Positions 1 to 64,000 of a stretch of 64,000 nucleotides of DNA are shown here, one piece after another. How positions within the stretch are numbered: the first letter of the stretch is position 1; each line of letters starts with the position of its first letter. Source of the DNA: Dactylosporangium sp. AC04546 (GTDB lineage Bacteria; Actinomycetota; Actinomycetes; Mycobacteriales; Micromonosporaceae); assembly GCF_022095675.1 (NCBI RefSeq), contig NZ_JAHYSG010000059.1, positions 1 through 64,000 on the forward strand. Reading direction: 5' to 3'. The translations under genes and the position numbers were made by a program. The notes under the pieces were generated by a model. The model was not told the DNA's origin and searched no databases. It was given only the letters and a program-made list of their open reading frames with translations.

Positions 1-67
1 ATCAATCAAGGGCTGCACCCTCGATCAGCCGGGGCCGATGCCGACCGACCCAAGGTTAAAGATCAAG

Positions 68-475
68 TTAGGTGGTGTAGTCGGCGATGCGGCCCAGAAT
101 GCCGTTGAGGAAGCGGGGGCTGTCGTCCGTCGACAGCGTCTCGGCCAGCTCGACGGCCTCCGTGATGGCCACCGGGTTGTCGATCTCGTCGTTGTACAGC
201 AGCTCGTACACCGCGATCCGGGCCAGGTTGCGGTCCACCACCGGCATCCGCTCCAGGGTCCAGCCCTCGGCGTAGCTCGACAGCAGCTCGTCGATGCGGG
301 CCGCGTGCGCCTCCACACCCTCGACGAGGCGGACCGTGTAGGGCAGGTACGACGGCTTCGGCTCCTCGAGGTTGGCCACGTAGGCCGTGAGGACCGACCC
401 GCGCGGCTCACCGCGCAGGTCGGCCTGGTAGAGCACGTCGAGGGCGCGCTTGCGGGCCTTGCGCCGCGCGGTCAT
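68..475 (-). CDS. nusB: Transcription antitermination factor NusB
   Basis: NusB binds boxA RNA with NusE (ribosomal protein S10) and supports antitermination in rRNA operons. The 135-residue protein opens with the basic segment MTARRKARKRALDVLYQ, which matches the N-terminus of actinobacterial NusB, and ends with the family pattern PVAITEAVELAETL followed by FLNGILGRIADY. I chose the ATG at 475 because it aligns with homologues. A GTG at 511 (147 residues) overlaps the efp stop as GTGA and is a real alternative; neither start has a strong ribosome-binding site. It is transcribed with efp directly upstream, a conserved pairing. The 67 bases beyond its stop, up to the window edge, show nothing recognisable. 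Confidence 0.93.
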   Translation of the reverse strand: MTARRKARKRALDVLYQADLRGEPRGSVLTAYVANLEEPKPSYLPYTVRLVEGVEAHAARIDELLSSYAEGWTLERMPVVDRNLARIAVYELLYNDEIDNPVAITEAVELAETLSTDDSPRFLNGILGRIADYTT

Positions 476-507
476 CTGCGCGGTGACGTCGCCCCCAAGG
501 AAAGAGT

Positions 508-1065
508 TCACGCCCGGCCCAGGTAACGGCTGTCGCGGGTGTCCACCTTGATCTTCTCGCCGGTGGAGATGAACAGCGGGACGTTGACGGTCGCGCCGGT
601 CTCCACCGTCGCCGGCTTGGTGCCGCCGGTCGAGCGGTCGCCCTGCAGGCCGGGCTCGGTGTACGTGATCTCGAGGATCACCGACGTGGGCAGCTCGATG
701 TACAGCGGCGCGCCCTCGTGCGTGGCGACGATCACCTCGGCCTCGGGGAGCAGGAAGTTGCTCGCCTCGCCGACGGTGCCGCCGGGGACGGTGATCTGCT
801 CGTACGTCTCCAGGTCCATGAAGACGTAGTCCTCGCCGTCGAGGTAGAGGTACTGCATCGTGCGCTTGTCGACGGTGGCGGTTTCGACCTTGGTCCCGGC
901 GTTGAACGTGCGGTCGACCACCTTGCCGGAGAGCACGTTCTTCAGCGTGGTCCGCACGAACGCGCCGCCCTTGCCCGGCTTGACATGCTGGAACTCCACG
1001 ACGGTCCAGAGGTCGCCGTCGAGGTTGAGCACCAGGCCGTTCTTCAGGTCGTTCGTGGTTGCCAT
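508..1065 (-). CDS. efp: Elongation factor P
   Basis: EF-P binds between the P and E sites of the ribosome and relieves stalling at polyproline stretches. The 185-residue length is normal. Domain I contains the loop [12 protein letters not shown], whose tip residue is Lys32; domains II and III run to the C-terminal signature [18 protein letters not shown]. The ATG at 1065 gives the standard N-terminus [10 protein letters not shown]. The frame stays open upstream, but those residues look like untranslated leader. nusB follows in the same transcript. The gene is divergent from mptB across a 170-bp promoter region. Proline-rich proteins in this window, such as the 942-residue repeat protein, are plausible EF-P clients (inference). 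Confidence 0.97.
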
Positions 1066-1235
1066 GTGGATTGACGTCACTTTCGTCGAATGGTCCGCGG
1101 CGTCCGCCAGCGGAAAAAGGCCCGGTGAAGTGTACCGGCCGCACCAACTGCAAACCGAACCAGCATACCGGCCACCAGAGGCTGTGTTCACCCTGACGTT
1201 TCCATCGAGACATCTGACTCTGCCAGCGTGCCCGG
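1066..1235. promoter_or_regulatory. Divergent promoter region, efp-nusB / mptB
   Basis: This 170-bp gap separates two divergently transcribed genes and must hold both promoters. It contains the 8-bp palindrome TGACGTCA at 1072-1079, immediately upstream of efp. I could not place -10 and -35 boxes with confidence. Confidence 0.4.
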
Positions 1236-2579
1236 GTGGGACGACCGGAACTCACCGTCAACCGTACCCTCGGCTTTGCCGGCGCGATCGCGATCGCGAT
1301 CGGCGGCCTCGCCGCGGGCGCGCTGCCCCAGCGCGACCCGTTCGAGCACTGGCCGGTGGTGCGGGAGTTACGGGCGTTCCCGTTGCTGGGGGTGGCCGGC
1401 ACCTATCTCGGCCTGGCCCTGCTGTGCGGCGCCTGGCTGCGGCTGCGCGCGACGCTCGACGAGCAGAGCCCCGGCGACATGATCAAGACCCTGCTGTGGT
1501 GGGGGGCGCCGCTCGCGCTCACCCCGCCGATGTTCAGCCGTGACGTGTACAGCTACCTCGCGCAGGGCGCGATGGTCGCCGACGGCCTCGACGCCTACAA
1601 GTTCGGCCCGTCGAGCCTGGGCGGCCCCCTCGCGGCCAACGTGCCGCCGATCTGGCAGGACACCCCGGCGCCGTACGGGCCGGTGTTCCTGCGCGCCGCC
1701 GCCGGCGTGGTCGAGGTGACCGGCGACCACGCGGTGTACGGCGTGTGGGGGCTGCGCATCGTCGCCCTCGCCGGGGTCGCGCTCGTGGTCGTGTGCCTGC
1801 CGGGGATCGCGGAACGGTTCGGGGTGCCGCCGCAGCGCGCGCTGTGGTTCGGCGCGCTGAACCCGCTGCTGCTGCTGCACCTCGTCGCGGGCGTGCACAA
1901 CGACGCGGTGATGGTCGGGCTGATGGCCGCCGGGCTCTACTGCGCCGCCAAGCAGCGCCCGATGCTCGCCACCGCGCTCATCGTGGCCGCCGCGCTCATC
2001 AAGGTGCCGGCCGCGATCGCGCTCATCGCCGTCGTGGCGCTCGCCCCGACCAAGATCCTGCGCATCGGCGTCGCCGGCGCGGGCGCCCTGCTCTCCCTGC
2101 AGCTGGCCGCGGACCTCGGCCTGGGCTGGATCGGCGCGCTGAAGACCCCCACCACCGTGCGCAACGGGCTGTCGTTCAGCACCGACATCGCCATGCTCGT
2201 CGGGGAGGCCGGCTGGCCGGGGGCTACGCAGGCGATCCGCACGGTGGCGCTCGGGCTGGGCTGCCTCATCGCCGCCTGGGCGCTGCTACGGTCCCCCAAC
2301 CCGGTCGCGGGCGTGGGCATCGCGCTGGCGGCGATCGTCCTGTTCGGCCCGGTGGTGCATCCGTGGTACCTGCTGTGGCCCATCGTCCCGATCGCCGCGG
2401 GCCTGCGACGGGTGCCACCGGCCGCGGTCTGGGGCTGCGTCGGGCTCTCCCTGTTCCTGCTGCCGGGCGGCGCCCCCGGCTACCCGGCGGCGGTCGTCGC
2501 CGCGGTCATCGGCACCGTCGCCGGGCTGCTCTACCTGCGGCTGCGCCCGCCGGTCCCGGCCCTGGTCCCGGTCGCGTGA
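1236..2579 (+). CDS. mptB: Polyprenol-phosphomannose-dependent alpha-1,6-mannosyltransferase, MptB-like
   Basis: This is a GT-C fold, multi-pass membrane glycosyltransferase of the MptA/MptB type. In Corynebacteriales these enzymes use polyprenol-phosphate-mannose to build the mannan core of lipomannan; the acceptor in this organism is unknown. The 447-residue protein has about ten to twelve hydrophobic segments. An early extracellular loop contains [12 protein letters not shown], carrying the acidic residue typical of GT-C catalysis, and a later segment reads [16 protein letters not shown], a family hallmark. Translation starts at a GTG. The gene stands alone on the plus strand, divergent from efp and convergent with aroB. 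Confidence 0.88.
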
Positions 2580-2605
2580 CCTCCGCCTCGCGCCGCCGCA
2601 CGGCC

Positions 2606-2687
2606 GCCGAGCCGCGCCCATGGTGACGGGCCTCTCCGCCTCGCGCCGAGCCGCGCCCATGGTGACCGGCCTCTCCGCTTCGCGCCG
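2606..2687. repeat. 39-bp tandem duplication in the mptB/aroB convergent gap
   Basis: Two near-identical copies with a 39-bp period begin at 2606 and 2645. Each starts GCCGAGCCGCGCCCATGGTG and ends CTCCGCYTCGCGCC; the copies differ at two positions. The end of the unit also matches sequence just before the first copy. It lies between convergent genes and has no obvious coding role. Confidence 0.75.
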
Positions 2688-2693
2688 GACCGG

Positions 2694-3755
2694 CTACCTC
2701 GTCGTGACGTCCTCGTAGGCCTCGGCGAGCAGCTCGTCCGACGGCCCCTCCAGGGTGCCCGGCACGCCGAGCCCGTCGAGGACCACGAACCGCAGCATCG
2801 ACCCGCGGGCCTTCTTGTCGACCCGCATCGCCGCGTGCAGCTCCGGCCACGCCGCCGCCGGGTAGCTCACGGGCAGCCCGAGCAGCTCCAGGATCGCCCG
2901 GTGCCGCGCGCCCACCTCCGGCGAGAGCCGGCCGGTGAGCCGCCCCAGCGCCGCGGCGTAGACCAGCCCCACGCTGATCGCGTGTCCGTGCTTCCAGCGG
3001 TACCGCTGATGACGCTCGATGGCGTGGCCGAGGGTGTGTCCGTAGTTGAGGATCTCGCGCAGGCCCGCCTCGCGCAGGTCGGCCGAGACCACGCGCGCCT
3101 TCACCGCGATCGCCCGCTCGACCAGCTCCGGCAGCACCGTGCCGCGCGGGTCGAGGGCGGCGGCCGGGTCGGCCTCGATCAGGTCGAGGATGCCCGGGTC
3201 GGCGATGAACCCGCACTTGACCACCTCGGCCATGCCGGCCCGCAGGTCGTCCGCGGGCAGCGTGTCGAGGGTCGCCAGGTCGCAGACCACGCCGACCGGC
3301 GGGTAGAAGGCGCCGACGAGGTTCTTGCCGGCGGCGGTGTTGATGCCGGTCTTGCCGCCGACGGCCGCGTCGACCATGCCGAGCAGGCTGGTCGGCACCT
3401 GCACCAGCCGCACGCCGCGCAGCCAGCAGGCGGCGACGAACCCGGCCAGGTCGGTGACCGCCCCGCCGCCGACGCCGACGACCGCGTCGGAGCGGGTGAA
3501 CGCGGCGGCGCCGAGCTCGTCCCAGCAGCGGGCGGCAACCGTGATGTCCTTGCCGGCCTCGGCGTCGGGCAGCTCGATCGGCAGCACCCCGAACCCGGCC
3601 GCGCGCAGCGCGTCCAGCACCGCGGTCGCGTGGTCCAGCACGGGGCCGGCGTAGAGCACGGCGACCTGGCTGGCGCCCTTGACGAGCGCCGGCACCCGGT
3701 CGGCGAGACCACGGTCGATCTCGACCGCGTAGTCCTTGACGTCGACGATCGTCAC
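2694..3755 (-). CDS. aroB: 3-dehydroquinate synthase
   Basis: AroB converts DAHP to 3-dehydroquinate, the second step of the shikimate pathway, using NAD and a divalent metal. The 353-residue protein has the glycine-rich NAD-binding stretch [18 protein letters not shown], the substrate/phosphate motif [10 protein letters not shown], and the metal-binding glutamate and histidines in [10 protein letters not shown] and [12 protein letters not shown]. Its ATG overlaps the aroK stop by 4 nt (ATGA), so translation is coupled. It is last of the run aroE, aroC, aroK, aroB in transcription order. Confidence 0.97.
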
Positions 3756-4249
3756 AGTCGGCCCGCCAGCTCCGCGGCGATCTCCTCCGGCTCGCGGCCG
3801 TCGGTCACCACCGTCACGGTCGCCACCTCCTCGTAGAGCGGGCGGCGCTGGTCGAGCAGGTACTTCAGGGTGGCCCGCGGGTTCATCGCGAGCAGCGGCC
3901 GGCCGGCGCCCAGCCCGACCCGGGACACGGCGTCGGAGAGCTCGACCGACAGGTACACCACGGTGTGCCCGGCGAGCACCGCCCGGGTCGCCTCGGCCAG
4001 GATCGCGCCGCCGCCGAGGGCGAGCACGCCGTCGAACGAGGACAGCGCGGTGGCGACCGCCTCGCGCTCCAGCTTGCGGAAGTGCTCCTCGCCCTCGTCG
4101 AAGAAGATCTCCGGGATCGGCTTGCCGGCCACCGCCTCGATGTCGGTGTCGACGTCGCGGAACGCGACGCCGAGCGCCTCGGCGAGCAGCCCGCCGACGG
4201 TCGTCTTGCCGGCGCCCGGCGGGCCGACCAGCACCGCGCGGGGCCTCAT
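3752..4249 (-). CDS. aroK: Shikimate kinase
   Basis: AroK phosphorylates shikimate at the 3-OH with ATP. The 165-residue protein has a Walker A loop, GPPGAGKTT (residues 9-17), the shikimate-binding acid in DVDTDIE, the Walker B-like glycine motif ALGGGA and a lid region around GAGRPLL. It is coupled to both neighbours by 4-nt overlaps, with aroC upstream and aroB downstream. AroQ, AroA and the DAHP synthase are not in this window. Confidence 0.97.
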
Positions 4250-5424
4250 CGGATCACCAGGTGCTCGAGGTAGCCGTCACGGTTGCGGCGGATCTCGGCG
4301 ACCGAGTCGCCGCCGAACTTCTCGAGCGCGGCCTCCGCCAGCACCAGCGCCACCATCGCCTCCGCCACGACGGCGGCCGCGGGCACGGCGCACACGTCCG
4401 AGCGCTGGTTGATCGCGGTCGCCGGCTCGCCGGTGGTGACGTCGACGGTCTGCAGCGCCCGGTTGAGCGACGAGATCGGCTTCATCGCGGCCCGCACGCG
4501 CAGCGGCTCACCGGTGGTGATGCCGCCCTCCAGGCCGCCGGCCCGGTCGGTGACCCGGCGCACCCCGTCGGGCGTGTTGATGATCTCGTCGTGCGCGACC
4601 GAGCCGCGGGAGCGCGCCTGGGTGAACGCGTCGCCGATCTCGACGCCCTTGATCGCCTGGATCGACATGAGCGCGGTGGCCAGCCTGGCGTCGAGCTTGC
4701 GGTCCCACTGCACGTGGCTGCCCAGGCCCGGCGGCACGCCGTAGGCCAGCACCTCCACGATGCCGCCGAGCGTGTCGGCGTCCTTCTTCGCGGCGTCGAC
4801 CTCCTCGACCATCCGCGCGCTCGCCTCCGGGTCGAGGCAGCGCAGCGGGTCGGCGTCGATGCGCTCGAAGTCCTCGGGGTGCGGCACCAGGCCGGGCTTG
4901 GCGGCGACCGAGCCGAGCTCGATCACGTGCGAGACGATCTCCACGCCGAGGGCCTGGCGCAGCAGCGCCTTGGCGACGGCGCCGACGGCCACCCGCGCCG
5001 CGGTCTCCCGCGCGCTGGCCCGCTCCAGGATCGGGCGGGCGTCGGTGTGCCCGTACTTCTGCATGCCGGCGAGGTCGGCGTGCCCCGGGCGGGGCCGGGT
5101 CAGCGGCGCGTTGCGGGCCTGGGTGGCCAGCAGCTCGGGGTCGACCGGGTCGGCCGCCATGACCGTCTCCCACTTCGGCCACTCGCTGTTGGCGACGCGG
5201 ATGGCGACCGGGCTGCCGAGCGTGAGCCCGTGCCGGAGGCCGCCGACAAACTCGACGACGTCCTGCTCGAAGCTCATCCGCGCGCCGCGGCCGTAGCCGA
5301 GGCGCCGACGGGCCAACTCTGCCGCCACGGACGCGCTCGTCAGCTCGATCCCGGCGGGGACGCCTTCGAGGATCGCGACGAGTGCCGGGCCATGGGATTC
5401 ACCAGCGGTCAACCAGCGCAACAC
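4246..5424 (-). CDS. aroC: Chorismate synthase
   Basis: AroC makes chorismate from EPSP (5-enolpyruvylshikimate 3-phosphate) using reduced FMN. At 392 residues it has the normal length for the actinobacterial form. Recognisable features are the N-terminal [14 protein letters not shown], the FMN/EPSP-binding segment [17 protein letters not shown], the run [16 protein letters not shown], and the C-terminal [19 protein letters not shown]. Its stop overlaps the aroK start. aroE lies 23 bp upstream in the same direction. Confidence 0.98.
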
Positions 5425-5447
5425 GTGGCAAGTCTGTCACGCCGCCG

Positions 5448-6257
5448 TCATCCGGCGGCGTACAGGGCCGCGCGCATCTCACCCACTGGCGCGGCCACGC
5501 CGGTGAACAACTCGAACTGGTCCGCGGCCTGCCACAGCAGCAGGTCGAGCCCGGAGACGATCGCGCACCCGGCGTGCTGCGCGGCCGCGGCCAGCGGTGT
5601 CGGCCACGGGTCGTAGATGGCGTCGAACACCACCGGGCGGCCTGACCAGTCGGCGGTGGCCAGGTGGTCGGCGGCCCCCTTCGGTACCGTCGAGATCACC
5701 ACCGGCGCCGTGGCCGCCTCCGCCGCCTTGTCCCACGGCTCGCCGGCCAGGTCGACGTTGAGCGCCTCCGCCACCGGCCTGAGCTCGTCGGCCGCCTCCG
5801 GCCGGCGGGTGTAGATCGTGACGTCGGCCCCCAGGCTGGCCGCGGCCGCGATCGCCGCCCGCGCCGTGCCGCCGCCGCCGAGCAGGGCGAGCCGCGGCGT
5901 GCGGGACACGCCCGCCTCCAGCAGCGCGCGGACCATGCCCGGGGCGTCGGTGTTGTACGCGTGCCAGCCGTACGCCCGGCGCACCAGCGTGTTGGCGGCG
6001 CCGATCGCCTGCGCGAACGGGTCGACGAGCGCGGCGACCCGCAGCGCCTCCTCCTTGAGCGGCATGGTGAGCGAGAGCCCGGCCCACTCCTGGCCCAGCC
6101 CCTCGACCAGGCCTCGGAGCTCCGCCTCGCCGCATTCGACGGAGGTGTACCGCCAGTGCGTCAGACCGGCGGCCCGGTAGCCCGCGTTGTGCAGGACCGG
6201 TGAGCGCGAGTGGCTCACCGGCTTGCCCAGCACGGCCGCCCTTTTCTCAGTAGGCAC
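5448..6257 (-). CDS. aroE: Shikimate dehydrogenase
   Basis: AroE reduces 3-dehydroshikimate to shikimate with NADPH. The 269-residue protein has the substrate motif SHSRSPVLHN near the N-terminus, the catalytic lysine in SLTMPLKEEA, the NTDAPG segment and a dinucleotide loop LLGGGGTARA followed by the basic TRRPE that favours NADPH. Translation begins at a GTG inside the last 11 bases of mltG, so the two are coupled. With aroC-aroK-aroB downstream it forms a shikimate operon interleaved with cell-wall and repair genes, an arrangement widespread in actinobacteria. Confidence 0.95.
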   Translation of the reverse strand: MPTEKRAAVLGKPVSHSRSPVLHNAGYRAAGLTHWRYTSVECGEAELRGLVEGLGQEWAGLSLTMPLKEEALRVAALVDPFAQAIGAANTLVRRAYGWHAYNTDAPGMVRALLEAGVSRTPRLALLGGGGTARAAIAAAASLGADVTIYTRRPEAADELRPVAEALNVDLAGEPWDKAAEAATAPVVISTVPKGAADHLATADWSGRPVVFDAIYDPWPTPLAAAAQHAGCAIVSGLDLLLWQAADQFELFTGVAAPVGEMRAALYAAG

Positions 6258-7437
6258 CGTTCTTCTTCGCCGTCTCGATGTTGCGCAGGTGCTGCTGGTA
6301 GTCGTCGGTGAACGCCGAGTTCTTGTTCTTGTCGATCAGCACGAAGTAGAGCCACTTCTCGCCCGGCGTCGGGTTGAGCGCCGCGTTGAGCGCCTCCTTG
6401 CCCGGGCTGCAGATCGGGCCGGGCGGAAGGCCGGCCTGCCCGTACGTGCGGTACGGGTTGTTGGGGTCGGTGAGCTCGGCGGTCGTGAGGTTGTGCTTGC
6501 GCGGCTGGCCCTGCAGCTCGCGCCAGTAGTTGGTGGTCGAGTCGAACTCGAGGTTCATCGGCGGCTTCTTGTTGAGCCGGTTGTAGATGACCCGCGCGAC
6601 CTTGGGCATGTCGGCGATCGTGCCGGCCTCTCCCTGCACCAGGGAGGCGTTGATCAGCGCCGTAAACGGCATGAGCTCCTTGCCCTGGGCGATGTTGACG
6701 AGGTCGAGCTCCTGGACCACCGACAGGAAGTGGGCGACCATCTTCTTCAGGATCGTGGTCGCGGTCTCCCCCGGCCCGAACTCGTACGTGTCGGGGAACA
6801 GGAAGCCCTCGACCGTCTTGTTGGCCGTCTTGCCGTCGGTGCGGTTGAACCAGAAGTCGGGCACGCCGAGCGCGATCGGGTCCTTGGCCGCGGCCGTGAA
6901 CTCCTCGACCTTGATGCCGGTCTCCTTCGACAGCAGCTCGAAGGTGGCCTTCATCGTCAGGCCCTCCTGGATCGTCACCCGGTCGACCACTTTGTTCTTG
7001 GGGTCGGCGAGCGTCGTCAGGGCGTCGGCGGCGCGCATCTGCTTGCGCAGCTTGTAGAAGCCCGGCTGGATCTTCTTGCTGCGCTCCTCGTTCTTCTTCG
7101 CCGCTTCGACGAAAGCCTTGGTGCTCTTGACGACGCCGGCGTCGAGCAGCGTCTGGGCGATCTCCAGCGACGTCTGGCCGCTCTTGACCTCGACCGTCAC
7201 CTCACCGGTGCCGCCGCCGTTGTAGTCGGGGGCGGCGAACAGGTCCTTGACACGGTCGATGCCCGCGTAGGCCCCGAACGCGAGACCGCCGATGACCAGC
7301 AGGCTGATGAAGAAGGCGAGGAAGGTCTTTCCACCGCGCCCCTTCTTCTTTTTCCTGGGGGGCGCGGAAGAAGCGCGGCGCCGGTGACGCGGCCGCTCCT
7401 CTTCCTCCCACGCCAGATCCAGCTCGTTCATCTGCAC
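6247..7437 (-). CDS. mltG: Endolytic murein transglycosylase MltG (YceG-like)
   Basis: MltG cleaves nascent peptidoglycan glycan strands at the outer face of the membrane and is proposed to set strand length. The 396-residue protein has an acidic then strongly basic cytoplasmic N-terminus (about residues 10-37), one membrane anchor (about 38-58), a LysM-like lobe, and the YceG catalytic domain. The catalytic glutamate is Glu270 in SLVQGEAG, aligned with the Glu of the E. coli VEKET motif. The late motif FDSTTNYW is also conserved. A GTG start at 7437 sits 4 nt after GGAGG; an ATG two codons later is equally possible. Confidence 0.94.
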   Translation of the reverse strand: MQMNELDLAWEEEERPRHRRRASSAPPRKKKKGRGGKTFLAFFISLLVIGGLAFGAYAGIDRVKDLFAAPDYNGGGTGEVTVEVKSGQTSLEIAQTLLDAGVVKSTKAFVEAAKKNEERSKKIQPGFYKLRKQMRAADALTTLADPKNKVVDRVTIQEGLTMKATFELLSKETGIKVEEFTAAAKDPIALGVPDFWFNRTDGKTANKTVEGFLFPDTYEFGPGETATTILKKMVAHFLSVVQELDLVNIAQGKELMPFTALINASLVQGEAGTIADMPKVARVIYNRLNKKPPMNLEFDSTTNYWRELQGQPRKHNLTTAELTDPNNPYRTYGQAGLPPGPICSPGKEALNAALNPTPGEKWLYFVLIDKNKNSAFTDDYQQHLRNIETAKKNGAY

Positions 7438-7453
7438 ACTGCCTCCTGGCTGC

Positions 7454-7930
7454 TCAGCCGCGAACTGATCCGGCCCGTCGCGCGTCGAGCCACCCTTGCA
7501 GGATCTCCACCGCGGCCACCTGATCGACGACCGCCCGCTGGCGCCGTCCTCGGACGCCGCGCTCGGACAGCCTACGGGTTGCCGCCGCCGTGGACATCCT
7601 CTCGTCCGTGAGCAGGACGGGCACAGGCGCGGCCATTCGCCCGAGCCGATCCGCGTACTGCCTGATCAGCGCGGCTGCGGGCCCTTCCTTCCCGGCCAGG
7701 TTGATAGGCAGCCCGACGACGATCTCGATCGCTTCGTACTCCGCGACGTAGGCCATGATTTGCGACATGTCGGACGGGTCGGCCTCGTCCGTTCGCTGGT
7801 CGCGGGCGAGGGTGGCGACGGGGCTGGCGAGGATCCCGTCGGGGTCACACACGGCGACTCCGACGCGGACGCTGCCGACATCGACCCCGATCCGCCTGCC
7901 GCGGACCCACTCCCCTGTCACGCTAGGCAC
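7454..7930 (-). CDS. ruvX: Putative pre-16S rRNA nuclease / Holliday junction resolvase-like RuvX (YqgF)
   Basis: RuvX/YqgF is an RNase H-fold nuclease, assigned to 16S rRNA 5'-end maturation in E. coli and to Holliday-junction resolution in some other bacteria. The 158-residue protein shows the first catalytic aspartate in RRIGVDVGSVRVG, the motif IVVGLPINLAG, the central acidic TDERMSTAAA and a C-terminal DQVAAVEILQGWLD. The GTG at 7930 lies 4 nt after GGAGGG. It heads the mltG-aroE-aroC-aroK-aroB run, with its promoter presumably in the 375-bp gap upstream. Confidence 0.93.
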   Translation of the reverse strand: MPSVTGEWVRGRRIGVDVGSVRVGVAVCDPDGILASPVATLARDQRTDEADPSDMSQIMAYVAEYEAIEIVVGLPINLAGKEGPAAALIRQYADRLGRMAAPVPVLLTDERMSTAAATRRLSERGVRGRRQRAVVDQVAAVEILQGWLDARRAGSVRG

Positions 7931-8149
7931 CCTAACCCTCCTGCCCCACCCCCAGGAGTCCTGGAGTCGTTGATCTAGCCGCTGCGTAGTTGGCTTCGCC
8001 CTGGATCGCGCCGATATGCCCGTTCGTCGACGGCCGGGTCACCCCGACTGTTCACCCTGCGTCACTCGATTCCCACCAGCCCCGCAGACCTCACCCGTTG
8101 GGCGAAGTTCCGGACATATACGTTATCCGCGCCCGGGCACTCGAACGCG

Positions 8150-8211
8150 CTCCATGATCAAGGGAAGCATCTGGCTGTCATAGCAACCAGATGCGTCCCA
8201 TGATCATGGAG
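8150..8211. repeat. REP-like interspersed palindrome, copy 1
   Basis: Outer arms CTCCATGATCA (8150-8160) and TGATCATGGAG (8201-8211) are perfect inverted repeats. Inner arms GCATCTGG and CCAGATGC pair around a short loop reading CTGTCATAGCAA. A second element with the same architecture and a closely related loop lies at 22079-22127, so this is an interspersed family, not an isolated hairpin. Confidence 0.75.
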
Positions 8212-8245
8212 ACGCGGGCGCGACCTCGGCCGACCGCCCGGACGG

Positions 8246-8282
8246 CGTTGCCCCGCCCCGTCGGGGACGGGGCGGGGCAACG
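8246..8282 (-). terminator. Strong hairpin terminator downstream of alaS
   Basis: A perfect 17-bp GC-rich stem, CGTTGCCCCGCCCCGTC against its complement, with a 3-nt loop lies 23 bp beyond the alaS stop. There is no clear U-tract, so termination may be U-less or Rho-assisted. Confidence 0.7.
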
Positions 8283-8305
8283 GGTGGTGTTCGGGGCGCG
8301 CCGTC

Positions 8306-10966
8306 TTACAGCGCGCGCTCCACGGCCGTGAGGAGGGTCGGGGCGTCCGCCGCCGGGACGCCGCCGCCCTGGGCCAGGTCGGCGTTGCCGCCGCCGCGGC
8401 CGGACAGTGCCGTCTTCACCAGGGTGCCGGCGTTGAGGCCGCGGGACTTCGCCGCCGCGTTGAGGCCGACGACCAGGGAGGCCTTGCCGCCGGCGCGCGA
8501 GGTGACGGCGACGACGGCGGGGCGGTCGGCCGGGAAGCGGCCGCGGATCTCCTGGACCAGGGTGCGGACCTCGTTCGCCGACGTGCCCTCGGGGGCCTCG
8601 GTGCCCACGAACGCGACGCCGCCGATGTCGCGGGCCGAGTCGGCCAGGCCGGCGGCGCCGGCGAGGACGACCTGGGTGCGCAGCTTCTCCAGCTCGCGCT
8701 CGGCGTCGCGGAGCTGGGCGACGGTCTGCTCGACCCGGTCGGCGACCTGGTCGCCGGGGACGCGGAACAGCTCGGCGAGGCGGGACACCAGAACGTGCTC
8801 GCGGGCCAGGTGGCTGAACGCGTCGATGCCGACGAGGGCCTCGACGCGGCGGATGCCGGAGCCGACCGACGCCTCCGACAGGATCTTCACCAGGCCGAGC
8901 TGGCTGGAGCGCTCGACGTGCGTGCCGCCGCAGAGCTCGCGGGCGTAGTCGCCGACCTCGACGACGCGGACCTCGTCACCGTACTTCTCGCCGAACAGCG
9001 CCATCGCGCCGATCTTGCGCGCCTCTTCCTGCGTGGTGATGAACGCGTGGACCAGCAGGTCGCGCAGCAGCACCTCGTTGACCTGCTGCTCGACGTCGGT
9101 CAGCACGCTCTGCGGCACGGCGCCCGGCGTGTTGAAGTCGAACCGCAGCCGGCCCGGCGCGTTGAGCGAACCGGCCTGGGTCGCCGACTCACCGAGGAAG
9201 TTGCGCATGGTCTGGTGGATCAGGTGGGTCGCGGTGTGCGCCCGCGAGACCGCACGCCGCCGGTTGACGTCGATCTCGGCGAACGCCGCCTCGCCCGGGC
9301 GGACCTCGCCGGCGACGACCCGCGCGCGGTGCACGACGAGGCCGGGGACCGGCGACTGGACGTCGAGCACCTCGACCTTGCCGCTGCCGACCGTGATGAA
9401 GCCGAGGTCGGCGAGCTGGCCGCCGCTCTCCGCGTAGAACGGGGTCGCGTCGAGGACCAGCGAGACCTCCTCGCCCTCCCCGGCGACCTTCGCGCCGAGC
9501 AGGGAGCGGACCCGCGTCTCGCGGGCGACCTCGCGGTAGCCGGTGAACTCGACCGGGCCGCCCTCGTCGAGGGCCTGCCGGTACACCGAGAGGTCGGCGT
9601 GACCTGTTTTGCGCGCCTGGGCGTCGGCCTTGGCGTTGGCGCGCTGCTCGGCCATGAGCCGGCGGAAGCCGTCCTCGTCGACCTGGAGGCCCTGCTCGGC
9701 GGCGATCTCCAGGGTGAGGTCGATCGGGAATCCGTAGGTGTCGTGCAGCTGGAACGCCTTGTCGCCGGCGAGGACCTGGCCGCCCGTGGACTTGGTCTCG
9801 GTCACCGCGAGGTCGAGGATGGTCGTGCCCGCGTGCAGCGTCTGCAGGAACCGCTCCTCCTCGCCGTAGGCGTAGGAGGAGATGCGGTCGTACTCCGCGG
9901 CCACCTCCGGATACGACGGCGTCATGCAGTCGCGGGCGACCGGCAGCAGCACCGGCAGCGCCGGGCCCTCCTGCCAGCCGAGCAGCCGCATCGAGCGGAT
10001 CGCGCGGCGCAGGATGCGGCGCAGCACGTAGCCACGGCCCTCGTTCGACGGGATCACGCCGTCGGAGATCACCATCAGCGCGGTGCGGACGTGGTCGGCG
10101 ATCACGCGCAGGCGCACGTCGTCGGGGTGCGACTCGGCGGCCACGTGCGACACGGCCTGCCCGTAGCGCTTGCCGGTCATCTCGGCGGCCTTGCTGAGGA
10201 TCGGGTTGACCTCGTCGATCTCGTAGAGGTTGTCGACGCCCTGCAGCATCGACGCGATCCGCTCCAGGCCCATGCCGGTGTCGATGTTCTTGTTCGGCAG
10301 GTCGCCGACGATGTCGAAGACCTCCTTCGAGCGCACGTTGGTGATCTCGTGCTGCATGAAGACGAGGTTCCAGAACTCGAGGAAGCGGTCCTCGTCGACC
10401 TCGGGGCCGCCCTCCTTGCCGTAGGCGGGGCCGCGGTCGTAGTAGAGCTCGGAGCACGGGCCGGCCGGGCCGGGGATGCCCATCGACCAGAAGTTGTCCT
10501 TCTTGCCGCGCCGGACGATCCGCTCGGCGGGCAGGCCGGTGCGCTTCCAGATGTCGATGGCCTCGTCGTCGTCGAGGTAGACGGTGGCCCAGATCCGGTC
10601 CGGGTCGAGACCGAAGCCGCCCTTGTCGACCGGGTTGGTCGACAGGTCCCAGGCGAGCTTGATCGCGCCTTCCTTGAAGTAGTCGCCGAAGCTGAAGTTG
10701 CCGTTCATCTGGAAGAACGTGCCGTGGCGGCTGGTCTTGCCGACCTCGTCGATGTCCGGCGTGCGGATGCACTTCTGCACCGACGTGGCCCGCTGGTAGG
10801 GCGGGGTGCGCTGGCCGAGGAAGAACGGCACGAACTGCACCATGCCGGCGTTGACGAACAGCAGGTTGGGGTCGTCGACGGCCGGCAACGGCGCCGACGG
10901 CACCACGGTGTGCCCGTTCGCCTCGAAGTGGGCCAGGAAACGGCGCTTGATCTCCGCGGTTCTCAT
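8306..10966 (-). CDS. alaS: Alanyl-tRNA synthetase
   Basis: AlaRS charges tRNA-Ala and edits Ser and Gly. At 886 residues it is full length. The class II catalytic domain begins [19 protein letters not shown] and contains [20 protein letters not shown]. The editing domain carries the zinc ligands HTATHLIH and [10 protein letters not shown]. The C-Ala domain closes with [15 protein letters not shown], typical of the family. The ATG overlaps the stop of the upstream 88-residue membrane protein by 4 nt (ATGA). Confidence 0.98.
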
Positions 10967-11229
10967 CGGTGCTGCGGGCCTTCCGGGTAAAGGTCATCGT
11001 CCAGGGTCGAGCCGTCGGCGAACGCGGCTTGGATCTCGGCCTCGCGCTCGGCCATGCCGTCGCGCACGTCGGCGACGAAGTCGCGCACCGAACCGGCGAT
11101 GCCGGCGGCCGAGTCACGCGCCGACGCGGCGATGCCCTGCGGGGTGAAGACCTGGGCCTTCTTGGTGATCGCGCGGACCACCAGCGCCCCGACGGCGAGT
11201 CCGATCCCGAGCCACAGCAAACGCCGCAT
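10963..11229 (-). CDS. Small membrane-anchored protein, DUF6167-like
   Basis: This 88-residue protein of unknown function has one N-terminal membrane helix (about residues 3-21) followed by a soluble, probably helical segment with the pattern [12 protein letters not shown], then [14 protein letters not shown]. That second motif matches a family of small proteins found next to alaS in many actinobacteria (DUF6167, by recollection). It is translationally coupled to alaS and 55 bp downstream of the DUF948 gene. The three are probably one transcript. Confidence 0.8.
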
Positions 11230-11284
11230 GGCTCAACCTTTCTTTCGCTTCGAATGTGGCACGGGCGAGACGCCCGCGTCTTGG

Positions 11285-11737
11285 TCAGCCGTGCCGGCGG
11301 CGCTGCTTGATCTGCTCGCGCACCTCGGCCTCGTCCGCCTCGCGCCGGCGGTTGGCGGCGGCCTTGCGCACGCCGTAGCCGAAGGCGGCGACCTTCACCA
11401 GCGGGTTGGCCGCGGCGGCGCTGACCACAGTGGACAGGTTCGCAACGTTGGAGCTGATGTGCGACACGTTTTCGGTGATCGTGTCGATCCGCGCGAGCTG
11501 CATGTTGACGCCGTCGAGCGTGGTGTGGGTCTGCTGTAAGGCGACGTTGACGTTGTCGATCGTCATGTTGACCCGCTCCAGCATGGGCGTGGTCTGGTCC
11601 GCGGCGTCACGCAGCGCAGCGGTGGCGGCGTCGACGGTGTGGCGGAGCCGCAGGATCGGCACCGCGAGGACGCACACGAGCACGAGAAACGCCAGCGCCG
11701 CGATCAGCGCCGCCAAACCGCCCCAGGTCACGGTCAC
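11285..11737 (-). CDS. DUF948 family membrane protein
   Basis: This 150-residue protein has an N-terminal membrane helix (about residues 8-29) and a long helical region with heptad-like spacing (RHTVDAATAALRD; MTIDNVNVALQQTHTTLDGV). That matches DUF948, a small family of membrane-anchored coiled-coil proteins. The C-terminus is basic and charged (KQRRRHG). No enzymatic motif is visible. Its position before the DUF6167-like gene and alaS is conserved in actinobacteria. Its role is unknown; a scaffold or envelope function is only a guess. Confidence 0.85.
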   Translation of the reverse strand: MTVTWGGLAALIAALAFLVLVCVLAVPILRLRHTVDAATAALRDAADQTTPMLERVNMTIDNVNVALQQTHTTLDGVNMQLARIDTITENVSHISSNVANLSTVVSAAAANPLVKVAAFGYGVRKAAANRRREADEAEVREQIKQRRRHG

Positions 11738-11876
11738 GCCGTTCCTCCTTTGCTCACTGGACGTGCGTCTCCAACGGAGGAAATCTACCCTCCGTGACGC
11801 ATCGCCGCCTTTCGACCGGCCGTGTCGCTGGTCTTGGGAGAGACCGTAGGCCGGGGGTACGACAAGAATTCTGGCC

Positions 11877-14705
11877 TTACTCGCCGCCGCGGGTGCCGCC
11901 GGGGTCGTAACTGATCCGGTTGAAGACCTTGATCGTGGTCACCGCCAGTGGGCAGATGGCGGTCGGGCCGGGCGCCGGCGACTCGATCTCGCTCGGCTGC
12001 GGCTCGGCCGGCTGGCTCGCGGGCTGGCTGACCGGCGCCTTCGCGGTCGGCTTGCCGGTGGCGGCGGGCGGCGACGCGTTCACCGTCGGCCGGGTGCCCT
12101 TGACGTCGCAGACGGCGGCGCGGACCCACAGGTCCAGCACGTACTCGTCGCGCTGCCAGCAGGTCTCGATGCCGTCCACGCCCTCGGCCTGGCAGTCCGG
12201 GATGTCCCACTCGACCCAGCCCGCGTCGCGGAGCTTGCCGACGAACGCCCGGTTGGTCTCCTCGGGGCCGCGGGCGGACTCCCAGGTACGTTGCCGGGAT
12301 CGGCATTCACCGATGCACCACCGGCTGCCGAGCGCGCCGTCGGTCGGGTTGCGGGCCGCCCACTCCGGCAGGTTCAGCTGGTCGAGCTCCACGAACACCG
12401 GGTCGCGGGTGAATTCTCGGATGATGAAGAACGCGGCCGGGGCGCTGACCACCGCCAGGACCAAGAAGATGATCGTGGCCATACGCAGCTGGCGTACCCG
12501 CTTGGCCTGGGCGCGCTGCAGCAGCCCGAACGGCGCGATCTGCGTCGTGGATTCCCAGTCGAAGGCGCCCGGGGTCGTCGCTGTGCCCCGGTAGGTGACC
12601 GGGTTCGGGTCGAAGCGGGCCAGGTCGACGAACGGCTTCGGCGGGGCCTCTCCGGGATGACCGCTCGGCCCCCCAGGGCCGCCGGGTCCGCCCGGGTGGC
12701 GGCCGCCGGGGCCGGGTCGGCCGGGGCCGGGCACGGTGGCGCGGCCGGGGGCGCCCCGGCCGCCGGGCGGGCCGCCCTGCGGGCCCGGCTGGCCCGGGGA
12801 GCGCGGGCCGCCGTGGGCGCCCGGGTGCTGGTCGCCCTGCGGCCCACGCTGCGAACCGGCACCGCGGTCCGAGCCGGCGCCATGTTGTGGACCGGCACCG
12901 CGCTGGGGGCCGGCGCCGTGCTGCGGGTCGCCGCCACGGTCCTGGCCGCTACCGCGCTGGGGGCCGGCGCCGTGCTGCGGGTCGCTCCCAGGGCCCTGGC
13001 CGGGAGCGCCGGGGCGGAGGCCGCCCGGGACGGTCGCACGGCCGCTGCCCTGGACGTCGCGGCGGCCGGCGGTGGGCTCGGCGGCGCCGTGGCGGCCCGC
13101 GGGCTCCGCGCGCCGGCCGGGACCGTCGCCGTCGGGAGCCCCGGGACGGCCGCTGGAGGGCGACTCCTGGCGCCAGGGCTCGGCGGCCCGGCGGCGCCCG
13201 GACGGCGACTCATCATCCGGGTTCGCGCGGCGGCGCCCGGACGGGGACTCATCGTCGGGGAGCGCCCGACGCCGGCCCGACGGCGACTCCTGCTCGGGCA
13301 GCGCACGACCACGGCCCGACGGGGGCTCATCGTCGGGTACGGCACGACGCCGGCCCGACGGCGACTCCTGCTCGGGCAGCGCACGACCACGGCCCGACGG
13401 GGGCTCATCGTCGGGTACGGCACGACGCCGGCCCGACGGCGACTCCTGCTCGGGCAGCGCACGACCACGGCCCGACGGGGGCTCATCGTCGGGTACGGCA
13501 CGACGACGGCCCGACGGCGACTCCTGCTCAGGGAGCGCACGACCACGGCCCGGTGGGGACTCCTGCTCGGGCACAGCACGACCACGGCCCGGTGGGGACT
13601 CGTCGGGAGCGGCGTGGCGACGGCCGGACGGCGACTCGCCGGCCTCGTCGGGAGCCGCATGGCGGCGCCCGGACGGCGACTCGAACGCCTCCTCCGCGCG
13701 GCGACGGCCCGACGGGGACTCAAAGGCCTCGTCCACCCGGCGGCGGCCACCGGACGGCGACTCGAACGCTTCCTCCGCACGGCGGCGGCCCGACGGCGAC
13801 TCGAACGCCTCTTCGGCGCGGCGGCGGCCGGACGGCGACTCGTACGACGGATCCCCGGCCGCGCGACGGCGGCCCGACGGCGACTCCTCCGGGCGCGGCG
13901 GCCACACCGGGACGGCCGGCGGCTCGGCGGACGGCGTGCGCTGGTCGGGCACGCTCGCCCGGCCCGGACCGGCGTCCGGGGCAGCCGGACGACCTCCGGA
14001 GGCCGCGGCACGCCCGGACAGTGCGTCGGAGATGCCCGTGCGGCCTGTCGGGCGGCCGGCGGGAGGCTCGGCCGCGTCCGGAGCGCCACCGCGCCGGCCC
14101 GGGGCAGGCTCCGACGCGGGAGGCGGCGGAGGGGCGGCCGGAGTACGCCAGGCCTGCGTCGGCTCGGGCGCCGCAGGAGCACGCCGCCCCTGGGACACAT
14201 CCGGCGGTGTGGGCGCGGCCGGGGCACGCCACGCCTGCGTCGGCTCGGGCGCCGCGGGAGCACGCCGGGCCTCGGCCGCGTCAGGCGCCGCCGGAGCCCG
14301 CCGCCCCTGAGGCAAGTCAGGCGCCGCCGGAGCTCGCCGACCCTGGGGCAAGTCAGGCGCCGCAGGCGCCCGCCGGCCCGGGGGCGCGTCAGGCGATCCG
14401 GGAGCCCGCCGGCCCGGGGGCGAGTCAGGCGACCCGGGAGTCCGCCGGCCCTGGGAGGCATCGGGGGCGGCGGGAGCGCGCCAGGCCTGCGTCGGCTCGG
14501 GCGCCCGCGGCTGCGGCGGCGGCGGGTTCACCTGATCGAGGACGTCGCGCTGGATCGGGGGCGGCCCGCCGTAGCTCAGGTCCGGGGCGTCGTCGCCGCG
14601 GGTGCCGCGCAGGTCCGCCAGCCAGCCCAGGTCCTCGTCGCTCGGGCCTTCTTCGGCCTTGCCGCGGCCGCGCCGCTTCTTGGCCTCGTCTCGACCCGAA
14701 GTCAC
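11877..14705 (-). CDS. Repeat-rich single-pass membrane protein with Cys-containing outer domain
   Basis: I do not recognise a function for this 942-residue protein. Residues 1-30 are charged; then come Pro/Ala/Arg repeats of the form [12 protein letters not shown]. From roughly residue 270 to 520 there are about nineteen copies of a 13-residue unit typified by [13 protein letters not shown] and [13 protein letters not shown], then a Gly/Pro/His-rich stretch. A single membrane helix lies near 742-765. A domain of about 110 residues follows with five cysteines, then a Pro/Ser tail with a sixth. The Arg-rich N-terminus suggests it is cytoplasmic and the Cys domain outside. It overlaps the rarA stop by 4 nt. 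The repeats are also near-perfect at DNA level. Confidence 0.8.
13240..13560. repeat. 78-bp tandem DNA repeat inside the 942-residue gene
   Basis: The segment CGGCCCGACGGCGACTCCTG recurs at 13273, 13351, 13429 and 13507, an exact 78-bp period, with nearly identical sequence between copies. Each 78-bp unit encodes two 13-residue protein repeats. The high nucleotide identity implies recent expansion or ongoing homogenisation by slippage or recombination. Confidence 0.9.
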
Positions 14706-16120
14706 CGGTGCCGCTCCTCCGCGCTGCTCGTGTCCGGGGCGGCGGCCGCGTCGGTGGCCGCTCCGGTCCCCCGCACGATACGCCGCAGTTTCGGCAATCG
14801 TTCCGCCACCGCGCGCTCTGCGCCATGGCCCGTCGGGCGGTAGTACTCCCGGTCGCCGAGCCCCTGCGGCGCGTACTGTTGCGTCACAACGCCTCTGGGG
14901 TCGTCGTGGGGATATTTGTACCCTTGGCCGTGCCCGACCCGGGCCGCCCCCTTGTAATGCGAATCGCGTAAATGCGCGGGGACCGCACCGCCGTGGCCCG
15001 CGCGGACGTCCGCCATCGCGGCGCCGATCGCCGCGACGACCGCGTTGGACTTCGGCGCGAGGGCGAGGTGGATCACCGCCTGGGCCAGCACGATCTGGAC
15101 CTCGGGCAGGCCGACGTACTCGACCGCGTGGGCGGCGGCGGTCGCGACCGGCAGGGCCGTGGGGTCCGCCATGCCGATGTCCTCGCTGGCCGAGATCACC
15201 ATCCGGCGCGCGATGAAGCGCGCGTCCTCGCCGGCGCTGATCATGCGGGCCAGGTAGTGCAGGGCGGCATCGACGTCGGAGCCCCGAATGCTCTTGATGA
15301 ACGCGCTGACCACGTCGTAGTGCTCGTCGCCGTCCCGGTCGTAGCGCAGCGCCGCGACGTCGACCGCCTTCTCCGCGGTGACCAGGTCGACCTCGGTCAG
15401 GTCCTGCGCGAGCGCGGCCCCCGCCGCCGCCTCCAGCGCCGTGAGCGCCTTGCGGACGTCGCCGCCTGCCAGCAGTACCAGATGATCCTCCGCCTGCTGA
15501 GCGAGCGTCACGGCGCCGTCGAGCCCGCGCGGATCGGTGACCGCCCTGCGCAGGAGCGAGCGGACGGCCTGCTCGGTCAGCGGCTGGAGGGTGAGCAGCA
15601 CGCAGCGGGAGAGCAGCGGCGAGATCACGGAGAAGTACGGGTTCTCGGTGGTCGCGGCGAGCAGCGTGACCGTGCGGTCCTCGACCGCGGCCAGCAGCGA
15701 GTCCTGCTGGGTCTTGCTGAAGCGGTGGACCTCGTCGATGAACAGCACGGTGGGCGGGCCGCCGCGGCGGCGCTCCTTGCGGGCCGTGTCGATGACGCCG
15801 CGCACGTCCTTCACGCCGGCCGACAGGGCCGACAGGGCGACGAAGCGCCGGTCGGTGGCGCCGGCCACCAGGTGCGCGATCGTGGTCTTGCCGGAGCCGG
15901 GCGGGCCCCAGAGGATCACCGACATCGGCGACGCCCCGCCGACCAGCTGGCGCAGCGGCGCGCCCGGCGCCAGCAGGTGCTCCTGCCCGACCAGCTCGTC
16001 GAGGGTCGCCGGGCGCATGCGCACCGCGAGCGGCGCGTCGTGCGCGACCGTGTCGAAACCGCCCGTGACCGCGGGATCACCGCTGCCCACCGACGACTGC
16101 ACCTCGAACAACCCGTCCAC
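14702..16120 (-). CDS. rarA: Replication-associated recombination protein A (MgsA/RarA AAA+ ATPase)
   Basis: RarA is an AAA+ clamp-loader-like ATPase that acts at stalled replication forks. The 472-residue protein begins with the DnaN/SSB-partner type N-terminus and [16 protein letters not shown]. It has Walker [10 protein letters not shown], Walker [11 protein letters not shown], sensor 1 [11 protein letters not shown], the arginine-finger region SPLLSRC and the tetramerisation domain ending [13 protein letters not shown]. Translation starts at GTG 16120. Its stop overlaps the start of the repeat-rich membrane protein. Confidence 0.95.
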
Positions 16121-16163
16121 GGCCCCCGACCCTACAGTCGGGGGCCGACTGGCAGGTAACCGC

Positions 16164-17987
16164 TCAGTTCGAACGCTCGACCGGGATGGTGACGGCGTGC
16201 GGAACAGGAGCTTTCGGCTTGGCGTCGACGCCGGCCTCGGCCCGCTGCTCCGGGGTGATCGGGGTGGGCGCGCCGGTCAGCGGGTCGTAGCCGCCGCCCG
16301 TCTTCGGGAAGGCGATGACCTCGCGGATCGAGTCGACGCCGGCGAGCAGCATGCAGATGCGGTCCCAGCCGAAGGCGATGCCGGCGTGCGGGGGCGGCCC
16401 GTACTTGAACGCCTCCAGCAGGAAGCCGAACTTGTCGGCGGCGTCCTCGGCGCTGATGCCGAGCACCTCGAAGACCCGCTTCTGCACGTCGGCCCGGTGG
16501 ATACGGACCGAGCCGCCGCCGATCTCGTTGCCGTTGCAGACGATGTCGTAGGCGTAGGCGAGGGCCTCGCCCGGCGACTCCTCGAACCGCTCGATCCAGT
16601 CGCGGTTCGGCGAGGTGAACGGGTGGTGCACGGCCGTCCAGCCCTTGGCGCCGCCGCCGGTGCCGCCGGCCTCGGGGTCGGTGGGCTCGAACATCGGCGC
16701 GTCGACCACCCAGCAGAACGCCCAGGCGCTCTCGTCGACCAGCTTGGCCCGCTTGGCGATCTCGATGCGGGCCGCGCCCAGCAGCTCCTGGGCCTCGCGC
16801 CGCTCGGCCGCGGCGGCGAAGAACACCGCGTCGCCCGGCTTGGCGCCGACGGCGTCGGCCAGGCCGGCCAGGTGCGCCTCGGAGAGGTTCTTGGCGACCG
16901 GGCCGCGCGGCTCGCCGGTCTCGGCGTCGAGCACGACGTAGGCCAGGCCCTTCGCGCCGCGCGCCTTCGCCCAGTCCTGCCAGCCGTCGAGCTCCTTGCG
17001 GGTCTGGGCGGCGCCGCCCGGCATGACGACCGCGCCCACGTAGCCGCCCGCGTCGATGGCGCCGGCGAACACCCGGAACTCGGTGCCGCGCAGGTACTGC
17101 GTGAGCTCGGTGAGCTCCACCGAGTAGCGCAGGTCGGGCTTGTCCGACCCGTACCGCGCCATCGCGTCGTGCCAGCTCAGCTTCGGGATCTCGCCGGCGA
17201 TCTCGTGCCCGGCCAGGTCGGACCACAGCGCCCGCACGATCGCCTCGCCGAGCTCGACGATGTCGTCCTGGGTGACGAACGACATCTCGATGTCCAGCTG
17301 GGTGAACTCCGGCTGGCGGTCGGCCCGGAAGCCCTCGTCGCGGTAGCAGCGGGCGATCTGGTAGTACCGCTCGAGGCCGCCGACCATGAGCAGCTGCTTG
17401 AACAGCTGCGGCGACTGGGGCAGCGCATACCACGTGCCGGGCTGCAGGCGCACCGGCACCAGGAAGTCGCGGGCGCCCTCGGGCGTCGAGCGGGTCAGCG
17501 TCGGGGTCTCCACCTCGACGAAGTCCCGGTCGGCGAGCAGGTTGCGGGCGATCTGGTTGGCCCGGGAGCGCAGCTTCATGGCCTTGTGGGGCCCGGAGCG
17601 ACGCAGGTCGAGATAGCGGAAGCGGTACCGCACGTCGTCGCTCGCGGCGTCGCCGTCGTCGACGGGCAGCGGCAGCGGCGCGGCCTCGGACAGCACCTCC
17701 AGCGCGGAGGCGACCACCTCGACGTCGCCGGTGGGCAGGTCGGCGTTCTCGTTGCCGGCCGGCCGGGCCCGCACCTCGCCCGTGACGAGCACGCAGTACT
17801 CGTTGCGCAGGGCGTGGGCGGCCGCCATCTCCTCGCGGAACACGACCTGGACCACGCCGGAGGCGTCCCGGAGATCCACGAAGATCACGCCGCCGTGGTC
17901 GCGGCGGCGGGCCACCCACCCGGCCAGCGTCACGGTGGTGCCGGCGTCGGTCCCCCGCAGGGTGCCGGACTCATGGGATCGGATCAC
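16164..17987 (-). CDS. aspS: Aspartyl-tRNA synthetase (possibly non-discriminating)
   Basis: This class II synthetase has 607 residues in the bacterial layout: N-terminal OB fold, catalytic domain interrupted by the GAD insertion, and a C-terminal extension. Motif 2 is visible as [20 protein letters not shown] and motif 3 as [15 protein letters not shown]. In the anticodon-binding fold the loop reads [12 protein letters not shown] histidine at that position is associated with non-discriminating AspRS enzymes that also charge tRNA-Asn, whereas E. coli has leucine. Translation starts at a GTG preceded by GGAGA. hisS ends 40 bp upstream. Confidence 0.96.
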
Positions 17988-18027
17988 AGGGTCTCCTTCG
18001 GCGAACTACGCAAGACGGCCCATTCTT

Positions 18028-19347
18028 TCACTGCAGGGTCGGCGCCATGTCCTCGGCCGGGGGGTTCCACCCGGCGCTGTCCGCGGCCGCCTGCTCGCCG
18101 GAGCGGATGTCCTTGACCTGGTCCGGAACGTCGCCGTTGGCCGGGAACCAGACGTACGGGATCCCGCGGCGCTCGGCGTAGCGGATCTGCTTGCCGAGCT
18201 TGGCCGGCACCGGCGCGACCTCGGTGGCGATCCCGCGGGCGCGAAGGGCGGCCGCGATGCGGTTGCTGACCGGCCGGTCCTCGTCGTTCCACAGCGCCAC
18301 CAGCACCGCCGTCGGCACCGGCCGGGAGGCGGCGATCGCGTTCTCCTTGAACAGCAGGCCGAGCAGGCGGGAGACGCCGATCGAGATGCCGACGCCGGGG
18401 AACACGTCCTTGCCGGCGCTGGCGAGGTTGTCGTACCGCCCGCCGGAGCAGATCGAGCCGAACTGCTCGTAGCCGGCCATCTCGGTCTCGTACACCGTGC
18501 CGGTGTAGTAGTCGAGCCCGCGGGCGATCTTCAACGTGGCCTCGACCAGGCCGGGCGCGTGCTCGCGGGCGGTCTCGACCACCGCGACCAGCTCGGCGAC
18601 GCCCTCGTCGAGCAGCGGGTGCTCCACGCCTAGGCCGCGCACGGCCGCCTCGAACGACGCGTCGGACGACCGGATCTCGGCGAGCGCGAGCACGGCCTTG
18701 GCCTGGGCGTCGGTGGCTCCGCCGCCGATGAGGGCGGCGTGGACCCGGTCCGGGCCGATCTTGTCCAGCTTGTCGACCGTGCGCAGCACCTCGTCGGGCT
18801 CCGCCAGGCCCAGGCCGCGGTAGAAGCCCTCGCAGAGCTTGCGGTTGTTCACCATGATCTTGACGGCCGGGATCGGCAGCGAGCGCAGCGCGTCGCCGAT
18901 GACCAGCGGGATCTCGGCCTCGTAGTGCGACGGCAGGGTGTCGCGGTCGACGATGTCGATGTCGGCCTGGAGAAATTCCCGATACCGTCCTTCCTGGGGC
19001 TTTTCTCCCCGCCAGACCTTTTGGATCTGGTACCGCCGGAAGGGAAACTGCAACCTACCGGCGTTTTCCAGCACGTATCGCGCGAACGGAACGGTCAGAT
19101 CGAAGTGCAGCCCCAGGCTCGCCTCCTCGTCGCCCTCGGCGGCCTGGAGGCGGTGCAGCGTGTACACCTCCTTGGAGGTCTCGCCCTTGCGCAGCAACTG
19201 GTCGAGTGGCTCGACCGCGCGCGTCTCCAGCGAGGAGAAGCCGTAGAGCTCGAAGGTGCGCCGCAGCCGGTCCAGGACCTGCTGCTCGACGATGCGCTGC
19301 GCGGGCGTCCACTCCGGAAAGCCGGACAGCGAGGCGGAAAGGGACAT
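18028..19347 (-). CDS. hisS: Histidyl-tRNA synthetase
   Basis: HisRS of 439 residues, class II. It has motif 2 (RRYQIQKVWRGEKPQEGRYR), the HisA signature ARGLDYYTGTVYE, motif 3 around FPGVGISIGVSRLLG, and the C-terminal anticodon-binding domain with AERRGIPYVWFP. The ATG at 19347 lies 3 bp beyond the stop of the upstream metallo-hydrolase gene, so the two are almost certainly co-transcribed. Confidence 0.97.
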   Translation of the reverse strand: MSLSASLSGFPEWTPAQRIVEQQVLDRLRRTFELYGFSSLETRAVEPLDQLLRKGETSKEVYTLHRLQAAEGDEEASLGLHFDLTVPFARYVLENAGRLQFPFRRYQIQKVWRGEKPQEGRYREFLQADIDIVDRDTLPSHYEAEIPLVIGDALRSLPIPAVKIMVNNRKLCEGFYRGLGLAEPDEVLRTVDKLDKIGPDRVHAALIGGGATDAQAKAVLALAEIRSSDASFEAAVRGLGVEHPLLDEGVAELVAVVETAREHAPGLVEATLKIARGLDYYTGTVYETEMAGYEQFGSICSGGRYDNLASAGKDVFPGVGISIGVSRLLGLLFKENAIAASRPVPTAVLVALWNDEDRPVSNRIAAALRARGIATEVAPVPAKLGKQIRYAERRGIPYVWFPANGDVPDQVKDIRSGEQAAADSAGWNPPAEDMAPTLQ

Positions 19348-19350
19348 CGG

Positions 19351-20022
19351 TTACCAGCCTTTTCGGGGAGCCTCGGCGGCCTCACGCAGGTACGGGTTGC
19401 GGGCACGCTCGCGGCCGATGGTGGTCTGGGGGCCGTGGCCGGGCAGGACGACGGTCTCGTCGGGCAGCGTGAGCACCTTGTCGCGCAGGCTCACGAGCAT
19501 CTGGCTCATGCTGCCGCCCGGCAGGTCGGTGCGTCCGATCGAGTCGCGGAAGAGCACGTCGCCGCTGAAGCAGGTGCCCTCGCTGCGGAACATCACCGAC
19601 CCGCGGGTATGGCCCGGCGCGTGGTCGACGGTCAGCTCGAGGCCGGCGATGCGCAGCACCAGGCCGTCCTCCAGGGGCGCCACGTCGTCGGGCTCGGTCC
19701 AGGTCAGGCGGCCGCCGAACAGGGCGGTGAGGTCGGTGCTGAGGCCCTTCGTCGGGTCCTTGAGCATCTCGCCGTCGTCCGGGTGGATGTACGCCGTGAT
19801 GCCCCGCGCGCCGCAGACCGGCGTCACCGAGAACGTGTGGTCCAGGTGGCCGTGCGTGAGCAGGACCGCGGCCGGCTGGAGCCGGTGCTCCGCGAGCACC
19901 TCGTCGAGCCGGTCGACGACGCCGATGCCCGGGTCGATCACCACGCACTGCTCGCCGGGAGCCGGGGCGACGACAAAGCAGTTCGTCCCGAACGCCTCGG
20001 CAGGAAAGCCGGCGACGAGCAC
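19351..20022 (-). CDS. MBL-fold metallo-hydrolase, glyoxalase II-like
   Basis: This 223-residue metallo-beta-lactamase-fold hydrolase has the dinuclear zinc motif THGHLDH, further ligands in HAPGHTRGSV and GDVLF, and a late histidine in LPGHGPQT. This pattern fits the hydroxyacylglutathione-hydrolase-like group; actinobacteria lack glutathione, so a mycothiol- or other thioester substrate is possible (inference). The GTG start is 6 nt after GAGGAG. It precedes hisS with 3 bp between, a common actinobacterial pairing, and is divergent from the first cyclophilin. Confidence 0.88.
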   Translation of the reverse strand: MLVAGFPAEAFGTNCFVVAPAPGEQCVVIDPGIGVVDRLDEVLAEHRLQPAAVLLTHGHLDHTFSVTPVCGARGITAYIHPDDGEMLKDPTKGLSTDLTALFGGRLTWTEPDDVAPLEDGLVLRIAGLELTVDHAPGHTRGSVMFRSEGTCFSGDVLFRDSIGRTDLPGGSMSQMLVSLRDKVLTLPDETVVLPGHGPQTTIGRERARNPYLREAAEAPRKGW

Positions 20023-20200
20023 GCGGCGCTCCTCCCTGTCGATGTCCTGATTCCGGTCGCTGAAGACCTCGTAAACCCTATCCGGAGGTCAGGCACAGCG
20101 AACCGTGACCGGGCGGCGACCCGCATTCCGGGTTCTACCCGTACACTCTGGCGGGCGTGTGACGTGGCACCCAAATGTATTTTCCTGGAGGGGAGCACAG
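20023..20200. promoter_or_regulatory. Divergent promoter region, MBL-hisS / cyclophilin 1
   Basis: A 178-bp gap between divergent genes. On the plus strand TACACT at 20152-20157 is a plausible -10 box for the cyclophilin gene. A strong ribosome-binding site (GGAGGGGAG, from 20188) precedes its GTG. The minus-strand promoter was not located. Confidence 0.4.
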
Positions 20201-21100
20201 GTGGCTTCCAGTAAGGCCCGGCAGCGCGCTCTGGCGCGGGCGAAGACCGAGCGGCAGATCGCGCGACGAGCGGCCGCGGCGCGGCGGCGCCGCCAGTGGC
20301 AGGCCGGCATCGGCAGTGCGGTGGCGCTCGCCCTGATCGTCCTTGTGGTGATCTGGAAGACCGGCGGGTTCGAGCCCGAGCCGGTCCGCGCCTCGGAGTG
20401 CGCCTGGACCTCGGTGGAGGCGGGCTCGGGCATCGTCGACGTGGGCAAGCCGCGCACGAACGACATCGTCAAGAACGGTGTGAAGACGCTGACGATCTCG
20501 CTCGGCCAGGGCACCGTCACGGCGAAGCTCGACCCGAGCAAGGCGCCGTGCACGGTGGAGAGCCTCACCTACCTGGCCAGCAAGAAGTTCTTCGACAACA
20601 CCACCTGCCACCGGCTGACCGACTCGATCCTGCAGTGCGGCGATCCGTCGGGCTCGGGCAGCGGCGGCCCGGCCTACCGCTTCCCGAACGAGAACGTGCC
20701 GTCGCCGGTGGTCGACCCTTCGGCCTCCGCCTCGGCCGACCCGTCGTCGACGGGCAACGCGCTCTATCCAGCCGGTACCCTGGCAATGGCGCACTCGTCC
20801 GAGCCGGACAGCAACGGCAGCCAGTTCTTCCTGGTCTTCAAGGACGTGCAGTACCCGGCCGACTACACGATCTTCGGCACGATCGTCGGCGGCCTGGACG
20901 TGCTGGCCAAGATCGGCGAGGCCGGCAACGACGGCAGCAACCAGGCCGGCGGCGGCAAGCCGAACCAGGACGTCAAGATCAGCTCGCTGACCGTCACCGA
21001 CGTGGCGCCGGAGGAGCCGGCGGCCTCGCCGTCGGCGTCGACCTCGGGCAGCCCGTCGACCTCCGCCTCGCCGGCGGCGAGCGCCTCCAGCCAGTCGTAA
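20201..21100 (+). CDS. Membrane-anchored cyclophilin-type peptidyl-prolyl isomerase 1
   Basis: This 299-residue protein has a very basic cytoplasmic N-terminus, one membrane helix (about residues 34-53), and an extracytoplasmic cyclophilin domain. Recognisable cyclophilin elements are the substrate-site arginine in CHRLTDS, GSQFFLVFKD and YTIFGTIVGGLDVL. Cysteines near CHRL and LQCGDPS may form a disulfide. The C-terminal 40 residues are a Ser/Ala/Pro tail. I chose the GTG at 20201 because GGAGGGGAG lies 6 to 8 nt upstream; a longer frame exists but has no such site. A paralogue follows 38 bp downstream. Confidence 0.9.
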   Translation: MASSKARQRALARAKTERQIARRAAAARRRRQWQAGIGSAVALALIVLVVIWKTGGFEPEPVRASECAWTSVEAGSGIVDVGKPRTNDIVKNGVKTLTISLGQGTVTAKLDPSKAPCTVESLTYLASKKFFDNTTCHRLTDSILQCGDPSGSGSGGPAYRFPNENVPSPVVDPSASASADPSSTGNALYPAGTLAMAHSSEPDSNGSQFFLVFKDVQYPADYTIFGTIVGGLDVLAKIGEAGNDGSNQAGGGKPNQDVKISSLTVTDVAPEEPAASPSASTSGSPSTSASPAASASSQS

Positions 21101-21138
21101 GTCACCATCCCATCCCCGTTGAGCAAGGAGTACCGACC

Positions 21139-21993
21139 GTGACCACCAACCGGGACCGCCAGCGTGCCGCGGCACGTGCGCGGCTGGAGCGGGAGATGGC
21201 CGATCGCGCCGAGAGGTCCCGGCACCGCCGGCGCAGGAACACGACGATCGCCGTGGGCGCGGGCAGCCTGGTGGTCCTGCTCGGCGCGGCGTGGCTTGTG
21301 TACGCGCTGACCGGCAACGACAAGAAGGCGACCGAGGCGGGCGCCAACCCCTCGGCGTCCGCCACCCCGGCCGCCTGCACCTGGCTGCCGCTCGTCGACC
21401 CGTCGGCGTCGCCCAAGCCGGAGATCCCGAAGGAGGTCAAGGACGTCGGCACCCCGCCCACGTCCGGCGAGCCCCGCACCGGCACCCAGCTGATGACGCT
21501 CGACACCTCGGTCGGCAAAATCAAGATCGAGATGGACACCGCGCACGCCCCCTGCGCCGCGGCGAGCTTCACCTACCTGGCGAGCAAGCAGTTCTTCGAC
21601 GGCTCGAAGTGCCACCGCCTGGTGACCTCGGGCATCTACGTGCTCCAGTGCGGCGACCCGTCCGCGACCGGCATGGGCGGTCCGACGTACCGCTACGCCG
21701 AGGAGAACCTGCCCACCGGCCGCCGCCCGGCGTACACCGAGGGCATGGTGGCGATCGCCAAGACGCAGGACCCGTCGTCGTCGGGCAGCCAGTTCTTCAT
21801 CGTGTACAAGGACATCGAGTCCCTCCAGGCCGACTACACGGTCCTGGGCAAGGTCACCGAGGGCCTGGACCTGGTGAAGAAGGTGGCCGAGGCCGGCGCG
21901 GTCCCGGACGCCAACTCGCAGAGCGAGGGCGACGGCGCCCCGAAGACCGAGGTCAAGATCAATACCATGACGATCAGCCCGGCGCAGGGCTGA
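21139..21993 (+). CDS. Membrane-anchored cyclophilin-type peptidyl-prolyl isomerase 2
   Basis: A 284-residue paralogue of the preceding gene with the same design: basic N-terminus, one membrane helix (about residues 32-51), Pro/Ser linker and outer cyclophilin domain. Conserved pieces are TSVGKIKIEMDTAHAPCA, the arginine in KCHRLVTSG, GSQFFIVYKDIE and YTVLGKVTEGLDLVKKV. The GTG start follows AAGGAG by 9 nt. Both likely fold secreted or surface proteins. The pair is probably one transcript ending at the hairpin at 22006-22045. Confidence 0.9.
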   Translation: MTTNRDRQRAAARARLEREMADRAERSRHRRRRNTTIAVGAGSLVVLLGAAWLVYALTGNDKKATEAGANPSASATPAACTWLPLVDPSASPKPEIPKEVKDVGTPPTSGEPRTGTQLMTLDTSVGKIKIEMDTAHAPCAAASFTYLASKQFFDGSKCHRLVTSGIYVLQCGDPSATGMGGPTYRYAEENLPTGRRPAYTEGMVAIAKTQDPSSSGSQFFIVYKDIESLQADYTVLGKVTEGLDLVKKVAEAGAVPDANSQSEGDGAPKTEVKINTMTISPAQG

Positions 21994-22005
21994 CCCGAAC
22001 GGCCT

Positions 22006-22045
22006 GACGGGCCGCGACCCTCCTCCGGGAGGCTCGCGGCCCGTC
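22006..22045 (+). terminator. Terminator of the cyclophilin operon
   Basis: Perfect 12-bp arms GACGGGCCGCGA (22006-22017) and TCGCGGCCCGTC (22034-22045), with a second pairing CCTCC/GGAGG inside the loop. It starts 12 bp after the second cyclophilin stop. The downstream U-tract is weak. Confidence 0.8.
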
Positions 22046-22078
22046 GCTGTTGGGTGGAACTTTCGCGGCGGGTTCACA

Positions 22079-22127
22079 GATCGATGGAGACTTCTGGCTG
22101 CCATGACGACCAGAAGGCGCCATCGAT
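22079..22127. repeat. REP-like interspersed palindrome, copy 2
   Basis: Arms GATCGATGG and CCATCGATC enclose inner arms CTTCTGG and CCAGAAG around a loop reading CTGCCATGACGA. The inner core TCTGGCTGYCATRRCRACCAGA-like arrangement matches the copy at 8150-8211, while the outer arms have diverged in a compensatory way. It sits immediately before the palindrome array. Confidence 0.75.
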
Positions 22128-22150
22128 CATGGCGGCGCCCGACCGAGCAC

Positions 22151-22796
22151 CCTCGGTCGACCGACCCACCGCTCTGGCGAGGTTTCGGTCGGTCGACCGA
22201 CCTACTGCGCGCACAAGGTTTCGGTCGGTTCGGTCAGTCGACCGACCGGCTTCGTGGGTTCGGTCAGTCGGCCGACCTACTGCGCTCGCAAGGTTCAGTC
22301 GGTCGACCGACCAACCGCGCACACAAGGTTCTCCGTGGGTTCGGTCAGTCGACCGACCGGGTTCATGGGTTCGGTCAGTCGACCGACCAACCGTGCACAC
22401 AAGGTTCTCCGTCGGTTCGGTCAGTCGACCGACCGCGATCGCGGGCTCGGTCAGTCGACCGACCAACCGTGCACACAAGGTTCTCCGTCGGTTCGGTCAG
22501 TCGACCGACCGCGATCGCGGGCTCGGTCAGTCGACCGACCAACCGTGCACACAAGGTTCTCCGTCGGTTCGGTCAGTCGACCGACCGCGATCGCGGGCTC
22601 GGTCAGTCGACCGACCGGCTTCATGGGTGCGGTCGATCGGTCGACCGACCTACTGCGCTCGCAAGGTTCAGTCGGTCGACCGACCAACCGCGCGCACAAG
22701 GTTCTCCGTCGGTTCGGTCAGTCGACCGACCGGGATCGTGGGTTCGGTCGGGCGACCGACCTACTCGGCTCGCTAGGTTTGGTCGGTCGACCGACC
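22151..22796. repeat. Array of 18 copies of a 16-bp palindrome (GGTCRGTCGACCGACC)
   Basis: Copies begin near 22151, 22187, 22232, 22262, 22297, 22343, 22373, 22419, 22449, 22495, 22525, 22571, 22601, 22635, 22670, 22716, 22746 and 22781. The consensus GGTCGGTCGACCGACC is a perfect palindrome; the commonest variant has one G-to-A change in the left half. Copy spacing alternates mostly 30 and 46 bp, giving a 76-bp higher-order unit that is repeated three times almost exactly at 22419-22616. Spacers are of three recurring types: 14 nt (often GCGATCGCGGGCTC), about 19 nt (starting TACTGCGC) and 30 nt (AACCGTGCACACAAGGTTCT plus ten more). Function unknown. Confidence 0.95.
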
Positions 22797-23094
22797 GAGC
22801 TCCGCACCTACGGATTCGATGGGCACGATGCCACTGCCGCCGCCAGTACAGGCGGCAACGGGCATGAGTCACACCGAGCGGGCCAGACGGCGTGGCGAGG
22901 GCGCAGACGGGTGGGCGCCCGCGAGCCCAGCCCTGCGAGCCACAGGAGATGCCCCGCGGGTCCCAGCCGTCGCGGTGGGCATCCCCGCGCGCCAGGTCGA
23001 CCGAACGGTCGACAGAAGAGCAGCCGAACGGGCGGGCTCAGAGCAAGACGAACCCGCCGGCTCGAAGCAGGCCGAGCAGGGCGCTCAAATCGAG

Positions 23095-23122
23095 CCGGAC
23101 GGCCGCCACCGTGGCCGTCCGG
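23095..23122 (-). terminator. Terminator downstream of rel
   Basis: Perfect 10-bp arms CCGGACGGCC and GGCCGTCCGG with an 8-nt loop, 42 bp past the rel stop codon. No U-tract is evident. Confidence 0.6.
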
Positions 23123-23164
23123 CCAAGGCGACGGGCGCCCGACGAGAGCGCGGGCGAGAAAGGG

Positions 23165-25681
23165 TCAGGCGCCGGACGTCACCCGGTACGCGTCGTAGAC
23201 GCCGTCGATGCGGCGCACCGCGGCCAGCAAGTGGTTGAGGTGCTTCGGGTCGGCCATCTCGAAGCTGAACCGGCTGATCGCCACCCGGTCGCGCGTGGTC
23301 GTCACCGTCGCCGAGAGGATGTTGACCTTCTCGTCGGACAGGACGCGGGTCACGTCGGCCAGCAGCTTGTGGCGGTCGAGGGCCTCCACCTGGATGGCGA
23401 CCAGGAATGTCGACGCGCTCGTCGGCTTCCAGCTCACTTCGAGGACGCGCTCCGGCTGCTCCTTCAGGTCGGCCGCGTTGGCGCAGTCGTCGCGGTGGAC
23501 GCTGACGCCGCCGGAGCGGGTCACGAAGCCGAAGACGGCGTCGCCCGGGACCGGGGTGCAGCAGCGGGCCAGCTTGATCCAGACGTCGTCGACGCCGAGG
23601 ACCTCGACGCCGGGGTCGGAGGCGCCGGTGCGGGTGCGGGCCGGGCGGGTCGGGATGGCGGTCTCGGCGATGTCCTCGACCGCGCCCTCCTCGCCGCCGT
23701 AGCCGGCGACCAGGCGCTGGACGACCGACTGGGCGGAGGCCTGGCCGTCGCCGACGGCCGCGTAGAGCGCCGCGACGTCGGCCAGGTGCAGCTCGCGGGC
23801 GATCGTCATGAGCGACTCGGAGGTCAGCAGGCGCTGCAGGGGCAGGCCCTGCTTGCGCATCGCCTTGACGATCGCCTCCTTGCCGGCCTCGATCGCCTCC
23901 TCGCGGCGCTCCTTGTTGAAGTACTGCCGGATCTTCGTGCGGGCCCGCGGGCTCTTGACGAAGCCCAGCCAGTCCTGGGTCGGGCCGGCGGTCTCCGACT
24001 TCGAGGTGAAGATCTCGATGACGTCGCCGTTGGACAGCGTGCTCTCGAGGGGCACGAGCTTGCCGTTGACCCGCGCGCCGATGCACTTGTGGCCGACCTC
24101 GGTGTGCACCGCGTAGGCGAAGTCGACCGGGGTCGAGCCGGTGGGCAGCGCGATCACGTCGCCCTTCGGCGTGAAGACGTACACCTCCTGGCTGGACAGG
24201 TCGAAGCGCAGCGCGTCGAGGAACTCGCTCGGGTCGCTCGCCTCGCGCTGCCAGTCGAGCAGCTGCCGCAGCCACGTCATCTCGTCGATGTGCGCCGGCG
24301 GGCCGGCGATCGTGGCGTTCTTCGTCTCCTTGTAGCGCCAGTGGGCGGCGATGCCGTACTCCGCGGTGCGGTGCATCGCGTAGGTGCGGATCTGCAGCTC
24401 GACCGGCTTGCCGGTGGGGCCGATGACCGTCGTGTGCAGCGACTGGTACATGTTGAACTTCGGCATGGCGATGTAGTCCTTGAACCGGCCCGGCACGGGC
24501 TGCCAGTTCGCGTGGATCACGCCGAGTGCCGCGTAGCAGTCGCGGACGGTGTCGACCAGGATGCGCACGCCGACCAGGTCGTAGATGTCGCCGAAGTCGC
24601 GGCCGCGGACGATCATCTTCTGGTAGACGGAGTAGAGGTGCTTCGGGCGGCCGGTCACCTCGGACTTGATCTTCGCCGCGCGCAGGTCGGTGGCGACCTT
24701 CTGGGTCACCGTGCGCAGCAGCGAGTCGCGCTGCGGGGTGTGCTCGGCGATCAGCCGGCTGATCTCGTCGAAGCGCTTGGGGAACAGCGTGCGGAACGCC
24801 AGGTCCTCGAGCTCCCACTTGATCGTGTTCATGCCCAGGCGGTGCGCGAGCGGGGCCAGGATCTCCAGCGTCTCCTTGGCCTTCTGCTCCTGCTTGGGGC
24901 GGGGCAGGAAGGTCAGGGTGCGCATGTTGTGCAGCCGGTCGGCGAGCTTGATGACCAGCACCCGCGGGTCCTTGGCCATGGCCACGACCATCTTGCGGAT
25001 CGTCTCGGCCTTCGCCGCGTCGCCCAGCTTGACCTTGTCGAGCTTGGTCACGCCGTCGACGAGCAGCGTGACCTCACCGCCGAAGTCGACCTGCATGCGC
25101 TCGATCGTGTACTCGGTGTCCTCGATGGTGTCGTGCAGCAGCGCGGCGACCAGCGTGGTGGTGTCCATCCCCAGGTCGGCGAGGATGGTGGCGACGGCGA
25201 GCGGGTGCGTGATGTAGGGGTCGCCGGACTTGCGGAACTGCCCCTTGTGGAAGTGCTCGGCCATGTCGTAGGCCCGCTGGAGCAGGCGCACGTCGGCCTT
25301 CGGGTGGCTCGCCTTGTGCTGCGCGATCAGGGGCTCGAGGACCTCGCTGACCTGCGGGCTCTGCCAGGGCGCGTTGAACCGGGCCAGCCGGGCGCGGACC
25401 CGCCGGCCGGTCGGCGCGGCGCCGACCAGGCCCAGGGCGGCGCCGGTCATGGTGCTGGCCTCGGTCAGGTCCTCGGTGTCCTCCCCCGGGTCGCTGGCCG
25501 GGCGGCGGTCAGTCGCCCGGCGCTGCGGCGTCTCGGACTGGGCGGGCGCCACGGGGAACTGCAGCACAACGCCACCCGCCTCGGCCGTCTCCGGCTCGGG
25601 GGTCGTGGGCGTGTCCTGCCGCGGTTCATCCTGCACGTGGTCGACCGTACCCTCCATGGGGGGTGCGATGTCGCCGGTCAC
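23165..25681 (-). CDS. rel: Bifunctional (p)ppGpp synthetase/hydrolase, RelA/SpoT family
   Basis: Rel makes and degrades the alarmone (p)ppGpp and mediates the stringent response. The 838-residue protein has a disordered N-terminus (to about 95), an HD hydrolase domain with intact HDTIED at 183-188, a synthetase domain with RVKSxxS-like context around [16 protein letters not shown], a TGS domain ([24 protein letters not shown]) and a C-terminal ACT domain. Both catalytic halves look intact. I chose the GTG at 25681 because GAGGAG lies 6 nt upstream; the frame is open 24 codons further. apt lies upstream in the same direction. Confidence 0.96.
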
Positions 25682-25762
25682 CGGCCGCTCCTCATCGCCG
25701 ACAACGTAGGAACGCCAATCGTACCCGGCCCCGCTGACATTTCCGCGCAACAAAAGTGCCGC

Positions 25763-26287
25763 TCAGACGGTCAACAGGGCATGAACCGGACGTCCTTCCA
25801 GGCGCTGGCGGCCCGACAGGAACGAAAGCTCCAGGAACACGCTGAAGCCGCTCACCGTGCCGCCCGCCCGCTCGACGAGGCCGAGCGTGGCGGCCGCGGT
25901 CCCTCCGGTGGCGAGCACGTCGTCCACGACGAGCACCCGCTCCCCGGCGATGAAGGCGTCGGCGTGTACCTCCAGGGTCGCCTCGCCGTACTCCAGGGCG
26001 TAGGTGGCGGCCACCGTCTCCCGGGGCAGCTTGCCGGCCTTGCGCACGGGCACGACGCCCTTGCCGGTCGCGTAGGCCACTGCTGCGGCGATCACGAACC
26101 CGCGCGCCTCGATCCCGGCGACCACGTCGAACGTCTCCTCGCCCTGCTCGGCGATGACCGCGTCGATCGCCGCGGCGAACGCCGGCCCGTCGGCGAAGAG
26201 CGGCATCAGATCCTTGAACACGACGCCCGGCTTCGGGAAGTCGGGCACGTCGAGGACCTTGCTCGCGACCAGCTCGGAGATATCCAC
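25763..26287 (-). CDS. apt: Adenine phosphoribosyltransferase
   Basis: Apt salvages adenine to AMP using PRPP. The 174-residue protein has the PRPP-binding loop RVLVVDDVLATGGT and the family segments FPKPGVVFKDLMPL and GIEARGFVIAAAVA. Two GTG codons lie close together; the one at 26287 has GAGGAG 5 nt upstream, while the one at 26293 overlaps that site, so I chose 26287. The apt-rel order next to secF is conserved in actinobacteria. A terminator separates it from secF upstream. Confidence 0.95.
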   Translation of the reverse strand: MDISELVASKVLDVPDFPKPGVVFKDLMPLFADGPAFAAAIDAVIAEQGEETFDVVAGIEARGFVIAAAVAYATGKGVVPVRKAGKLPRETVAATYALEYGEATLEVHADAFIAGERVLVVDDVLATGGTAAATLGLVERAGGTVSGFSVFLELSFLSGRQRLEGRPVHALLTV

Positions 26288-26307
26288 CCGCACTCCTCAC
26301 ACAAAAC

Positions 26308-26339
26308 GGCACGGGCGCCGCGACCGCGACGCCCGTGCC
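26308..26339 (-). terminator. Rho-independent terminator between secF and apt
   Basis: Arms GGCACGGGCG (26308-26317) and CGCCCGTGCC (26330-26339) form a perfect 10-bp stem that extends inward. Read on the minus strand the stem is followed by GTTTTGTG, a genuine U-rich tract, making this the most canonical terminator in the window. It closes the yajC-secD-secF transcript. Confidence 0.88.
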
Positions 26340-26354
26340 AGTAAACCAAAGAGA

Positions 26355-27524
26355 TCAGCGACGGCCGCTGCCGCCACCCGGCCGTCCACCGGCCCGCGGG
26401 CGCTTGCCGGCGCCGGGACGGGCCGCGGGACGCGCACCGGGGCGGGGTGCCGCGCCGGCGAGCTCCGGGTTGACCGGGCGCTCGGCCTTGGCGCCACCAC
26501 TGCCGATCGGCACGCCGTCGCTGTCCACGGCGACCGTCGCCGCGCGCGCCTGCTCCTTGGCCAGCGCCGCCCGCCGGCCCGCGACCCGCTGGGCGTGCGC
26601 CCGCAGCCGCGGCTCGCGCGACTTGAGCTCGGCGAGGACCGGCGTGGCGAAGAAGATCGACGAGTACACCGCGACGCCCATACCGATGAACAGCACGAGA
26701 CCGAGGTCCTTGAGCGTGCCGGCACCGAGCAGACCGGCGCCGATGAACAGCAGGCCGCCGACGGGCAGCAGCGCGACGAGGCCGGTGTTGATCGACCGCA
26801 TCAGGGTCTGGTTGACCGCGAGGTTGGCCGCCTCGCTGTACGTCGTGTTGTTCGAGCCGGTGATGCCCTTGGTGTTCTCCTGGACCTTGTCGAACACCAC
26901 CACGACGTCGTACAGCGCGAAGCCGAGGATCGTCAGGAAGCCGATGACCGTCGACGGGGTGACCTCGAAGCCAACCAGTGCGTAGACGCCGGCGGTGAGC
27001 ACCAGGTCGAGCAGCAGCGACGCGATCGCCGCCGCGGCCATCCGCCACTCGAACCGGAAGACGAGGTACGCCAGGACGGCCGCCAGGAAGATGGCCAGGC
27101 TCAGCGCTGCCTTGTCGGTGACCTGGCCGCCCCACGAGGTGCTGACGGCGCTGTCGCTGATCTGGGTCGGGTTGATGCCGAACTTCTCGGCGACCTCGTC
27201 CTTGATCGCGGTCTGGCGCGCGACGTCGTTGATGAGCTCGGTCTTGATGATGTACTGGCTGTCGCCGACCGTCTGGCCGGTCTTGACCTCGACGCCGGCG
27301 TTGCCGAAGGCCTGCTCGACCTCGTCCAGCGTGCCGGCGCTCACCGGGACGCTGAACTGGTTGCCGCCCTCGAACTCGATGCCGAGCGTGAAGCCCCGCA
27401 GGAACATGCCCGCGATCGCGATGACCACCGCGATCCCGGCGACCATGAACCAGACCTTGCGCCGGCCGACGACGTTGACGCCGGCCTCACCCCGGTAGAG
27501 CCGTGCTGCGATGCCGCCGCTCAT
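26355..27524 (-). CDS. secF: Protein translocase subunit SecF
   Basis: SecF works with SecD to drive late steps of Sec export using the proton motive force. The 389-residue protein has six predicted membrane helices. Signature segments are TLGIEFEGGNQFSVP in the first outer loop and the helix-4 region VIGFLTILGFALYDVVVVFD with the conserved aspartate. The C-terminal 60 residues are Arg/Pro/Gly-rich (for example ARPGAGKRPRAGG), a basic cytoplasmic tail longer than in E. coli. It starts 2 bp after secD ends, with GGAGG nearby. Confidence 0.96.
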   Translation of the reverse strand: MSGGIAARLYRGEAGVNVVGRRKVWFMVAGIAVVIAIAGMFLRGFTLGIEFEGGNQFSVPVSAGTLDEVEQAFGNAGVEVKTGQTVGDSQYIIKTELINDVARQTAIKDEVAEKFGINPTQISDSAVSTSWGGQVTDKAALSLAIFLAAVLAYLVFRFEWRMAAAAIASLLLDLVLTAGVYALVGFEVTPSTVIGFLTILGFALYDVVVVFDKVQENTKGITGSNNTTYSEAANLAVNQTLMRSINTGLVALLPVGGLLFIGAGLLGAGTLKDLGLVLFIGMGVAVYSSIFFATPVLAELKSREPRLRAHAQRVAGRRAALAKEQARAATVAVDSDGVPIGSGGAKAERPVNPELAGAAPRPGARPAARPGAGKRPRAGGRPGGGSGRR

Positions 27525-27526
27525 CG

Positions 27527-29362
27527 TCAGGCCTCCTTCGGCCGGTTGCGACGGGTGGTCGGAGCGGCGTCCGTCGTGGACCGCTGCTCCAGCACGCGGC
27601 CGAGGCCGCTGACCCGTGGTGACAAGAATGCCTTACTGCGTGCGAACAGCGTCATGATCGGATGGCGGAAGAGGAACACGACCACGAGGTCGAGGATCGT
27701 CGCCACGCCCAGGGCGAAGGCGAAGCCACGCACCGAGCCGATCGACACGATGTACAGGATCGCGGCGGCGAGCAGGGTGATCGTGTTCGCCGAGATGATC
27801 GTGCGGCGGGCTCGCACCCAGGCGCGCGGCACCGCGCTGCGCGGACTGCGGCCCTCGCGGATCTCGTCCTTGAGGCGTTCGAAGTAGATGACGAACGAGT
27901 CGGCGGCGACACCTAGCGAGACGATGAAGCCCGCGAAGCCGGCCAGGGTCAGCGTGAAGCCGATCTGGCGGCCGAGGATCACCAGCGCCATGTAGACGAG
28001 CAGGCCGGAGAGCACGAGGCTGATCATGATCACGCCGCCGAGCAGCCGGTAGTAGAAGAACGAGTAGAGCACGACCAGCAGCAGGCCGATGCCGGCGGCG
28101 AGGACGCCCGCCTCGAGGTGCGAGCTGCCCAGGGTCGCCGAGATGCTCTGCGCGTCCTGCGACTGGAAGGACAGCGGCAGGGCGCCGTACTGCAGCTGGC
28201 TGGCCAGCAGCTGGGCCTCGGACTTGGTGAACGTGCCGCTGATCTCGGCGTCACCGGGGATCACGCTCTGGATCGTCGGGGCCGACACGACCTCGTTGTC
28301 CAGCACCACGGCGACCTGCGACGGGCTGGTGCCGCCGTTGTAGGCCTCCTTGGTGAGGTTGGTCCAGCGGTCCTGGCCGTCGCTGTTGAACGACAGGTTG
28401 ACGGTCCACTTGCTGTTCTGCGGGTTGATCCCGGAGTCGGCCTTGGAGACGTCGGTGCCCAGGACCTTGGCCACGTCGAGCTGGTACTTCACGTCGGGCC
28501 CGCAGGCGACGACCTGCTCCTCGGCGTTGCGGATCGAGCCGACCGGCCGCTTGTTGAGCTTGTCGCAGGTCACATACGGGATGTTGTACTGCATGCTCGC
28601 CGGGAGGGCGGCGACCTCTTCGGGGGTCAGGCTCTCGAACGGCTTGTACTGCGCGGCCTTCGCCGGGTCCTGCGCGAGGTCGATCGGGGTCTGCTCGGCC
28701 ATGGCGGCCGCCCACAGCGACTCGCCCAGCTTCTTCTGCACCGCCGCGCGGCGCTCGGCGACGCCCGGCAGCAGGGAAGCCGACGGCGACGCGGGCGCGC
28801 TGGCCGGGGCCGACGCGGAGGTCGACGCGGAAGCCGGGGCCGAGGCCGAGGCGGGCGCGCTGGCCGGGGCCGACGCCGACGGGGCGGCGGAGCCCGACGG
28901 GGCGGCGGAGCCCGAGGCCGAGGGGTCCGGGGCCGACGCGGACGGCGACGCCAGGGCGGCGCCGGTGTCGCCGGTCTGGTTCAGCACCTTGCGGAAGCGC
29001 AGTTCCGCGGTCTGACCGACCTGCTTGAGCCGGTCGTCGCTCTTGCCCGGCAGGGAGACGACGATGTTGTTGGCGCCCTCGATGACGACCTCCGCCTCGG
29101 CGACACCCAGGCCGTTGACCCGGTTGTCGATGATCTGGCGAGCGGTCTCCATCTGTTCGCGCGAGGGCGCCTGCCCGTTGTCGGTCTTCGCCTGCAGCGT
29201 GACGGTCGTCCCGCCGATCAGGTCAAGACCGAGCTTCGGCTCCAGCCGGTCCCGCCATCCGCCGCTGCCCCCGAACCACGTCAGGAGGCCGAAGGCGATG
29301 AAGATGACGGCGAGGACGGCGAGTGAGCGGCTCGGGCGCATCGGTGCCTGAGGTTGTGCCAC
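27527..29362 (-). CDS. secD: Protein translocase subunit SecD with Ser/Ala/Pro-rich insertion
   Basis: SecD of 611 residues with six membrane helices. The first outer domain begins LGLDLIGGTTVTLQAKT, the base subdomain ends around VVLDNEVVSAPTIQSV, and helix 4 carries GFIVSLGVAADSFVIYFERLKDE. Unusually, residues 139-197 are almost pure Ser, Ala and Pro (ASPSASAPDPSASGS and onward), splitting the large periplasmic-type domain. GTG start at 29362. yajC lies upstream and secF directly downstream, so the three form an export operon. Confidence 0.96.
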   Translation of the reverse strand: MAQPQAPMRPSRSLAVLAVIFIAFGLLTWFGGSGGWRDRLEPKLGLDLIGGTTVTLQAKTDNGQAPSREQMETARQIIDNRVNGLGVAEAEVVIEGANNIVVSLPGKSDDRLKQVGQTAELRFRKVLNQTGDTGAALASPSASAPDPSASGSAAPSGSAAPSASAPASAPASASAPASASTSASAPASAPASPSASLLPGVAERRAAVQKKLGESLWAAAMAEQTPIDLAQDPAKAAQYKPFESLTPEEVAALPASMQYNIPYVTCDKLNKRPVGSIRNAEEQVVACGPDVKYQLDVAKVLGTDVSKADSGINPQNSKWTVNLSFNSDGQDRWTNLTKEAYNGGTSPSQVAVVLDNEVVSAPTIQSVIPGDAEISGTFTKSEAQLLASQLQYGALPLSFQSQDAQSISATLGSSHLEAGVLAAGIGLLLVVLYSFFYYRLLGGVIMISLVLSGLLVYMALVILGRQIGFTLTLAGFAGFIVSLGVAADSFVIYFERLKDEIREGRSPRSAVPRAWVRARRTIISANTITLLAAAILYIVSIGSVRGFAFALGVATILDLVVVFLFRHPIMTLFARSKAFLSPRVSGLGRVLEQRSTTDAAPTTRRNRPKEA

Positions 29363-29441
29363 GGCTCTCGGGTCTCCCTGCGGTAACGCCGGCGGGGTTC
29401 GCGCGGCGTGAATGTTTCACGTATGTGCGGCTGCTGGTGGG

Positions 29442-29798
29442 TCAGTCGGCGTCGCGGGCGGGGTCGGCCGGCGCCTCGTCCTCACCGGCGGCCTCGTCGT
29501 CGCCGGCAGCCTTCTTGCTCACCTTGCCGATGGCCGCACGGGCGTACTTGGCGGTAACGCCCGGCGCGATCTCCAGCAGCACCGTGTCATCCTCGATCCC
29601 CCGCACCACTCCGTAAAGCCCGCCGACGGTGACGATCTCGTCCCCGACACCCATGGCCGACTGCATGTTCTCGACCTCGCGGCGACGCTTCTGCTGCGGG
29701 CGGATCATGAGGAAGTAGATCAGGACGAAGAAGCCTCCGAAGAGGAGGATCGTAAACAAGCCGCTGCCGCCGCCTGAAGCCTGCTCGGCGAGAAACAC
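29442..29798 (-). CDS. yajC: Preprotein translocase subunit YajC
   Basis: YajC is the small single-span partner of SecDF. From the GTG at 29798 it is 118 residues: a membrane helix (about residues 10-31; FTILLFGGFFVLIYFLMIRP), the conserved QQKRRREVENMQ, a small beta domain (GDEIVTVGGLYGVVRGIEDD), and an acidic C-terminal tail. GGAAGG 9 nt upstream decides the start; an ATG nine codons earlier is less well supported. Confidence 0.93.
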   Translation of the reverse strand: MFLAEQASGGGSGLFTILLFGGFFVLIYFLMIRPQQKRRREVENMQSAMGVGDEIVTVGGLYGVVRGIEDDTVLLEIAPGVTAKYARAAIGKVSKKAAGDDEAAGEDEAPADPARDAD

Positions 29799-29919
29799 GA
29801 TGGTTGGCCTTCCGGTTGAGGTCATGGGGTCCGCGCAGCGGATCGCGGCGAGTCTAGTCGGTGTGTCGGACGCCACGCAGACCGGCGTCCGTCACGGTCC
29901 GATCACGACAGGCTGGGAG

Positions 29920-30984
29920 CTACGGCTCCAAGCTGAACAGATCGGGCATCTGCGACGAGCCGCCCGCAGGATTTCCGCCCCCGACGGTACCAGCGGGAAC
30001 TGGAAGACCGAGATGCCGCCATGCACCCGCGGTGGCGACCCGGCCACGCGGTGTGCGGGCGAGCAGGCCGGTGCGCAGCAGGAACGGCTCGCAGACCTCC
30101 TCGACCGTGTCGGGCTGCTCCCCCACCGCGACGGCGAGCGTGGAGAGGCCGACCGGCCCGCCGCCGGCCCTGATCAGGGCCGTGAGGACGGCCCGGTCGA
30201 GCTTGTCGAGGCCCAGCTCGTCGACGTCGTACACGGCCAGGGCGGCCCGTGCCGCCGCGAGGTCGACCACGCCGGTGCCGCGCACCTCGGCGTAGTCGCG
30301 GACCCGGCGCAGCAGCCGGTTGGCGATTCGCGGGGTGCCGCGTGAGCGGCGGCCGATCTCCACGGATCCCTCGTCCGTGATCGGGACGTCGAGGATCCGG
30401 GCCGAGCGGACGATGACCTGCTCCAGCTCCTCGGGCTCGTAGAAGTCGAGCTGGCCGACGAAGCCGAACCGGTCGCGCATGGGCCCGGTGAGCAGGCCGC
30501 TGCGGGTGGTCGCGCCGACCAGCGTGAACGGCTCCACGTCGAGCGGAATCGCCGTGGCGCCGGGGCCCTTGCCGACCACGACGTCGACGCGGAAGTCCTC
30601 CATCGCGCTGTACAGCAGCTCCTCCGCCGGCCGGGCCATGCGGTGGATCTCGTCGATGAACAGCACGTCGCCCTGCGACAGGCTGGTGAGCACGGCGGCC
30701 AGGTCGCCGGCCCGCTCGATCGCCGGCCCGCTGGTCAGCCGCAGCCCGGCACCCAGCTCGGCGGCGACGATCATGGCCAGCGTGGTCTTGCCCAGGCCCG
30801 GCGAGCCGGACAGCAGGATGTGGTCGGGCGGGCTGCCGCGCCGCAGGGCGCTCTGCAGCAGCAGGTCGAGCTGCTCGCGGACCCGGTGCTGCCCGACGAA
30901 CTCGGCCAGCCGCCGCGGCCGCACGCTCTGCTCGGCGGCGGCGTCCTCGTCGGACGCGAACGAGCTGAGGAGCGGATCCGTCAC
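29920..30984 (-). CDS. ruvB: Holliday junction branch-migration helicase RuvB
   Basis: RuvB is the hexameric AAA+ motor for branch migration. The 354-residue protein begins [11 protein letters not shown], then has [11 protein letters not shown], Walker [11 protein letters not shown], Walker [11 protein letters not shown], sensor 1 [18 protein letters not shown], and the C-terminal winged helix ending near RTPRGRVAT. The GTG at 30984 overlaps the ruvA stop by 4 nt (GTGA). Genes run ruvC, ruvA, ruvB in transcription order. Confidence 0.97.
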
Positions 30985-31589
30985 CGGATCGTCCCGAGCA
31001 TCCGGATGGCCTGCTTGAGCAGGACCGGCACGGGCGGCACGGTGGTGCCGTCGAGCTGCTCGGCGACCGCCGCCACCGCCTGGTCGGACTGCTGCTGGGT
31101 CCAGCCGAGCCCGATGAGCGCCTGGCGCACCTGGTCGGCCCAGACCGCGCCGGCGCCCATGCCGACCAGGGCCGCGCCGTCGCCCCCGAACGGCCCGACC
31201 TTGTCCCGCAGCTCCAGCACGAGCCGCTCCGCGCCCTTCTTGCCGATGCCCGGCACCCGGGTCAGCGTCGAGGTGTCGCCGCCGGCGATCGCCCGGCGCA
31301 CCACGTCGGGCGGGTGCACGGCGAGCACCGCCTGGGCCAGCCGCGGCCCGACCCCGGACGCCGTCTGCAGCAGCTCGAACAGCTGCTTGGCGTCGTCGTC
31401 GGCGAACCCGTAGAGGGTCAGCGAGTCCTCCCGCACCACCAGCGAGGTGGCGAGCCGGGCCTCCTGCCCGACCCGCAGGTCGGCGATGGTGTGCGGCGAG
31501 CACTGCACGGCGAGGCCGACCCCGCCGACCTCGATCACCGCCCCCTCGGGCGACACGGCCACGACCTTGCCGCGGACGCTGGCGATCAT
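30981..31589 (-). CDS. ruvA: Holliday junction DNA-binding protein RuvA
   Basis: RuvA tetramers hold the Holliday junction and recruit RuvB. The 202-residue protein has the N-terminal OB fold [16 protein letters not shown], two helix-hairpin-helix elements ([15 protein letters not shown] and [16 protein letters not shown]), a linker and the C-terminal RuvB-binding domain ([20 protein letters not shown]). The ATG at 31589 overlaps the ruvC stop (ATGA), with GAGGAGGG upstream. Confidence 0.97.
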
Positions 31590-32098
31590 CGGGCCCTCCT
31601 CACGGCGGCGGCGATGCGGTCCCGCGTACCGCCACGCCAGACATGACAGATGGCCAAGGCTAAGGCGTCGGCGGCGTCGGCCGGCCGCGGCGCCACGTCG
31701 AGCTTGAGAATGCGGGTCACCATGGCGGTCACCTGGGCCTTGTCGGCCTGCCCGTTGCCGCTCACGGCGGCCTTCACCTCGCTCGGCGTATACATCTGCA
31801 CGGGGAGGCCGGCCCGGGCCGCGGCGAGGATCGCGACGGCGCCGGCCTGCGCGGTGCCCATGACGGTGCGGACGTTGTGCTGGCTGAACACCCGCTCGAC
31901 GGCGACCGACTCGGGCCGGTGCTCGGCCAGCAGGACGGCCAGCCGCTCGTCGAGGCCGAGCAGGCGGTGCGCCAGGTCGAGGCCGGGGTCGCTGGTGACG
32001 ACCTCGTAGTGGACCAGCCGGCAGGGCCGGCCCGGCAGTCCCTCGACCACACCGACGCCGCACCGGGTCAGCCCCGGGTCGACCCCCAGCACCCGCAC
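31586..32098 (-). CDS. ruvC: Crossover junction endodeoxyribonuclease RuvC
   Basis: RuvC resolves Holliday junctions. The 170-residue protein shows the catalytic tetrad pattern: Asp7 in VLGVDPGLT, Glu in [11 protein letters not shown], and the two aspartates in [13 protein letters not shown]. The GTG at 32098 follows AGAGGGG by 5 nt; an upstream ATG at 32113 lies before that site. In many actinobacteria yebC sits upstream of ruvC; here an unrelated short-chain dehydrogenase gene lies divergent instead. Confidence 0.95.
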
Positions 32099-32239
32099 CG
32101 GCACCCCTCTCATACGTGTGTTCGACACCCTAGCCGACGTGCCCGGGGTACGAGCGAACCGACACACACATCGAGTGGGGCGAAGGTATGTGGCCGGACC
32201 CCATGGGACGGGCGGGCCGAGGCTCGTACGTTTCCCGCC

Positions 32240-33034
32240 ATGACTTCGCCGCACCCCCAGACGCCACACCGGGTGGTCGCCCTGGACCTGCGTGGCCGGA
32301 CCGCCCTGGTGACCGGGGCCGGCAGCGGCATCGGGCGCGCCGTGGCCGTGCGGCTGGCCGCGGCCGGCGCGCGGGTCGTCGTGGTGGACCGCGACGCCGA
32401 GCCGGTGAAGCTCCTCGCGGAGGAGACCGGTGCGGTGCCGGTCGTGGCGGACCTGTCCGACCCGGACGCCGCCGAGCAGGCGCTCGCCGGCCATCTCGAC
32501 GCCGACGTCCTGGTGAACAACGCCGGCCTGCAGCACGTGTCGCCGCTGGAGGAGTTCCCGCCGGAGCGCTTCGCGTACATCCAGACGGTGATGGTGGAGG
32601 CGCCGTTCCGCCTGGTCCGCCGGGTGCTGCCGCACATGTACCGGCGCGGCTGGGGCCGGGTCGTGAACATCTCGTCGGTGCACGGGCTGCGCTCCTCGCC
32701 GTTCAAGGCCGCCTACGTGACCGCCAAGCACGCCCTGGAGGGGCTGTCGAAGACGGTCGCCCTGGAGGGCGCGCCGCACGGCGTGACGTCGAACTGCATC
32801 AACCCGGCCTACGTCCGCACGCCGCTGGTCGAGGGCCAGATCGCCGCGCAGGCGGCCACGCACGGCATCCCCGAGTCCGAGGTCGTCGAGAAGATCATGC
32901 TCACCAGCGCGGCCATCAAGCGGCTGATCGAGCCGGGCGAGGTGGCCGAGCTCGTCGCCTACCTCTGCACGGACGTCGCGAGCTTCATCAGCGGTACCTC
33001 GGTCTCGATCGACGGCGGCTGGACCGCGCACTGA
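32240..33034 (+). CDS. Short-chain dehydrogenase, 3-hydroxybutyrate dehydrogenase-like
   Basis: A 264-residue SDR. It has the NAD-binding TGAGSGIG motif near residue 26, [14 protein letters not shown], the catalytic Ser in NISSVHGL, and Tyr/Lys in [10 protein letters not shown]. The sequence [14 protein letters not shown] and the C-terminal [14 protein letters not shown] match D-3-hydroxybutyrate dehydrogenases, which interconvert hydroxybutyrate and acetoacetate in polyhydroxybutyrate or ketone-body metabolism. The exact substrate is inferred from these motifs. A GAF/PucR regulator gene starts 12 bp downstream and is probably co-transcribed. Confidence 0.85.
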
Positions 33035-33046
33035 GATGATGGGTGG

Positions 33047-34945
33047 GTGACGACGATGCTGGAGTTCCTCGAGCTGCTGGCGCGCGAGGCCGCGCCGGTG
33101 GAGTTCGAGGGCCCGCTCGTCGCCGCCCGCACCGCCGGCCTCCCGCCCGCCCACGTCGCCGAGCTGGAGGAGGCGAAGGTCGTCGCCCTGCGCGTGCGGG
33201 CGCTGCTGGAGCGCCGCCGCCGCCGCGAGGAGGAGCTCTCCGGCCTGTTCGACACCGCCAGCGACCTCGCCGGCCTGCGCGACCTCGACGCCGTCCTCGC
33301 CGCCATCGTGCACCGGGCCCGCACGCTGCTCGGCGCCGACGTGGCGTACATGACGCTCAACGACGAGGAGCGCGGCGACACCTACATGCGGGTCACCGAC
33401 GGCTCCATCTCGGCCCACTTCCAGGCGCTGCGGCTGCCGATGGGCGCCGGGCTCGGCGGCCTCGTCGCGCAGACCGGCAGCCCGTATGTCACGGCCGACT
33501 ACCCGCGCGACGCCCGCTTCCGGCACACCGGCGACATCGACGCCGGGGTCGGCGAGGAGGGCCTGGTGGCGATCCTCGGGGTGCCGCTGCGGCTCGGCTC
33601 GCGGATCATCGGCGTGCTGTACGCGGCGAACCGCTCGGCCCGGCCGTTCGCCCGCGAGGAGGTGTCGCTGCTGGTGTCCCTGGCCGCGCACGCGGCGGTC
33701 GCGATCGACACCGCGCGCCTGCTCGGCGAGACCCGGGCCGCCCTGGAGGAGCTCTCCGCCGCCAACGGCATGGTCCGCGCGCACAGCGACTCGGTGGAGC
33801 GGGCCGCCGCCGCCCACGACCGGATGACCGCCCTGGTGCTGCGCGGCGCGGGGGTGGAGGACGTCGCCGCGGTCGTCACCGAGGTGCTCGGCGGCGCGCT
33901 GCTCGTCCTGGACGCCGAGGGCCGCCGCCTGGCGCTCGTCGGCGACCTGGAGCAGCCCGACGCGAGCGCGATCGCCGAGGCCCTGGCCGCGTCGCGGACC
34001 GAGGGGCGCAGCGTGCGCCGGGGCCCGCTCTGGGTGGCCGCGGTCGTCGCCGGCGCCGAGAACCTGGGCACGCTCGTGCTGCGCCCGGACCGCCCGCTCG
34101 TCGACGCCGACCAGCGCATCCTGGAGCGCGCGGCGGTCGTCACCGCGCTGCTGCAGCTGTTCCAGCGCACCGTCGCCGAGGCCGAGGGCCGGGTGCGCGG
34201 CGAGCTGCTCGACGACGTCATCACCCGCCCGGTCCGCGACGCCGACGCGCTGCGCACCCGGGCCAAGCGCCTCGGCGTCGACCTCGACGCCCCCAACGTG
34301 GTCATCGCGATCGGGGAGGACGCCCTCGCCGCCGGCTCGGCCCGCCAGCGCGCGGTCTCCTGGGCCCAGACCTACGCCCGGACCCGGTCCGGGCTGGCCG
34401 CCGCCCGCGACGGGCACGTGGTGCTGCTGCTGCCCGGCGAGGCGGCCGGCACCGCCGCGCGGGCCGTCGCCCGCGACCTCGGCAAGCTCCTCGGCCGCCC
34501 GGTCACGGCCGGCGCCGGCGGCCCGGCGACCGGCCCCGCGGCGATCGCCGGGGCCTACCGCGACGCCGACCGCTGTGTCATCGCCCTGACCGCCCTGGGC
34601 CGCAGCGGCACCGGGGCCAGCACGGCCGAGCTGGGCTTCGTCGGCCTGCTGCTCGGCTCGGCCCCCGACGGCCGCGACCGGGACGTCCAGTCGTTCCTCG
34701 ACGCCACCATCGGCCCGGTCGTCGACTACGACGTCCGGCGGGGCACGGCGCTGGTGAAGACCCTGGAGGCGTACTTCGGGGTCGGCGGCTCGCTGGCCCG
34801 CGCGGCCGAGCTGCTGCACGTCCACGTCAACACGGTCACGCAGCGGCTGGAGCGCATCGGGCAGCTGCTGGGCGCCGACTGGCAGAAGCCGGAGCGCGCG
34901 CTGGAGGTCCAGCTCGCACTCCGGCTCCACAAGCTCCGCGACTGA
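33047..34945 (+). CDS. GAF-domain, PucR/CdaR-type transcriptional regulator
   Basis: A 632-residue regulator. After a short helical N-terminus there is a GAF domain (about 65-215) with [19 protein letters not shown] and [12 protein letters not shown], a central region, a GGDEF-like CdaR domain, and a C-terminal PucR helix-turn-helix ([20 protein letters not shown], near 590-615). Such proteins often regulate neighbouring catabolic genes in response to a small ligand. GTG start at 33047. The gene is 12 bp after the hydroxybutyrate-dehydrogenase-like gene and convergent with tetR. Confidence 0.88.
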
Positions 34946-34961
34946 GCGGGCGATCAGCGGC

Positions 34962-35606
34962 TCAGGCCGCGATCCCGCGCATCACGGCGTCCACGAGCTT
35001 CTCGGCGAAGCCCTCGGACGGCACGTTGGGGTTCCACTTCAGCATGTTCTGCGCGATGTTCGGCCCCGACAGCATCAGCAGCGTCAGCTCGACGTCGAGG
35101 TCGGCCCGCAGCTCGCCGGTCTCGACGCCGCGCAGCAGCACCTGCCGCATGACGTTGCGGCGGGGCTCGATCGCCGCCTGGTAGACCCGGTGCATCTCGG
35201 CGCTCTTCACGAGCTCCGGCAGCAGGCAGGCGGTCACCCGCCCGTACTGCTCCATGCGTTTGTTCTTCATGACCTGCAGCAGCATGACCAGGTCGTCGCG
35301 GACCGACTCGCCGCGGGGCTCCGGCAGCGGACCCTTCATCATCGTCACCGCGTCGATGAAGAGCGCTTCCTTGTTGGGCCAGCGCCGGTAGACCGTCGCC
35401 TTGCCCACCCCCGCCTTGGCCGCGATCGCCTCGATCGAGATCGCGTCGGCGCTCTGGCCGGCGCTGAGCAGGTCGTAGACCGCCTCGACGATGGCCTCGT
35501 CGACCCGGGCGCTGCGGGGCCGGCCGGGACCTTTGCGGTCCTGGTCGGCCACCGCGTCCGCCGCGTGTGGCCGCGAATCCACGCTTGCCGTCGTCATGGT
35601 TTCCAT
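34962..35606 (-). CDS. TetR family transcriptional repressor
   Basis: A 214-residue TetR protein. A disordered leader precedes the helix-turn-helix (about residues 36-80; [20 protein letters not shown] followed by RWPNKEALF). The C-terminal ligand domain is variable. It is the second gene of a two-gene minus-strand unit whose first gene is a DHA2 exporter 38 bp upstream. Two GATACGGAAC-type palindromes in front of the exporter (37277 and 37325) are its likely operators, giving drug-inducible autoregulated expression. The start could instead be the ATG three codons in. Confidence 0.92.
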
Positions 35607-35644
35607 TGTTACCGAGTTTTCACACGAGATCTACTGACGGTCCG

Positions 35645-37240
35645 TCACGCGTCCACCAGTTCGATGCCCTGTTCCTCGGCCATGCTCTCGGCCGTGGACG
35701 GGGCGGGAGCGTTGGCGGGGCGCTTGCCCGGCAGCCAGATCAGGGCGACCACGGCGCCGAGGACGGCGAAGACCGCGGACCCGACCGAGGCGTAGTGCAT
35801 GGCGCTCATGAAGGCGTCGTTCGCCTGGCCGATCAGCGCCCCGCCGGCCGGTCCGGCCTGCTCCGCCACGCCGTACGCACCGGAGATCGACTCACGCGCG
35901 ACGTGCTGCGCGGCGGCCGGCAGGCCGTCGGCGGCCGAGTCCATGCCGTCGCGGTAGTAGGAGCTGATGACGGCGCCGAGCGCGGCCACGCCGAGGGCGC
36001 CGCCGACCTGCCGGATGGTGTTGCTGACGGCCGAGCCGACGCCGGCCTTCTCGCGGGGCAGCGCCGACATGATCGCCTCCGTCGCGGGCGGCATCACGTT
36101 GGCCATGCCGACGCCCATGACGAAGAACAGCGCGCCCACGACCCAGATCGGCGTGTCGACCTGGATGAAGATCCAGCCGGCCAGGCCGGCCGCGACGAGC
36201 AGCAGGCCCACGGTGCTGACCGCCTTGGGGCCGAACCGCTTGACCATCGCCGCGCTGCGCGGGGCGAAGACCATCTGACCGACCGCGAACGGCACGAACA
36301 GGGCGCCGGAGGCGAGCGGACCGTAGCCACGCACCAACTGCAGGTAGAAGGCGCTGAAGAACATGGCGCCCATGGCGGCGAAGAAGACCAGGCCGATCAT
36401 GCCGGTCGAGGCCGAGAACTGGCGGTTGGCGAAGAGCCGCACGTCCAGCGACGGGAACTCGATGCGCCGCTCCCAGGCCACGAACCCGGCCAGGACCACG
36501 ACCGAGGCGACGAGCGTGCCCCACGCCTTCGGCTCGCCGAAGCCGTCCTCGCCGCCCGCGATCACGCCGTACGTGAGCAGGGTCAGTCCGACGATGGACA
36601 GCAGCACGCCGACGATGTCGATGCGGCCCGGCCGCGGGTCGCGCGACTCGGGGATGAGCGTCAGCACCAGCGCGACGCCCGCGACGACGATCGGGACGTT
36701 GATGAGGAAGACCGAGCCCCACCAGAAGTGCTCCAGGAGCAGGCCGCCGACGATCGGGCCGATGGCCACGCCGAGGCCGACGGCGCCGGCCCACACGCCG
36801 ATGGCGCGGCCGCGCTCACGCGGGTCGAAGACGTTGGCGATGATCGACAGGGTGGCCGGCATGACGGCGGCGGCGCCGAGGCCCATGAGCGCGCGGGCGC
36901 CGATGAGCTGGTCCGGCGTGTCGGCGTAGGCCGAGACGAGCGACGCGATACCGAACAGCGTGAGGCCGACGACCAGCGTGATCCGCCGGCCGAGCCGGTC
37001 GGCCAGGATGCCGGCGGTGAACAGCAGGCCGGCGAAGACGAGGGTGTAGGAGTTGATCGCCCACTCGAGCTCGCTCTGCGTGGCGCCGAGGCCGTGCTTC
37101 GGGTCGGCGATCGTGCGCATCGCGACGTTGAGCACGGTGTTGTCGAGCACGACGACGAGCAGGCTGATGACGAGCACGCCGAGGATGGCCCAGCGGCGGG
37201 GATGTCCGGTGTTGGGTGGTGCTTGGGTTTCTGCGTCCAC
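35645..37240 (-). CDS. MFS exporter, DHA2 (EmrB/QacA) family
   Basis: A 531-residue, 14-helix drug:proton antiporter of the DHA2 group. Recognisable segments are motif C-like VVVLDNTVLNVAMRTI in helix 1, WAINSYTLVFAGLLFTAGIL, the loop DRLGRRITLVVG and ALMGLGAAAVMPATLSII. Such proteins export hydrophobic antibiotics or dyes; the substrate cannot be read from the sequence. The GTG start lies 7 nt after AGGGGGAG. Two operator palindromes lie 37 and 85 bp upstream, and the TetR gene follows. Confidence 0.94.
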   Translation of the reverse strand: MDAETQAPPNTGHPRRWAILGVLVISLLVVVLDNTVLNVAMRTIADPKHGLGATQSELEWAINSYTLVFAGLLFTAGILADRLGRRITLVVGLTLFGIASLVSAYADTPDQLIGARALMGLGAAAVMPATLSIIANVFDPRERGRAIGVWAGAVGLGVAIGPIVGGLLLEHFWWGSVFLINVPIVVAGVALVLTLIPESRDPRPGRIDIVGVLLSIVGLTLLTYGVIAGGEDGFGEPKAWGTLVASVVVLAGFVAWERRIEFPSLDVRLFANRQFSASTGMIGLVFFAAMGAMFFSAFYLQLVRGYGPLASGALFVPFAVGQMVFAPRSAAMVKRFGPKAVSTVGLLLVAAGLAGWIFIQVDTPIWVVGALFFVMGVGMANVMPPATEAIMSALPREKAGVGSAVSNTIRQVGGALGVAALGAVISSYYRDGMDSAADGLPAAAQHVARESISGAYGVAEQAGPAGGALIGQANDAFMSAMHYASVGSAVFAVLGAVVALIWLPGKRPANAPAPSTAESMAEEQGIELVDA

Positions 37241-37276
37241 GGTGGTGCTCCCCCTGAGTACGGAACGCCTAGATAC

Positions 37277-37297
37277 GATACGGAACAGTTCCGTATC
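37277..37297 (-). promoter_or_regulatory. TetR operator 1, upstream of the DHA2 exporter
   Basis: GATACGGAAC-A-GTTCCGTATC is a perfect 10-bp inverted repeat with a 1-nt centre, typical of TetR operators. A partial extra half-site (GATAC at 37272) abuts it. It lies 37 bp upstream of the exporter start, where it would block transcription. Confidence 0.85.
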
Positions 37298-37324
37298 ACG
37301 GAGAACCGTAGACCTCCGAGATGC

Positions 37325-37345
37325 GATACGGAACCGTCTCGTATC
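37325..37345 (-). promoter_or_regulatory. TetR operator 2, imperfect
   Basis: GATACGGAAC-C-GTCTCGTATC is the same palindrome with two mismatched positions between arms, centred 48 bp from operator 1 (about 4.6 helical turns). The pair suggests cooperative binding or sites flanking the core promoter. It lies only 16 bp beyond the end of livM1. Confidence 0.78.
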
Positions 37346-37360
37346 ATATTGTGCGCGCCG

Positions 37361-38317
37361 TCACAGCCGCCTGCGCAGCAGTTGCGCCACCGTCCCCCAG
37401 ATTCCCCTCCGGAACAGCAGCACCACCACGACGAAGATCCCGCCGGTGACCAGCCCGATGAGCGTGAACCCGGCCTGCGACAGCTGGTCCTCCAGGTTCA
37501 CCACGAGCGCGGCCCCGACGACCCCGCCCCACAGCGTGCCGATGCCGCCGAGCACGACGAGCACCACGCCCTTGCCCGACGTCGTCCAGTGCACGACGTC
37601 GAGCGACACGAAGCCGTGCGCGACCGCGAACAGCCCGCCGCCGAGCCCGGCGACGAACGCCGAGAGCACGAACGCGACCAGCTTGTAGCGGTGGGCCGGG
37701 TAGCCCAGCGCGCGGGCCCGGGCCGGGTTGTCCCGCACCGCGGTGAGCACCCGCCCGAACGGCGAGTGCACGACCCGCCAGGCGAGCAGCAGGCCGAGCG
37801 CCGCGATCGGCAGGGCCGCGTAGTAGAAGTAGTACGGGTCGGACAGGTCCAGCCCGAACAGCTCCCGGGGCACGCTCTGCAGGCCGTTCTCCCCGCCGGT
37901 GACCGCCGACCACTCGTTGGCCACGAAGTACACCATCTGCGCGAAGGCGAGGGTGACCATCGCGAAGTAGATCCCCGTGCGCCGCACGGCGAGGTAGCCG
38001 ATCGGCACGGCGAGGGCGGCCGCGGCGAGGGCCCCGCCGAGCACCGCGACGGGGAAGGGCGTGCCGAGGCGGGCGGCGATGATCCCGGCGGTGTACGCCG
38101 AGGTACCCCAGAACGCCGCATGGCCGAACGACAGCAGCCCGCCGTAGCCGAGCAGCAGGTCGATCGCGACGGCGAACAGCGCCCAGCAGAGCATGTCGAC
38201 CGCGACCGCCGGGTACAGCCCGTTGGGCAGCCACAGCGCGCCGAGCACGCCGGCGGCCAGCAGTGCCCAGCCCAGCCAGCCCGGCGTGCGCACTCTCGAG
38301 AGGATCAGCGCGGTCAT
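37361..38317 (-). CDS. Branched-chain-type ABC transporter permease LivM (cassette 1)
   Basis: A 318-residue permease of the LivM family with 8 to 10 membrane helices. Family hallmarks are LLLGYGGLLSFGHAAFWG, the cytoplasmic coupling segment GRVLTAVRDNPARARALGYP, and GGIGTLWGGVVGAALVV. It is coupled to livH1 by a 4-nt overlap and is the last gene of cassette 1. The substrate class (branched-chain amino acids, amides, aromatic acids or others) cannot be decided from permease sequence. Confidence 0.92.
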   Translation of the reverse strand: MTALILSRVRTPGWLGWALLAAGVLGALWLPNGLYPAVAVDMLCWALFAVAIDLLLGYGGLLSFGHAAFWGTSAYTAGIIAARLGTPFPVAVLGGALAAAALAVPIGYLAVRRTGIYFAMVTLAFAQMVYFVANEWSAVTGGENGLQSVPRELFGLDLSDPYYFYYAALPIAALGLLLAWRVVHSPFGRVLTAVRDNPARARALGYPAHRYKLVAFVLSAFVAGLGGGLFAVAHGFVSLDVVHWTTSGKGVVLVVLGGIGTLWGGVVGAALVVNLEDQLSQAGFTLIGLVTGGIFVVVVLLFRRGIWGTVAQLLRRRL

Positions 38318-39186
38318 GCGGGCGACTCCTCACGTCCGAACAGCCCGGCCGGGCGGAACAGCAGGACCAGCGCCATCACCAGGAAGATGAGGATCTGCGC
38401 GATCAGCGCCGGCGCGTACGCCTCGCTCCACGCCTGCAGCAGCCCGATGCCGAAGCCGGCGGCCACCGACCCGAAGACCGAGCCGAGCCCGCCGATGACG
38501 ACGACGGCGAAGACCCCGATGATGAGGTCGGCGCCCATGAGCGGGTGGACCGCCCGCATCGGGGCGGCGAGCACCCCGGCCAGCCCGGCGAGGGCCACGC
38601 CGAAGCCGAACACCGGTGCGATCCAGCGCCCGACGTCGATGCCGAGCGCGCCGGTGAGCTCGGGCCGCTCGGTGCCGGCCCGCACCACGAGGCCGACCCG
38701 GGTGCGGGTGAGCAGCCACCACACGGCGACACAGAGCCCTACGGCGATCCCGAAGACGAACACGCGGTACGCCGGGAAGTCGAAGATCCCGAAGTCGACC
38801 GTCCCGCCGAGCCCGGCCGGTGCGCCGTAGGGGTTGGACTGCGTGCCGTAGCGGGACTTCACGACGTCCTGGAGGATCAGCGTCAACCCGAAGGTGAGCA
38901 GGAAGTTGTACAGCGGGTCGAGGCTCGCCAGGCGCCGGATGAGGGTGCGCTCCAGCAGCACGCCCAGCACCCCCAGCACGACCGGCACCACCGGCAGCGC
39001 CACCCAGAACGGCACGCCGAACTCGGTGAGCAGCAGGTAGGCCCCGAAGGCGCCGAGCATGTAGAAGGCGCCGTGCGCGAAGTTCACCACGCGCAGCAGG
39101 CCGAAGATGACGGCCAGGCCGAGGGCGAGCAGCGCGTAGAAGCTGCCCCCGACCAGGCCGTTGAACGTGTAGGTGACGAAGCCCAT
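38314..39186 (-). CDS. Branched-chain-type ABC transporter permease LivH (cassette 1)
   Basis: A 290-residue LivH-type permease. It contains LLRVVNFAHGAFYMLGAFGA near the N-terminus and the coupling region LVVRAGTERPELTGALGID, then IGGLGSVFGSVAAGFGIG. About eight membrane helices are apparent. livK1 ends 15 bp upstream and livM1 overlaps downstream, giving the transcription order livG-livF-livK-livH-livM. Confidence 0.93.
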   Translation of the reverse strand: MGFVTYTFNGLVGGSFYALLALGLAVIFGLLRVVNFAHGAFYMLGAFGAYLLLTEFGVPFWVALPVVPVVLGVLGVLLERTLIRRLASLDPLYNFLLTFGLTLILQDVVKSRYGTQSNPYGAPAGLGGTVDFGIFDFPAYRVFVFGIAVGLCVAVWWLLTRTRVGLVVRAGTERPELTGALGIDVGRWIAPVFGFGVALAGLAGVLAAPMRAVHPLMGADLIIGVFAVVVIGGLGSVFGSVAAGFGIGLLQAWSEAYAPALIAQILIFLVMALVLLFRPAGLFGREESPA

Positions 39187-39201
39187 GGCTCGCGGGTCCC
39201 G

Positions 39202-40437
39202 CTACAGCTTGCAGTCGCTCGACGGGGCGCGGAACGCCTCCTGGGCCGGGATGGTCTTCACGATCTGCTCGTAGTCCCACGGCTCCTTGACCTCGCTGCC
39301 CGGCTTGACCTTGGCCAGGTAGGCGTCGTGCAGCACCCGGTGGTCGGCGGCCCGGAACTCGCCGTTGCGCAGGAAGAAGTCGTTGACCTTCTTGCCCTCC
39401 AGCTGCTTGACGACCGCGTCGGCGTCGTCGGTGCCGGCCGCCTGCACCGCCTCCAGGTACTGCAGCGCCGCGGAGTAGTTGGCCGCGTGGGCGAACGTCG
39501 GCCGCTGCCCGCCGGTCCGCGCGGCGAACTTGTCCGCCCAGGCCCGGTTCTCGGCGTCGAAGTTCCAGTACCACGCGTCGGTGAACGTGGTGCCCGCCAG
39601 CGCGTCCGGGGTCAGCGAGTGGATGTCGGTCAGGAACATCAGGCCGACGGCCAGGCCCACGCCCTTGTCGCGCAGCTTGAACTCGTTGTACTGCTTCACC
39701 AGGTTGACCAGGTCGGCGCCGGCCTGCATGGTGCCGAGCACGTCCGGCTTGGGGTTCAGCGTCGGCGCCTTGAGCAGGAACGTGGAGAAGTTGTCGTTCG
39801 GGAACGGGGTCGGGTCGCTGGCGATGACCGTCCCGCCGCCCTTGGTGATGGCGGCCTTGAACGACTTCTCCATGTCCTGGCCGAAGGCGTAGTCGGGGTA
39901 CACGATGTACCAGTTCTTCGCCCCGGCCTGGGTGGCCGCGGTGCCGGTGCCGTTGGCGAGCATCGCGGTGTCGTAGGCGTAGTGGAACGTGTACTTGTTG
40001 CACGACTTGCCGGTGAGGTCGGTCGTCGCGCCGCTGATGTTGAAGTACAGCTTCTTCTGCGCCTTCGCGACGTCGGCGACCTTGAGCGCGGCCGACGACG
40101 TCGGCACGTCGAGGATCGCGTCGACGCCCTGCCGGTCGTACATCTCGCTCGCCCGGGTGTTGGCGACGTCGGGCTTGTTCTGGTGGTCGGCCGTCTCGAC
40201 GCTGATGTTCTTGGTGATCGCCTTGTCGCCGTGCTTGGCCTGGAAGTCCTCGATGGCCATCTTCACGGCCTCGACCGAGTTCTTGCCGGAGAGCTGGGCG
40301 TAGACGCCCGACTGGTCGTTGAGCACGCCCAGCACGATCTTGTCGCCGGTGAGCTTGCTGCCCGAGTCGCCGCGGGGCCCGCCCCCGCCGCACCCGGCGA
40401 GCGTCAGGCACATCACGGCCACAACTGCTTTCCGCAT
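39202..40437 (-). CDS. Branched-chain-type ABC transporter substrate-binding lipoprotein (cassette 1)
   Basis: A 411-residue type I periplasmic-binding-fold lipoprotein. A short signal peptide ends in the lipobox LAGC (Cys16). The mature protein has KIVLGVLNDQSGVYAQLSG, typical of the LivK/AmiC-like group, and DQSGVYAQLSGKNSVEAVKM. The fit to group members binding aromatic or amide ligands is not decisive. It lies between the ATPase gene livF1 and permease livH1. Confidence 0.92.
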   Translation of the reverse strand: MRKAVVAVMCLTLAGCGGGGPRGDSGSKLTGDKIVLGVLNDQSGVYAQLSGKNSVEAVKMAIEDFQAKHGDKAITKNISVETADHQNKPDVANTRASEMYDRQGVDAILDVPTSSAALKVADVAKAQKKLYFNISGATTDLTGKSCNKYTFHYAYDTAMLANGTGTAATQAGAKNWYIVYPDYAFGQDMEKSFKAAITKGGGTVIASDPTPFPNDNFSTFLLKAPTLNPKPDVLGTMQAGADLVNLVKQYNEFKLRDKGVGLAVGLMFLTDIHSLTPDALAGTTFTDAWYWNFDAENRAWADKFAARTGGQRPTFAHAANYSAALQYLEAVQAAGTDDADAVVKQLEGKKVNDFFLRNGEFRAADHRVLHDAYLAKVKPGSEVKEPWDYEQIVKTIPAQEAFRAPSSDCKL

Positions 40438-40448
40438 GGAGGTCTCCT

Positions 40449-41141
40449 TCAGATTCCCAGATGTGCGAGGAGTTCGGATTCGCGCTGCCGCACCTCGGCG
40501 TTGCCGAACGTCCCCGCGATCCGGCCCTCGGCGAGCAGGTAGTGGCGGTCGGCGACGGTGGTGGCGAAGCGCAGGTTCTGCTCGACGAGCAGCACGGTCA
40601 CGCCGTGCGCCTTGGCCTGGCGCAGGATGTCCCCGACCTGCGTGACGAGCAGCGGCGAGAGCCCTTCGGTCGGCTCGTCGCAGAGCAGGACGGTGGCGCC
40701 CATGCGCAGGACCCGGGCCAGGGCGAGCATCTGCTGCTCGCCGCCGGAGAGCTTGGTTGCCGGGCTCGTGCGGCGCTGGTACAGCGCGGGAAAGGCCTCG
40801 TGGATGCGCTCCAGCGGCCAGGGGTCCGGCCCGACGACCGGTGGCAGGGCGAGGTGCTCGGCCACGGTGAGCGTCGCGTAGGCGCCCCGGTCGTCGGGCA
40901 CCCACCCGAGGCCCCGCCGGGCCCGCTGGTGGGGCCTGGCCTTGCCGAGGTCGGTGCCGGCCAGCACGATGCTCCCGGACTGTCCACCGTGGAGCCCCAT
41001 GACGCAGCGCAGGAGCGTGGTCTTGCCTGCGCCGTTGCGCCCGCACAGGGTGACCACCTCGCCGGCCTCGGCGTGCAGGCCGACCTCGCGCAGCACCTGC
41101 GCCTCGCCGTACCAGGCGGACAGCCCGTCAATGCGCAGCAT
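40449..41141 (-). CDS. Branched-chain-type ABC transporter ATP-binding protein LivF (cassette 1)
   Basis: A 230-residue ABC ATPase. Walker A is GRNGAGKTT, the signature LSGGEQQMLALARVL and Walker B VLLCDEPTEGL; LivF proteins characteristically continue GLSPLLV after Walker B. The ATG at 41141 follows GGGGAG by 5 nt. Its start lies 14 nt inside the end of livG1. Confidence 0.93.
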   Translation of the reverse strand: MLRIDGLSAWYGEAQVLREVGLHAEAGEVVTLCGRNGAGKTTLLRCVMGLHGGQSGSIVLAGTDLGKARPHQRARRGLGWVPDDRGAYATLTVAEHLALPPVVGPDPWPLERIHEAFPALYQRRTSPATKLSGGEQQMLALARVLRMGATVLLCDEPTEGLSPLLVTQVGDILRQAKAHGVTVLLVEQNLRFATTVADRHYLLAEGRIAGTFGNAEVRQRESELLAHLGI

Positions 41142-41886
41142 CGGCACTCCCCAGGTAGGCCTCGACGACCCGGTCGTCGGCGCGGACCTCGTCGTACGGG
41201 CCCTCGGCGAGCACCCGGCCCGCCTGCAGGACGGTGACCTTGTCGGCCAGCCGCCCGACGACGCTCATGTTGTGCTCGACCAGCACCACGGTCCGCCCGG
41301 CGCGGACGGCGCCGATCAGCTCGACGGTGCGGTCGACGTCCTCCAGGCCCATCCCCGCGGTCGGCTCGTCGAGCAGCAGCACCTTGGGGTCGAGCGCGAG
41401 CGCGATGGCGAGCTCCAGCGCGCGCTTGCGCCCGTAGGCGAGGCTGCCGGCGAGCTGGTCGCCCGCGCCGGCCAGGCCGACGTCGGCGAGCAGCGCCTCG
41501 GCGCGGTCCTGGAAGCGGTGCAGGACCCTGGCGGAGCGCCAGAACTGCCAGCCGAGCGAGGTGCCGCCCTGCAGCGCCAGCTCGACGTGGGCCCGGACGG
41601 TCTGCTGCGGGAACAGGCTGGTGATCTGGAACGACCGGGCCACGCCGCGGCGGGCGACGCGCTCGGGCGGCAGACCGGTGATGTCGGCGCCGTCGAGCAG
41701 GATCCGCCCGGCGGTCGGCGTGAGAAATCCGGTGAGCAGGTTGAACAGTGTGGTCTTGCCGGCGCCGTTGGGCCCGACGAGCGCGTGCACGCTGCCGGCG
41801 GCGACGTCGAGGTTCACCCCGTCGACGGCCCGGAAGCCGCGGAAGTCGCGGGTCAGGCCGGTGGCGACGAGCGCGGATCCCTCCAT
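41128..41886 (-). CDS. Branched-chain-type ABC transporter ATP-binding protein LivG (cassette 1)
   Basis: A 252-residue ABC ATPase of LivG type. Walker A GPNGAGKTT, the LivG-specific RRGVARSFQITSLFP, a degenerate signature SLAYGRKRALELAIAL and Walker B VLLLDEPTAGMG with the following LivG-type glutamate. I chose the ATG at 41886; the frame is open to 41928 but with no ribosome-binding site. First gene of cassette 1; upstream lie the inverted repeats at 42042-42186. Confidence 0.91.
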   Translation of the reverse strand: MEGSALVATGLTRDFRGFRAVDGVNLDVAAGSVHALVGPNGAGKTTLFNLLTGFLTPTAGRILLDGADITGLPPERVARRGVARSFQITSLFPQQTVRAHVELALQGGTSLGWQFWRSARVLHRFQDRAEALLADVGLAGAGDQLAGSLAYGRKRALELAIALALDPKVLLLDEPTAGMGLEDVDRTVELIGAVRAGRTVVLVEHNMSVVGRLADKVTVLQAGRVLAEGPYDEVRADDRVVEAYLGSADAAH

Positions 41887-42204
41887 GGTGGACACACCCC
41901 GATTCGGCGGTGAGGTGACGGCGGCCACATCCCGGCCGCGTTCCGCCGAACGCTATTGACACCGCTATCCGGGAGCCATGGAGGCTATCGATACATTCGC
42001 CGCTTTGAGAGTGTGGCCGGCGGCCACGTCGAGTGCTTACAGACGTTGGTCGATCTACCCACGTCAGCGCGACGGGTAGATCGACCAACGTCAGCAAGCA
42101 CAGCGGTCGGCGCCGTCCCGCGCGAACACGTTGGTCGATCTACCCCCGCTCAACGAGCCCCACATGAGGGTAGATCGACCAACGTCGGTGGAAAGCGAAC
42201 GGCC
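41887..42204. other. Gap between the two ABC cassettes, no gene
   Basis: About 318 bases with no gene. The livG1-proximal 150 bases presumably hold the cassette 1 promoter. The rest is two perfect hairpins built from the same 18-bp arm, listed separately. No tRNA or small-RNA signature was seen. Confidence 0.7.
42042..42186. repeat. Two perfect hairpins sharing an 18-bp arm
   Basis: Hairpin A: GACGTTGGTCGATCTACCC (42042-42060) pairs perfectly with its complement at 42074-42092, 13-nt loop. Hairpin B: the same ACGTTGGTCGATCTACCC (42128-42145) pairs with 42168-42185, 22-nt loop. Loops differ while arms are identical, so four copies of one 18-mer occur in alternating orientation. The downstream cassette 2 gene livM2 ends at 42205, so these could also terminate or stabilise that transcript. 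Confidence 0.92.
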
Positions 42205-43281
42205 TCAGCGGCGCGACGGCAGCACCCGGGACAGCGGGCCGAGGCGGGCGCGCAGGCCGGCCAGGCCGCCGGGGAAGAAGTACACCGCCAGGATGAACAG
42301 CGTGCCGAGCACGAACAGCGGCTGGGACAGCGGGCCGCCGAGCACCGACGGCAGGCTGTCCACCGCCTCGGAGTGGCCGAACGCGACCAGGCGATGGTCG
42401 AGGTACGTGAACAGCATGCCGCCGATGAGCGGGCCCCAGCGCGTGCCCGGGCCGCCCAGCACCACCATCACGAGCAGGGTCAGCGTCTGGTCGGACGCCG
42501 CCACGTGCGGGATCGCGCCACCGATGAGCAGCGCGTACATGACGCCGGCCAGGCCCGCGAGGGCGCCGGCGACGGTGAACGCGAAGAGCCGGTAGCCGTA
42601 GGGGTCGAGGCCCAGGACGCCGACGCGGCGGTCGTCGTCACGGATCGCCGACAGCACCCGGCCGGCGGGGGCGGCGGCGATCGAGTGCACGACGGCGACG
42701 GTGACGACGGCGACCAGGACGGCCAGCCAGTACAGGTTGACGGTGTTGGAGACGCCGACCAGGAAGTCCGGGACGCCGGCCGTGTCCATCGACAGGCCCT
42801 CCTCGCCGCCGGTGACGTCGCCCGGGTTGCGCCCGATGGTGATCGCGCCGACCTGGGCGAAGGCGAGCGTCACCATGGCGAACGCGATGCCGTTCGTGCG
42901 CAGCGCGATCGCGCCGAGGGCGAGCGCCAGGACGGCCGTGCCCAGGACGGCCAGCAGGGCGGCCTCCCACAGCGGGTAGCCGGCCTTGGTCACCAGGATG
43001 TCGGTGCCGTACACCCCGGCGGCGAAGTACAGCGCGTGGCCGAACGACAGCATGCCGGTGCGCCCGAACAGCAGGTCGTAGCCGGTGGCGAGCGACCCGA
43101 ACACCAGGCACAGCGCGAGCAGCTGCAGCGTGCCGGGCTTGTTGATCGCCGTCTCGAACACGCCCGGGATCGTCAGGTTGCAGTACGGCAGGGCGAGCAG
43201 CACCACCAGGGCCACGAGCGGGCCGAAGCGGGCCAGGCGCAGGCGCCGGCGGGGGGCGGCCACGGTCGTTTCGGCGATCAT
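42205..43281 (-). CDS. Branched-chain-type ABC transporter permease LivM (cassette 2)
   Basis: A 358-residue LivM permease, longer than its cassette 1 counterpart. Hallmarks are YDLLFGRTGMLSFGHALYF, GRVLSAIRDDDRRVGVLGL and VVLGGPGTRWGPLIGGMLF. About ten membrane helices. The ATG overlaps the livH2 stop by 4 nt. It is the last gene of cassette 2, whose order is livK-livG-livF-livH-livM, different from cassette 1. Confidence 0.92.
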   Translation of the reverse strand: MIAETTVAAPRRRLRLARFGPLVALVVLLALPYCNLTIPGVFETAINKPGTLQLLALCLVFGSLATGYDLLFGRTGMLSFGHALYFAAGVYGTDILVTKAGYPLWEAALLAVLGTAVLALALGAIALRTNGIAFAMVTLAFAQVGAITIGRNPGDVTGGEEGLSMDTAGVPDFLVGVSNTVNLYWLAVLVAVVTVAVVHSIAAAPAGRVLSAIRDDDRRVGVLGLDPYGYRLFAFTVAGALAGLAGVMYALLIGGAIPHVAASDQTLTLLVMVVLGGPGTRWGPLIGGMLFTYLDHRLVAFGHSEAVDSLPSVLGGPLSQPLFVLGTLFILAVYFFPGGLAGLRARLGPLSRVLPSRR

Positions 43282-44165
43282 GACGTGGCGACCTTTCCGG
43301 TGATCCCCTGCGGACGGACGAGCAGCACCACGGCGAGCAGGGCGACGACGCAGATGTCGCCGAGGCCGGACGAGGTGTAGTTGACGAACTGCTGGAGCAG
43401 CCCGACCGCGACCGCCGCGTAGGCGGCGCCGGTCACCGAGCCCATGCCGCCGATGACGACGACGATGAAGCCGAAGATGAGCAGCGAGCTGCCGCCGGTC
43501 GGCGAGATCGACCCGGCGTAGACCCCGCCGAGCGCGCCCGCGAGGGCGGCCGCGGCCCCGCCGATGGCGAACACGAGCGTGAAGGCGCGCCGCACGTCGA
43601 TGCCGAGCGCGGTGACCATCGTCCGGTCCTCGACACCGGCCCGGATGACCAGCCCGATCTTTGTGTACTTCAGGAAGGCCAGCAGCCCGCCCAGCACGAG
43701 CAGGGCCGCCCCGATGAGCAGGAAGCGGTCGTTGGGCACCCGCGCCCCGGCGATCTCGGTGAGCTCCTGCGTCCACTGCGGCCGCGGGAACACGACCGTG
43801 TCGGCGCCCCAGGACGCCTGCAGCAGCGCCACGCCGGCCAGCGACAGGCCGACGGTGACGAGCACCTGCTCGATCGTCCTGCTGTACAGGGGCCGGATCA
43901 GCACCAGCTCGACGAGCGCCGCGACGACGGTCCCGCAGACGACGCCGAACGCGACGGAGAGCACGAAGCCCCAGCCGGACGCCCCGGCGCCGGGCAGGTG
44001 CGACGAGGCCCACCAGGTGCCGTAGGCGCCGACGGAGAGGAACAGGCCGTGGGCGAAGTTCAGCACGTCGGCGAGGCCGAACACGAGGGCCAGGCCGGAG
44101 GCGACGAGGAAGTACAGCGCCGCGAGCCCCAGTCCCGTCAGCGTCAGCAGCACGATGGTGCTCAT
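43278..44165 (-). CDS. Branched-chain-type ABC transporter permease LivH (cassette 2)
   Basis: A 295-residue LivH permease with LADVLNFAHGLFLSVGAYG near the N-terminus, the coupling segment LVIRAGVEDRTMVTALGID and VVIGGMGSVTGAAYAA. I chose the ATG at 44165, which follows GTGGAGG by 4 nt; a frame of nine more codons upstream is open. livF2 ends 82 bp upstream and livM2 overlaps downstream. Confidence 0.92.
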   Translation of the reverse strand: MSTIVLLTLTGLGLAALYFLVASGLALVFGLADVLNFAHGLFLSVGAYGTWWASSHLPGAGASGWGFVLSVAFGVVCGTVVAALVELVLIRPLYSRTIEQVLVTVGLSLAGVALLQASWGADTVVFPRPQWTQELTEIAGARVPNDRFLLIGAALLVLGGLLAFLKYTKIGLVIRAGVEDRTMVTALGIDVRRAFTLVFAIGGAAAALAGALGGVYAGSISPTGGSSLLIFGFIVVVIGGMGSVTGAAYAAVAVGLLQQFVNYTSSGLGDICVVALLAVVLLVRPQGITGKVATS

Positions 44166-44216
44166 GCGGCCTCCACTTCGTTCCGGCCGCACGAGCCTTC
44201 AATCTGAGCTTGCTGG

Positions 44217-44250
44217 TGAACGGCCCCTCCGCTCCGCTCCGGACCGTTCA
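44217..44250 (-). other. Small hairpin between livF2 and livH2
   Basis: TGAACGG (44217-44223) pairs with CCGTTCA (44244-44250) over a CT-rich loop. It overlaps the last codon of livF2 and could stabilise or attenuate the transcript ahead of the permease genes. The stem is short, so support is modest. Confidence 0.35.
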
Positions 44251-44967
44251 TGCGTGCTCTCCCTTCCCGACGCCGAGCAGCGCCTTGGTCTTCTCGGTGT
44301 AGTCGAGCAGGTCCGCCGCCCGGCCGGTGTAGGCGACCTGCCCGGTCGCGATGACGACGGCGTTGCTGGCGAGGCGGCGCACGACGGCCAGGTTCTGCTC
44401 GACGAGCAGCAGCGGCACCGTGGCCGCCACCGCCTCCAGGGCCGCCGCGACCTCGCCGACCACTTTCGGCGCCAGGCCCTTCGTCGGCTCGTCGATGAGC
44501 AGCAGGCGGTTCGGGTTGAGCAGCACCCGCCCGATGGCCAGCATCTGCTGCTGGCCGCCGGAGAGCGTGCCGGCCCGCTGCTTGGCGCGCTTGCGCAGCT
44601 CGGGGAAGAGCGCGTGGACCCGGTCGTAGTCCGGCTCCGCGCCGGCCCGCTCGGCCAGCCGCAGGTTCTCGGCCACGGTCAGCCCGGCGAAGACACCCCG
44701 GTCCTCGGGCACGTACCCCAGGCCCTCGCGGACCAGGCGGTACGTCGGCTGCCGGGTGATCCGCCCGCCCGCGAAGCGCACCTCGCCGGCGATCTCGGCG
44801 GCCCTGGGCAGCAGCCCGAGCACCGCCTTGAGCGTGGTGGTCTTGCCGACGCCGTTGCGCCCGAGCAGCGCGGTCACGCCCTGCGGGGCCACGCCGAAGC
44901 TGACGCCCTGCAGGATGTGCGAGCCGGCGATGCGCACCGACAGGTCGGAGATCTCGAGGATCGTCAC
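44248..44967 (-). CDS. Branched-chain-type ABC transporter ATP-binding protein LivF (cassette 2)
   Basis: A 239-residue LivF ATPase: Walker A GRNGVGKTT, signature LSGGQQQMLAIGRVL, Walker B LLLIDEPTKGLAPKVV. The GTG at 44967 overlaps the livG2 stop (GTGA). The tail YTEKTKALLGVGKGEHA is unlike LivF1, consistent with a separate evolutionary origin for the two cassettes. Confidence 0.93.
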   Translation of the reverse strand: MTILEISDLSVRIAGSHILQGVSFGVAPQGVTALLGRNGVGKTTTLKAVLGLLPRAAEIAGEVRFAGGRITRQPTYRLVREGLGYVPEDRGVFAGLTVAENLRLAERAGAEPDYDRVHALFPELRKRAKQRAGTLSGGQQQMLAIGRVLLNPNRLLLIDEPTKGLAPKVVGEVAAALEAVAATVPLLLVEQNLAVVRRLASNAVVIATGQVAYTGRAADLLDYTEKTKALLGVGKGEHA

Positions 44968-45758
44968 AGCTTCTCCCCCAGGTACGCCTCCTGGACGGTC
45001 CGGTCGGCCATGACCACGTCCGGGGTGTCGCAGATGAGCAGCGCCCCGTGGTGCATGACGGCGACCCGGTCGGCCAGGTCCAGGACCACGTCCATGTGGT
45101 GCTCCACCATGAGCACGCTGCGCCGCTCCTCGCGGGTCAGCGTCTTGATGAGCGCGACCAGCCCGGGCACGTCCTCGGTACTCACCCCGGCCATCGGCTC
45201 GTCGAGCAGCAGCACCCGCGGCTCCCCGGCGAGCAGCAGCGCGATCTCCAGCTTCCGCTTCTCGCCGTGGGCGAGGGTGCCGGCGAGCGCGCCGGACCGG
45301 TGCTCCAGGCCGACCCGCCACAGCACCCGCTCGGCCCGCTCGGCGATGTCGCGGTCGCGGGCCGGCAGCGGGAACGGGCGCAGCGAGCCGCCCCGGCGGG
45401 CCTGCACGGCGAGCCGCACGTTCGCGGCGACGCTCAGCGACCCGAACACCGACGACGACTGGAACGTGCGCCCCAGCCCCCGGCGGGCCCGCCGGTGCGG
45501 CGGCAGCCGGGTCACGTCGTGCCCGCCGAGCGACACCGTGCCGTCGGTCGGCCGGCGCAGCCCGGAGATCAGGTTGAACAGCGAGGTCTTGCCGGCGCCG
45601 TTGGGGCCGATGACCGCGAGGAACTCGCCCTCGGCCAGGTCGATCGAGACCCCGTCGACGATCGCGACCCCGCCGATGCGCCAGGTCAGCCGCCTGGTCG
45701 ACAGCAGGCCGGTGGCCGGGGCGTCGGCCCCGGCCACCGGTGTCGTGCCACGGGCCAA
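44964..45758 (-). CDS. Branched-chain-type ABC transporter ATP-binding protein LivG (cassette 2)
   Basis: A 264-residue LivG ATPase: Walker A GPNGAGKTS, RRGLGRTFQSSSVFG, signature TLAHGEKRKLEIALLL and Walker B VLLLDEPMAGVS. The only upstream start in frame with a ribosome-binding site (GAAGGG, 8 nt) is a TTG at 45758, 4 bp after the livK2 stop. Low-efficiency initiation coupled to livK2 would lower ATPase relative to binding protein (inference). Confidence 0.9.
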   Translation of the reverse strand: MARGTTPVAGADAPATGLLSTRRLTWRIGGVAIVDGVSIDLAEGEFLAVIGPNGAGKTSLFNLISGLRRPTDGTVSLGGHDVTRLPPHRRARRGLGRTFQSSSVFGSLSVAANVRLAVQARRGGSLRPFPLPARDRDIAERAERVLWRVGLEHRSGALAGTLAHGEKRKLEIALLLAGEPRVLLLDEPMAGVSTEDVPGLVALIKTLTREERRSVLMVEHHMDVVLDLADRVAVMHHGALLICDTPDVVMADRTVQEAYLGEKL

Positions 45759-45762
45759 CGTC

Positions 45763-46974
45763 TCAGCCCTTCATCTGCGCGACCGGCGGGGTCGCGTCGG
45801 CCGGGTCGATGGCCTTGACCAGCTCGGGCTTGAGGTCGGCGCCGGAGCCGGTGAACTTGCCCTGGAACATCGGCTGGAGCAGGGCGTGGTCCTCCTTGCG
45901 GACGGTCAGCTTGCCCTTGACGCCGTCGAAGCTGTAGCCCTCCAGCGCGGAGACCATCTTGTCGACGTCGTCGCCGCCCTCCTGGGCCGCGCGGACGACG
46001 AGCTGGGCGGCGGTGAAGCCGTCCGGGTGGAACAGGTCGACCTTGCCGCCGTCGACGCCCTTGCGCAGCGCGGCCACGGCCTCGTTGTCGCTGGCGCCGT
46101 CGAAGTAGTGCGCGAGCAGCGAGATCTTGGAGCCGGCCGCGCCGAACGTCGGCCAGGACGCGCGCTGGTCGATGCCGGTCACCACGAGTGTCGAGCCGAG
46201 CACGCCCTGCTGGTCGAGCGACTGCCACATGGCGGCGGCGGTGGTGCCGGCCCACGCGACGAAGATCATGTCGGGCTTGGCGTTCTTGGCCTGGACCGCG
46301 AAGCCGGTGAAGTCGGTGGCGTTGGCCGGGACGAAGAGGTTGTCCACGGTCGCGCCGGCCCCGCCGATGACCGCCTTGACGGCGTCGGCGTTGGACTTGC
46401 CGAACGCGCCCTCCTGGGTGAAGACCAGGACCTTCTTGCCCGTCGGCGACGGCAGGTACGACTTGGCGGCCAGCACGTCCTGGTAGGACTGGCGGCCGGA
46501 GCGGAAGGTGTACTTGTTGATGCCGGTGACGGCGTCGGTCGCCGCCGGGCCGGAGATGAACAGCACCTTGTTCTGCGCGGCGAGCGGAGCCACCTGGCCG
46601 GCCACGCCGGACGAGGTGCTGCCGGCAATGATCTTGTATCCCTGGCCGATGAGGTCCTTCGCGGCGGAGACGGCCTTCGCCGGGTCACCGGCGTCGTCCA
46701 CCTCCTTGACCTCCACGGGCCGGTTGCCCACCTTGCCGGTGCCCTTGGTGGCGTAGGCGAGGCCGGCCTTCCAGCCGTCGATGTACTGCTTGCCGTAGCT
46801 TGCGAGGGCACCCGTCTGGGAGTACACGAGCCCGACCTTGATCGGCGCACCGTCCCCGGCAGGCTCCTCGGCCGCTTCCTGGGGGCTGCTGCACGCCGCC
46901 GCGAGCGTCGCGGCAAGGGTCAACCCGAACGCCGCGAACAACACCCGCCGCGGCGCACTCGTCTGCCTGATCAA
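45763..46974 (-). CDS. Branched-chain-type ABC transporter substrate-binding lipoprotein (cassette 2)
   Basis: A 403-residue type I periplasmic-binding lipoprotein. The signal peptide has RR at 9-10 and the lipobox LAAAC (Cys28). The mature part begins PIKVGLVYSQTGALASYGK, a standard LivK-family N-terminus. It is the first gene of cassette 2. The upstream 125 bp carry two small palindromes (GTGT-TCGC-ACAC at 47019-47030 and TGTGGG-TCG-CCCACA at 47061-47075) that could be regulator sites. Confidence 0.92.
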   Translation of the reverse strand: MIRQTSAPRRVLFAAFGLTLAATLAAACSSPQEAAEEPAGDGAPIKVGLVYSQTGALASYGKQYIDGWKAGLAYATKGTGKVGNRPVEVKEVDDAGDPAKAVSAAKDLIGQGYKIIAGSTSSGVAGQVAPLAAQNKVLFISGPAATDAVTGINKYTFRSGRQSYQDVLAAKSYLPSPTGKKVLVFTQEGAFGKSNADAVKAVIGGAGATVDNLFVPANATDFTGFAVQAKNAKPDMIFVAWAGTTAAAMWQSLDQQGVLGSTLVVTGIDQRASWPTFGAAGSKISLLAHYFDGASDNEAVAALRKGVDGGKVDLFHPDGFTAAQLVVRAAQEGGDDVDKMVSALEGYSFDGVKGKLTVRKEDHALLQPMFQGKFTGSGADLKPELVKAIDPADATPPVAQMKG

Positions 46975-47018
46975 CGCTTCCTCCGTGTGAACGCCTTGTT
47001 AAGGCCAGCGCCTGCTGG

Positions 47019-47075
47019 CGGTGTTCGCACACGCTAGAAGTGGCGTCGGGCACGGAGCTATGTGGGTCGCCCACA
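47019..47075. promoter_or_regulatory. Promoter region of ABC cassette 2 with two small palindromes
   Basis: GTGTTCGCACAC (47019-47030) and TGTGGGTCGCCCACA (47061-47075) lie 45 and 87 bp upstream of livK2, and 25 bp beyond the hydrolase stop. Either may be a regulator site; the second could also form part of the hydrolase terminator. Confidence 0.4.
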
Positions 47076-47099
47076 CTAATCGACGGCGAGGGCCGGTCC

Positions 47100-47957
47100 T
47101 CAGGCACTCATCAGGTCGATGAACTCGCCGAGGACCGGCAGGAAGCGCTCCGGCGGCGGCATGTGCCCGGCGCCGGGCACCACGATCAGGCCGTTGCGGC
47201 CGCGGTGCCGGCCGGACAGCCGCTCGCCGAGGACCGCCACCGAGCGCTCGACGGGGACGAGCTCGTCGGCGCCGCCGAAGATCGCGAGGATCGGGCAGGG
47301 CAGGAACGGCAGCAGGTCGGACGGGTCGAAGGCGAGGTTGCGGGCGACGAACGCGAGGTCCTCGGCGGTGTCGTAGGGCGCCCCGGTCACGAACGGGTGC
47401 CACGGCGCGGCCGGCAGCGCCGCCTGCTCGCGCAGGACCGCGGCCGGCTCGGTGCCCGAGCGCACCCGCTCGGCCCGCTCGTCGGCCCAGCGCAGGCCGG
47501 CCTCGATGTCCTCGGGCGGCAGCCCGGCGGCCCGCATGGCCCGCTCCATCCGCACCCGCTCCTGCTCGGCCGGGGTGACCGCCGGGCCGCTCACGGTGAC
47601 GACGAAGCCGACCCGGTCGGGGGCGGTGACCGCGGCCGCGAGGGCGACCCAGCCGCCCTGGCTGTAGCCGATGACACCGGCCCGCTCGACGGCCGCCTCC
47701 CGGCGCAGCACCGCGAGGGCGGTCAGGGCCTCAGCGGCCCGGTCGGCGAACGACTGGGCCCGCCAGGTGGCCGGCTTGTCGTGGCGCAGTGTGGCGACGC
47801 CGCGCCCGGCCAGCCACTGCGGCACGACCTGCCAGGCGTCCTTCGTGGCCGGGCCCGAGCCGTCGGACAGCACGAGCCCGGCGCGGACGGGACCCTCCGG
47901 CACCGTCACGATGCCGGCCAGGTCGCCGACCTTGACCGGGCGTTCTTCGATCGACAT
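47100..47957 (-). CDS. Alpha/beta-hydrolase of the dienelactone/dipeptidyl-peptidase type
   Basis: A 285-residue alpha/beta hydrolase. The nucleophile elbow is GYSQGG (Ser near residue 108), the acid is in FGGADELVP and the histidine in VPGAGHMPPPERF. Strand/loop LVLSDGSGPATKDAW gives the oxyanion region. It resembles uncharacterised carbon-carbon or ester hydrolases; no specific substrate is supported. The start ATG at 47957 lies directly after the right arm of a 15-bp hairpin that contains its ribosome-binding site. Confidence 0.85.
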   Translation of the reverse strand: MSIEERPVKVGDLAGIVTVPEGPVRAGLVLSDGSGPATKDAWQVVPQWLAGRGVATLRHDKPATWRAQSFADRAAEALTALAVLRREAAVERAGVIGYSQGGWVALAAAVTAPDRVGFVVTVSGPAVTPAEQERVRMERAMRAAGLPPEDIEAGLRWADERAERVRSGTEPAAVLREQAALPAAPWHPFVTGAPYDTAEDLAFVARNLAFDPSDLLPFLPCPILAIFGGADELVPVERSVAVLGERLSGRHRGRNGLIVVPGAGHMPPPERFLPVLGEFIDLMSA

Positions 47958-47999
47958 GAATCCTCCCCGCACCGCAAGGTAGCAGTGCGGGGAGGATTC
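47958..47999 (-). terminator. Hairpin after the GH5 gene that also sequesters the hydrolase ribosome-binding site
   Basis: GAATCCTCCCCGCAC (47958-47972) and GTGCGGGGAGGATTC (47985-47999) form a perfect 15-bp stem with a 12-nt loop. It starts 18 bp past the GH5 stop. In the minus-strand transcript the 3' arm GUGCGGGGAGGAUUC ends exactly before the hydrolase AUG, so the ribosome-binding site is inside the stem. Confidence 0.85.
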
Positions 48000-48017
48000 C
48001 GCGGGCCTGCCGCCGGC

Positions 48018-49238
48018 TTACTTCTCCGCGGCCAGCGGCGCCTGGTAGGTCTTGAGCAGGTCGAGCTTGGCCTGGTCGACCGTGTTCCAGTCGTCCTTCA
48101 GGACCCCGCCGGTGTCACCGGAGTTCGGGTTCCAGGACCAGTAGGTGTAGCTGAGCCCGTTGTCCTTCAGGTACTTGATCAGGTTCTGCTGCCAGATCCC
48201 TTCCAGGTCCTTGTTGCCCTGGGCGTCCTTGTCGGCGACCGAGCGACCACCGAACTCACCCATGAGCACCGGGGCGACGTTCTGCTTCACCAGGTAGCCG
48301 AACTGCTTGTCCCACAGCGCCGGCATGTTGGCCGGGAACGACGGGTCGTTGAACCACTGCTGGGACCAGACCTTCGGGCTGTAGTCGTGCGCGGAGTACA
48401 CCAGCTTGGACTGGTCGGCGAGCTTCACCGGGTGCTTCGCCGCGCCCTGGAGGTTGCCGCCCCACCAGTAGCCGTCGCCGTCGTAGGACTCGATGCCCTC
48501 GACGATGATGAGCCAGTTGGGGTTGGCCTTGAGCACCGCGTTGCCGGCCCGCTCGGCGGCCGCCTTCCAGTCGGTCTTCTCGGAGCCGTCGCCCCAGGTG
48601 GCCTCGCCGTGCGGCTCGTTGTGCAGGTCGGCGCCGACGACGAGCGCGTTGCTCTTGTAGTGCTCGGCCAGCTTGACCCAGTCGGAGATCCACCGCTCCT
48701 CGCTGACCTTGTCGGTGTACCAGAGGTTGCTCTGGCCCTGCGAGGTCGGGCGGTGCCGGTCGAGGATGACCATCATGCCGCGCTTGGTGGCGCCCTCGAC
48801 GACCTTGTCCATGATCTGCGGGCCGGTCAGGCCCTCAAGGTCGGGGTTGAGCGCGAAGTCGACGCCGGTCGGCTTGGCGGAGGCGTCGAAGAGCTCGTTG
48901 CTGAACGGCAGTCGCATCGAGTTGAAGCCCGACGAGACCATCTGGTCGAGCATGTCGTCGAGCTTGCGCGACCACAGGCCGTGCGGGGCGAAGGTGTTGG
49001 TCTCCAGCCCGAACCAGTTCACGCCGGTGAAGGTGACCTCCTCGCCGCGGGCGTCGAGGATCTTGCTGCCCTCGGCGTGCAGCGGCATCTGCAGCCGCTG
49101 GCCGGACTGGGCGTTCTCGGGCGTGACCTGCTTGTCGTTGTGGTTCAACAGCGGCACCAGGGCGACGGCCACGGCGACAACAGCGACGACCGCGGATATC
49201 CAGAGGATTTGAGTACGACTGAGGGAAGTGCGACCCAT
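48018..49238 (-). CDS. Membrane-anchored glycoside hydrolase family 5 (endoglucanase-like)
   Basis: A 406-residue GH5 enzyme, expected to cleave beta-1,4-glucan or a related beta-glycan. An uncleaved-looking N-terminal anchor (about residues 11-31) is followed by TFTGVNWFGLET, the substrate-site arginine in NSMRLPFSNE, ILDRHRP, the acid/base Glu208 in HNEPHG and the nucleophile Glu328 in LMGEFGGR. Both catalytic glutamates are present. It has its own 186-bp upstream region after the LuxR gene, next to a glycan-synthesis operon, so it may trim the glycan made there (inference). Confidence 0.92.
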   Translation of the reverse strand: MGRTSLSRTQILWISAVVAVVAVAVALVPLLNHNDKQVTPENAQSGQRLQMPLHAEGSKILDARGEEVTFTGVNWFGLETNTFAPHGLWSRKLDDMLDQMVSSGFNSMRLPFSNELFDASAKPTGVDFALNPDLEGLTGPQIMDKVVEGATKRGMMVILDRHRPTSQGQSNLWYTDKVSEERWISDWVKLAEHYKSNALVVGADLHNEPHGEATWGDGSEKTDWKAAAERAGNAVLKANPNWLIIVEGIESYDGDGYWWGGNLQGAAKHPVKLADQSKLVYSAHDYSPKVWSQQWFNDPSFPANMPALWDKQFGYLVKQNVAPVLMGEFGGRSVADKDAQGNKDLEGIWQQNLIKYLKDNGLSYTYWSWNPNSGDTGGVLKDDWNTVDQAKLDLLKTYQAPLAAEK

Positions 49239-49393
49239 GGAGTTGACCTGTCCTCACGTTCGAGACGGCCGTCTGCGGGGGTGCGCAGACGGCCGCCGAA
49301 ACGATCGGCTGAGGGCGTGCGTTGCGCCGGGGAGAGAGCCCGGCGCTGCCGCTCAACCTGTCGGGCAGGTCAAGACATTACGGAAATCGGAAA

Positions 49394-49424
49394 TACGCAG
49401 TCAGCGTACAAATGTCGGATTTGT
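49394..49424. promoter_or_regulatory. Adjacent small palindromes between LuxR gene and GH5
   Basis: TACGC-AGTCA-GCGTA (49394-49408) and ACAAAT-GTCGG-ATTTGT (49408-49424) lie side by side directly after the LuxR stop codon, in a locally AT-rich stretch. They could be the LuxR gene terminator, an operator for the GH5 promoter downstream, or both. The arms are short. Confidence 0.45.
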
Positions 49425-50096
49425 TTATGCACCAATCGTAGGAGCGTCCCACTCGGCGGCCCTGACGACGGCCTCCAGCTTCGATCTCGCGCCCATCTTG
49501 CTCAGCAGGTGGCGCACGTGGCTGCGGACCGTGGTGTAGCTGATGCTCAGCTCCCGCGCGATGTCACGGTTGTCCATGCCCTCGGTCATCAGGCTGAGGA
49601 TCTGCCGCTCGCGCGGGGTGAGGCTATCAAGCCGCCGGGCGTGCTCCTCCGAGCGCCTGGACTCCTCGCGGCGACGGGCCAGCAGCTTGGCCAGCTGGCG
49701 GGCCGGCACCAGGATCTCGCCGTCGACGGCGCGGCGCACCGCCTCGGCCACGTCGGCCCCGCCCGCGCTCTTGACCAGGTAGCCGGCCGCGCCCGCCTCC
49801 AGGGCGGTGATGATGACCTGGTCGCTGTCGTCGGCGCTGAGGAAGACGATCGCCACGTCGGGCTGGTGCGCCCGCAGGACCGCGGTGGCCTCGGCCCCGG
49901 TGCCGTCGGGCAGCCAGTAGTCGGCCAGCACGACGTCGACGTGCTCGACGTCGGCCAGGTGCTCGACCTCGCCGACGGAGCTGGCCAGGGCCACGACCCG
50001 CAGCTCCGGGTGCTCGTTGAGCAGCGCCGCGAGCCCTTCCGCCACCACCTGGTGGTCCTCGACGATCAACACCCGGTAGGGCGGGCGACCACTCAC
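49425..50096 (-). CDS. LuxR/NarL family response regulator 1
   Basis: A 223-residue response regulator. Receiver domain: VLIVEDHQVV, phospho-acceptor Asp59 in VVLADYWLP, Lys in GYLVKSAGG. C-terminal LuxR helix-turn-helix: LTPRERQILSLMTEGMDNRD to TTVRSHVRHLLSKMG. I chose the GTG at 50096, 6 nt after AGGGAGG and overlapping the kinase stop (GTGA). It closes the operon gtrA-GT2-GT39-Ig-kinase-regulator; the GH5 gene follows. Confidence 0.94.
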   Translation of the reverse strand: MSGRPPYRVLIVEDHQVVAEGLAALLNEHPELRVVALASSVGEVEHLADVEHVDVVLADYWLPDGTGAEATAVLRAHQPDVAIVFLSADDSDQVIITALEAGAAGYLVKSAGGADVAEAVRRAVDGEILVPARQLAKLLARRREESRRSEEHARRLDSLTPRERQILSLMTEGMDNRDIARELSISYTTVRSHVRHLLSKMGARSKLEAVVRAAEWDAPTIGA

Positions 50097-51121
50097 GGGG
50101 AACCTCCCTTGGACTGCAGGTCCGCGCCGCGCGGCACCCAGAACGTCACCGTCGTCCCGCTGCCGGGCTCGCTGCCGATCCGGAACCACCCGCCGGCCAG
50201 CGCGGCGCGCTCCCGCATCAGGACGATCCCCAGGTGCCCAGGTTCGGGCTCGCCGAACGCCGACGAGCCCACCCCGTCGTCGACCACCCGGACCAGGTAC
50301 CCGCCGTCCTGCTCGCCGAGGACCACGGTGCAGCGGTCGGCGTCGGCGTGCTTGCCCACGTTGGCCACGGCCTCCTGCAGCATGCGGTAGAGCAGCAGGC
50401 GGGTCGGCAGCGCGGGCTCCTCGGTGAGCCGGTTCTGCAGCTGTACCGCCAGGTCGTGGTCGTCCGCGAGCCCGTCGAGCAGGTCGCGGGTCGCGGCGGC
50501 GAGCCCGTCGTCCTCCAGCTTCGGCGGCCGGAAGTCGAAGATCAGCCGGCGCAGCCGCTCGGCCGCGTTGACCAGCGACTCCTCCAGCCGCCCGAGGATC
50601 TCCAGCTCCTCGGGGTCGCGCAGCCGGCGGCGCAGCTGCTGCACGCGCAGCATCGCCGCGGTGATCACCTGGAGGCTGTCGTCGTGGACGCCGGCCGCGA
50701 TGCGGGCCCGCTCCCGCTCCTGGTTGAGGATGAGGTCGCCGAGCAGCTCACCCTGCTCCTGGCCGAGCCGCAGCAGCCGGGCGACCCGCTGCTCGAGCGT
50801 CGCCCGCGACGGCCCCGGCCCGCACTGGTCGTCGACGGCCAGCACGACCAGGCCGCTCGGGTCGCCCTCCAGCGTGCGGGCCCGCACATCCACCGGCAGC
50901 TGGTGGCCGTCCGGCAGCAGCGCCGCCGCGGTGGTCGGCCGGTCGGGGCCGGCGTCGGGCCGCGGGTCGGCGAGGAACAGCTCGTCGACCCGCCGCCCGA
51001 CGAGGTCAGCCGTCGAGCGGCGGAACAGCGTCTCGGCGGCCTTGCTGGCCAGGCGCACCACCCCGGCGGCGTCGAGCACGATCAACGCCTCCGGGGCGGC
51101 GCGGAACGCCTGCCAGTACAT
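50093..51121 (-). CDS. Soluble histidine kinase with PAS domain (HisKA_3) 1
   Basis: A 342-residue kinase without membrane helices. A PAS domain (about residues 1-95; ALIVLDAAGVVRLASKAAE) precedes the HisKA_3 dimerisation helix with His146 in ARIAAGVHDDSLQ, and a HATPase_c domain (VDDGVGSSAF; GHLGIVLMRERAALAGG). A cytoplasmic PAS sensor implies an internal or redox/small-molecule signal. It overlaps its regulator and starts 6 bp after the upstream surface-protein gene. Confidence 0.93.
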   Translation of the reverse strand: MYWQAFRAAPEALIVLDAAGVVRLASKAAETLFRRSTADLVGRRVDELFLADPRPDAGPDRPTTAAALLPDGHQLPVDVRARTLEGDPSGLVVLAVDDQCGPGPSRATLEQRVARLLRLGQEQGELLGDLILNQERERARIAAGVHDDSLQVITAAMLRVQQLRRRLRDPEELEILGRLEESLVNAAERLRRLIFDFRPPKLEDDGLAAATRDLLDGLADDHDLAVQLQNRLTEEPALPTRLLLYRMLQEAVANVGKHADADRCTVVLGEQDGGYLVRVVDDGVGSSAFGEPEPGHLGIVLMRERAALAGGWFRIGSEPGSGTTVTFWVPRGADLQSKGGSP

Positions 51122-51127
51122 CCGCCG

Positions 51128-52630
51128 TCAGTTCTCCAGGCCCTTCGGCACCGTGTACGGCTTCGGCGCCGGGATGTCGACCGGGCCGCCGGACTTGTCC
51201 ACCTTGAAGTTGACCTTCGCGACCGCGTCGCTGCGCTGGCCGTGCAGCTCGAACACGACGGTGTCCTCGGTGTTGCCCGGGATCGTGTACTGGCCGACGG
51301 CACGGGCCGTGCCCTTCTGGTCGACCCGGAAGGCCGAGACGAGCTGCGGCTTGGCGCCCTTCGCCGTCCTGACGTAGACGTGGACCGCCTCGTTCGGGGC
51401 GAACTGGGTGGCGTAGAAGTTCACCATCGTGCCCGGCAGGCCGCCGTAGGCGTTGGTGCGGGCCTGCGGCGTGAACGGCAGGATCGTGAAGCCGCTGGAG
51501 ACGGCCGCCCGGCTCTGCTCGCCGATGAACACGAGCGACTGCGAGCCCTTCAGCGCGTACGGCATGACCAGCCCGGCGCCCTTGAACCCGCCGGCGCCGT
51601 CGGTCTCGACGGCCATCACCGGCTGCCCGCCGGCCGAGTTGAGCCGCACGAGGACCCGCTCCCCCGGCGCGAAGCCGGAGCCCGAGAAGCTGATCTTCTG
51701 GGTCGCCTTCACGGCGTACGGCGCGAGCTTGATCGACGGGTACAGCCGCAGCACCTGGAACGGCGCGCTGGCCGCCGCGCCACTGGTCTTGCCCACGACC
51801 ACCAGACTCGTCTGGCCGACCGCCGTCACACCGACCTTGATCGGCGTCTTACCCACCGCACCATCCTCGTCGGCGGTCAGGGTGAGGTTCGGCGTGCCGT
51901 TGATCCGGCCCCAGAACACGTTGAGCTGCTCGCCCGGGGAGAACCCCTTCGCGGTGAGGTTGATCGTGTCGCCCGGCTTGCCGACGACGGCCGACAGCGT
52001 CGCCTGACCGGCGCCCTGGGCGACGGCCGCGTCGGCCTTGGCCACCTTGTCGCTGCCGCGGGCCTGCGCGGTCACCTCCAGCACCGGCGTCGTCATCTTG
52101 TTCGGGAAGGGGAAGTTCAGGGTGAAGACCCCGTACTTGCCGGCCTTCGCGGTGCCGACCTGCTTCGGCTGGTCAGCGGCCGCCGTCGCCTTGCCCTTCT
52201 TCGGCTTCGGGGCGGCGTCCGCCTGCGGCCCGAGGTACACGTCGACCATCGAGCCCTGGTCGAAGCCGTTGCCCGACACGGTGACCGTGCCACCCAGGCG
52301 CACCAGGCCCGGGTTGAGCGTGATCATCGGCGTGTCGCCGCCGTGCACGAGCACGCCGTTGAGGTCGATCGTCGGCGGTGGCGGCGCCTTGGTCTGCGGC
52401 GTCTCCGGCGTCGGCTCGCTGCCGAACTTCGGCAGCCCCGGCGCCTCGATGCCCATCGCCGGCAGCACCGAACGGCCCACCATGAGCAGCAGGAACGCGG
52501 CCGCGGCGGCCAGCAGGAGCCGGCGTGGCGATATCTTGATCTTGCGACGTCTCAGCGACTTCTTCCGGCGGTTGGCCGGATTCGTACGTGCGGTCGCCGG
52601 AGCCGCCCGGCGGCGTTTCAGGGTCTGCAT
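51128..52630 (-). CDS. Membrane-anchored surface protein with repeated Ig/IPT-like domains
   Basis: A 500-residue protein of unknown function. A basic N-terminus (RRKKSLRRRKIKISPRR) precedes one membrane anchor (about residues 37-56), a Pro-rich linker, then four or five beta-rich repeats of about 95 residues. Each repeat has a glycine-rich strand of the form GNGFDQGSMVDVYLG, AKGFSPGEQLNVFWG, GSGFAPGERVLVRL or ATQFAPNEAVHVYV. This resembles IPT/TIG or other Ig-like folds. No catalytic residues are seen. Position between GT39-like and kinase genes suggests a role in glycan handling or as a surface sensor (inference). Confidence 0.75.
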   Translation of the reverse strand: MQTLKRRRAAPATARTNPANRRKKSLRRRKIKISPRRLLLAAAAAFLLLMVGRSVLPAMGIEAPGLPKFGSEPTPETPQTKAPPPPTIDLNGVLVHGGDTPMITLNPGLVRLGGTVTVSGNGFDQGSMVDVYLGPQADAAPKPKKGKATAAADQPKQVGTAKAGKYGVFTLNFPFPNKMTTPVLEVTAQARGSDKVAKADAAVAQGAGQATLSAVVGKPGDTINLTAKGFSPGEQLNVFWGRINGTPNLTLTADEDGAVGKTPIKVGVTAVGQTSLVVVGKTSGAAASAPFQVLRLYPSIKLAPYAVKATQKISFSGSGFAPGERVLVRLNSAGGQPVMAVETDGAGGFKGAGLVMPYALKGSQSLVFIGEQSRAAVSSGFTILPFTPQARTNAYGGLPGTMVNFYATQFAPNEAVHVYVRTAKGAKPQLVSAFRVDQKGTARAVGQYTIPGNTEDTVVFELHGQRSDAVAKVNFKVDKSGGPVDIPAPKPYTVPKGLEN

Positions 52631-52647
52631 CCTTCACTCCCGGCAAC

Positions 52648-54261
52648 TCACGATGAGGTTGCTCCGATCTTGATGATGGACAGCGAGACATCACCCCGGG
52701 TCGCCTCCCACACGGTCTGCCCGTGCTGGTCGATCGCCTCGATGATCCAGGTCTCGCCACCCCGCTCGAGTGCGTCGCGCATCTTGTTGGACATCACGAC
52801 GTAGTCGATGTTCTCCCAGCTCATGTGGAAGATCTTGTCGCGCACGTCCGGGTCGGACGTGGCCTTGTAGTGCGAGTGGGCGTACTTGTACGGCGGGTCG
52901 TTGTCGTGCAGCGCGACCCAGATGTCGTCGTCGATGATGAGCTTCGCGCTCGTCGGGATGTTCGCCTTGATCCACGCCACCTGCTCCTCCTGGAGGCGGG
53001 TGAGCGGCAGGCGGTACGCGTCGCTGAACTCCAGTTGGCCCTTGGTGTTGTACTTCACGAGAAACCCGCCCGGCATGACCAGCACCGGCACGAGCAGGCA
53101 GGCGACGAGCACCGACGCGCCGGACTGCTTGGTGCGCCGGGTGAGCCAGCCGAAGAACATGCCGAGGTTCAGGGCGAACAGCGGGATCATCGGCGCGATG
53201 TAGAAGTCGAGCAGGGCGCTGCGGGTCAGGTAGAACCCGTAGCCGGCGGCCATCAGCGCCATGGCGAGCATCGGCGGGCGGAGGCGCTTGTTGTTCCGGC
53301 CCGCGAACAGGCACAGCAGGGTCACCGCCACGCCCGCGATGAGGATGTACTTGTCCTTGAACAGCCAGCTCTGCTGCAACAGGTAGGAGAACGAGAGGCC
53401 GGTGCTCGTGTTCGAGTTGCGGTGCAGCTGCCACCAGACGGTGTACAGCAGGGACACGTGGTCGCCCGGGGTGGTGGACTCCAGGTTGAAGTTGAAGTTC
53501 TGCGGGAACAGCTCGTTCTTGATCTGGGCGAACAGCAGGTAGGCCACCACCGGCGCGAGCATGGAGAACCACCAGAAGCTGACCCCGAAGCGCCGGTTCG
53601 CCTGCTCCTTCACCGTGCGGTGCAGCAGGTAGGCGCAGCCCGGCAGCAGGAACAGCGCGTTCTCCTTGGTCACCAGCGAGAGACCGAAGCAGACCCCGGC
53701 GCCCATCGCGGTGACGATCCGCCCGTCCTTGCGGGCCAGCAGGTACAGGCCGAGCAGGATCCAGAACATCATGAGGTTGTCCAGCAGGACCTGGCGCTGG
53801 TAGTACACCCCGAGCGGGGACAGGTTGTAGACGAACGTGGCCAGGAACGCGGCCGGCTTGCTGCCGCTGAAGCGCCGGACGACCTCGAACATCAGGAACA
53901 CCGACGCCAGGTGCACGATGAGCATCAGCGCGCGGCCGGTGTTGAGGGCGTTGCCGAAAGCGTCGAACCCGCCGGGCAGGACGCTGACCCAGCCGGCGAT
54001 CGCCAGCCAGCCCATCGGCGCGTGGTCGTAGAAGTAGGTGTACGGCGAGAGCTTCGCCATGCGCAGGACGGCCCACGCCTGCTCCATGTAGATGCCCTCG
54101 TCGGTGAGGTACAGCGGGTAGCGGAACATGTTCCAGCCATGGCTGACCAGGCCGATGAGCATGCTCAGCAGCACCAGCCAGCGGCCGCCGGCACCCAGCG
54201 GGTCCTTCCGCGGCTGCTTGACGACCGGCGATGCGGTACGGGTGAGGACGTCAGCCGACAT
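52648..54261 (-). CDS. GT39/ArnT-like polytopic glycosyltransferase
   Basis: A 537-residue GT-C glycosyltransferase with about eleven membrane helices. The first outer loop carries the catalytic-type acidic pair in LYLTDEGIYMEQ (Asp54, Glu55), and the second loop has YYQRQVLLDNLMM. This matches the ArnT/PMT superfamily, which transfers a sugar from polyprenyl phosphate. C-terminal residues 430-537 form a soluble outer domain. It overlaps the GT2 gene by 11 nt and is followed after 17 bp by the Ig-like protein. Confidence 0.88.
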   Translation of the reverse strand: MSADVLTRTASPVVKQPRKDPLGAGGRWLVLLSMLIGLVSHGWNMFRYPLYLTDEGIYMEQAWAVLRMAKLSPYTYFYDHAPMGWLAIAGWVSVLPGGFDAFGNALNTGRALMLIVHLASVFLMFEVVRRFSGSKPAAFLATFVYNLSPLGVYYQRQVLLDNLMMFWILLGLYLLARKDGRIVTAMGAGVCFGLSLVTKENALFLLPGCAYLLHRTVKEQANRRFGVSFWWFSMLAPVVAYLLFAQIKNELFPQNFNFNLESTTPGDHVSLLYTVWWQLHRNSNTSTGLSFSYLLQQSWLFKDKYILIAGVAVTLLCLFAGRNNKRLRPPMLAMALMAAGYGFYLTRSALLDFYIAPMIPLFALNLGMFFGWLTRRTKQSGASVLVACLLVPVLVMPGGFLVKYNTKGQLEFSDAYRLPLTRLQEEQVAWIKANIPTSAKLIIDDDIWVALHDNDPPYKYAHSHYKATSDPDVRDKIFHMSWENIDYVVMSNKMRDALERGGETWIIEAIDQHGQTVWEATRGDVSLSIIKIGATSS

Positions 54262-55552
54262 TGCTCAGCTCCGGGGCCTCGGTACGGTGGGCGCCCACAT
54301 GGGCGGTCTTCTCCCAGTTGGTGGCGCCGCGCATCTGCCGCCACAGGGCGCGGGCGGCCGCATACGACAGCACCATCTGGTACGGGAACCAGCCGATCGC
54401 CATCTTCACGACGGTGCTGGGGCCGGCCTTGAGCCCGTGCGCGCCGGTGAACTCGTAGAGCCCGACGACGGACATCATGAAGTGCGCGCCGAGCAGCAGC
54501 ACCGGCAGCCAGGACAGCATCGCCACCGGGACCGGCACGCTCAGCACGAACGCGTTGAGCAGGGCCACCGGCAGGTAGATGCCGAGCATCGCCTGCACGT
54601 GCGGGAAGGCGAGGGTGTACCAGGCCAGGAACTTCTGCCGCCGGTTGGGCATCTGCTTCCAGGTGCCCTTGCCCAGCGTCTGCATGAAGCCCTGGCACCA
54701 CCGGGTCCGCTGCTTGATGAAGCTCTGCAGCGTCGGTGGCGTCTCCTCCTTGGTCACGTAGCGGTCGTCGTAGACCACCCGCACCTTCTCGCCCATGCAG
54801 GAGACGCGCAGGCCGATGTCGGCGTCCTCGGTCAGGTTGGTCTCGTCCCAGCCGCCGAGACGCTCGATGAGCTCCCGCTGGAAGAAGACCGTGTTGCCGC
54901 CGAGCGTGATGGCGCCGTTCTTGGCGTGGTAGTGCAGCCGGCTCTTGAACCAGAAGAAGTACTCCAGCACGTTGAACGTCGAGTACCAGTTGGAGTCGAA
55001 GTTCATCAGCTGCACGCCGGACTGCACGACGGACACCTGCTCGGTGACCATGATGGTGTTGACGATGTCGAACAGCTCGGGCTGGACCTCGTCCTCGGCG
55101 TCGAAGATGGCCACCACGTCGTTCGTGGCGTACCGCAGCGCCGTGTTCAGCCCGTGCGGCTTGTTGATCGGGCCGTCGTCGAAGACGACCACGTCGACGT
55201 TGCCGCGCCCGGCCGCACGCAGCCGGGAGATCTGGATCTGCGCCTGCTCGATCGTGCCGACGTCGTCCGCCGAGCAGACCACGAGGATCTGCACGAGGTG
55301 CGGCGGGTAGTCAGCGGACGCGGCGCGGGCGATGGTGGCTTGGATGACCTCCTCCTCGTGGCGCGCCGGGAGGATGGCGGTGAAGGAGAGTTGTGGCGTA
55401 ACACGTTGATCGGGCACCCGCGCGTGCGCGTCCGCCTCGGGCTGGTCCCACGTGTAGATCATGAGATACAGCGCGTGCGCCGCCTGCACTGTCAGCAGCA
55501 ATGAGATCAGGGTGACGCCGGTCAACACCACTTGCTCCATCGCTGCGTTCAC
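54251..55552 (-). CDS. Membrane-bound GT2 glycosyltransferase, cellulose-synthase-like
   Basis: A 433-residue family 2 transferase with one N-terminal helix and about four C-terminal helices. Catalytic motifs: nucleotide-binding VVVFDDG, DxD-like DAEDE (151-155), acceptor TED (241-243) and Q(R)xRW as QRTRWCQG (281-288). The set is that of processive beta-glycosyltransferases such as cellulose or hyaluronan synthases. The start is a GTG at 55552, or an ATG four codons in. The GtrA frame reads through this start region. Confidence 0.92.
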   Translation of the reverse strand: MNAAMEQVVLTGVTLISLLLTVQAAHALYLMIYTWDQPEADAHARVPDQRVTPQLSFTAILPARHEEEVIQATIARAASADYPPHLVQILVVCSADDVGTIEQAQIQISRLRAAGRGNVDVVVFDDGPINKPHGLNTALRYATNDVVAIFDAEDEVQPELFDIVNTIMVTEQVSVVQSGVQLMNFDSNWYSTFNVLEYFFWFKSRLHYHAKNGAITLGGNTVFFQRELIERLGGWDETNLTEDADIGLRVSCMGEKVRVVYDDRYVTKEETPPTLQSFIKQRTRWCQGFMQTLGKGTWKQMPNRRQKFLAWYTLAFPHVQAMLGIYLPVALLNAFVLSVPVPVAMLSWLPVLLLGAHFMMSVVGLYEFTGAHGLKAGPSTVVKMAIGWFPYQMVLSYAAARALWRQMRGATNWEKTAHVGAHRTEAPELSNVG

Positions 55553-55922
55553 TCCAAATCCACTTCGAGCTGACGGCGAAGTTCACCGCGAAGCCGGCAC
55601 CGATGCCGACCAGATTGGCGGGGAGGTAATGCATGCCCAGCCCGACCAGAAGCTGGACCACGATGACGTTGACCGGCAGCGCGGCGAGGCCGGCCAGACT
55701 GAAGTAGGCGAAGCGCTGCAGCGAGAGGCTGCGGCGTCGGAAGGTCCACAGTTCATGCAGGATGTAGTTGGAGACGAGGGCGATCTCGACGGCCGCGACC
55801 GTCGCGGGCAGGAGGGCCAGCCCGAGCAGGCCGTGCAGCACGAGCAGGGCGACGTTGTTCACGACGACACCGCTGACTCCCACGAGGGAGAACCGGCTGA
55901 GCCGGCGCAAGGAGTGCGTCAC
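55311..55922 (-). CDS. GtrA-family flippase-like protein (open frame runs into GT2 gene)
   Basis: Residues 1-125 form a four-helix GtrA protein: RLSRFSLVGVSGVVVNNVAL, VAAVEIALVSNYILHELWTF, RFAYFSLAGLAALPVN and GIGAGFAVNFAVSSKWIWS. GtrA proteins are thought to move polyprenyl-linked sugars across the membrane. The family normally ends about there, yet the frame continues 79 codons and overlaps the GT2 gene by 242 bp. In the -1 frame a TGA at 55549-55551 would give the standard GTGA overlap, so a 1-nt indel is possible. GTG start at 55922. Confidence 0.75.
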   Translation of the reverse strand: MTHSLRRLSRFSLVGVSGVVVNNVALLVLHGLLGLALLPATVAAVEIALVSNYILHELWTFRRRSLSLQRFAYFSLAGLAALPVNVIVVQLLVGLGMHYLPANLVGIGAGFAVNFAVSSKWIWSERSDGASGVDRRHPDLIAADSAGGARAVSHDLHVGPARGGRARAGARSTCYATTLLHRHPPGAPRGGGHPSHHRPRRVR

Positions 55923-56070
55923 GCTCCCAACCGTGCCGACCTGGCGGCCCCCGGGGCATCCCGCCACGGTCCGGCGGTGATCCACACCTTCGGTCTCCCC
56001 CAATCGGCGTAGTCCACCTGGTGCCCAGTGCGTGGTGATTCGCCCGATTCTCCGGGTATAGCCCTGCGCG
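55923..56070. promoter_or_regulatory. Divergent promoter region, glycan operon / two-component-P450 operon
   Basis: A 148-bp gap separates gtrA (minus strand) from response regulator 2 (plus strand). It must carry promoters for two long operons, each containing a LuxR-type regulator. No confident boxes or palindromes were found. Confidence 0.45.
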
Positions 56071-56718
56071 ATGAGTATCAGGATCTTGATCGCCGACGAC
56101 CACGCGATGGTCCGCGAGGGCCTGCGCAGCTTCCTGTCGCTGAGCGCCGACCTGGAGACGGTCGGCGCCGCCGCCGACGGGCGGGAGGCCGTGACGCTGA
56201 CCCACGAGCTGCGCCCCGACATCGTGCTCATGGACCTGTTGATGCCGGGCCTCGACGGCATCAGCGCGACCACAGTCATCCGCCGGGAGTTGCCGAGCGT
56301 GGAGGTGGTGGCGCTCAGCGGGTACCTCGAGCCGCAGCTCATCGCCGACGCCCTGCACGCCGGCGCGGTGGGCTACCTGCTCAAGGACACCGACGCCGAG
56401 GAGCTGCACCGGGCGGTCCGGGCGGCGGCGGCCGGCCAGGTGCAGCTGTCGCCTGCCGTGGCGGCCCGCCTGGTGCGCGACGTCCACGTGCCGACCACCC
56501 CGCCCCAGCTCACCCGGCGCGAGGAGGAGGTGCTGATCCTGCTGGCCCGCGGGCGGGCGAACGGCCAGATCGCCCGCGAGCTGCACATCGCGCCGCAGAC
56601 GGTGAAGACCCACGTGAGCAACATCCTGTCCAAGCTCAACGCGGAGAGCCGCACCCAGGCGGCGCTCTACGCGATGCGGGTGGGGCTGGTCCCCGTGCAT
56701 GCGGCGGCCCCGAGTTGA
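56071..56718 (+). CDS. LuxR/NarL family response regulator 2
   Basis: A 215-residue regulator. Receiver: [14 protein letters not shown], Asp55 in [10 protein letters not shown], Lys in [11 protein letters not shown]. LuxR domain: [20 protein letters not shown] to [20 protein letters not shown]. Its TGA overlaps the TTG start of the kinase gene. It heads a probable four-gene operon with a histidine kinase, a ferredoxin-reductase fusion and a P450. Confidence 0.95.
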
Positions 56719-57620
56719 GCGCCGCGCTCGACGGCCTGTGCGCGCTGGCCCGCGACCTGACCCGGGCCCGGTCGGCGCACGTGCTCGACGCCACCCCGGC
56801 GATCGTCGCGTCGGCCGGCCCGTCGGTCGACGTCGACCTCGACCTGGCCGCGCGCATCCTGCACCGCGGCCTCCCGGCCGCCGTCCAGCGCACGCTCTAC
56901 GTCCCCGCCGAGCCCGGCCTGCTGGTCGTGGTCGGACGGCGGCGGGCGCCGCGGCCGCGGGAGGTGGCGCCGTTCGGGCCGCTCGCGCGGACGCTGCTCG
57001 CCGAGTGCGCCGGCCCGGTCCGCGAGCGCGAGCGGCTGGCCCGCGACCTGCACGACTCGGTCGTGCAGACGCTCTACGGGATCAGCCTCGGCGCCGGCAC
57101 CGCGGCCGAGCTCATGCACGGCAACCCGGACCACGCGCAGGAGTCGCTCGCCTGGATCCAGGAGACGGCCGCGGCCGGCCTCACCGACCTGCGCGGCATC
57201 ATCCTGCGGCTGCGGCCCGAGACGCTCGTCGGCGCCGGGCTCGCGACCGCGCTCAAGGGGCTGTTCGAGACCCTGCACGCCGTGCCCGGCCGCGACGGCT
57301 GGGGCCTGCAGCTCGACGCCGACCCGGTGGTCAGCCCCGAGGTGGAGGAGACGCTGTACCGCATCGCGCTGGAGGCCCTGGGCAACGCCGCCCGGCACGC
57401 CAGCGCCTCGCAGGTGACCCTGCGGCTGGCCGGCGACGACCACCAGGTGGTCCTGGAGGTGGTCGACGACGGGGTGGGGTTCGTCCTCGACGGGCCGCAC
57501 CCGGGGCGGCTCGGCGTGCGCTCGATGCACGAGCGGGCCGCGCTCGTCGGCGGCCGGCTGGAGATCGACACCGCCCCGGGCGCCGGCACGGTGGTGCGGG
57601 CAGCCCTCCCGGCCGGGTGA
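56715..57620 (+). CDS. Soluble histidine kinase (HisKA_3) 2
   Basis: A 301-residue kinase with no membrane helix. Residues 1-100 form a small GAF-like sensor. His113 lies in ARDLHDSVVQTLYG, followed by a HATPase_c domain with VDDGVGFVLD and GRLGVRSMHERAALVGGRL. Start is a TTG at 56715 overlapping the regulator's stop (TTGA); no better in-frame start exists nearby. The redox-fusion gene begins 34 bp downstream, so a regulated unit is likely. Confidence 0.9.
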   Translation: MSAALDGLCALARDLTRARSAHVLDATPAIVASAGPSVDVDLDLAARILHRGLPAAVQRTLYVPAEPGLLVVVGRRRAPRPREVAPFGPLARTLLAECAGPVRERERLARDLHDSVVQTLYGISLGAGTAAELMHGNPDHAQESLAWIQETAAAGLTDLRGIILRLRPETLVGAGLATALKGLFETLHAVPGRDGWGLQLDADPVVSPEVEETLYRIALEALGNAARHASASQVTLRLAGDDHQVVLEVVDDGVGFVLDGPHPGRLGVRSMHERAALVGGRLEIDTAPGAGTVVRAALPAG

Positions 57621-57654
57621 CCCCGGCGGGCCACCCAGGCGCGACCTTGGACGC

Positions 57655-59340
57655 ATGCGCGTGGTTGTCGACCTCACCAAGTGCCAGGGGTACGCGCAGT
57701 GCGCCTTCCTGGCCCCGGCCGCCTTCCAGATGCAGGGTGACGAGGCTCTGCTCTACGACCCGGAACCGTCCGAGGAGCAGCGCGACAAGGTGCGCCGCGC
57801 CGCGGCCGCCTGCCCCGTGCAGGCCATCCAGATCGACCGGCTCGCCATCCAGGACATGCCGCGGGTCGCCACGGCCGCCGCGAACGCGGCCCGGATCGTC
57901 GTCGTGGGCGCGTCGCTCGCCGGGCTGCGGGCCGCCGAGGCGCTGCGGGAGGAGGGCTTCCACGGCTCGCTCACGATGATCGACAACGAGTCCTACGAGC
58001 CTTACGACCGGCCGCCGCTGTCGAAGCAGGCGCTGAGCGGGCGGGTACCGCCCGACGGCACCGCGCTGCCGCACCGGGCCGACCTCGACGCGCGCTGGCG
58101 GCTCGGTGTGCAGGCGATCGGGCTGGAGCTGGCCGACCGCCGGGTGCACCTGTCCGACGGCTCGGCGGTGCCGTTCGACCGGCTGCTCATCGCGACCGGC
58201 GTGCGGGCCCGCCCGTGGCCGGACCCGACCGAGGCGGCCCTCGAGGGGATGTTCGTGCTGCGCACCCGCGACGACGCGCTGCGGCTGCAGCGGCGGCTCA
58301 TGGCGCTGCCGTCGGCGTTCGGCCCGCCGATGGTCAACGCCGGGCCGGCACCGGACGCCAGCGCCCACATCCGCGGGGAGCGGGCCTCGGCGATCGGCGG
58401 TGAGCGGCCCGGCCGGGTGCTCGTCGTCGGGGCCGGCTTCACCGGGTCGGAGGTCGCCTCGACCTGCCGCCAGCTCGGGCTCGACGTCACCGTCGCCGAG
58501 GCCGGGCCGACCCCGCTCGCCGGGGCGCTCGGCGGGGTGATCGGCGCGGTCGCCGCCGAGATCCAGATGGAGCACGGGGTCGACCTGCGCTGCGGTACCA
58601 CCGTCCTGGCCATCGAGGGCGACGCGGAGGGGCGGGTCCACCGGGCGCACTTCTCCGACGGCACCAGCCAGACGGTCGACGTCGTGGTGGCCGCGCTCGG
58701 CGGCATCCGCAACGTCGAGTGGCTGCGCGACTCGGGCCTGGCCGTCGGGCCGTGGGGCGTGGCCTGCGACGCCGGCTGCCGGGCGTTCGACGTCAACGGC
58801 CTGGTGACCGACGACATCTTCGTGGCCGGGGACGTCGCCCGGGCCCCGAACGCCATGTTCGGCTACCAGTTCCTGGCCCTGGAGCACTGGGCGAACGCGG
58901 TCGCCCAGGCCGAGGTCGCCGCGCACAACATGGTCAGCGACGAGTCGGACCGCTGGCCGCACCTGCACATGCCGCAGTTCTGGTCGCTGCAGTTCGGCAA
59001 CAACATCAAGTCCGTCGGCGTGCCGACCTTCGCCGACCAGGTGGTCATCACCCAGGGCTCGGTAGCCGACCGGCGGTTCGCGGCCGCGTACGGGTACAAG
59101 GGCCGGCTCACCGGCGCGGTCACCTTCAACCACGCGAAGTGGCTGCCCTTCTACGAGCGGCTCATCGAGCAGGCGGCGCCGTTCCCGCCCCGGTTCGACA
59201 CGGTCGACCAGCCCGACGACATGCTGCCGGTCCCGGCGGCGGTGCCCGACCCGACCTTCCTGGCCCGCGACGCGACCGTCGTGGTGACCGGCCATGACCC
59301 GAGCGAGCGCCACGCCACCCTGCTGCGGAGGACATCGTGA
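57655..59340 (+). CDS. Fused 3Fe-4S ferredoxin / FAD-dependent ferredoxin reductase
   Basis: A 561-residue two-domain electron-transfer protein. Residues 1-65 are a small ferredoxin with Cys10, Cys16 and Cys53 (KCQGYAQC and AACPVQAI), the 3Fe-4S pattern of P450 ferredoxins. From residue 80 there is a putidaredoxin-reductase-like flavoprotein: FAD loop VVVGASLAG, NAD loop VVGAGFTGSEV (257-267) and FAD motif DDIFVAGDVARAP. An extra segment of about 38 residues (215-253) separates the FAD and NAD parts. Its TGA overlaps the P450 GTG start, so both are made together: NAD(P)H to FAD to Fe-S to P450. Confidence 0.93.
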   Translation: MRVVVDLTKCQGYAQCAFLAPAAFQMQGDEALLYDPEPSEEQRDKVRRAAAACPVQAIQIDRLAIQDMPRVATAAANAARIVVVGASLAGLRAAEALREEGFHGSLTMIDNESYEPYDRPPLSKQALSGRVPPDGTALPHRADLDARWRLGVQAIGLELADRRVHLSDGSAVPFDRLLIATGVRARPWPDPTEAALEGMFVLRTRDDALRLQRRLMALPSAFGPPMVNAGPAPDASAHIRGERASAIGGERPGRVLVVGAGFTGSEVASTCRQLGLDVTVAEAGPTPLAGALGGVIGAVAAEIQMEHGVDLRCGTTVLAIEGDAEGRVHRAHFSDGTSQTVDVVVAALGGIRNVEWLRDSGLAVGPWGVACDAGCRAFDVNGLVTDDIFVAGDVARAPNAMFGYQFLALEHWANAVAQAEVAAHNMVSDESDRWPHLHMPQFWSLQFGNNIKSVGVPTFADQVVITQGSVADRRFAAAYGYKGRLTGAVTFNHAKWLPFYERLIEQAAPFPPRFDTVDQPDDMLPVPAAVPDPTFLARDATVVVTGHDPSERHATLLRRTS

Positions 59341-60536
59341 CCACGACCGTCGGCTCGATCTTCGGCGCCGTCCTCGACCCCGTGAACCGCCACAACCCGT
59401 ATCCGCTGTACACGGCGATGCGGCGCACCCCGGTCAGCCGGGAGCCCGACGGCACCTACATCGTGAGCACGTTCCGCGAAATCTCGGCGCTGCTGCACGA
59501 CCCGCGGATCAGCTCGGCCAACAACCCGGTCCGGGAGGACCTGCCCGCGCAGATCGGGCTGCCGCCGAGCTTCCTGCGGCTCGACCCGCCCGACCACGAC
59601 CGGCTGCGCCGGATCGCCACCCGCCCGTTCGGCCCGCCGCACTCCCCGCACCGCATCGACGACCTCCAGCCGGCCCTGGAAGGGATCGTCGGGCGGCTGC
59701 TCGGCGACTTCCCCGGCGCGACCGCCGACCTCGTGGACCAGTTCGCCTACCCGCTGCCGGTCCTCGTCATCACCCAGCTGCTCGGGGTGCCGATCGAGGA
59801 CGAGCCGAGGTTCCGGGCCTGGATCGACACGGCGCTGCAGACGATCGACCCGCACCGGCCCCGCCCGGACCAGGTCGACGCCGCGCACGCCGCGTTCCGT
59901 GAGCTCTCCGACTACCTCGGCGACCTCGTCGACCGGCGCGCGGCCGAGCCGGGCGACGACCTGCTCTCCGCGCTCGCCACCGACGACGGGCCGGACGGGC
60001 GGATGACCCGCGAGCAGCTCGTGAGCACCGCCGTGCTGCTGCTCATCGCCGGCCACGAGACGACGGTCAACCTCATCGCGAACTCCGCGCTGATCCTGCT
60101 GCGCCAGCCGGTCTGGCTGGAGCGGCTCCTCGACGACCCCGACCTCGTGGTGCCGTTCGTCGAGGAGGTGCTGCGCTGGGACCCGCCGGTGCAGTTCCTG
60201 CCCTGGCGCACCGCCCTGGCCGACATCGAGCTGGCCGGCACGACGATCCCGAAGGGCGCCTCGATCACGCTGGTCCTGGCGGCCGGCAACCGCGACCCCC
60301 AGCACGTGACGGACCCGGACCGCTTCGACCCGCAGCGCCGGCCGGTGCAGCACCTGGGCTTCGGCGACGGCATCCACTACTGCTTCGGCGCGCCGCTCGC
60401 GCGGCTGGAGGCGCAGGTGGCGCTGCGCGGCCTGGCCCCGATGCTGGCCAACGCGCGCCTGCTGGAGGATCCTCCGGCGTACCGCATCAGCGCCGTGCTG
60501 CGCGGCCCGCGCCATCTGCGGGTGGCCCTCGACTGA
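59337..60536 (+). CDS. Cytochrome P450
   Basis: A 399-residue class I bacterial P450. Haem-binding loop FGDGIHYCFG with Cys349; I-helix oxygen-activation motif AGHETT (238-243); ExxR in EEVLR (Glu277, Arg280). All are intact. The substrate is unknown. It is translationally coupled to the ferredoxin/reductase fusion, which supplies its electrons. No biosynthetic cluster enzymes lie nearby, so a catabolic, detoxifying or standalone tailoring role is as likely as any. Confidence 0.96.
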   Translation: MTTTVGSIFGAVLDPVNRHNPYPLYTAMRRTPVSREPDGTYIVSTFREISALLHDPRISSANNPVREDLPAQIGLPPSFLRLDPPDHDRLRRIATRPFGPPHSPHRIDDLQPALEGIVGRLLGDFPGATADLVDQFAYPLPVLVITQLLGVPIEDEPRFRAWIDTALQTIDPHRPRPDQVDAAHAAFRELSDYLGDLVDRRAAEPGDDLLSALATDDGPDGRMTREQLVSTAVLLLIAGHETTVNLIANSALILLRQPVWLERLLDDPDLVVPFVEEVLRWDPPVQFLPWRTALADIELAGTTIPKGASITLVLAAGNRDPQHVTDPDRFDPQRRPVQHLGFGDGIHYCFGAPLARLEAQVALRGLAPMLANARLLEDPPAYRISAVLRGPRHLRVALD

Positions 60537-60541
60537 GGTGG

Positions 60542-61198
60542 TTATTGGCCGGCGCGCACCAGCCCGGACTCGTAGGCGTAGACGACCGCCTGGACCCGGT
60601 CGCGCAGGTGCAGCTTCATGAGGACCCGCGCCACATGGGTCTTCACCGTCGCCTCGCCCACGGTCAGCGCCGCCGCGATCTCGCCGTTGGACAGGCCCCG
60701 CGCCATCAGGCGGAGGACGTCCGTCTCGCGCGGGGTCAGCTCGGCGACCTCGGGCGGCAGCTGCGGGCCGGGCGTGCCCGCGAACGCCGAGATGACCCGC
60801 GTGGTGATGGCCGGGTCGAGCAGCGCCTCGCCGGCCGCCACCACGCGGATCGCGGTGATGAGGTGCTCCGGCGAGGAGACCTTGAGCAGGAAGCCGCTCG
60901 CGCCCGCGCGCAGCGCGTTGAACAGGTTCTCGTCGGTGTCGAACGTGGTGAGCACGATGATCCGCGGCGCGCCGGGGTGCTCCAGCAGGGCTCGGGTCGC
61001 CTCCAGGCCGTCCTGGCGGGGCATCGCGATGTCCATGAGGACGACCTCCGGGCGCAGCCGCCGCGCCAGGGTCACGGCCTCGACGCCGTCGCTGGCCTCG
61101 CCGACGACGGTCATGTCGGGCTCGGTCTCGATGACCATCCGCAGCCCGGCCCGCACCATGCGCTGGTCGTCCGCGATCACCACCCGGATACTGCTCAT
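60542..61198 (-). CDS. LuxR/NarL family response regulator 3
   Basis: A 218-residue regulator, convergent with the P450 gene (5 bp between stops). Receiver: VVIADDQRMVRAGL, Asp56 in VVLMDIAMPRQDG, Lys in GFLLKVSSPE. LuxR domain: LTPRETDVLRLMARGLSNGE to TVKTHVARVLMKLHLRDR. The ATG overlaps the kinase stop (ATGA). It is typical of the many DesK/NarL-like pairs in filamentous actinobacteria. Confidence 0.95.
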   Translation of the reverse strand: MSSIRVVIADDQRMVRAGLRMVIETEPDMTVVGEASDGVEAVTLARRLRPEVVLMDIAMPRQDGLEATRALLEHPGAPRIIVLTTFDTDENLFNALRAGASGFLLKVSSPEHLITAIRVVAAGEALLDPAITTRVISAFAGTPGPQLPPEVAELTPRETDVLRLMARGLSNGEIAAALTVGEATVKTHVARVLMKLHLRDRVQAVVYAYESGLVRAGQ

Positions 61199-62286
61199 GC
61201 CGCCACCAGCGCCGGGAGTCGGGCGTGCACCGCGTACCCGCCGCCGGGCTGCGGGCCGGCCGTGAGGTCGCCGCCGAAGAGGGCGGCGCGTTCCCGCATG
61301 CCGATCAGTCCCTGACCGCTGCCCGCGACGGGCGCGGGTGCGGTACCACCCCGGTCCCGAACCACGAGATGGACGCCGTCGGCGGCGTAGCGCACCTCGA
61401 CCGCGACCCGGGTCGGTCCCGCGTGCTTCAGCACGTTGGTCAGCGCCTCCTGGACGATGCGGTACGCCGAGAGGTCCGCCGCCGGCAGCAGCGCCACCGG
61501 CGCGCCCTCCCGTTTGACGGTCACGGTCAGCCCGGCCTCGCGGACCTGGGCGATCAGCTCGTCGAGCCGGTCCAGCCCGACCGGCGCCGCGGTGGCCCCG
61601 CCGTCGTCGCCGCGCAGCAGCCCGAGCGTGCGGCGCAGCTCCCCGACGGCGTCGCGGCCCGACGACTCGATGCTGCGCAGCAGCTCCCCGTCGACGTCCA
61701 GCCCGGCGTCGAGCCGCCGGCGCACCACGCCGGCCTGGATCACCATCACCGTGACGCTGTGGGCGACCATGTCGTGCAGCTCGCGGGCGATGCGCACGCG
61801 CTCCTCCATGACCGCCTCGCGGACCCGCTGCTCGCGGATCGCCGCCCGGGCCGCGGCCGCGTCGGCGCTCTGCCGGTGCTGGTAGGCGAACCCGACGCCG
61901 AGCGCCCACGGCGCCATCGGGAAGAACAGCGCACCCATCGGGTCGTCGGGGGCGACCGTCCAGAACGTCACCGCCGTCGTCAGCGCCAGCCCCAGCCCGG
62001 CCCACCCCTGCCAGCCGCTGCGCCCGATCGGCCGCTCCCGCCCCACCGTGTACGCGGCGACGATCATGGCCGCGAGCTGCCACAGCCGGTACTCGTCCCG
62101 GATCAGGTTGGCCGCCACACAGCTGGCGGCCAGCGCGACGAGCGGGATGTCGCGCCGCAGCGCGGTGAGGACCGCGAAGCCGGCGAGCGCGAACGGCCAC
62201 CAGCCGCCCGGCATCCGGATCAGGGCCTCCTCGGTCAGGGCGAACACCACGAACCCGCCCGCCACCCCGAGATCTCTGCTGCGCAC
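61195..62286 (-). CDS. Membrane histidine kinase (HisKA_3) 3
   Basis: A 363-residue DesK-like kinase. Four or five hydrophobic helices occupy residues 8-135, with little outside the membrane, so it may sense the membrane itself. His171 is in RIARELHDMVAHSV; the HATPase_c part has HLVVRDRGG and GQGLIGMRERAALFGG. I chose the GTG at 62286; GGAG directly abuts it, so spacing is poor and the true start could lie slightly elsewhere (the frame is open to 62424). Confidence 0.9.
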   Translation of the reverse strand: MRSRDLGVAGGFVVFALTEEALIRMPGGWWPFALAGFAVLTALRRDIPLVALAASCVAANLIRDEYRLWQLAAMIVAAYTVGRERPIGRSGWQGWAGLGLALTTAVTFWTVAPDDPMGALFFPMAPWALGVGFAYQHRQSADAAAARAAIREQRVREAVMEERVRIARELHDMVAHSVTVMVIQAGVVRRRLDAGLDVDGELLRSIESSGRDAVGELRRTLGLLRGDDGGATAAPVGLDRLDELIAQVREAGLTVTVKREGAPVALLPAADLSAYRIVQEALTNVLKHAGPTRVAVEVRYAADGVHLVVRDRGGTAPAPVAGSGQGLIGMRERAALFGGDLTAGPQPGGGYAVHARLPALVAA

Positions 62287-62444
62287 CTCCTGACGGTATG
62301 CGCATCTCCCCCGGATCCTCGCCCGTCCGCCGGATGACCGACGCTCCGCCGCACGGGGGACCCCGGTTCGCCCGCGATGCGGGTTCGCTGCGGGCGTCGC
62401 GCTCGTAGCGTTCGCGGCTCCCACGAGTTTTGATGAGGTTGTCG

Positions 62445-63701
62445 ATGAGGTTCTTCCTGATACTTGCGCCCATCGTGCTGGGCGTCGCGGGCGCGGTCGA
62501 CCCGGCGTTGGGCTCGACCGGCGAGTTCTACGGCATCTACCGGGAGCACCCGGTGGCGATCGAGGCCCATTCGGTACTGCTGCATTGGGCGTGGATCCTG
62601 TTCGCCCTCGGTTTCGTCGCGCTGCTCGACCCGATCCGCCGCCGGGGCTCCGTGCTGGCCCGGGTGGCCTGGGTCGCCACGGTGCTCGGCCTGGTGACGT
62701 TCTCGGCGCTGATGGCGATCGACCTGTTCGTGCTGGCGCTGGAGCAGACGTTCGCGGACAACGCCACGGTCCAGAAGGTGAACCGGACGTTCGAGACGCT
62801 CGGCGCGTGGCCGACCTTCGGCTGGCAGATCCCCGGCATGCTGGGCTGGGCCCTCGCGCTGATCCTGACCCCCGTCGCCGCGGCCCGGGCCCGGGTCATC
62901 TCGTGGTGGACGGCGGGCGCGGCGCTGGTGGGCTCGGCGCTGTACCTGCTGTTCGGCGTCGAGTCGATGCCGTGGTGCCTGGCCGGCCCGGCGGTGATGG
63001 CCGGCGCGTACTTCGTCGCCTTCCGCTCGCTCGGCTCGGTCGCCGTGGCTGACGAACCGGACACGTTCGGGACGTTTCGCCTGCGGTTCGGCCGGGTGTG
63101 CATGATCCTGGCCCCGCTGTCCTTCGCGATCGGCCTGGCGACGGTGCCGGGCTTCGCGCCGGACCCGGCCCAGCTGGTGCGCCACCCGGTCCAGTCCCAG
63201 GCGAGCGCGTTCTTCCTGCACCTGGGCTGGCTGCTGTTCATCCCGGCCGTACTGACCCTGATGCGCGGCGGCGGCCGCTTCGCCCGCGTCGCGGGCGTGG
63301 TGACGGTCCTGGCGCTGGCCAACTTCAGCGGCCTGATGGTGGGCGACTACGCCGACCTGGCCGCGCGCAAGGTCCTCACCCCGGAGGAGGCGACGCGGGT
63401 GACGGACGCGATGGGGACGTACAGCGGCTTCGCGTTCAGCTGGGTGATCTTCGGCATGTTCGGCTCGCTGCTGGGCCTGATCCTGGTGGCCCTGGCGACG
63501 ACGCTGGACGGCCGCTCCCGCTGGTGGGTGCCGGCCCTGGTCGGCGCCGGCGTGGTGGCTTTCCTGGCCCTGGGCGTGGGCCCGCTGAGCCTGCTGAGCC
63601 CGCTGCTGCTGCTGGCCGGCTTCGGCCTGCTGGCCCGCGGCCTGACCGCGGCGCCCGCTCCGGCTCCGGCCGCGACCCCGGCCCCAGCCCCGGCCGCCTG
63701 A
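62445..63701 (+). CDS. Polytopic membrane protein with internal duplication
   Basis: A 418-residue protein of unknown function with about eight helices. Its two halves are related: FFLILAPIVLGVAGAV matches VCMILAPLSFAIGLAT; EHPVAIEAHSVLLHWAW matches RHPVQSQASAFFLHLGW; and ARVAWVATVLGLVTFSALM matches ARVAGVVTVLALANFSGLM. It ends in an Ala/Pro tail. The ATG at 62445 follows GAGG by 6 nt. It is divergent from histidine kinase 3, so the two may share regulation. Confidence 0.75.
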   Translation: MRFFLILAPIVLGVAGAVDPALGSTGEFYGIYREHPVAIEAHSVLLHWAWILFALGFVALLDPIRRRGSVLARVAWVATVLGLVTFSALMAIDLFVLALEQTFADNATVQKVNRTFETLGAWPTFGWQIPGMLGWALALILTPVAAARARVISWWTAGAALVGSALYLLFGVESMPWCLAGPAVMAGAYFVAFRSLGSVAVADEPDTFGTFRLRFGRVCMILAPLSFAIGLATVPGFAPDPAQLVRHPVQSQASAFFLHLGWLLFIPAVLTLMRGGGRFARVAGVVTVLALANFSGLMVGDYADLAARKVLTPEEATRVTDAMGTYSGFAFSWVIFGMFGSLLGLILVALATTLDGRSRWWVPALVGAGVVAFLALGVGPLSLLSPLLLLAGFGLLARGLTAAPAPAPAATPAPAPAA

Positions 63702-63714
63702 CGCCGGCGCACGT

Positions 63715-63748
63715 GCGGCATCCCGGCCCCACCACGCCGGGATGCCGC
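63715..63748. terminator. Bidirectional terminator hairpin
   Basis: Perfect 13-bp arms GCGGCATCCCGGC and GCCGGGATGCCGC with an 8-nt loop, between convergent genes (the duplicated membrane protein and the PIN-domain gene). It lies 14 bp from one stop and 9 bp from the other, so it can serve both. Confidence 0.8.
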
Positions 63749-63757
63749 GACGGCCAC

Positions 63758-64000
63758 TCAGGCGGGCACGGCGCTGATCCGCTGCTGGCGCAGCTCGGGC
63801 ACGTGCCGGGCGATGGTCTCGAAGTCGCCGTCCTCGTGCAGGACGACCAGCTTGAGCCGGATCGCGGTGGCGGCGATGACCAGGTCAGCCACCGAGACGT
63901 CCTGGTAGACGCTGGGCTCGACGAGCTCATGCCGGATCGCCGACACCATCCCCCAGATGTTGTCCGGAATCGTCGCCCACGGGTACGTCTCGCAGATGTC
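63758..64000 (-). CDS. PIN-domain (VapC-like) toxin, 5' part beyond window
   Basis: The 80 C-terminal residues of a protein that continues past the window end. The pattern DVSVADLVIAATAIRL followed by VLHEDGDFETIARH has the late acidic residues of the PIN nuclease fold, as in VapC toxins that cleave tRNA or rRNA. The first conserved aspartate and the presumed antitoxin gene would lie outside the window. There is an internal ATG at 63949, but the frame stays open upstream to the edge. Confidence 0.8.
   Translation of the reverse strand, partial: DICETYPWATIPDNIWGMVSAIRHELVEPSVYQDVSVADLVIAATAIRLKLVVLHEDGDFETIARHVPELRQQRISAVPA

Follow-up and report, generated by a model that had tools for sequence, protein, structure and literature searches.

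Palindrome array in the window

The window, the whole 64,000-nucleotide stretch of DNA that was analysed, belongs to a draft genome of 13.0 Mb in 348 contigs (G000), which we compared with Dactylosporangium sucinum JCM 19831 (G005), with other members of the genus and with the family at large. The feature of interest is an array of palindromic sites between two convergent genes, laid out as follows:

21253..21993, + strand: gene for a cyclophilin-type peptidyl-prolyl isomerase, 3′ end toward the array (PF00160, 98.1 bits; start codon uncertain)
22151..22796, no strand: palindrome array of 18 operator-like sites, 20.1–29.3 bits each with an operator matrix built without this species
16-bp cores of sites 1–9, starting at 22151, 22187, 22232, 22262, 22297, 22343, 22373, 22419, 22449
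16-bp cores of sites 10–18, starting at 22495, 22525, 22571, 22601, 22635, 22670, 22716, 22746, 22781
22184..22201, − strand: best 18-bp operator match of the array, 29.3 bits, overlying a perfect 16-bp palindrome
22343..22418, no strand: 76-bp higher-order unit 1 (two operators, 30 + 46 bp), 71/76 identical to unit 2
22419..22494, no strand: 76-bp higher-order unit 2, 76/76 identical to unit 3
22495..22570, no strand: 76-bp higher-order unit 3; the stretch downstream of it matches at only 54/76
23165..25753, − strand: gene for a RelA/SpoT-type (p)ppGpp synthetase/hydrolase, 3′ end toward the array (PF04607, PF13328, TGS and ACT in a scan of 23165-25681)

The 18 copies that the original prediction placed between the cyclophilin and rel genes, at 22151–22796, are present. 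At up to three mismatches, GGTCRGTCGACYGACC matches the window 27 times (4.68 expected; 10 in the richest shuffle), and 26 of these matches, overlapping registers counted, fall inside the array. The consensus had been taken for a perfect 16-bp palindrome. Palindromic it is, but only 2 of the 18 sites are perfect, the commonest form being GGTCAGTCGACCGACC (10 of 18), and the conserved unit is longer, at about 20–22 bp. Similarly, the GTCGAC centre attributed to each site is found in 16 and missing from two. The proposed alternation of 30 and 46 bp holds for part of the array, in which spacings of 34, 35, 36 and 45 bp also occur (in order 36, 45, 30, 35, 46, 30, 46, 30, 46, 30, 46, 30, 34, 35, 46, 30 and 35 bp). 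The three near-identical 76-bp units were recovered as described.

Directly 5′ of the array, at 22079–22133, is a stable hairpin (GATCGATGG...CCATCGATC; z −3.16 for 22070–22150). Hairpin-like stretches were also noticed by eye at L161 in D. sucinum and at L180 in the window's genome, 5′ of the TetR gene discussed below. A rough count of the hairpin motif per 400-kb sample gave 7 in the window's genome, 8 in D. sucinum and 7 in G002, with 1, 3 and 0 pairs, respectively; a dispersed family of such hairpins is only hinted at. Elsewhere in the window, at 13235–14488, Tandem Repeats Finder reported long 36-, 39- and 78-bp tandem repeats of another sequence.

Distribution of the palindrome

The palindrome is not unique to the window locus. 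GGTCRGTCGACCGACC has 160 exact copies in the window's genome (95 perfect palindromes and 65 copies of the A form), whereas the reversed pattern, used as a control, has none. At up to two mismatches from the palindrome there are 369 sites in the window's genome, 48 in D. sucinum and 14–25 in five other genus members, the reversed control giving 7–16 over the seven genomes. Among 354 genomes of the Micromonosporaceae the exact palindrome occurs in six and is multi-copy in two, the window's genome (95) and D. sucinum (19); a shorter palindrome, TTCGGTCGACCGAA, is found in five of the 354, with at most 2 copies. A two-copy pattern searched in one genome for each of 84,980 species, a set that possibly left out the window's genome, returned three stretches, all from D. 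sucinum. A general excess of palindromes was rejected as a cause, as perfect palindromes of at least 16 bp number 30 per 400 kb in the window's genome and 40 in G002 (the figure of 72 for D. sucinum is inflated by runs of N). Viral contigs and plasmids searched for arrays gave no match. The 41 Rfam matches at E≤1, mostly to microRNA models and none at gathering score, were read as hairpin noise. Among the matches listed in a search of open-licence literature, titles and the starts of abstracts contained no description of such arrays.

In the window's genome the sites form at least 28 clusters of two or more. With genes called by our own codon-usage script, 24 of the 28 clusters are intergenic (8 between convergent, 6 between divergent and 10 between tandem genes) and four overlap coding regions; arrays L177 and L178 are counted neither here nor in the statistics on 26 arrays given below. 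These figures, together with the 160 exact copies and the empty reversed control, speak against a palindrome that occurs at random frequency in coding DNA. The seven largest contigs (C1–C7) held no exact copy among the matches listed. Two arrays lie near contig ends (C224 and C239); arrays may break the assembly, and true counts may therefore be higher.

Part of the window array (22330–22620) folds well as RNA (z −5.70), and the array lies between convergent genes, as would be expected if the sites served, at gene 3′ ends, as transcription terminators or as hairpins that stabilise mRNA. The 24 intergenic clusters, however, face 22 gene 5′ ends as well as 26 3′ ends, six of them lie between divergent genes, and compensated hairpin changes are not in excess (see below). 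Since the clusters show no orientation preference, a terminator role was rejected, and we regard any such function as extremely improbable. The suggestion that the array is a regulator platform for rel is likewise unsupported, because the array faces the 3′ ends of both genes and the clusters have no preferred orientation. Nor is a local role as an iteron-like replication or partition locus supported, because at least 28 such clusters are scattered across the genome.

Match to the putative operator of a TetR-family gene

A pair of near-palindromes lies 5′ of a TetR-family gene in G001 and G004. Orthologs of this gene were found in the window's genome (G000:C38:73173-73754), G001, G004, D. sucinum and G006, and none was found in G002 or G003 at E≤1e-20. 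Two operator-like sites precede the gene in all five of these genus genomes, 34 bp apart in four and 38 bp apart in G006, and in the window's genome and D. sucinum the two sites are part of an array. Across the family the ortholog is present in 26 of 354 genomes (E≤1e-25), and operator matches (at most two mismatches of a 14-mer) lie upstream of the gene in 26 of 26, compared with 1 of 182 control windows. The 48 operators of 24 genomes, without the window's genome and D. sucinum, read TTCGGTCGAYCGACCGAA and come in pairs 33–38 bp apart (the second site of G324 has 3 mismatches); a TAnnnT element seen by eye between the paired operators may be the −10 box. In G051 the single exact palindrome is found 90 bp away from the TetR match. 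Elsewhere in G001, at a distance from the TetR gene, is another pair of near-palindromes (C6:225918-225969; sites at 225918 and 225954, 36 bp apart, 2 mismatches each).

A matrix of the 48 operators gave 23 matches of at least 16 bits in the window, every one of them inside the array, and no match in three 400-kb samples (from the window's genome, D. sucinum and G002) that contained no array. The palindrome had been thought to suggest a dimeric DNA-binding protein. This idea is now strongly supported at the level of sequence, where the palindrome matches the conserved putative operator upstream of a TetR-family gene.

The encoded protein has a TetR_N domain and, in 21 sequences, an invariant SQIHYHF in the predicted helix-turn-helix. 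Its structure model (pLDDT 82.5; top Foldseek match the EilR–DNA complex, TM 0.74) resembles a TetR-like regulator. In an alignment and tree covering 21 of the 26 TetR loci, the proteins of the window's genome and D. sucinum group together with good support; the inner branch that bears this pair is the longest (0.57) and sets it off from the remaining Dactylosporangium proteins, and the genus is not one clade. Such a branch is compatible with either acquisition from another genus or rapid divergence alongside the new sites. Dactylosporangium sp. NPDC005572 has a TetR protein 90% identical to that of D. sucinum (P0003). The divergent neighbour of the TetR gene matches the MddA model in G001; in the window's genome and D. 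sucinum it has, as called here, alpha/beta-hydrolase and glycosyltransferase-28 domains.

Both genomes with multiplied sites, the window's and that of D. sucinum, have the TetR gene. G001, G004 and G006 have a TetR of the same family, no exact copy of the palindrome and no expansion, and therefore the TetR gene alone does not cause expansion. Because these TetR-bearing genomes are also unexpanded, the TetR-less G002 and G003 provide no sharper contrast.

Constraint on the sites

We analysed the 247 sites in 26 arrays of three or more sites in the window's genome; L020 and L029, with two sites each, were left out. Conservation extends over a 20–22-bp palindrome, approximately TTCGGTCGGTCGACCGACCGAA; within the 22-bp form, two 18-bp operator-like sequences overlap, one on each strand. 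Spacers carry little information, and no neighbouring sites are less than 28 bp apart. Among 364 unit pairs of equal length, 108 have spacers of less than 60% identity, with a mean (0.367) close to the between-array baseline of 0.351, and in these 108 pairs the identity of the cores is 0.886 (88.6%). By this statistic, operator cores remain conserved even where the spacers no longer resemble one another, a sign of a persisting binding-like constraint, which would reflect binding of the arrays by the TetR protein. With the operator matrix 233 of the 247 sites reach 16 bits and 14 fall below, and substitutions sit where natural operators tolerate them (mean 23.98, as against 21.58 when placed at random, with none of 1000 placements as high). 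Some arrays carry centre changes (A>C, T>G) absent from the 48 operators. Both this tolerance and the decay of the spacers could in part be duplication history.

Compared with shuffles that ignore relatedness within arrays, mirror-paired changes are too few (7 versus 21.0, 1 of 5000 as low; 7 versus 15.6, p = 0.002, for distinct sites only), and there is no surplus of compensated variants (2 versus 7.43, p = 0.014 for so few; 2 versus 2.22, p = 0.61, for distinct sites). Because mirror-paired changes are rarer than in the shuffles and compensated variants are not in excess, the data, subject to that property of the shuffles, speak for recognition of half-sites rather than of an RNA stem.

Origin of new sites

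The recent expansion proposed for the window array is supported by its absence from the same place in all five readable relatives (the contig of a sixth ends there). In D. sucinum the cyclophilin–rel gap (L045) is occupied not by the array but by about 4 kb of extra genes. By eye, these encode an ABC transporter, a signal-peptidase-like protein and a small peptide rich in cysteine, and may form a peptide-export locus. In G002 the gap (L046) spans about 1.4 kb and contains another kind of local repeat, in which GGCCGAGCAGCAGGCC-like units appear by eye to be abundant. For four further arrays of the window's genome, the counterpart spacers of D. sucinum, 49–177 bp long, are array-free; array places are shared at none of the five loci compared (the window locus and these four). 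An acyl-CoA dehydrogenase gene does carry an array at one shared position in both genomes, the spacers being different; none is present there in G001 or G002. Growth of arrays is by tandem duplication, and multi-copy arrays in genes are gains of length.

In D. sucinum eight of nine assessed loci lie in an open frame with a continuous codon signature on both sides, the ninth being the TetR promoter. Five single copies were read, and all but L062, which had no clear ortholog, and the copy on C73 were compared with orthologs. These three sites differ from their orthologs by substitution, because the orthologs align without gaps in 11 of 12 comparisons (5 of 5 relatives at L061, 5 of 6 at L060 and 1 of 1 at L031); the sole exception is a 12-base gap in G006 at L060. 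The operator score is 29.3 bits at the D. sucinum sites and −14.3 to 17.5 bits in the relatives. Several relatives agree on the direction of change at L060 and L061; at L031, with a single relative, the direction is not fixed. Since only 3 of 328 family genomes without a TetR gene match hold one exact palindrome, five single copies in D. sucinum are far above background. Copies of Rickettsia-type palindromic elements in genes are insertions; such an origin for the in-frame copies of D. sucinum was dropped, their orthologs being of the same length.

Substitution in place at the in-gene single sites of D. sucinum, with codons changed to GGT and CGA, as seen by eye, in all three alignments, is also what a HIP1-like motif would show, one produced by a bias of DNA modification or repair such as methylation of GTCGAC. 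The window's genome, however, has about 12 exact copies per Mb as against the 1000–2000 per Mb given for HIPs in passages of PMC4390886, and the information spans 20–22 bp and matches a TetR operator, making this explanation highly unlikely.

Two loci on different contigs of the window's genome, L024 and L059, have one identical 16-bp spacer (among 2152 pairs), which shows that copying of array units from one locus to another can happen, at least on occasion. The shuffles leave room for some wider sharing: nine between-locus unit pairs scoring ≥0.4 are within the range of 8 column shuffles (0–10), and 50 pairs scoring ≥0.3 are above all 8 (16–34).

This exact spacer in unlinked loci is one point in favour of a selfish, REP/BIME-like palindrome, mobilised by a transposase into intergenic arrays, whose resemblance to a TetR operator would be a by-product of the founding sequence; the multi-copy, species-specific and mostly intergenic arrays (24 of 28 clusters) are another. 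Yet no match to Y1_Tnp (PF01797) was found in the window's genome or D. sucinum by a search that was positive in 5 of 14 control genomes. REPs, moreover, are reported in passages of PMC2817692 to keep their palindromes by complementary mutation, contrary to the deficit of mirror-paired changes and the lack of excess of compensated variants seen here, and the three D. sucinum single sites are not insertions. We rejected a REP/RAYT origin on the missing Y1_Tnp match and on palindromy not kept by paired changes, and consider a mobile selfish palindrome unlikely.

Discussion

Judged from sequence, the window array is probably a row of 18 tandem operators for one TetR repressor whose gene lies in another part of the genome, and the whole set is probably a genome-wide TetR-binding platform or sink. 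The ancestral state would be two operators about 35 bp apart just upstream of the repressor gene, an arrangement conserved in sequence through which the repressor probably controls itself and the divergent gene. In the lineage of the window's species and D. sucinum the repressor would have diverged strongly and the operator multiplied, new sites forming by substitution in place and by tandem duplication of operator plus spacer. The outcome would be arrays in intergenic DNA of any orientation and, in frame, inside some genes. Each array would most likely be loaded with many repressor dimers, and the whole set would act as a platform or sink for the repressor in the manner of SlmA. The 22-bp palindrome may even take a pair of dimers, as SlmA is reported to do on its sites in passages of PMC4726725. 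With several hundred sites, a platform of this kind might serve to organise DNA or to buffer the repressor; it might also be a by-product that carries no cost. A point against such a platform is that in-gene operators, if tightly bound, would be expected to hinder transcription, and no known nucleoid or division partner was identified.

A narrower account, which overlaps with the platform or sink, is that the arrays have no architectural role and only soak up repressor, setting a threshold at its own promoter. Such a decoy would suit a genome in which a single TetR gene is matched by 160 exact sites and by 369 at ≤2 mismatches. Titration by itself, however, would leave the in-gene sites and the growth at many separate places unaccounted for, and we find it doubtful as the full account. 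A binding platform or sink is favoured, with architecture and titration undivided by the present evidence. More speculatively, a single-target metabolic repressor may have turned into a genome-wide DNA-coating protein in one Dactylosporangium lineage, its operator being written in place, whether under selection or through some kind of sequence-specific drive, and spread by array growth; repressor and sites would then co-evolve in a RAYT/REP-like way with a transcription factor as the driver.

Repetitive palindrome arrays in bacteria are often attributed to transposases or left without explanation. Here the repeat can be traced to the putative operator of one identifiable transcription factor, with the two-site state in 24 genomes and the expanded state in two. 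It offers a natural case in which to study the possible conversion of a repressor into a nucleoid protein and the ways in which binding sites come to be dispersed over a genome, and it predicts one TetR protein on at least 28 site clusters.

SlmA, which acts in nucleoid occlusion in E. coli, belongs to the TetR family and has 24–52 SBSs scattered over the chromosome, according to passages of PMC4726725. The likeness is in a TetR-family protein with scattered palindromic chromosomal sites, binding being predicted in our case; the differences are several hundred sites, tandem arrays, a multi-copy state in two of the species searched and a match to an autoregulatory-type operator. Unlike for SlmA, there is no evidence that these arrays have a role in division or involve FtsZ. 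RefZ of Bacillus subtilis, also of the TetR family, has five nearly palindromic RBMs, whose positions are reported, in passages of PMC6657595, to be conserved across the genus Bacillus. It resembles the present system in combining a TetR-family protein with nearly palindromic chromosomal motifs, and differs in that array places are not conserved here, D. sucinum being without an array at five of five compared loci. The TetR protein P0001 matches the RefZ model weakly (27.3 bits against a cut-off of 180).

Autoregulated TetR repressors with a divergent target have in common with this system the TetR_N domain, two upstream operator-like sites and a divergent neighbour. Such repressors normally have few operators, whereas those described here are multiplied into at least 28 clusters. 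REP/BIME elements with RAYT are similar in their abundant, species-specific palindromes in arrays, and differ from a system with no Y1_Tnp gene, no upkeep by paired changes and an in-place origin of the single sites tested. With HIP1 of cyanobacteria the arrays share a palindrome that arises in place, also in coding DNA, but the palindrome described here is much longer, occurs much less often and matches the operator of a transcription factor. TetR-family proteins with scattered palindromes are already known; the passages on SlmA, RefZ, REP and HIP describe no natural operator arrays of this scale.
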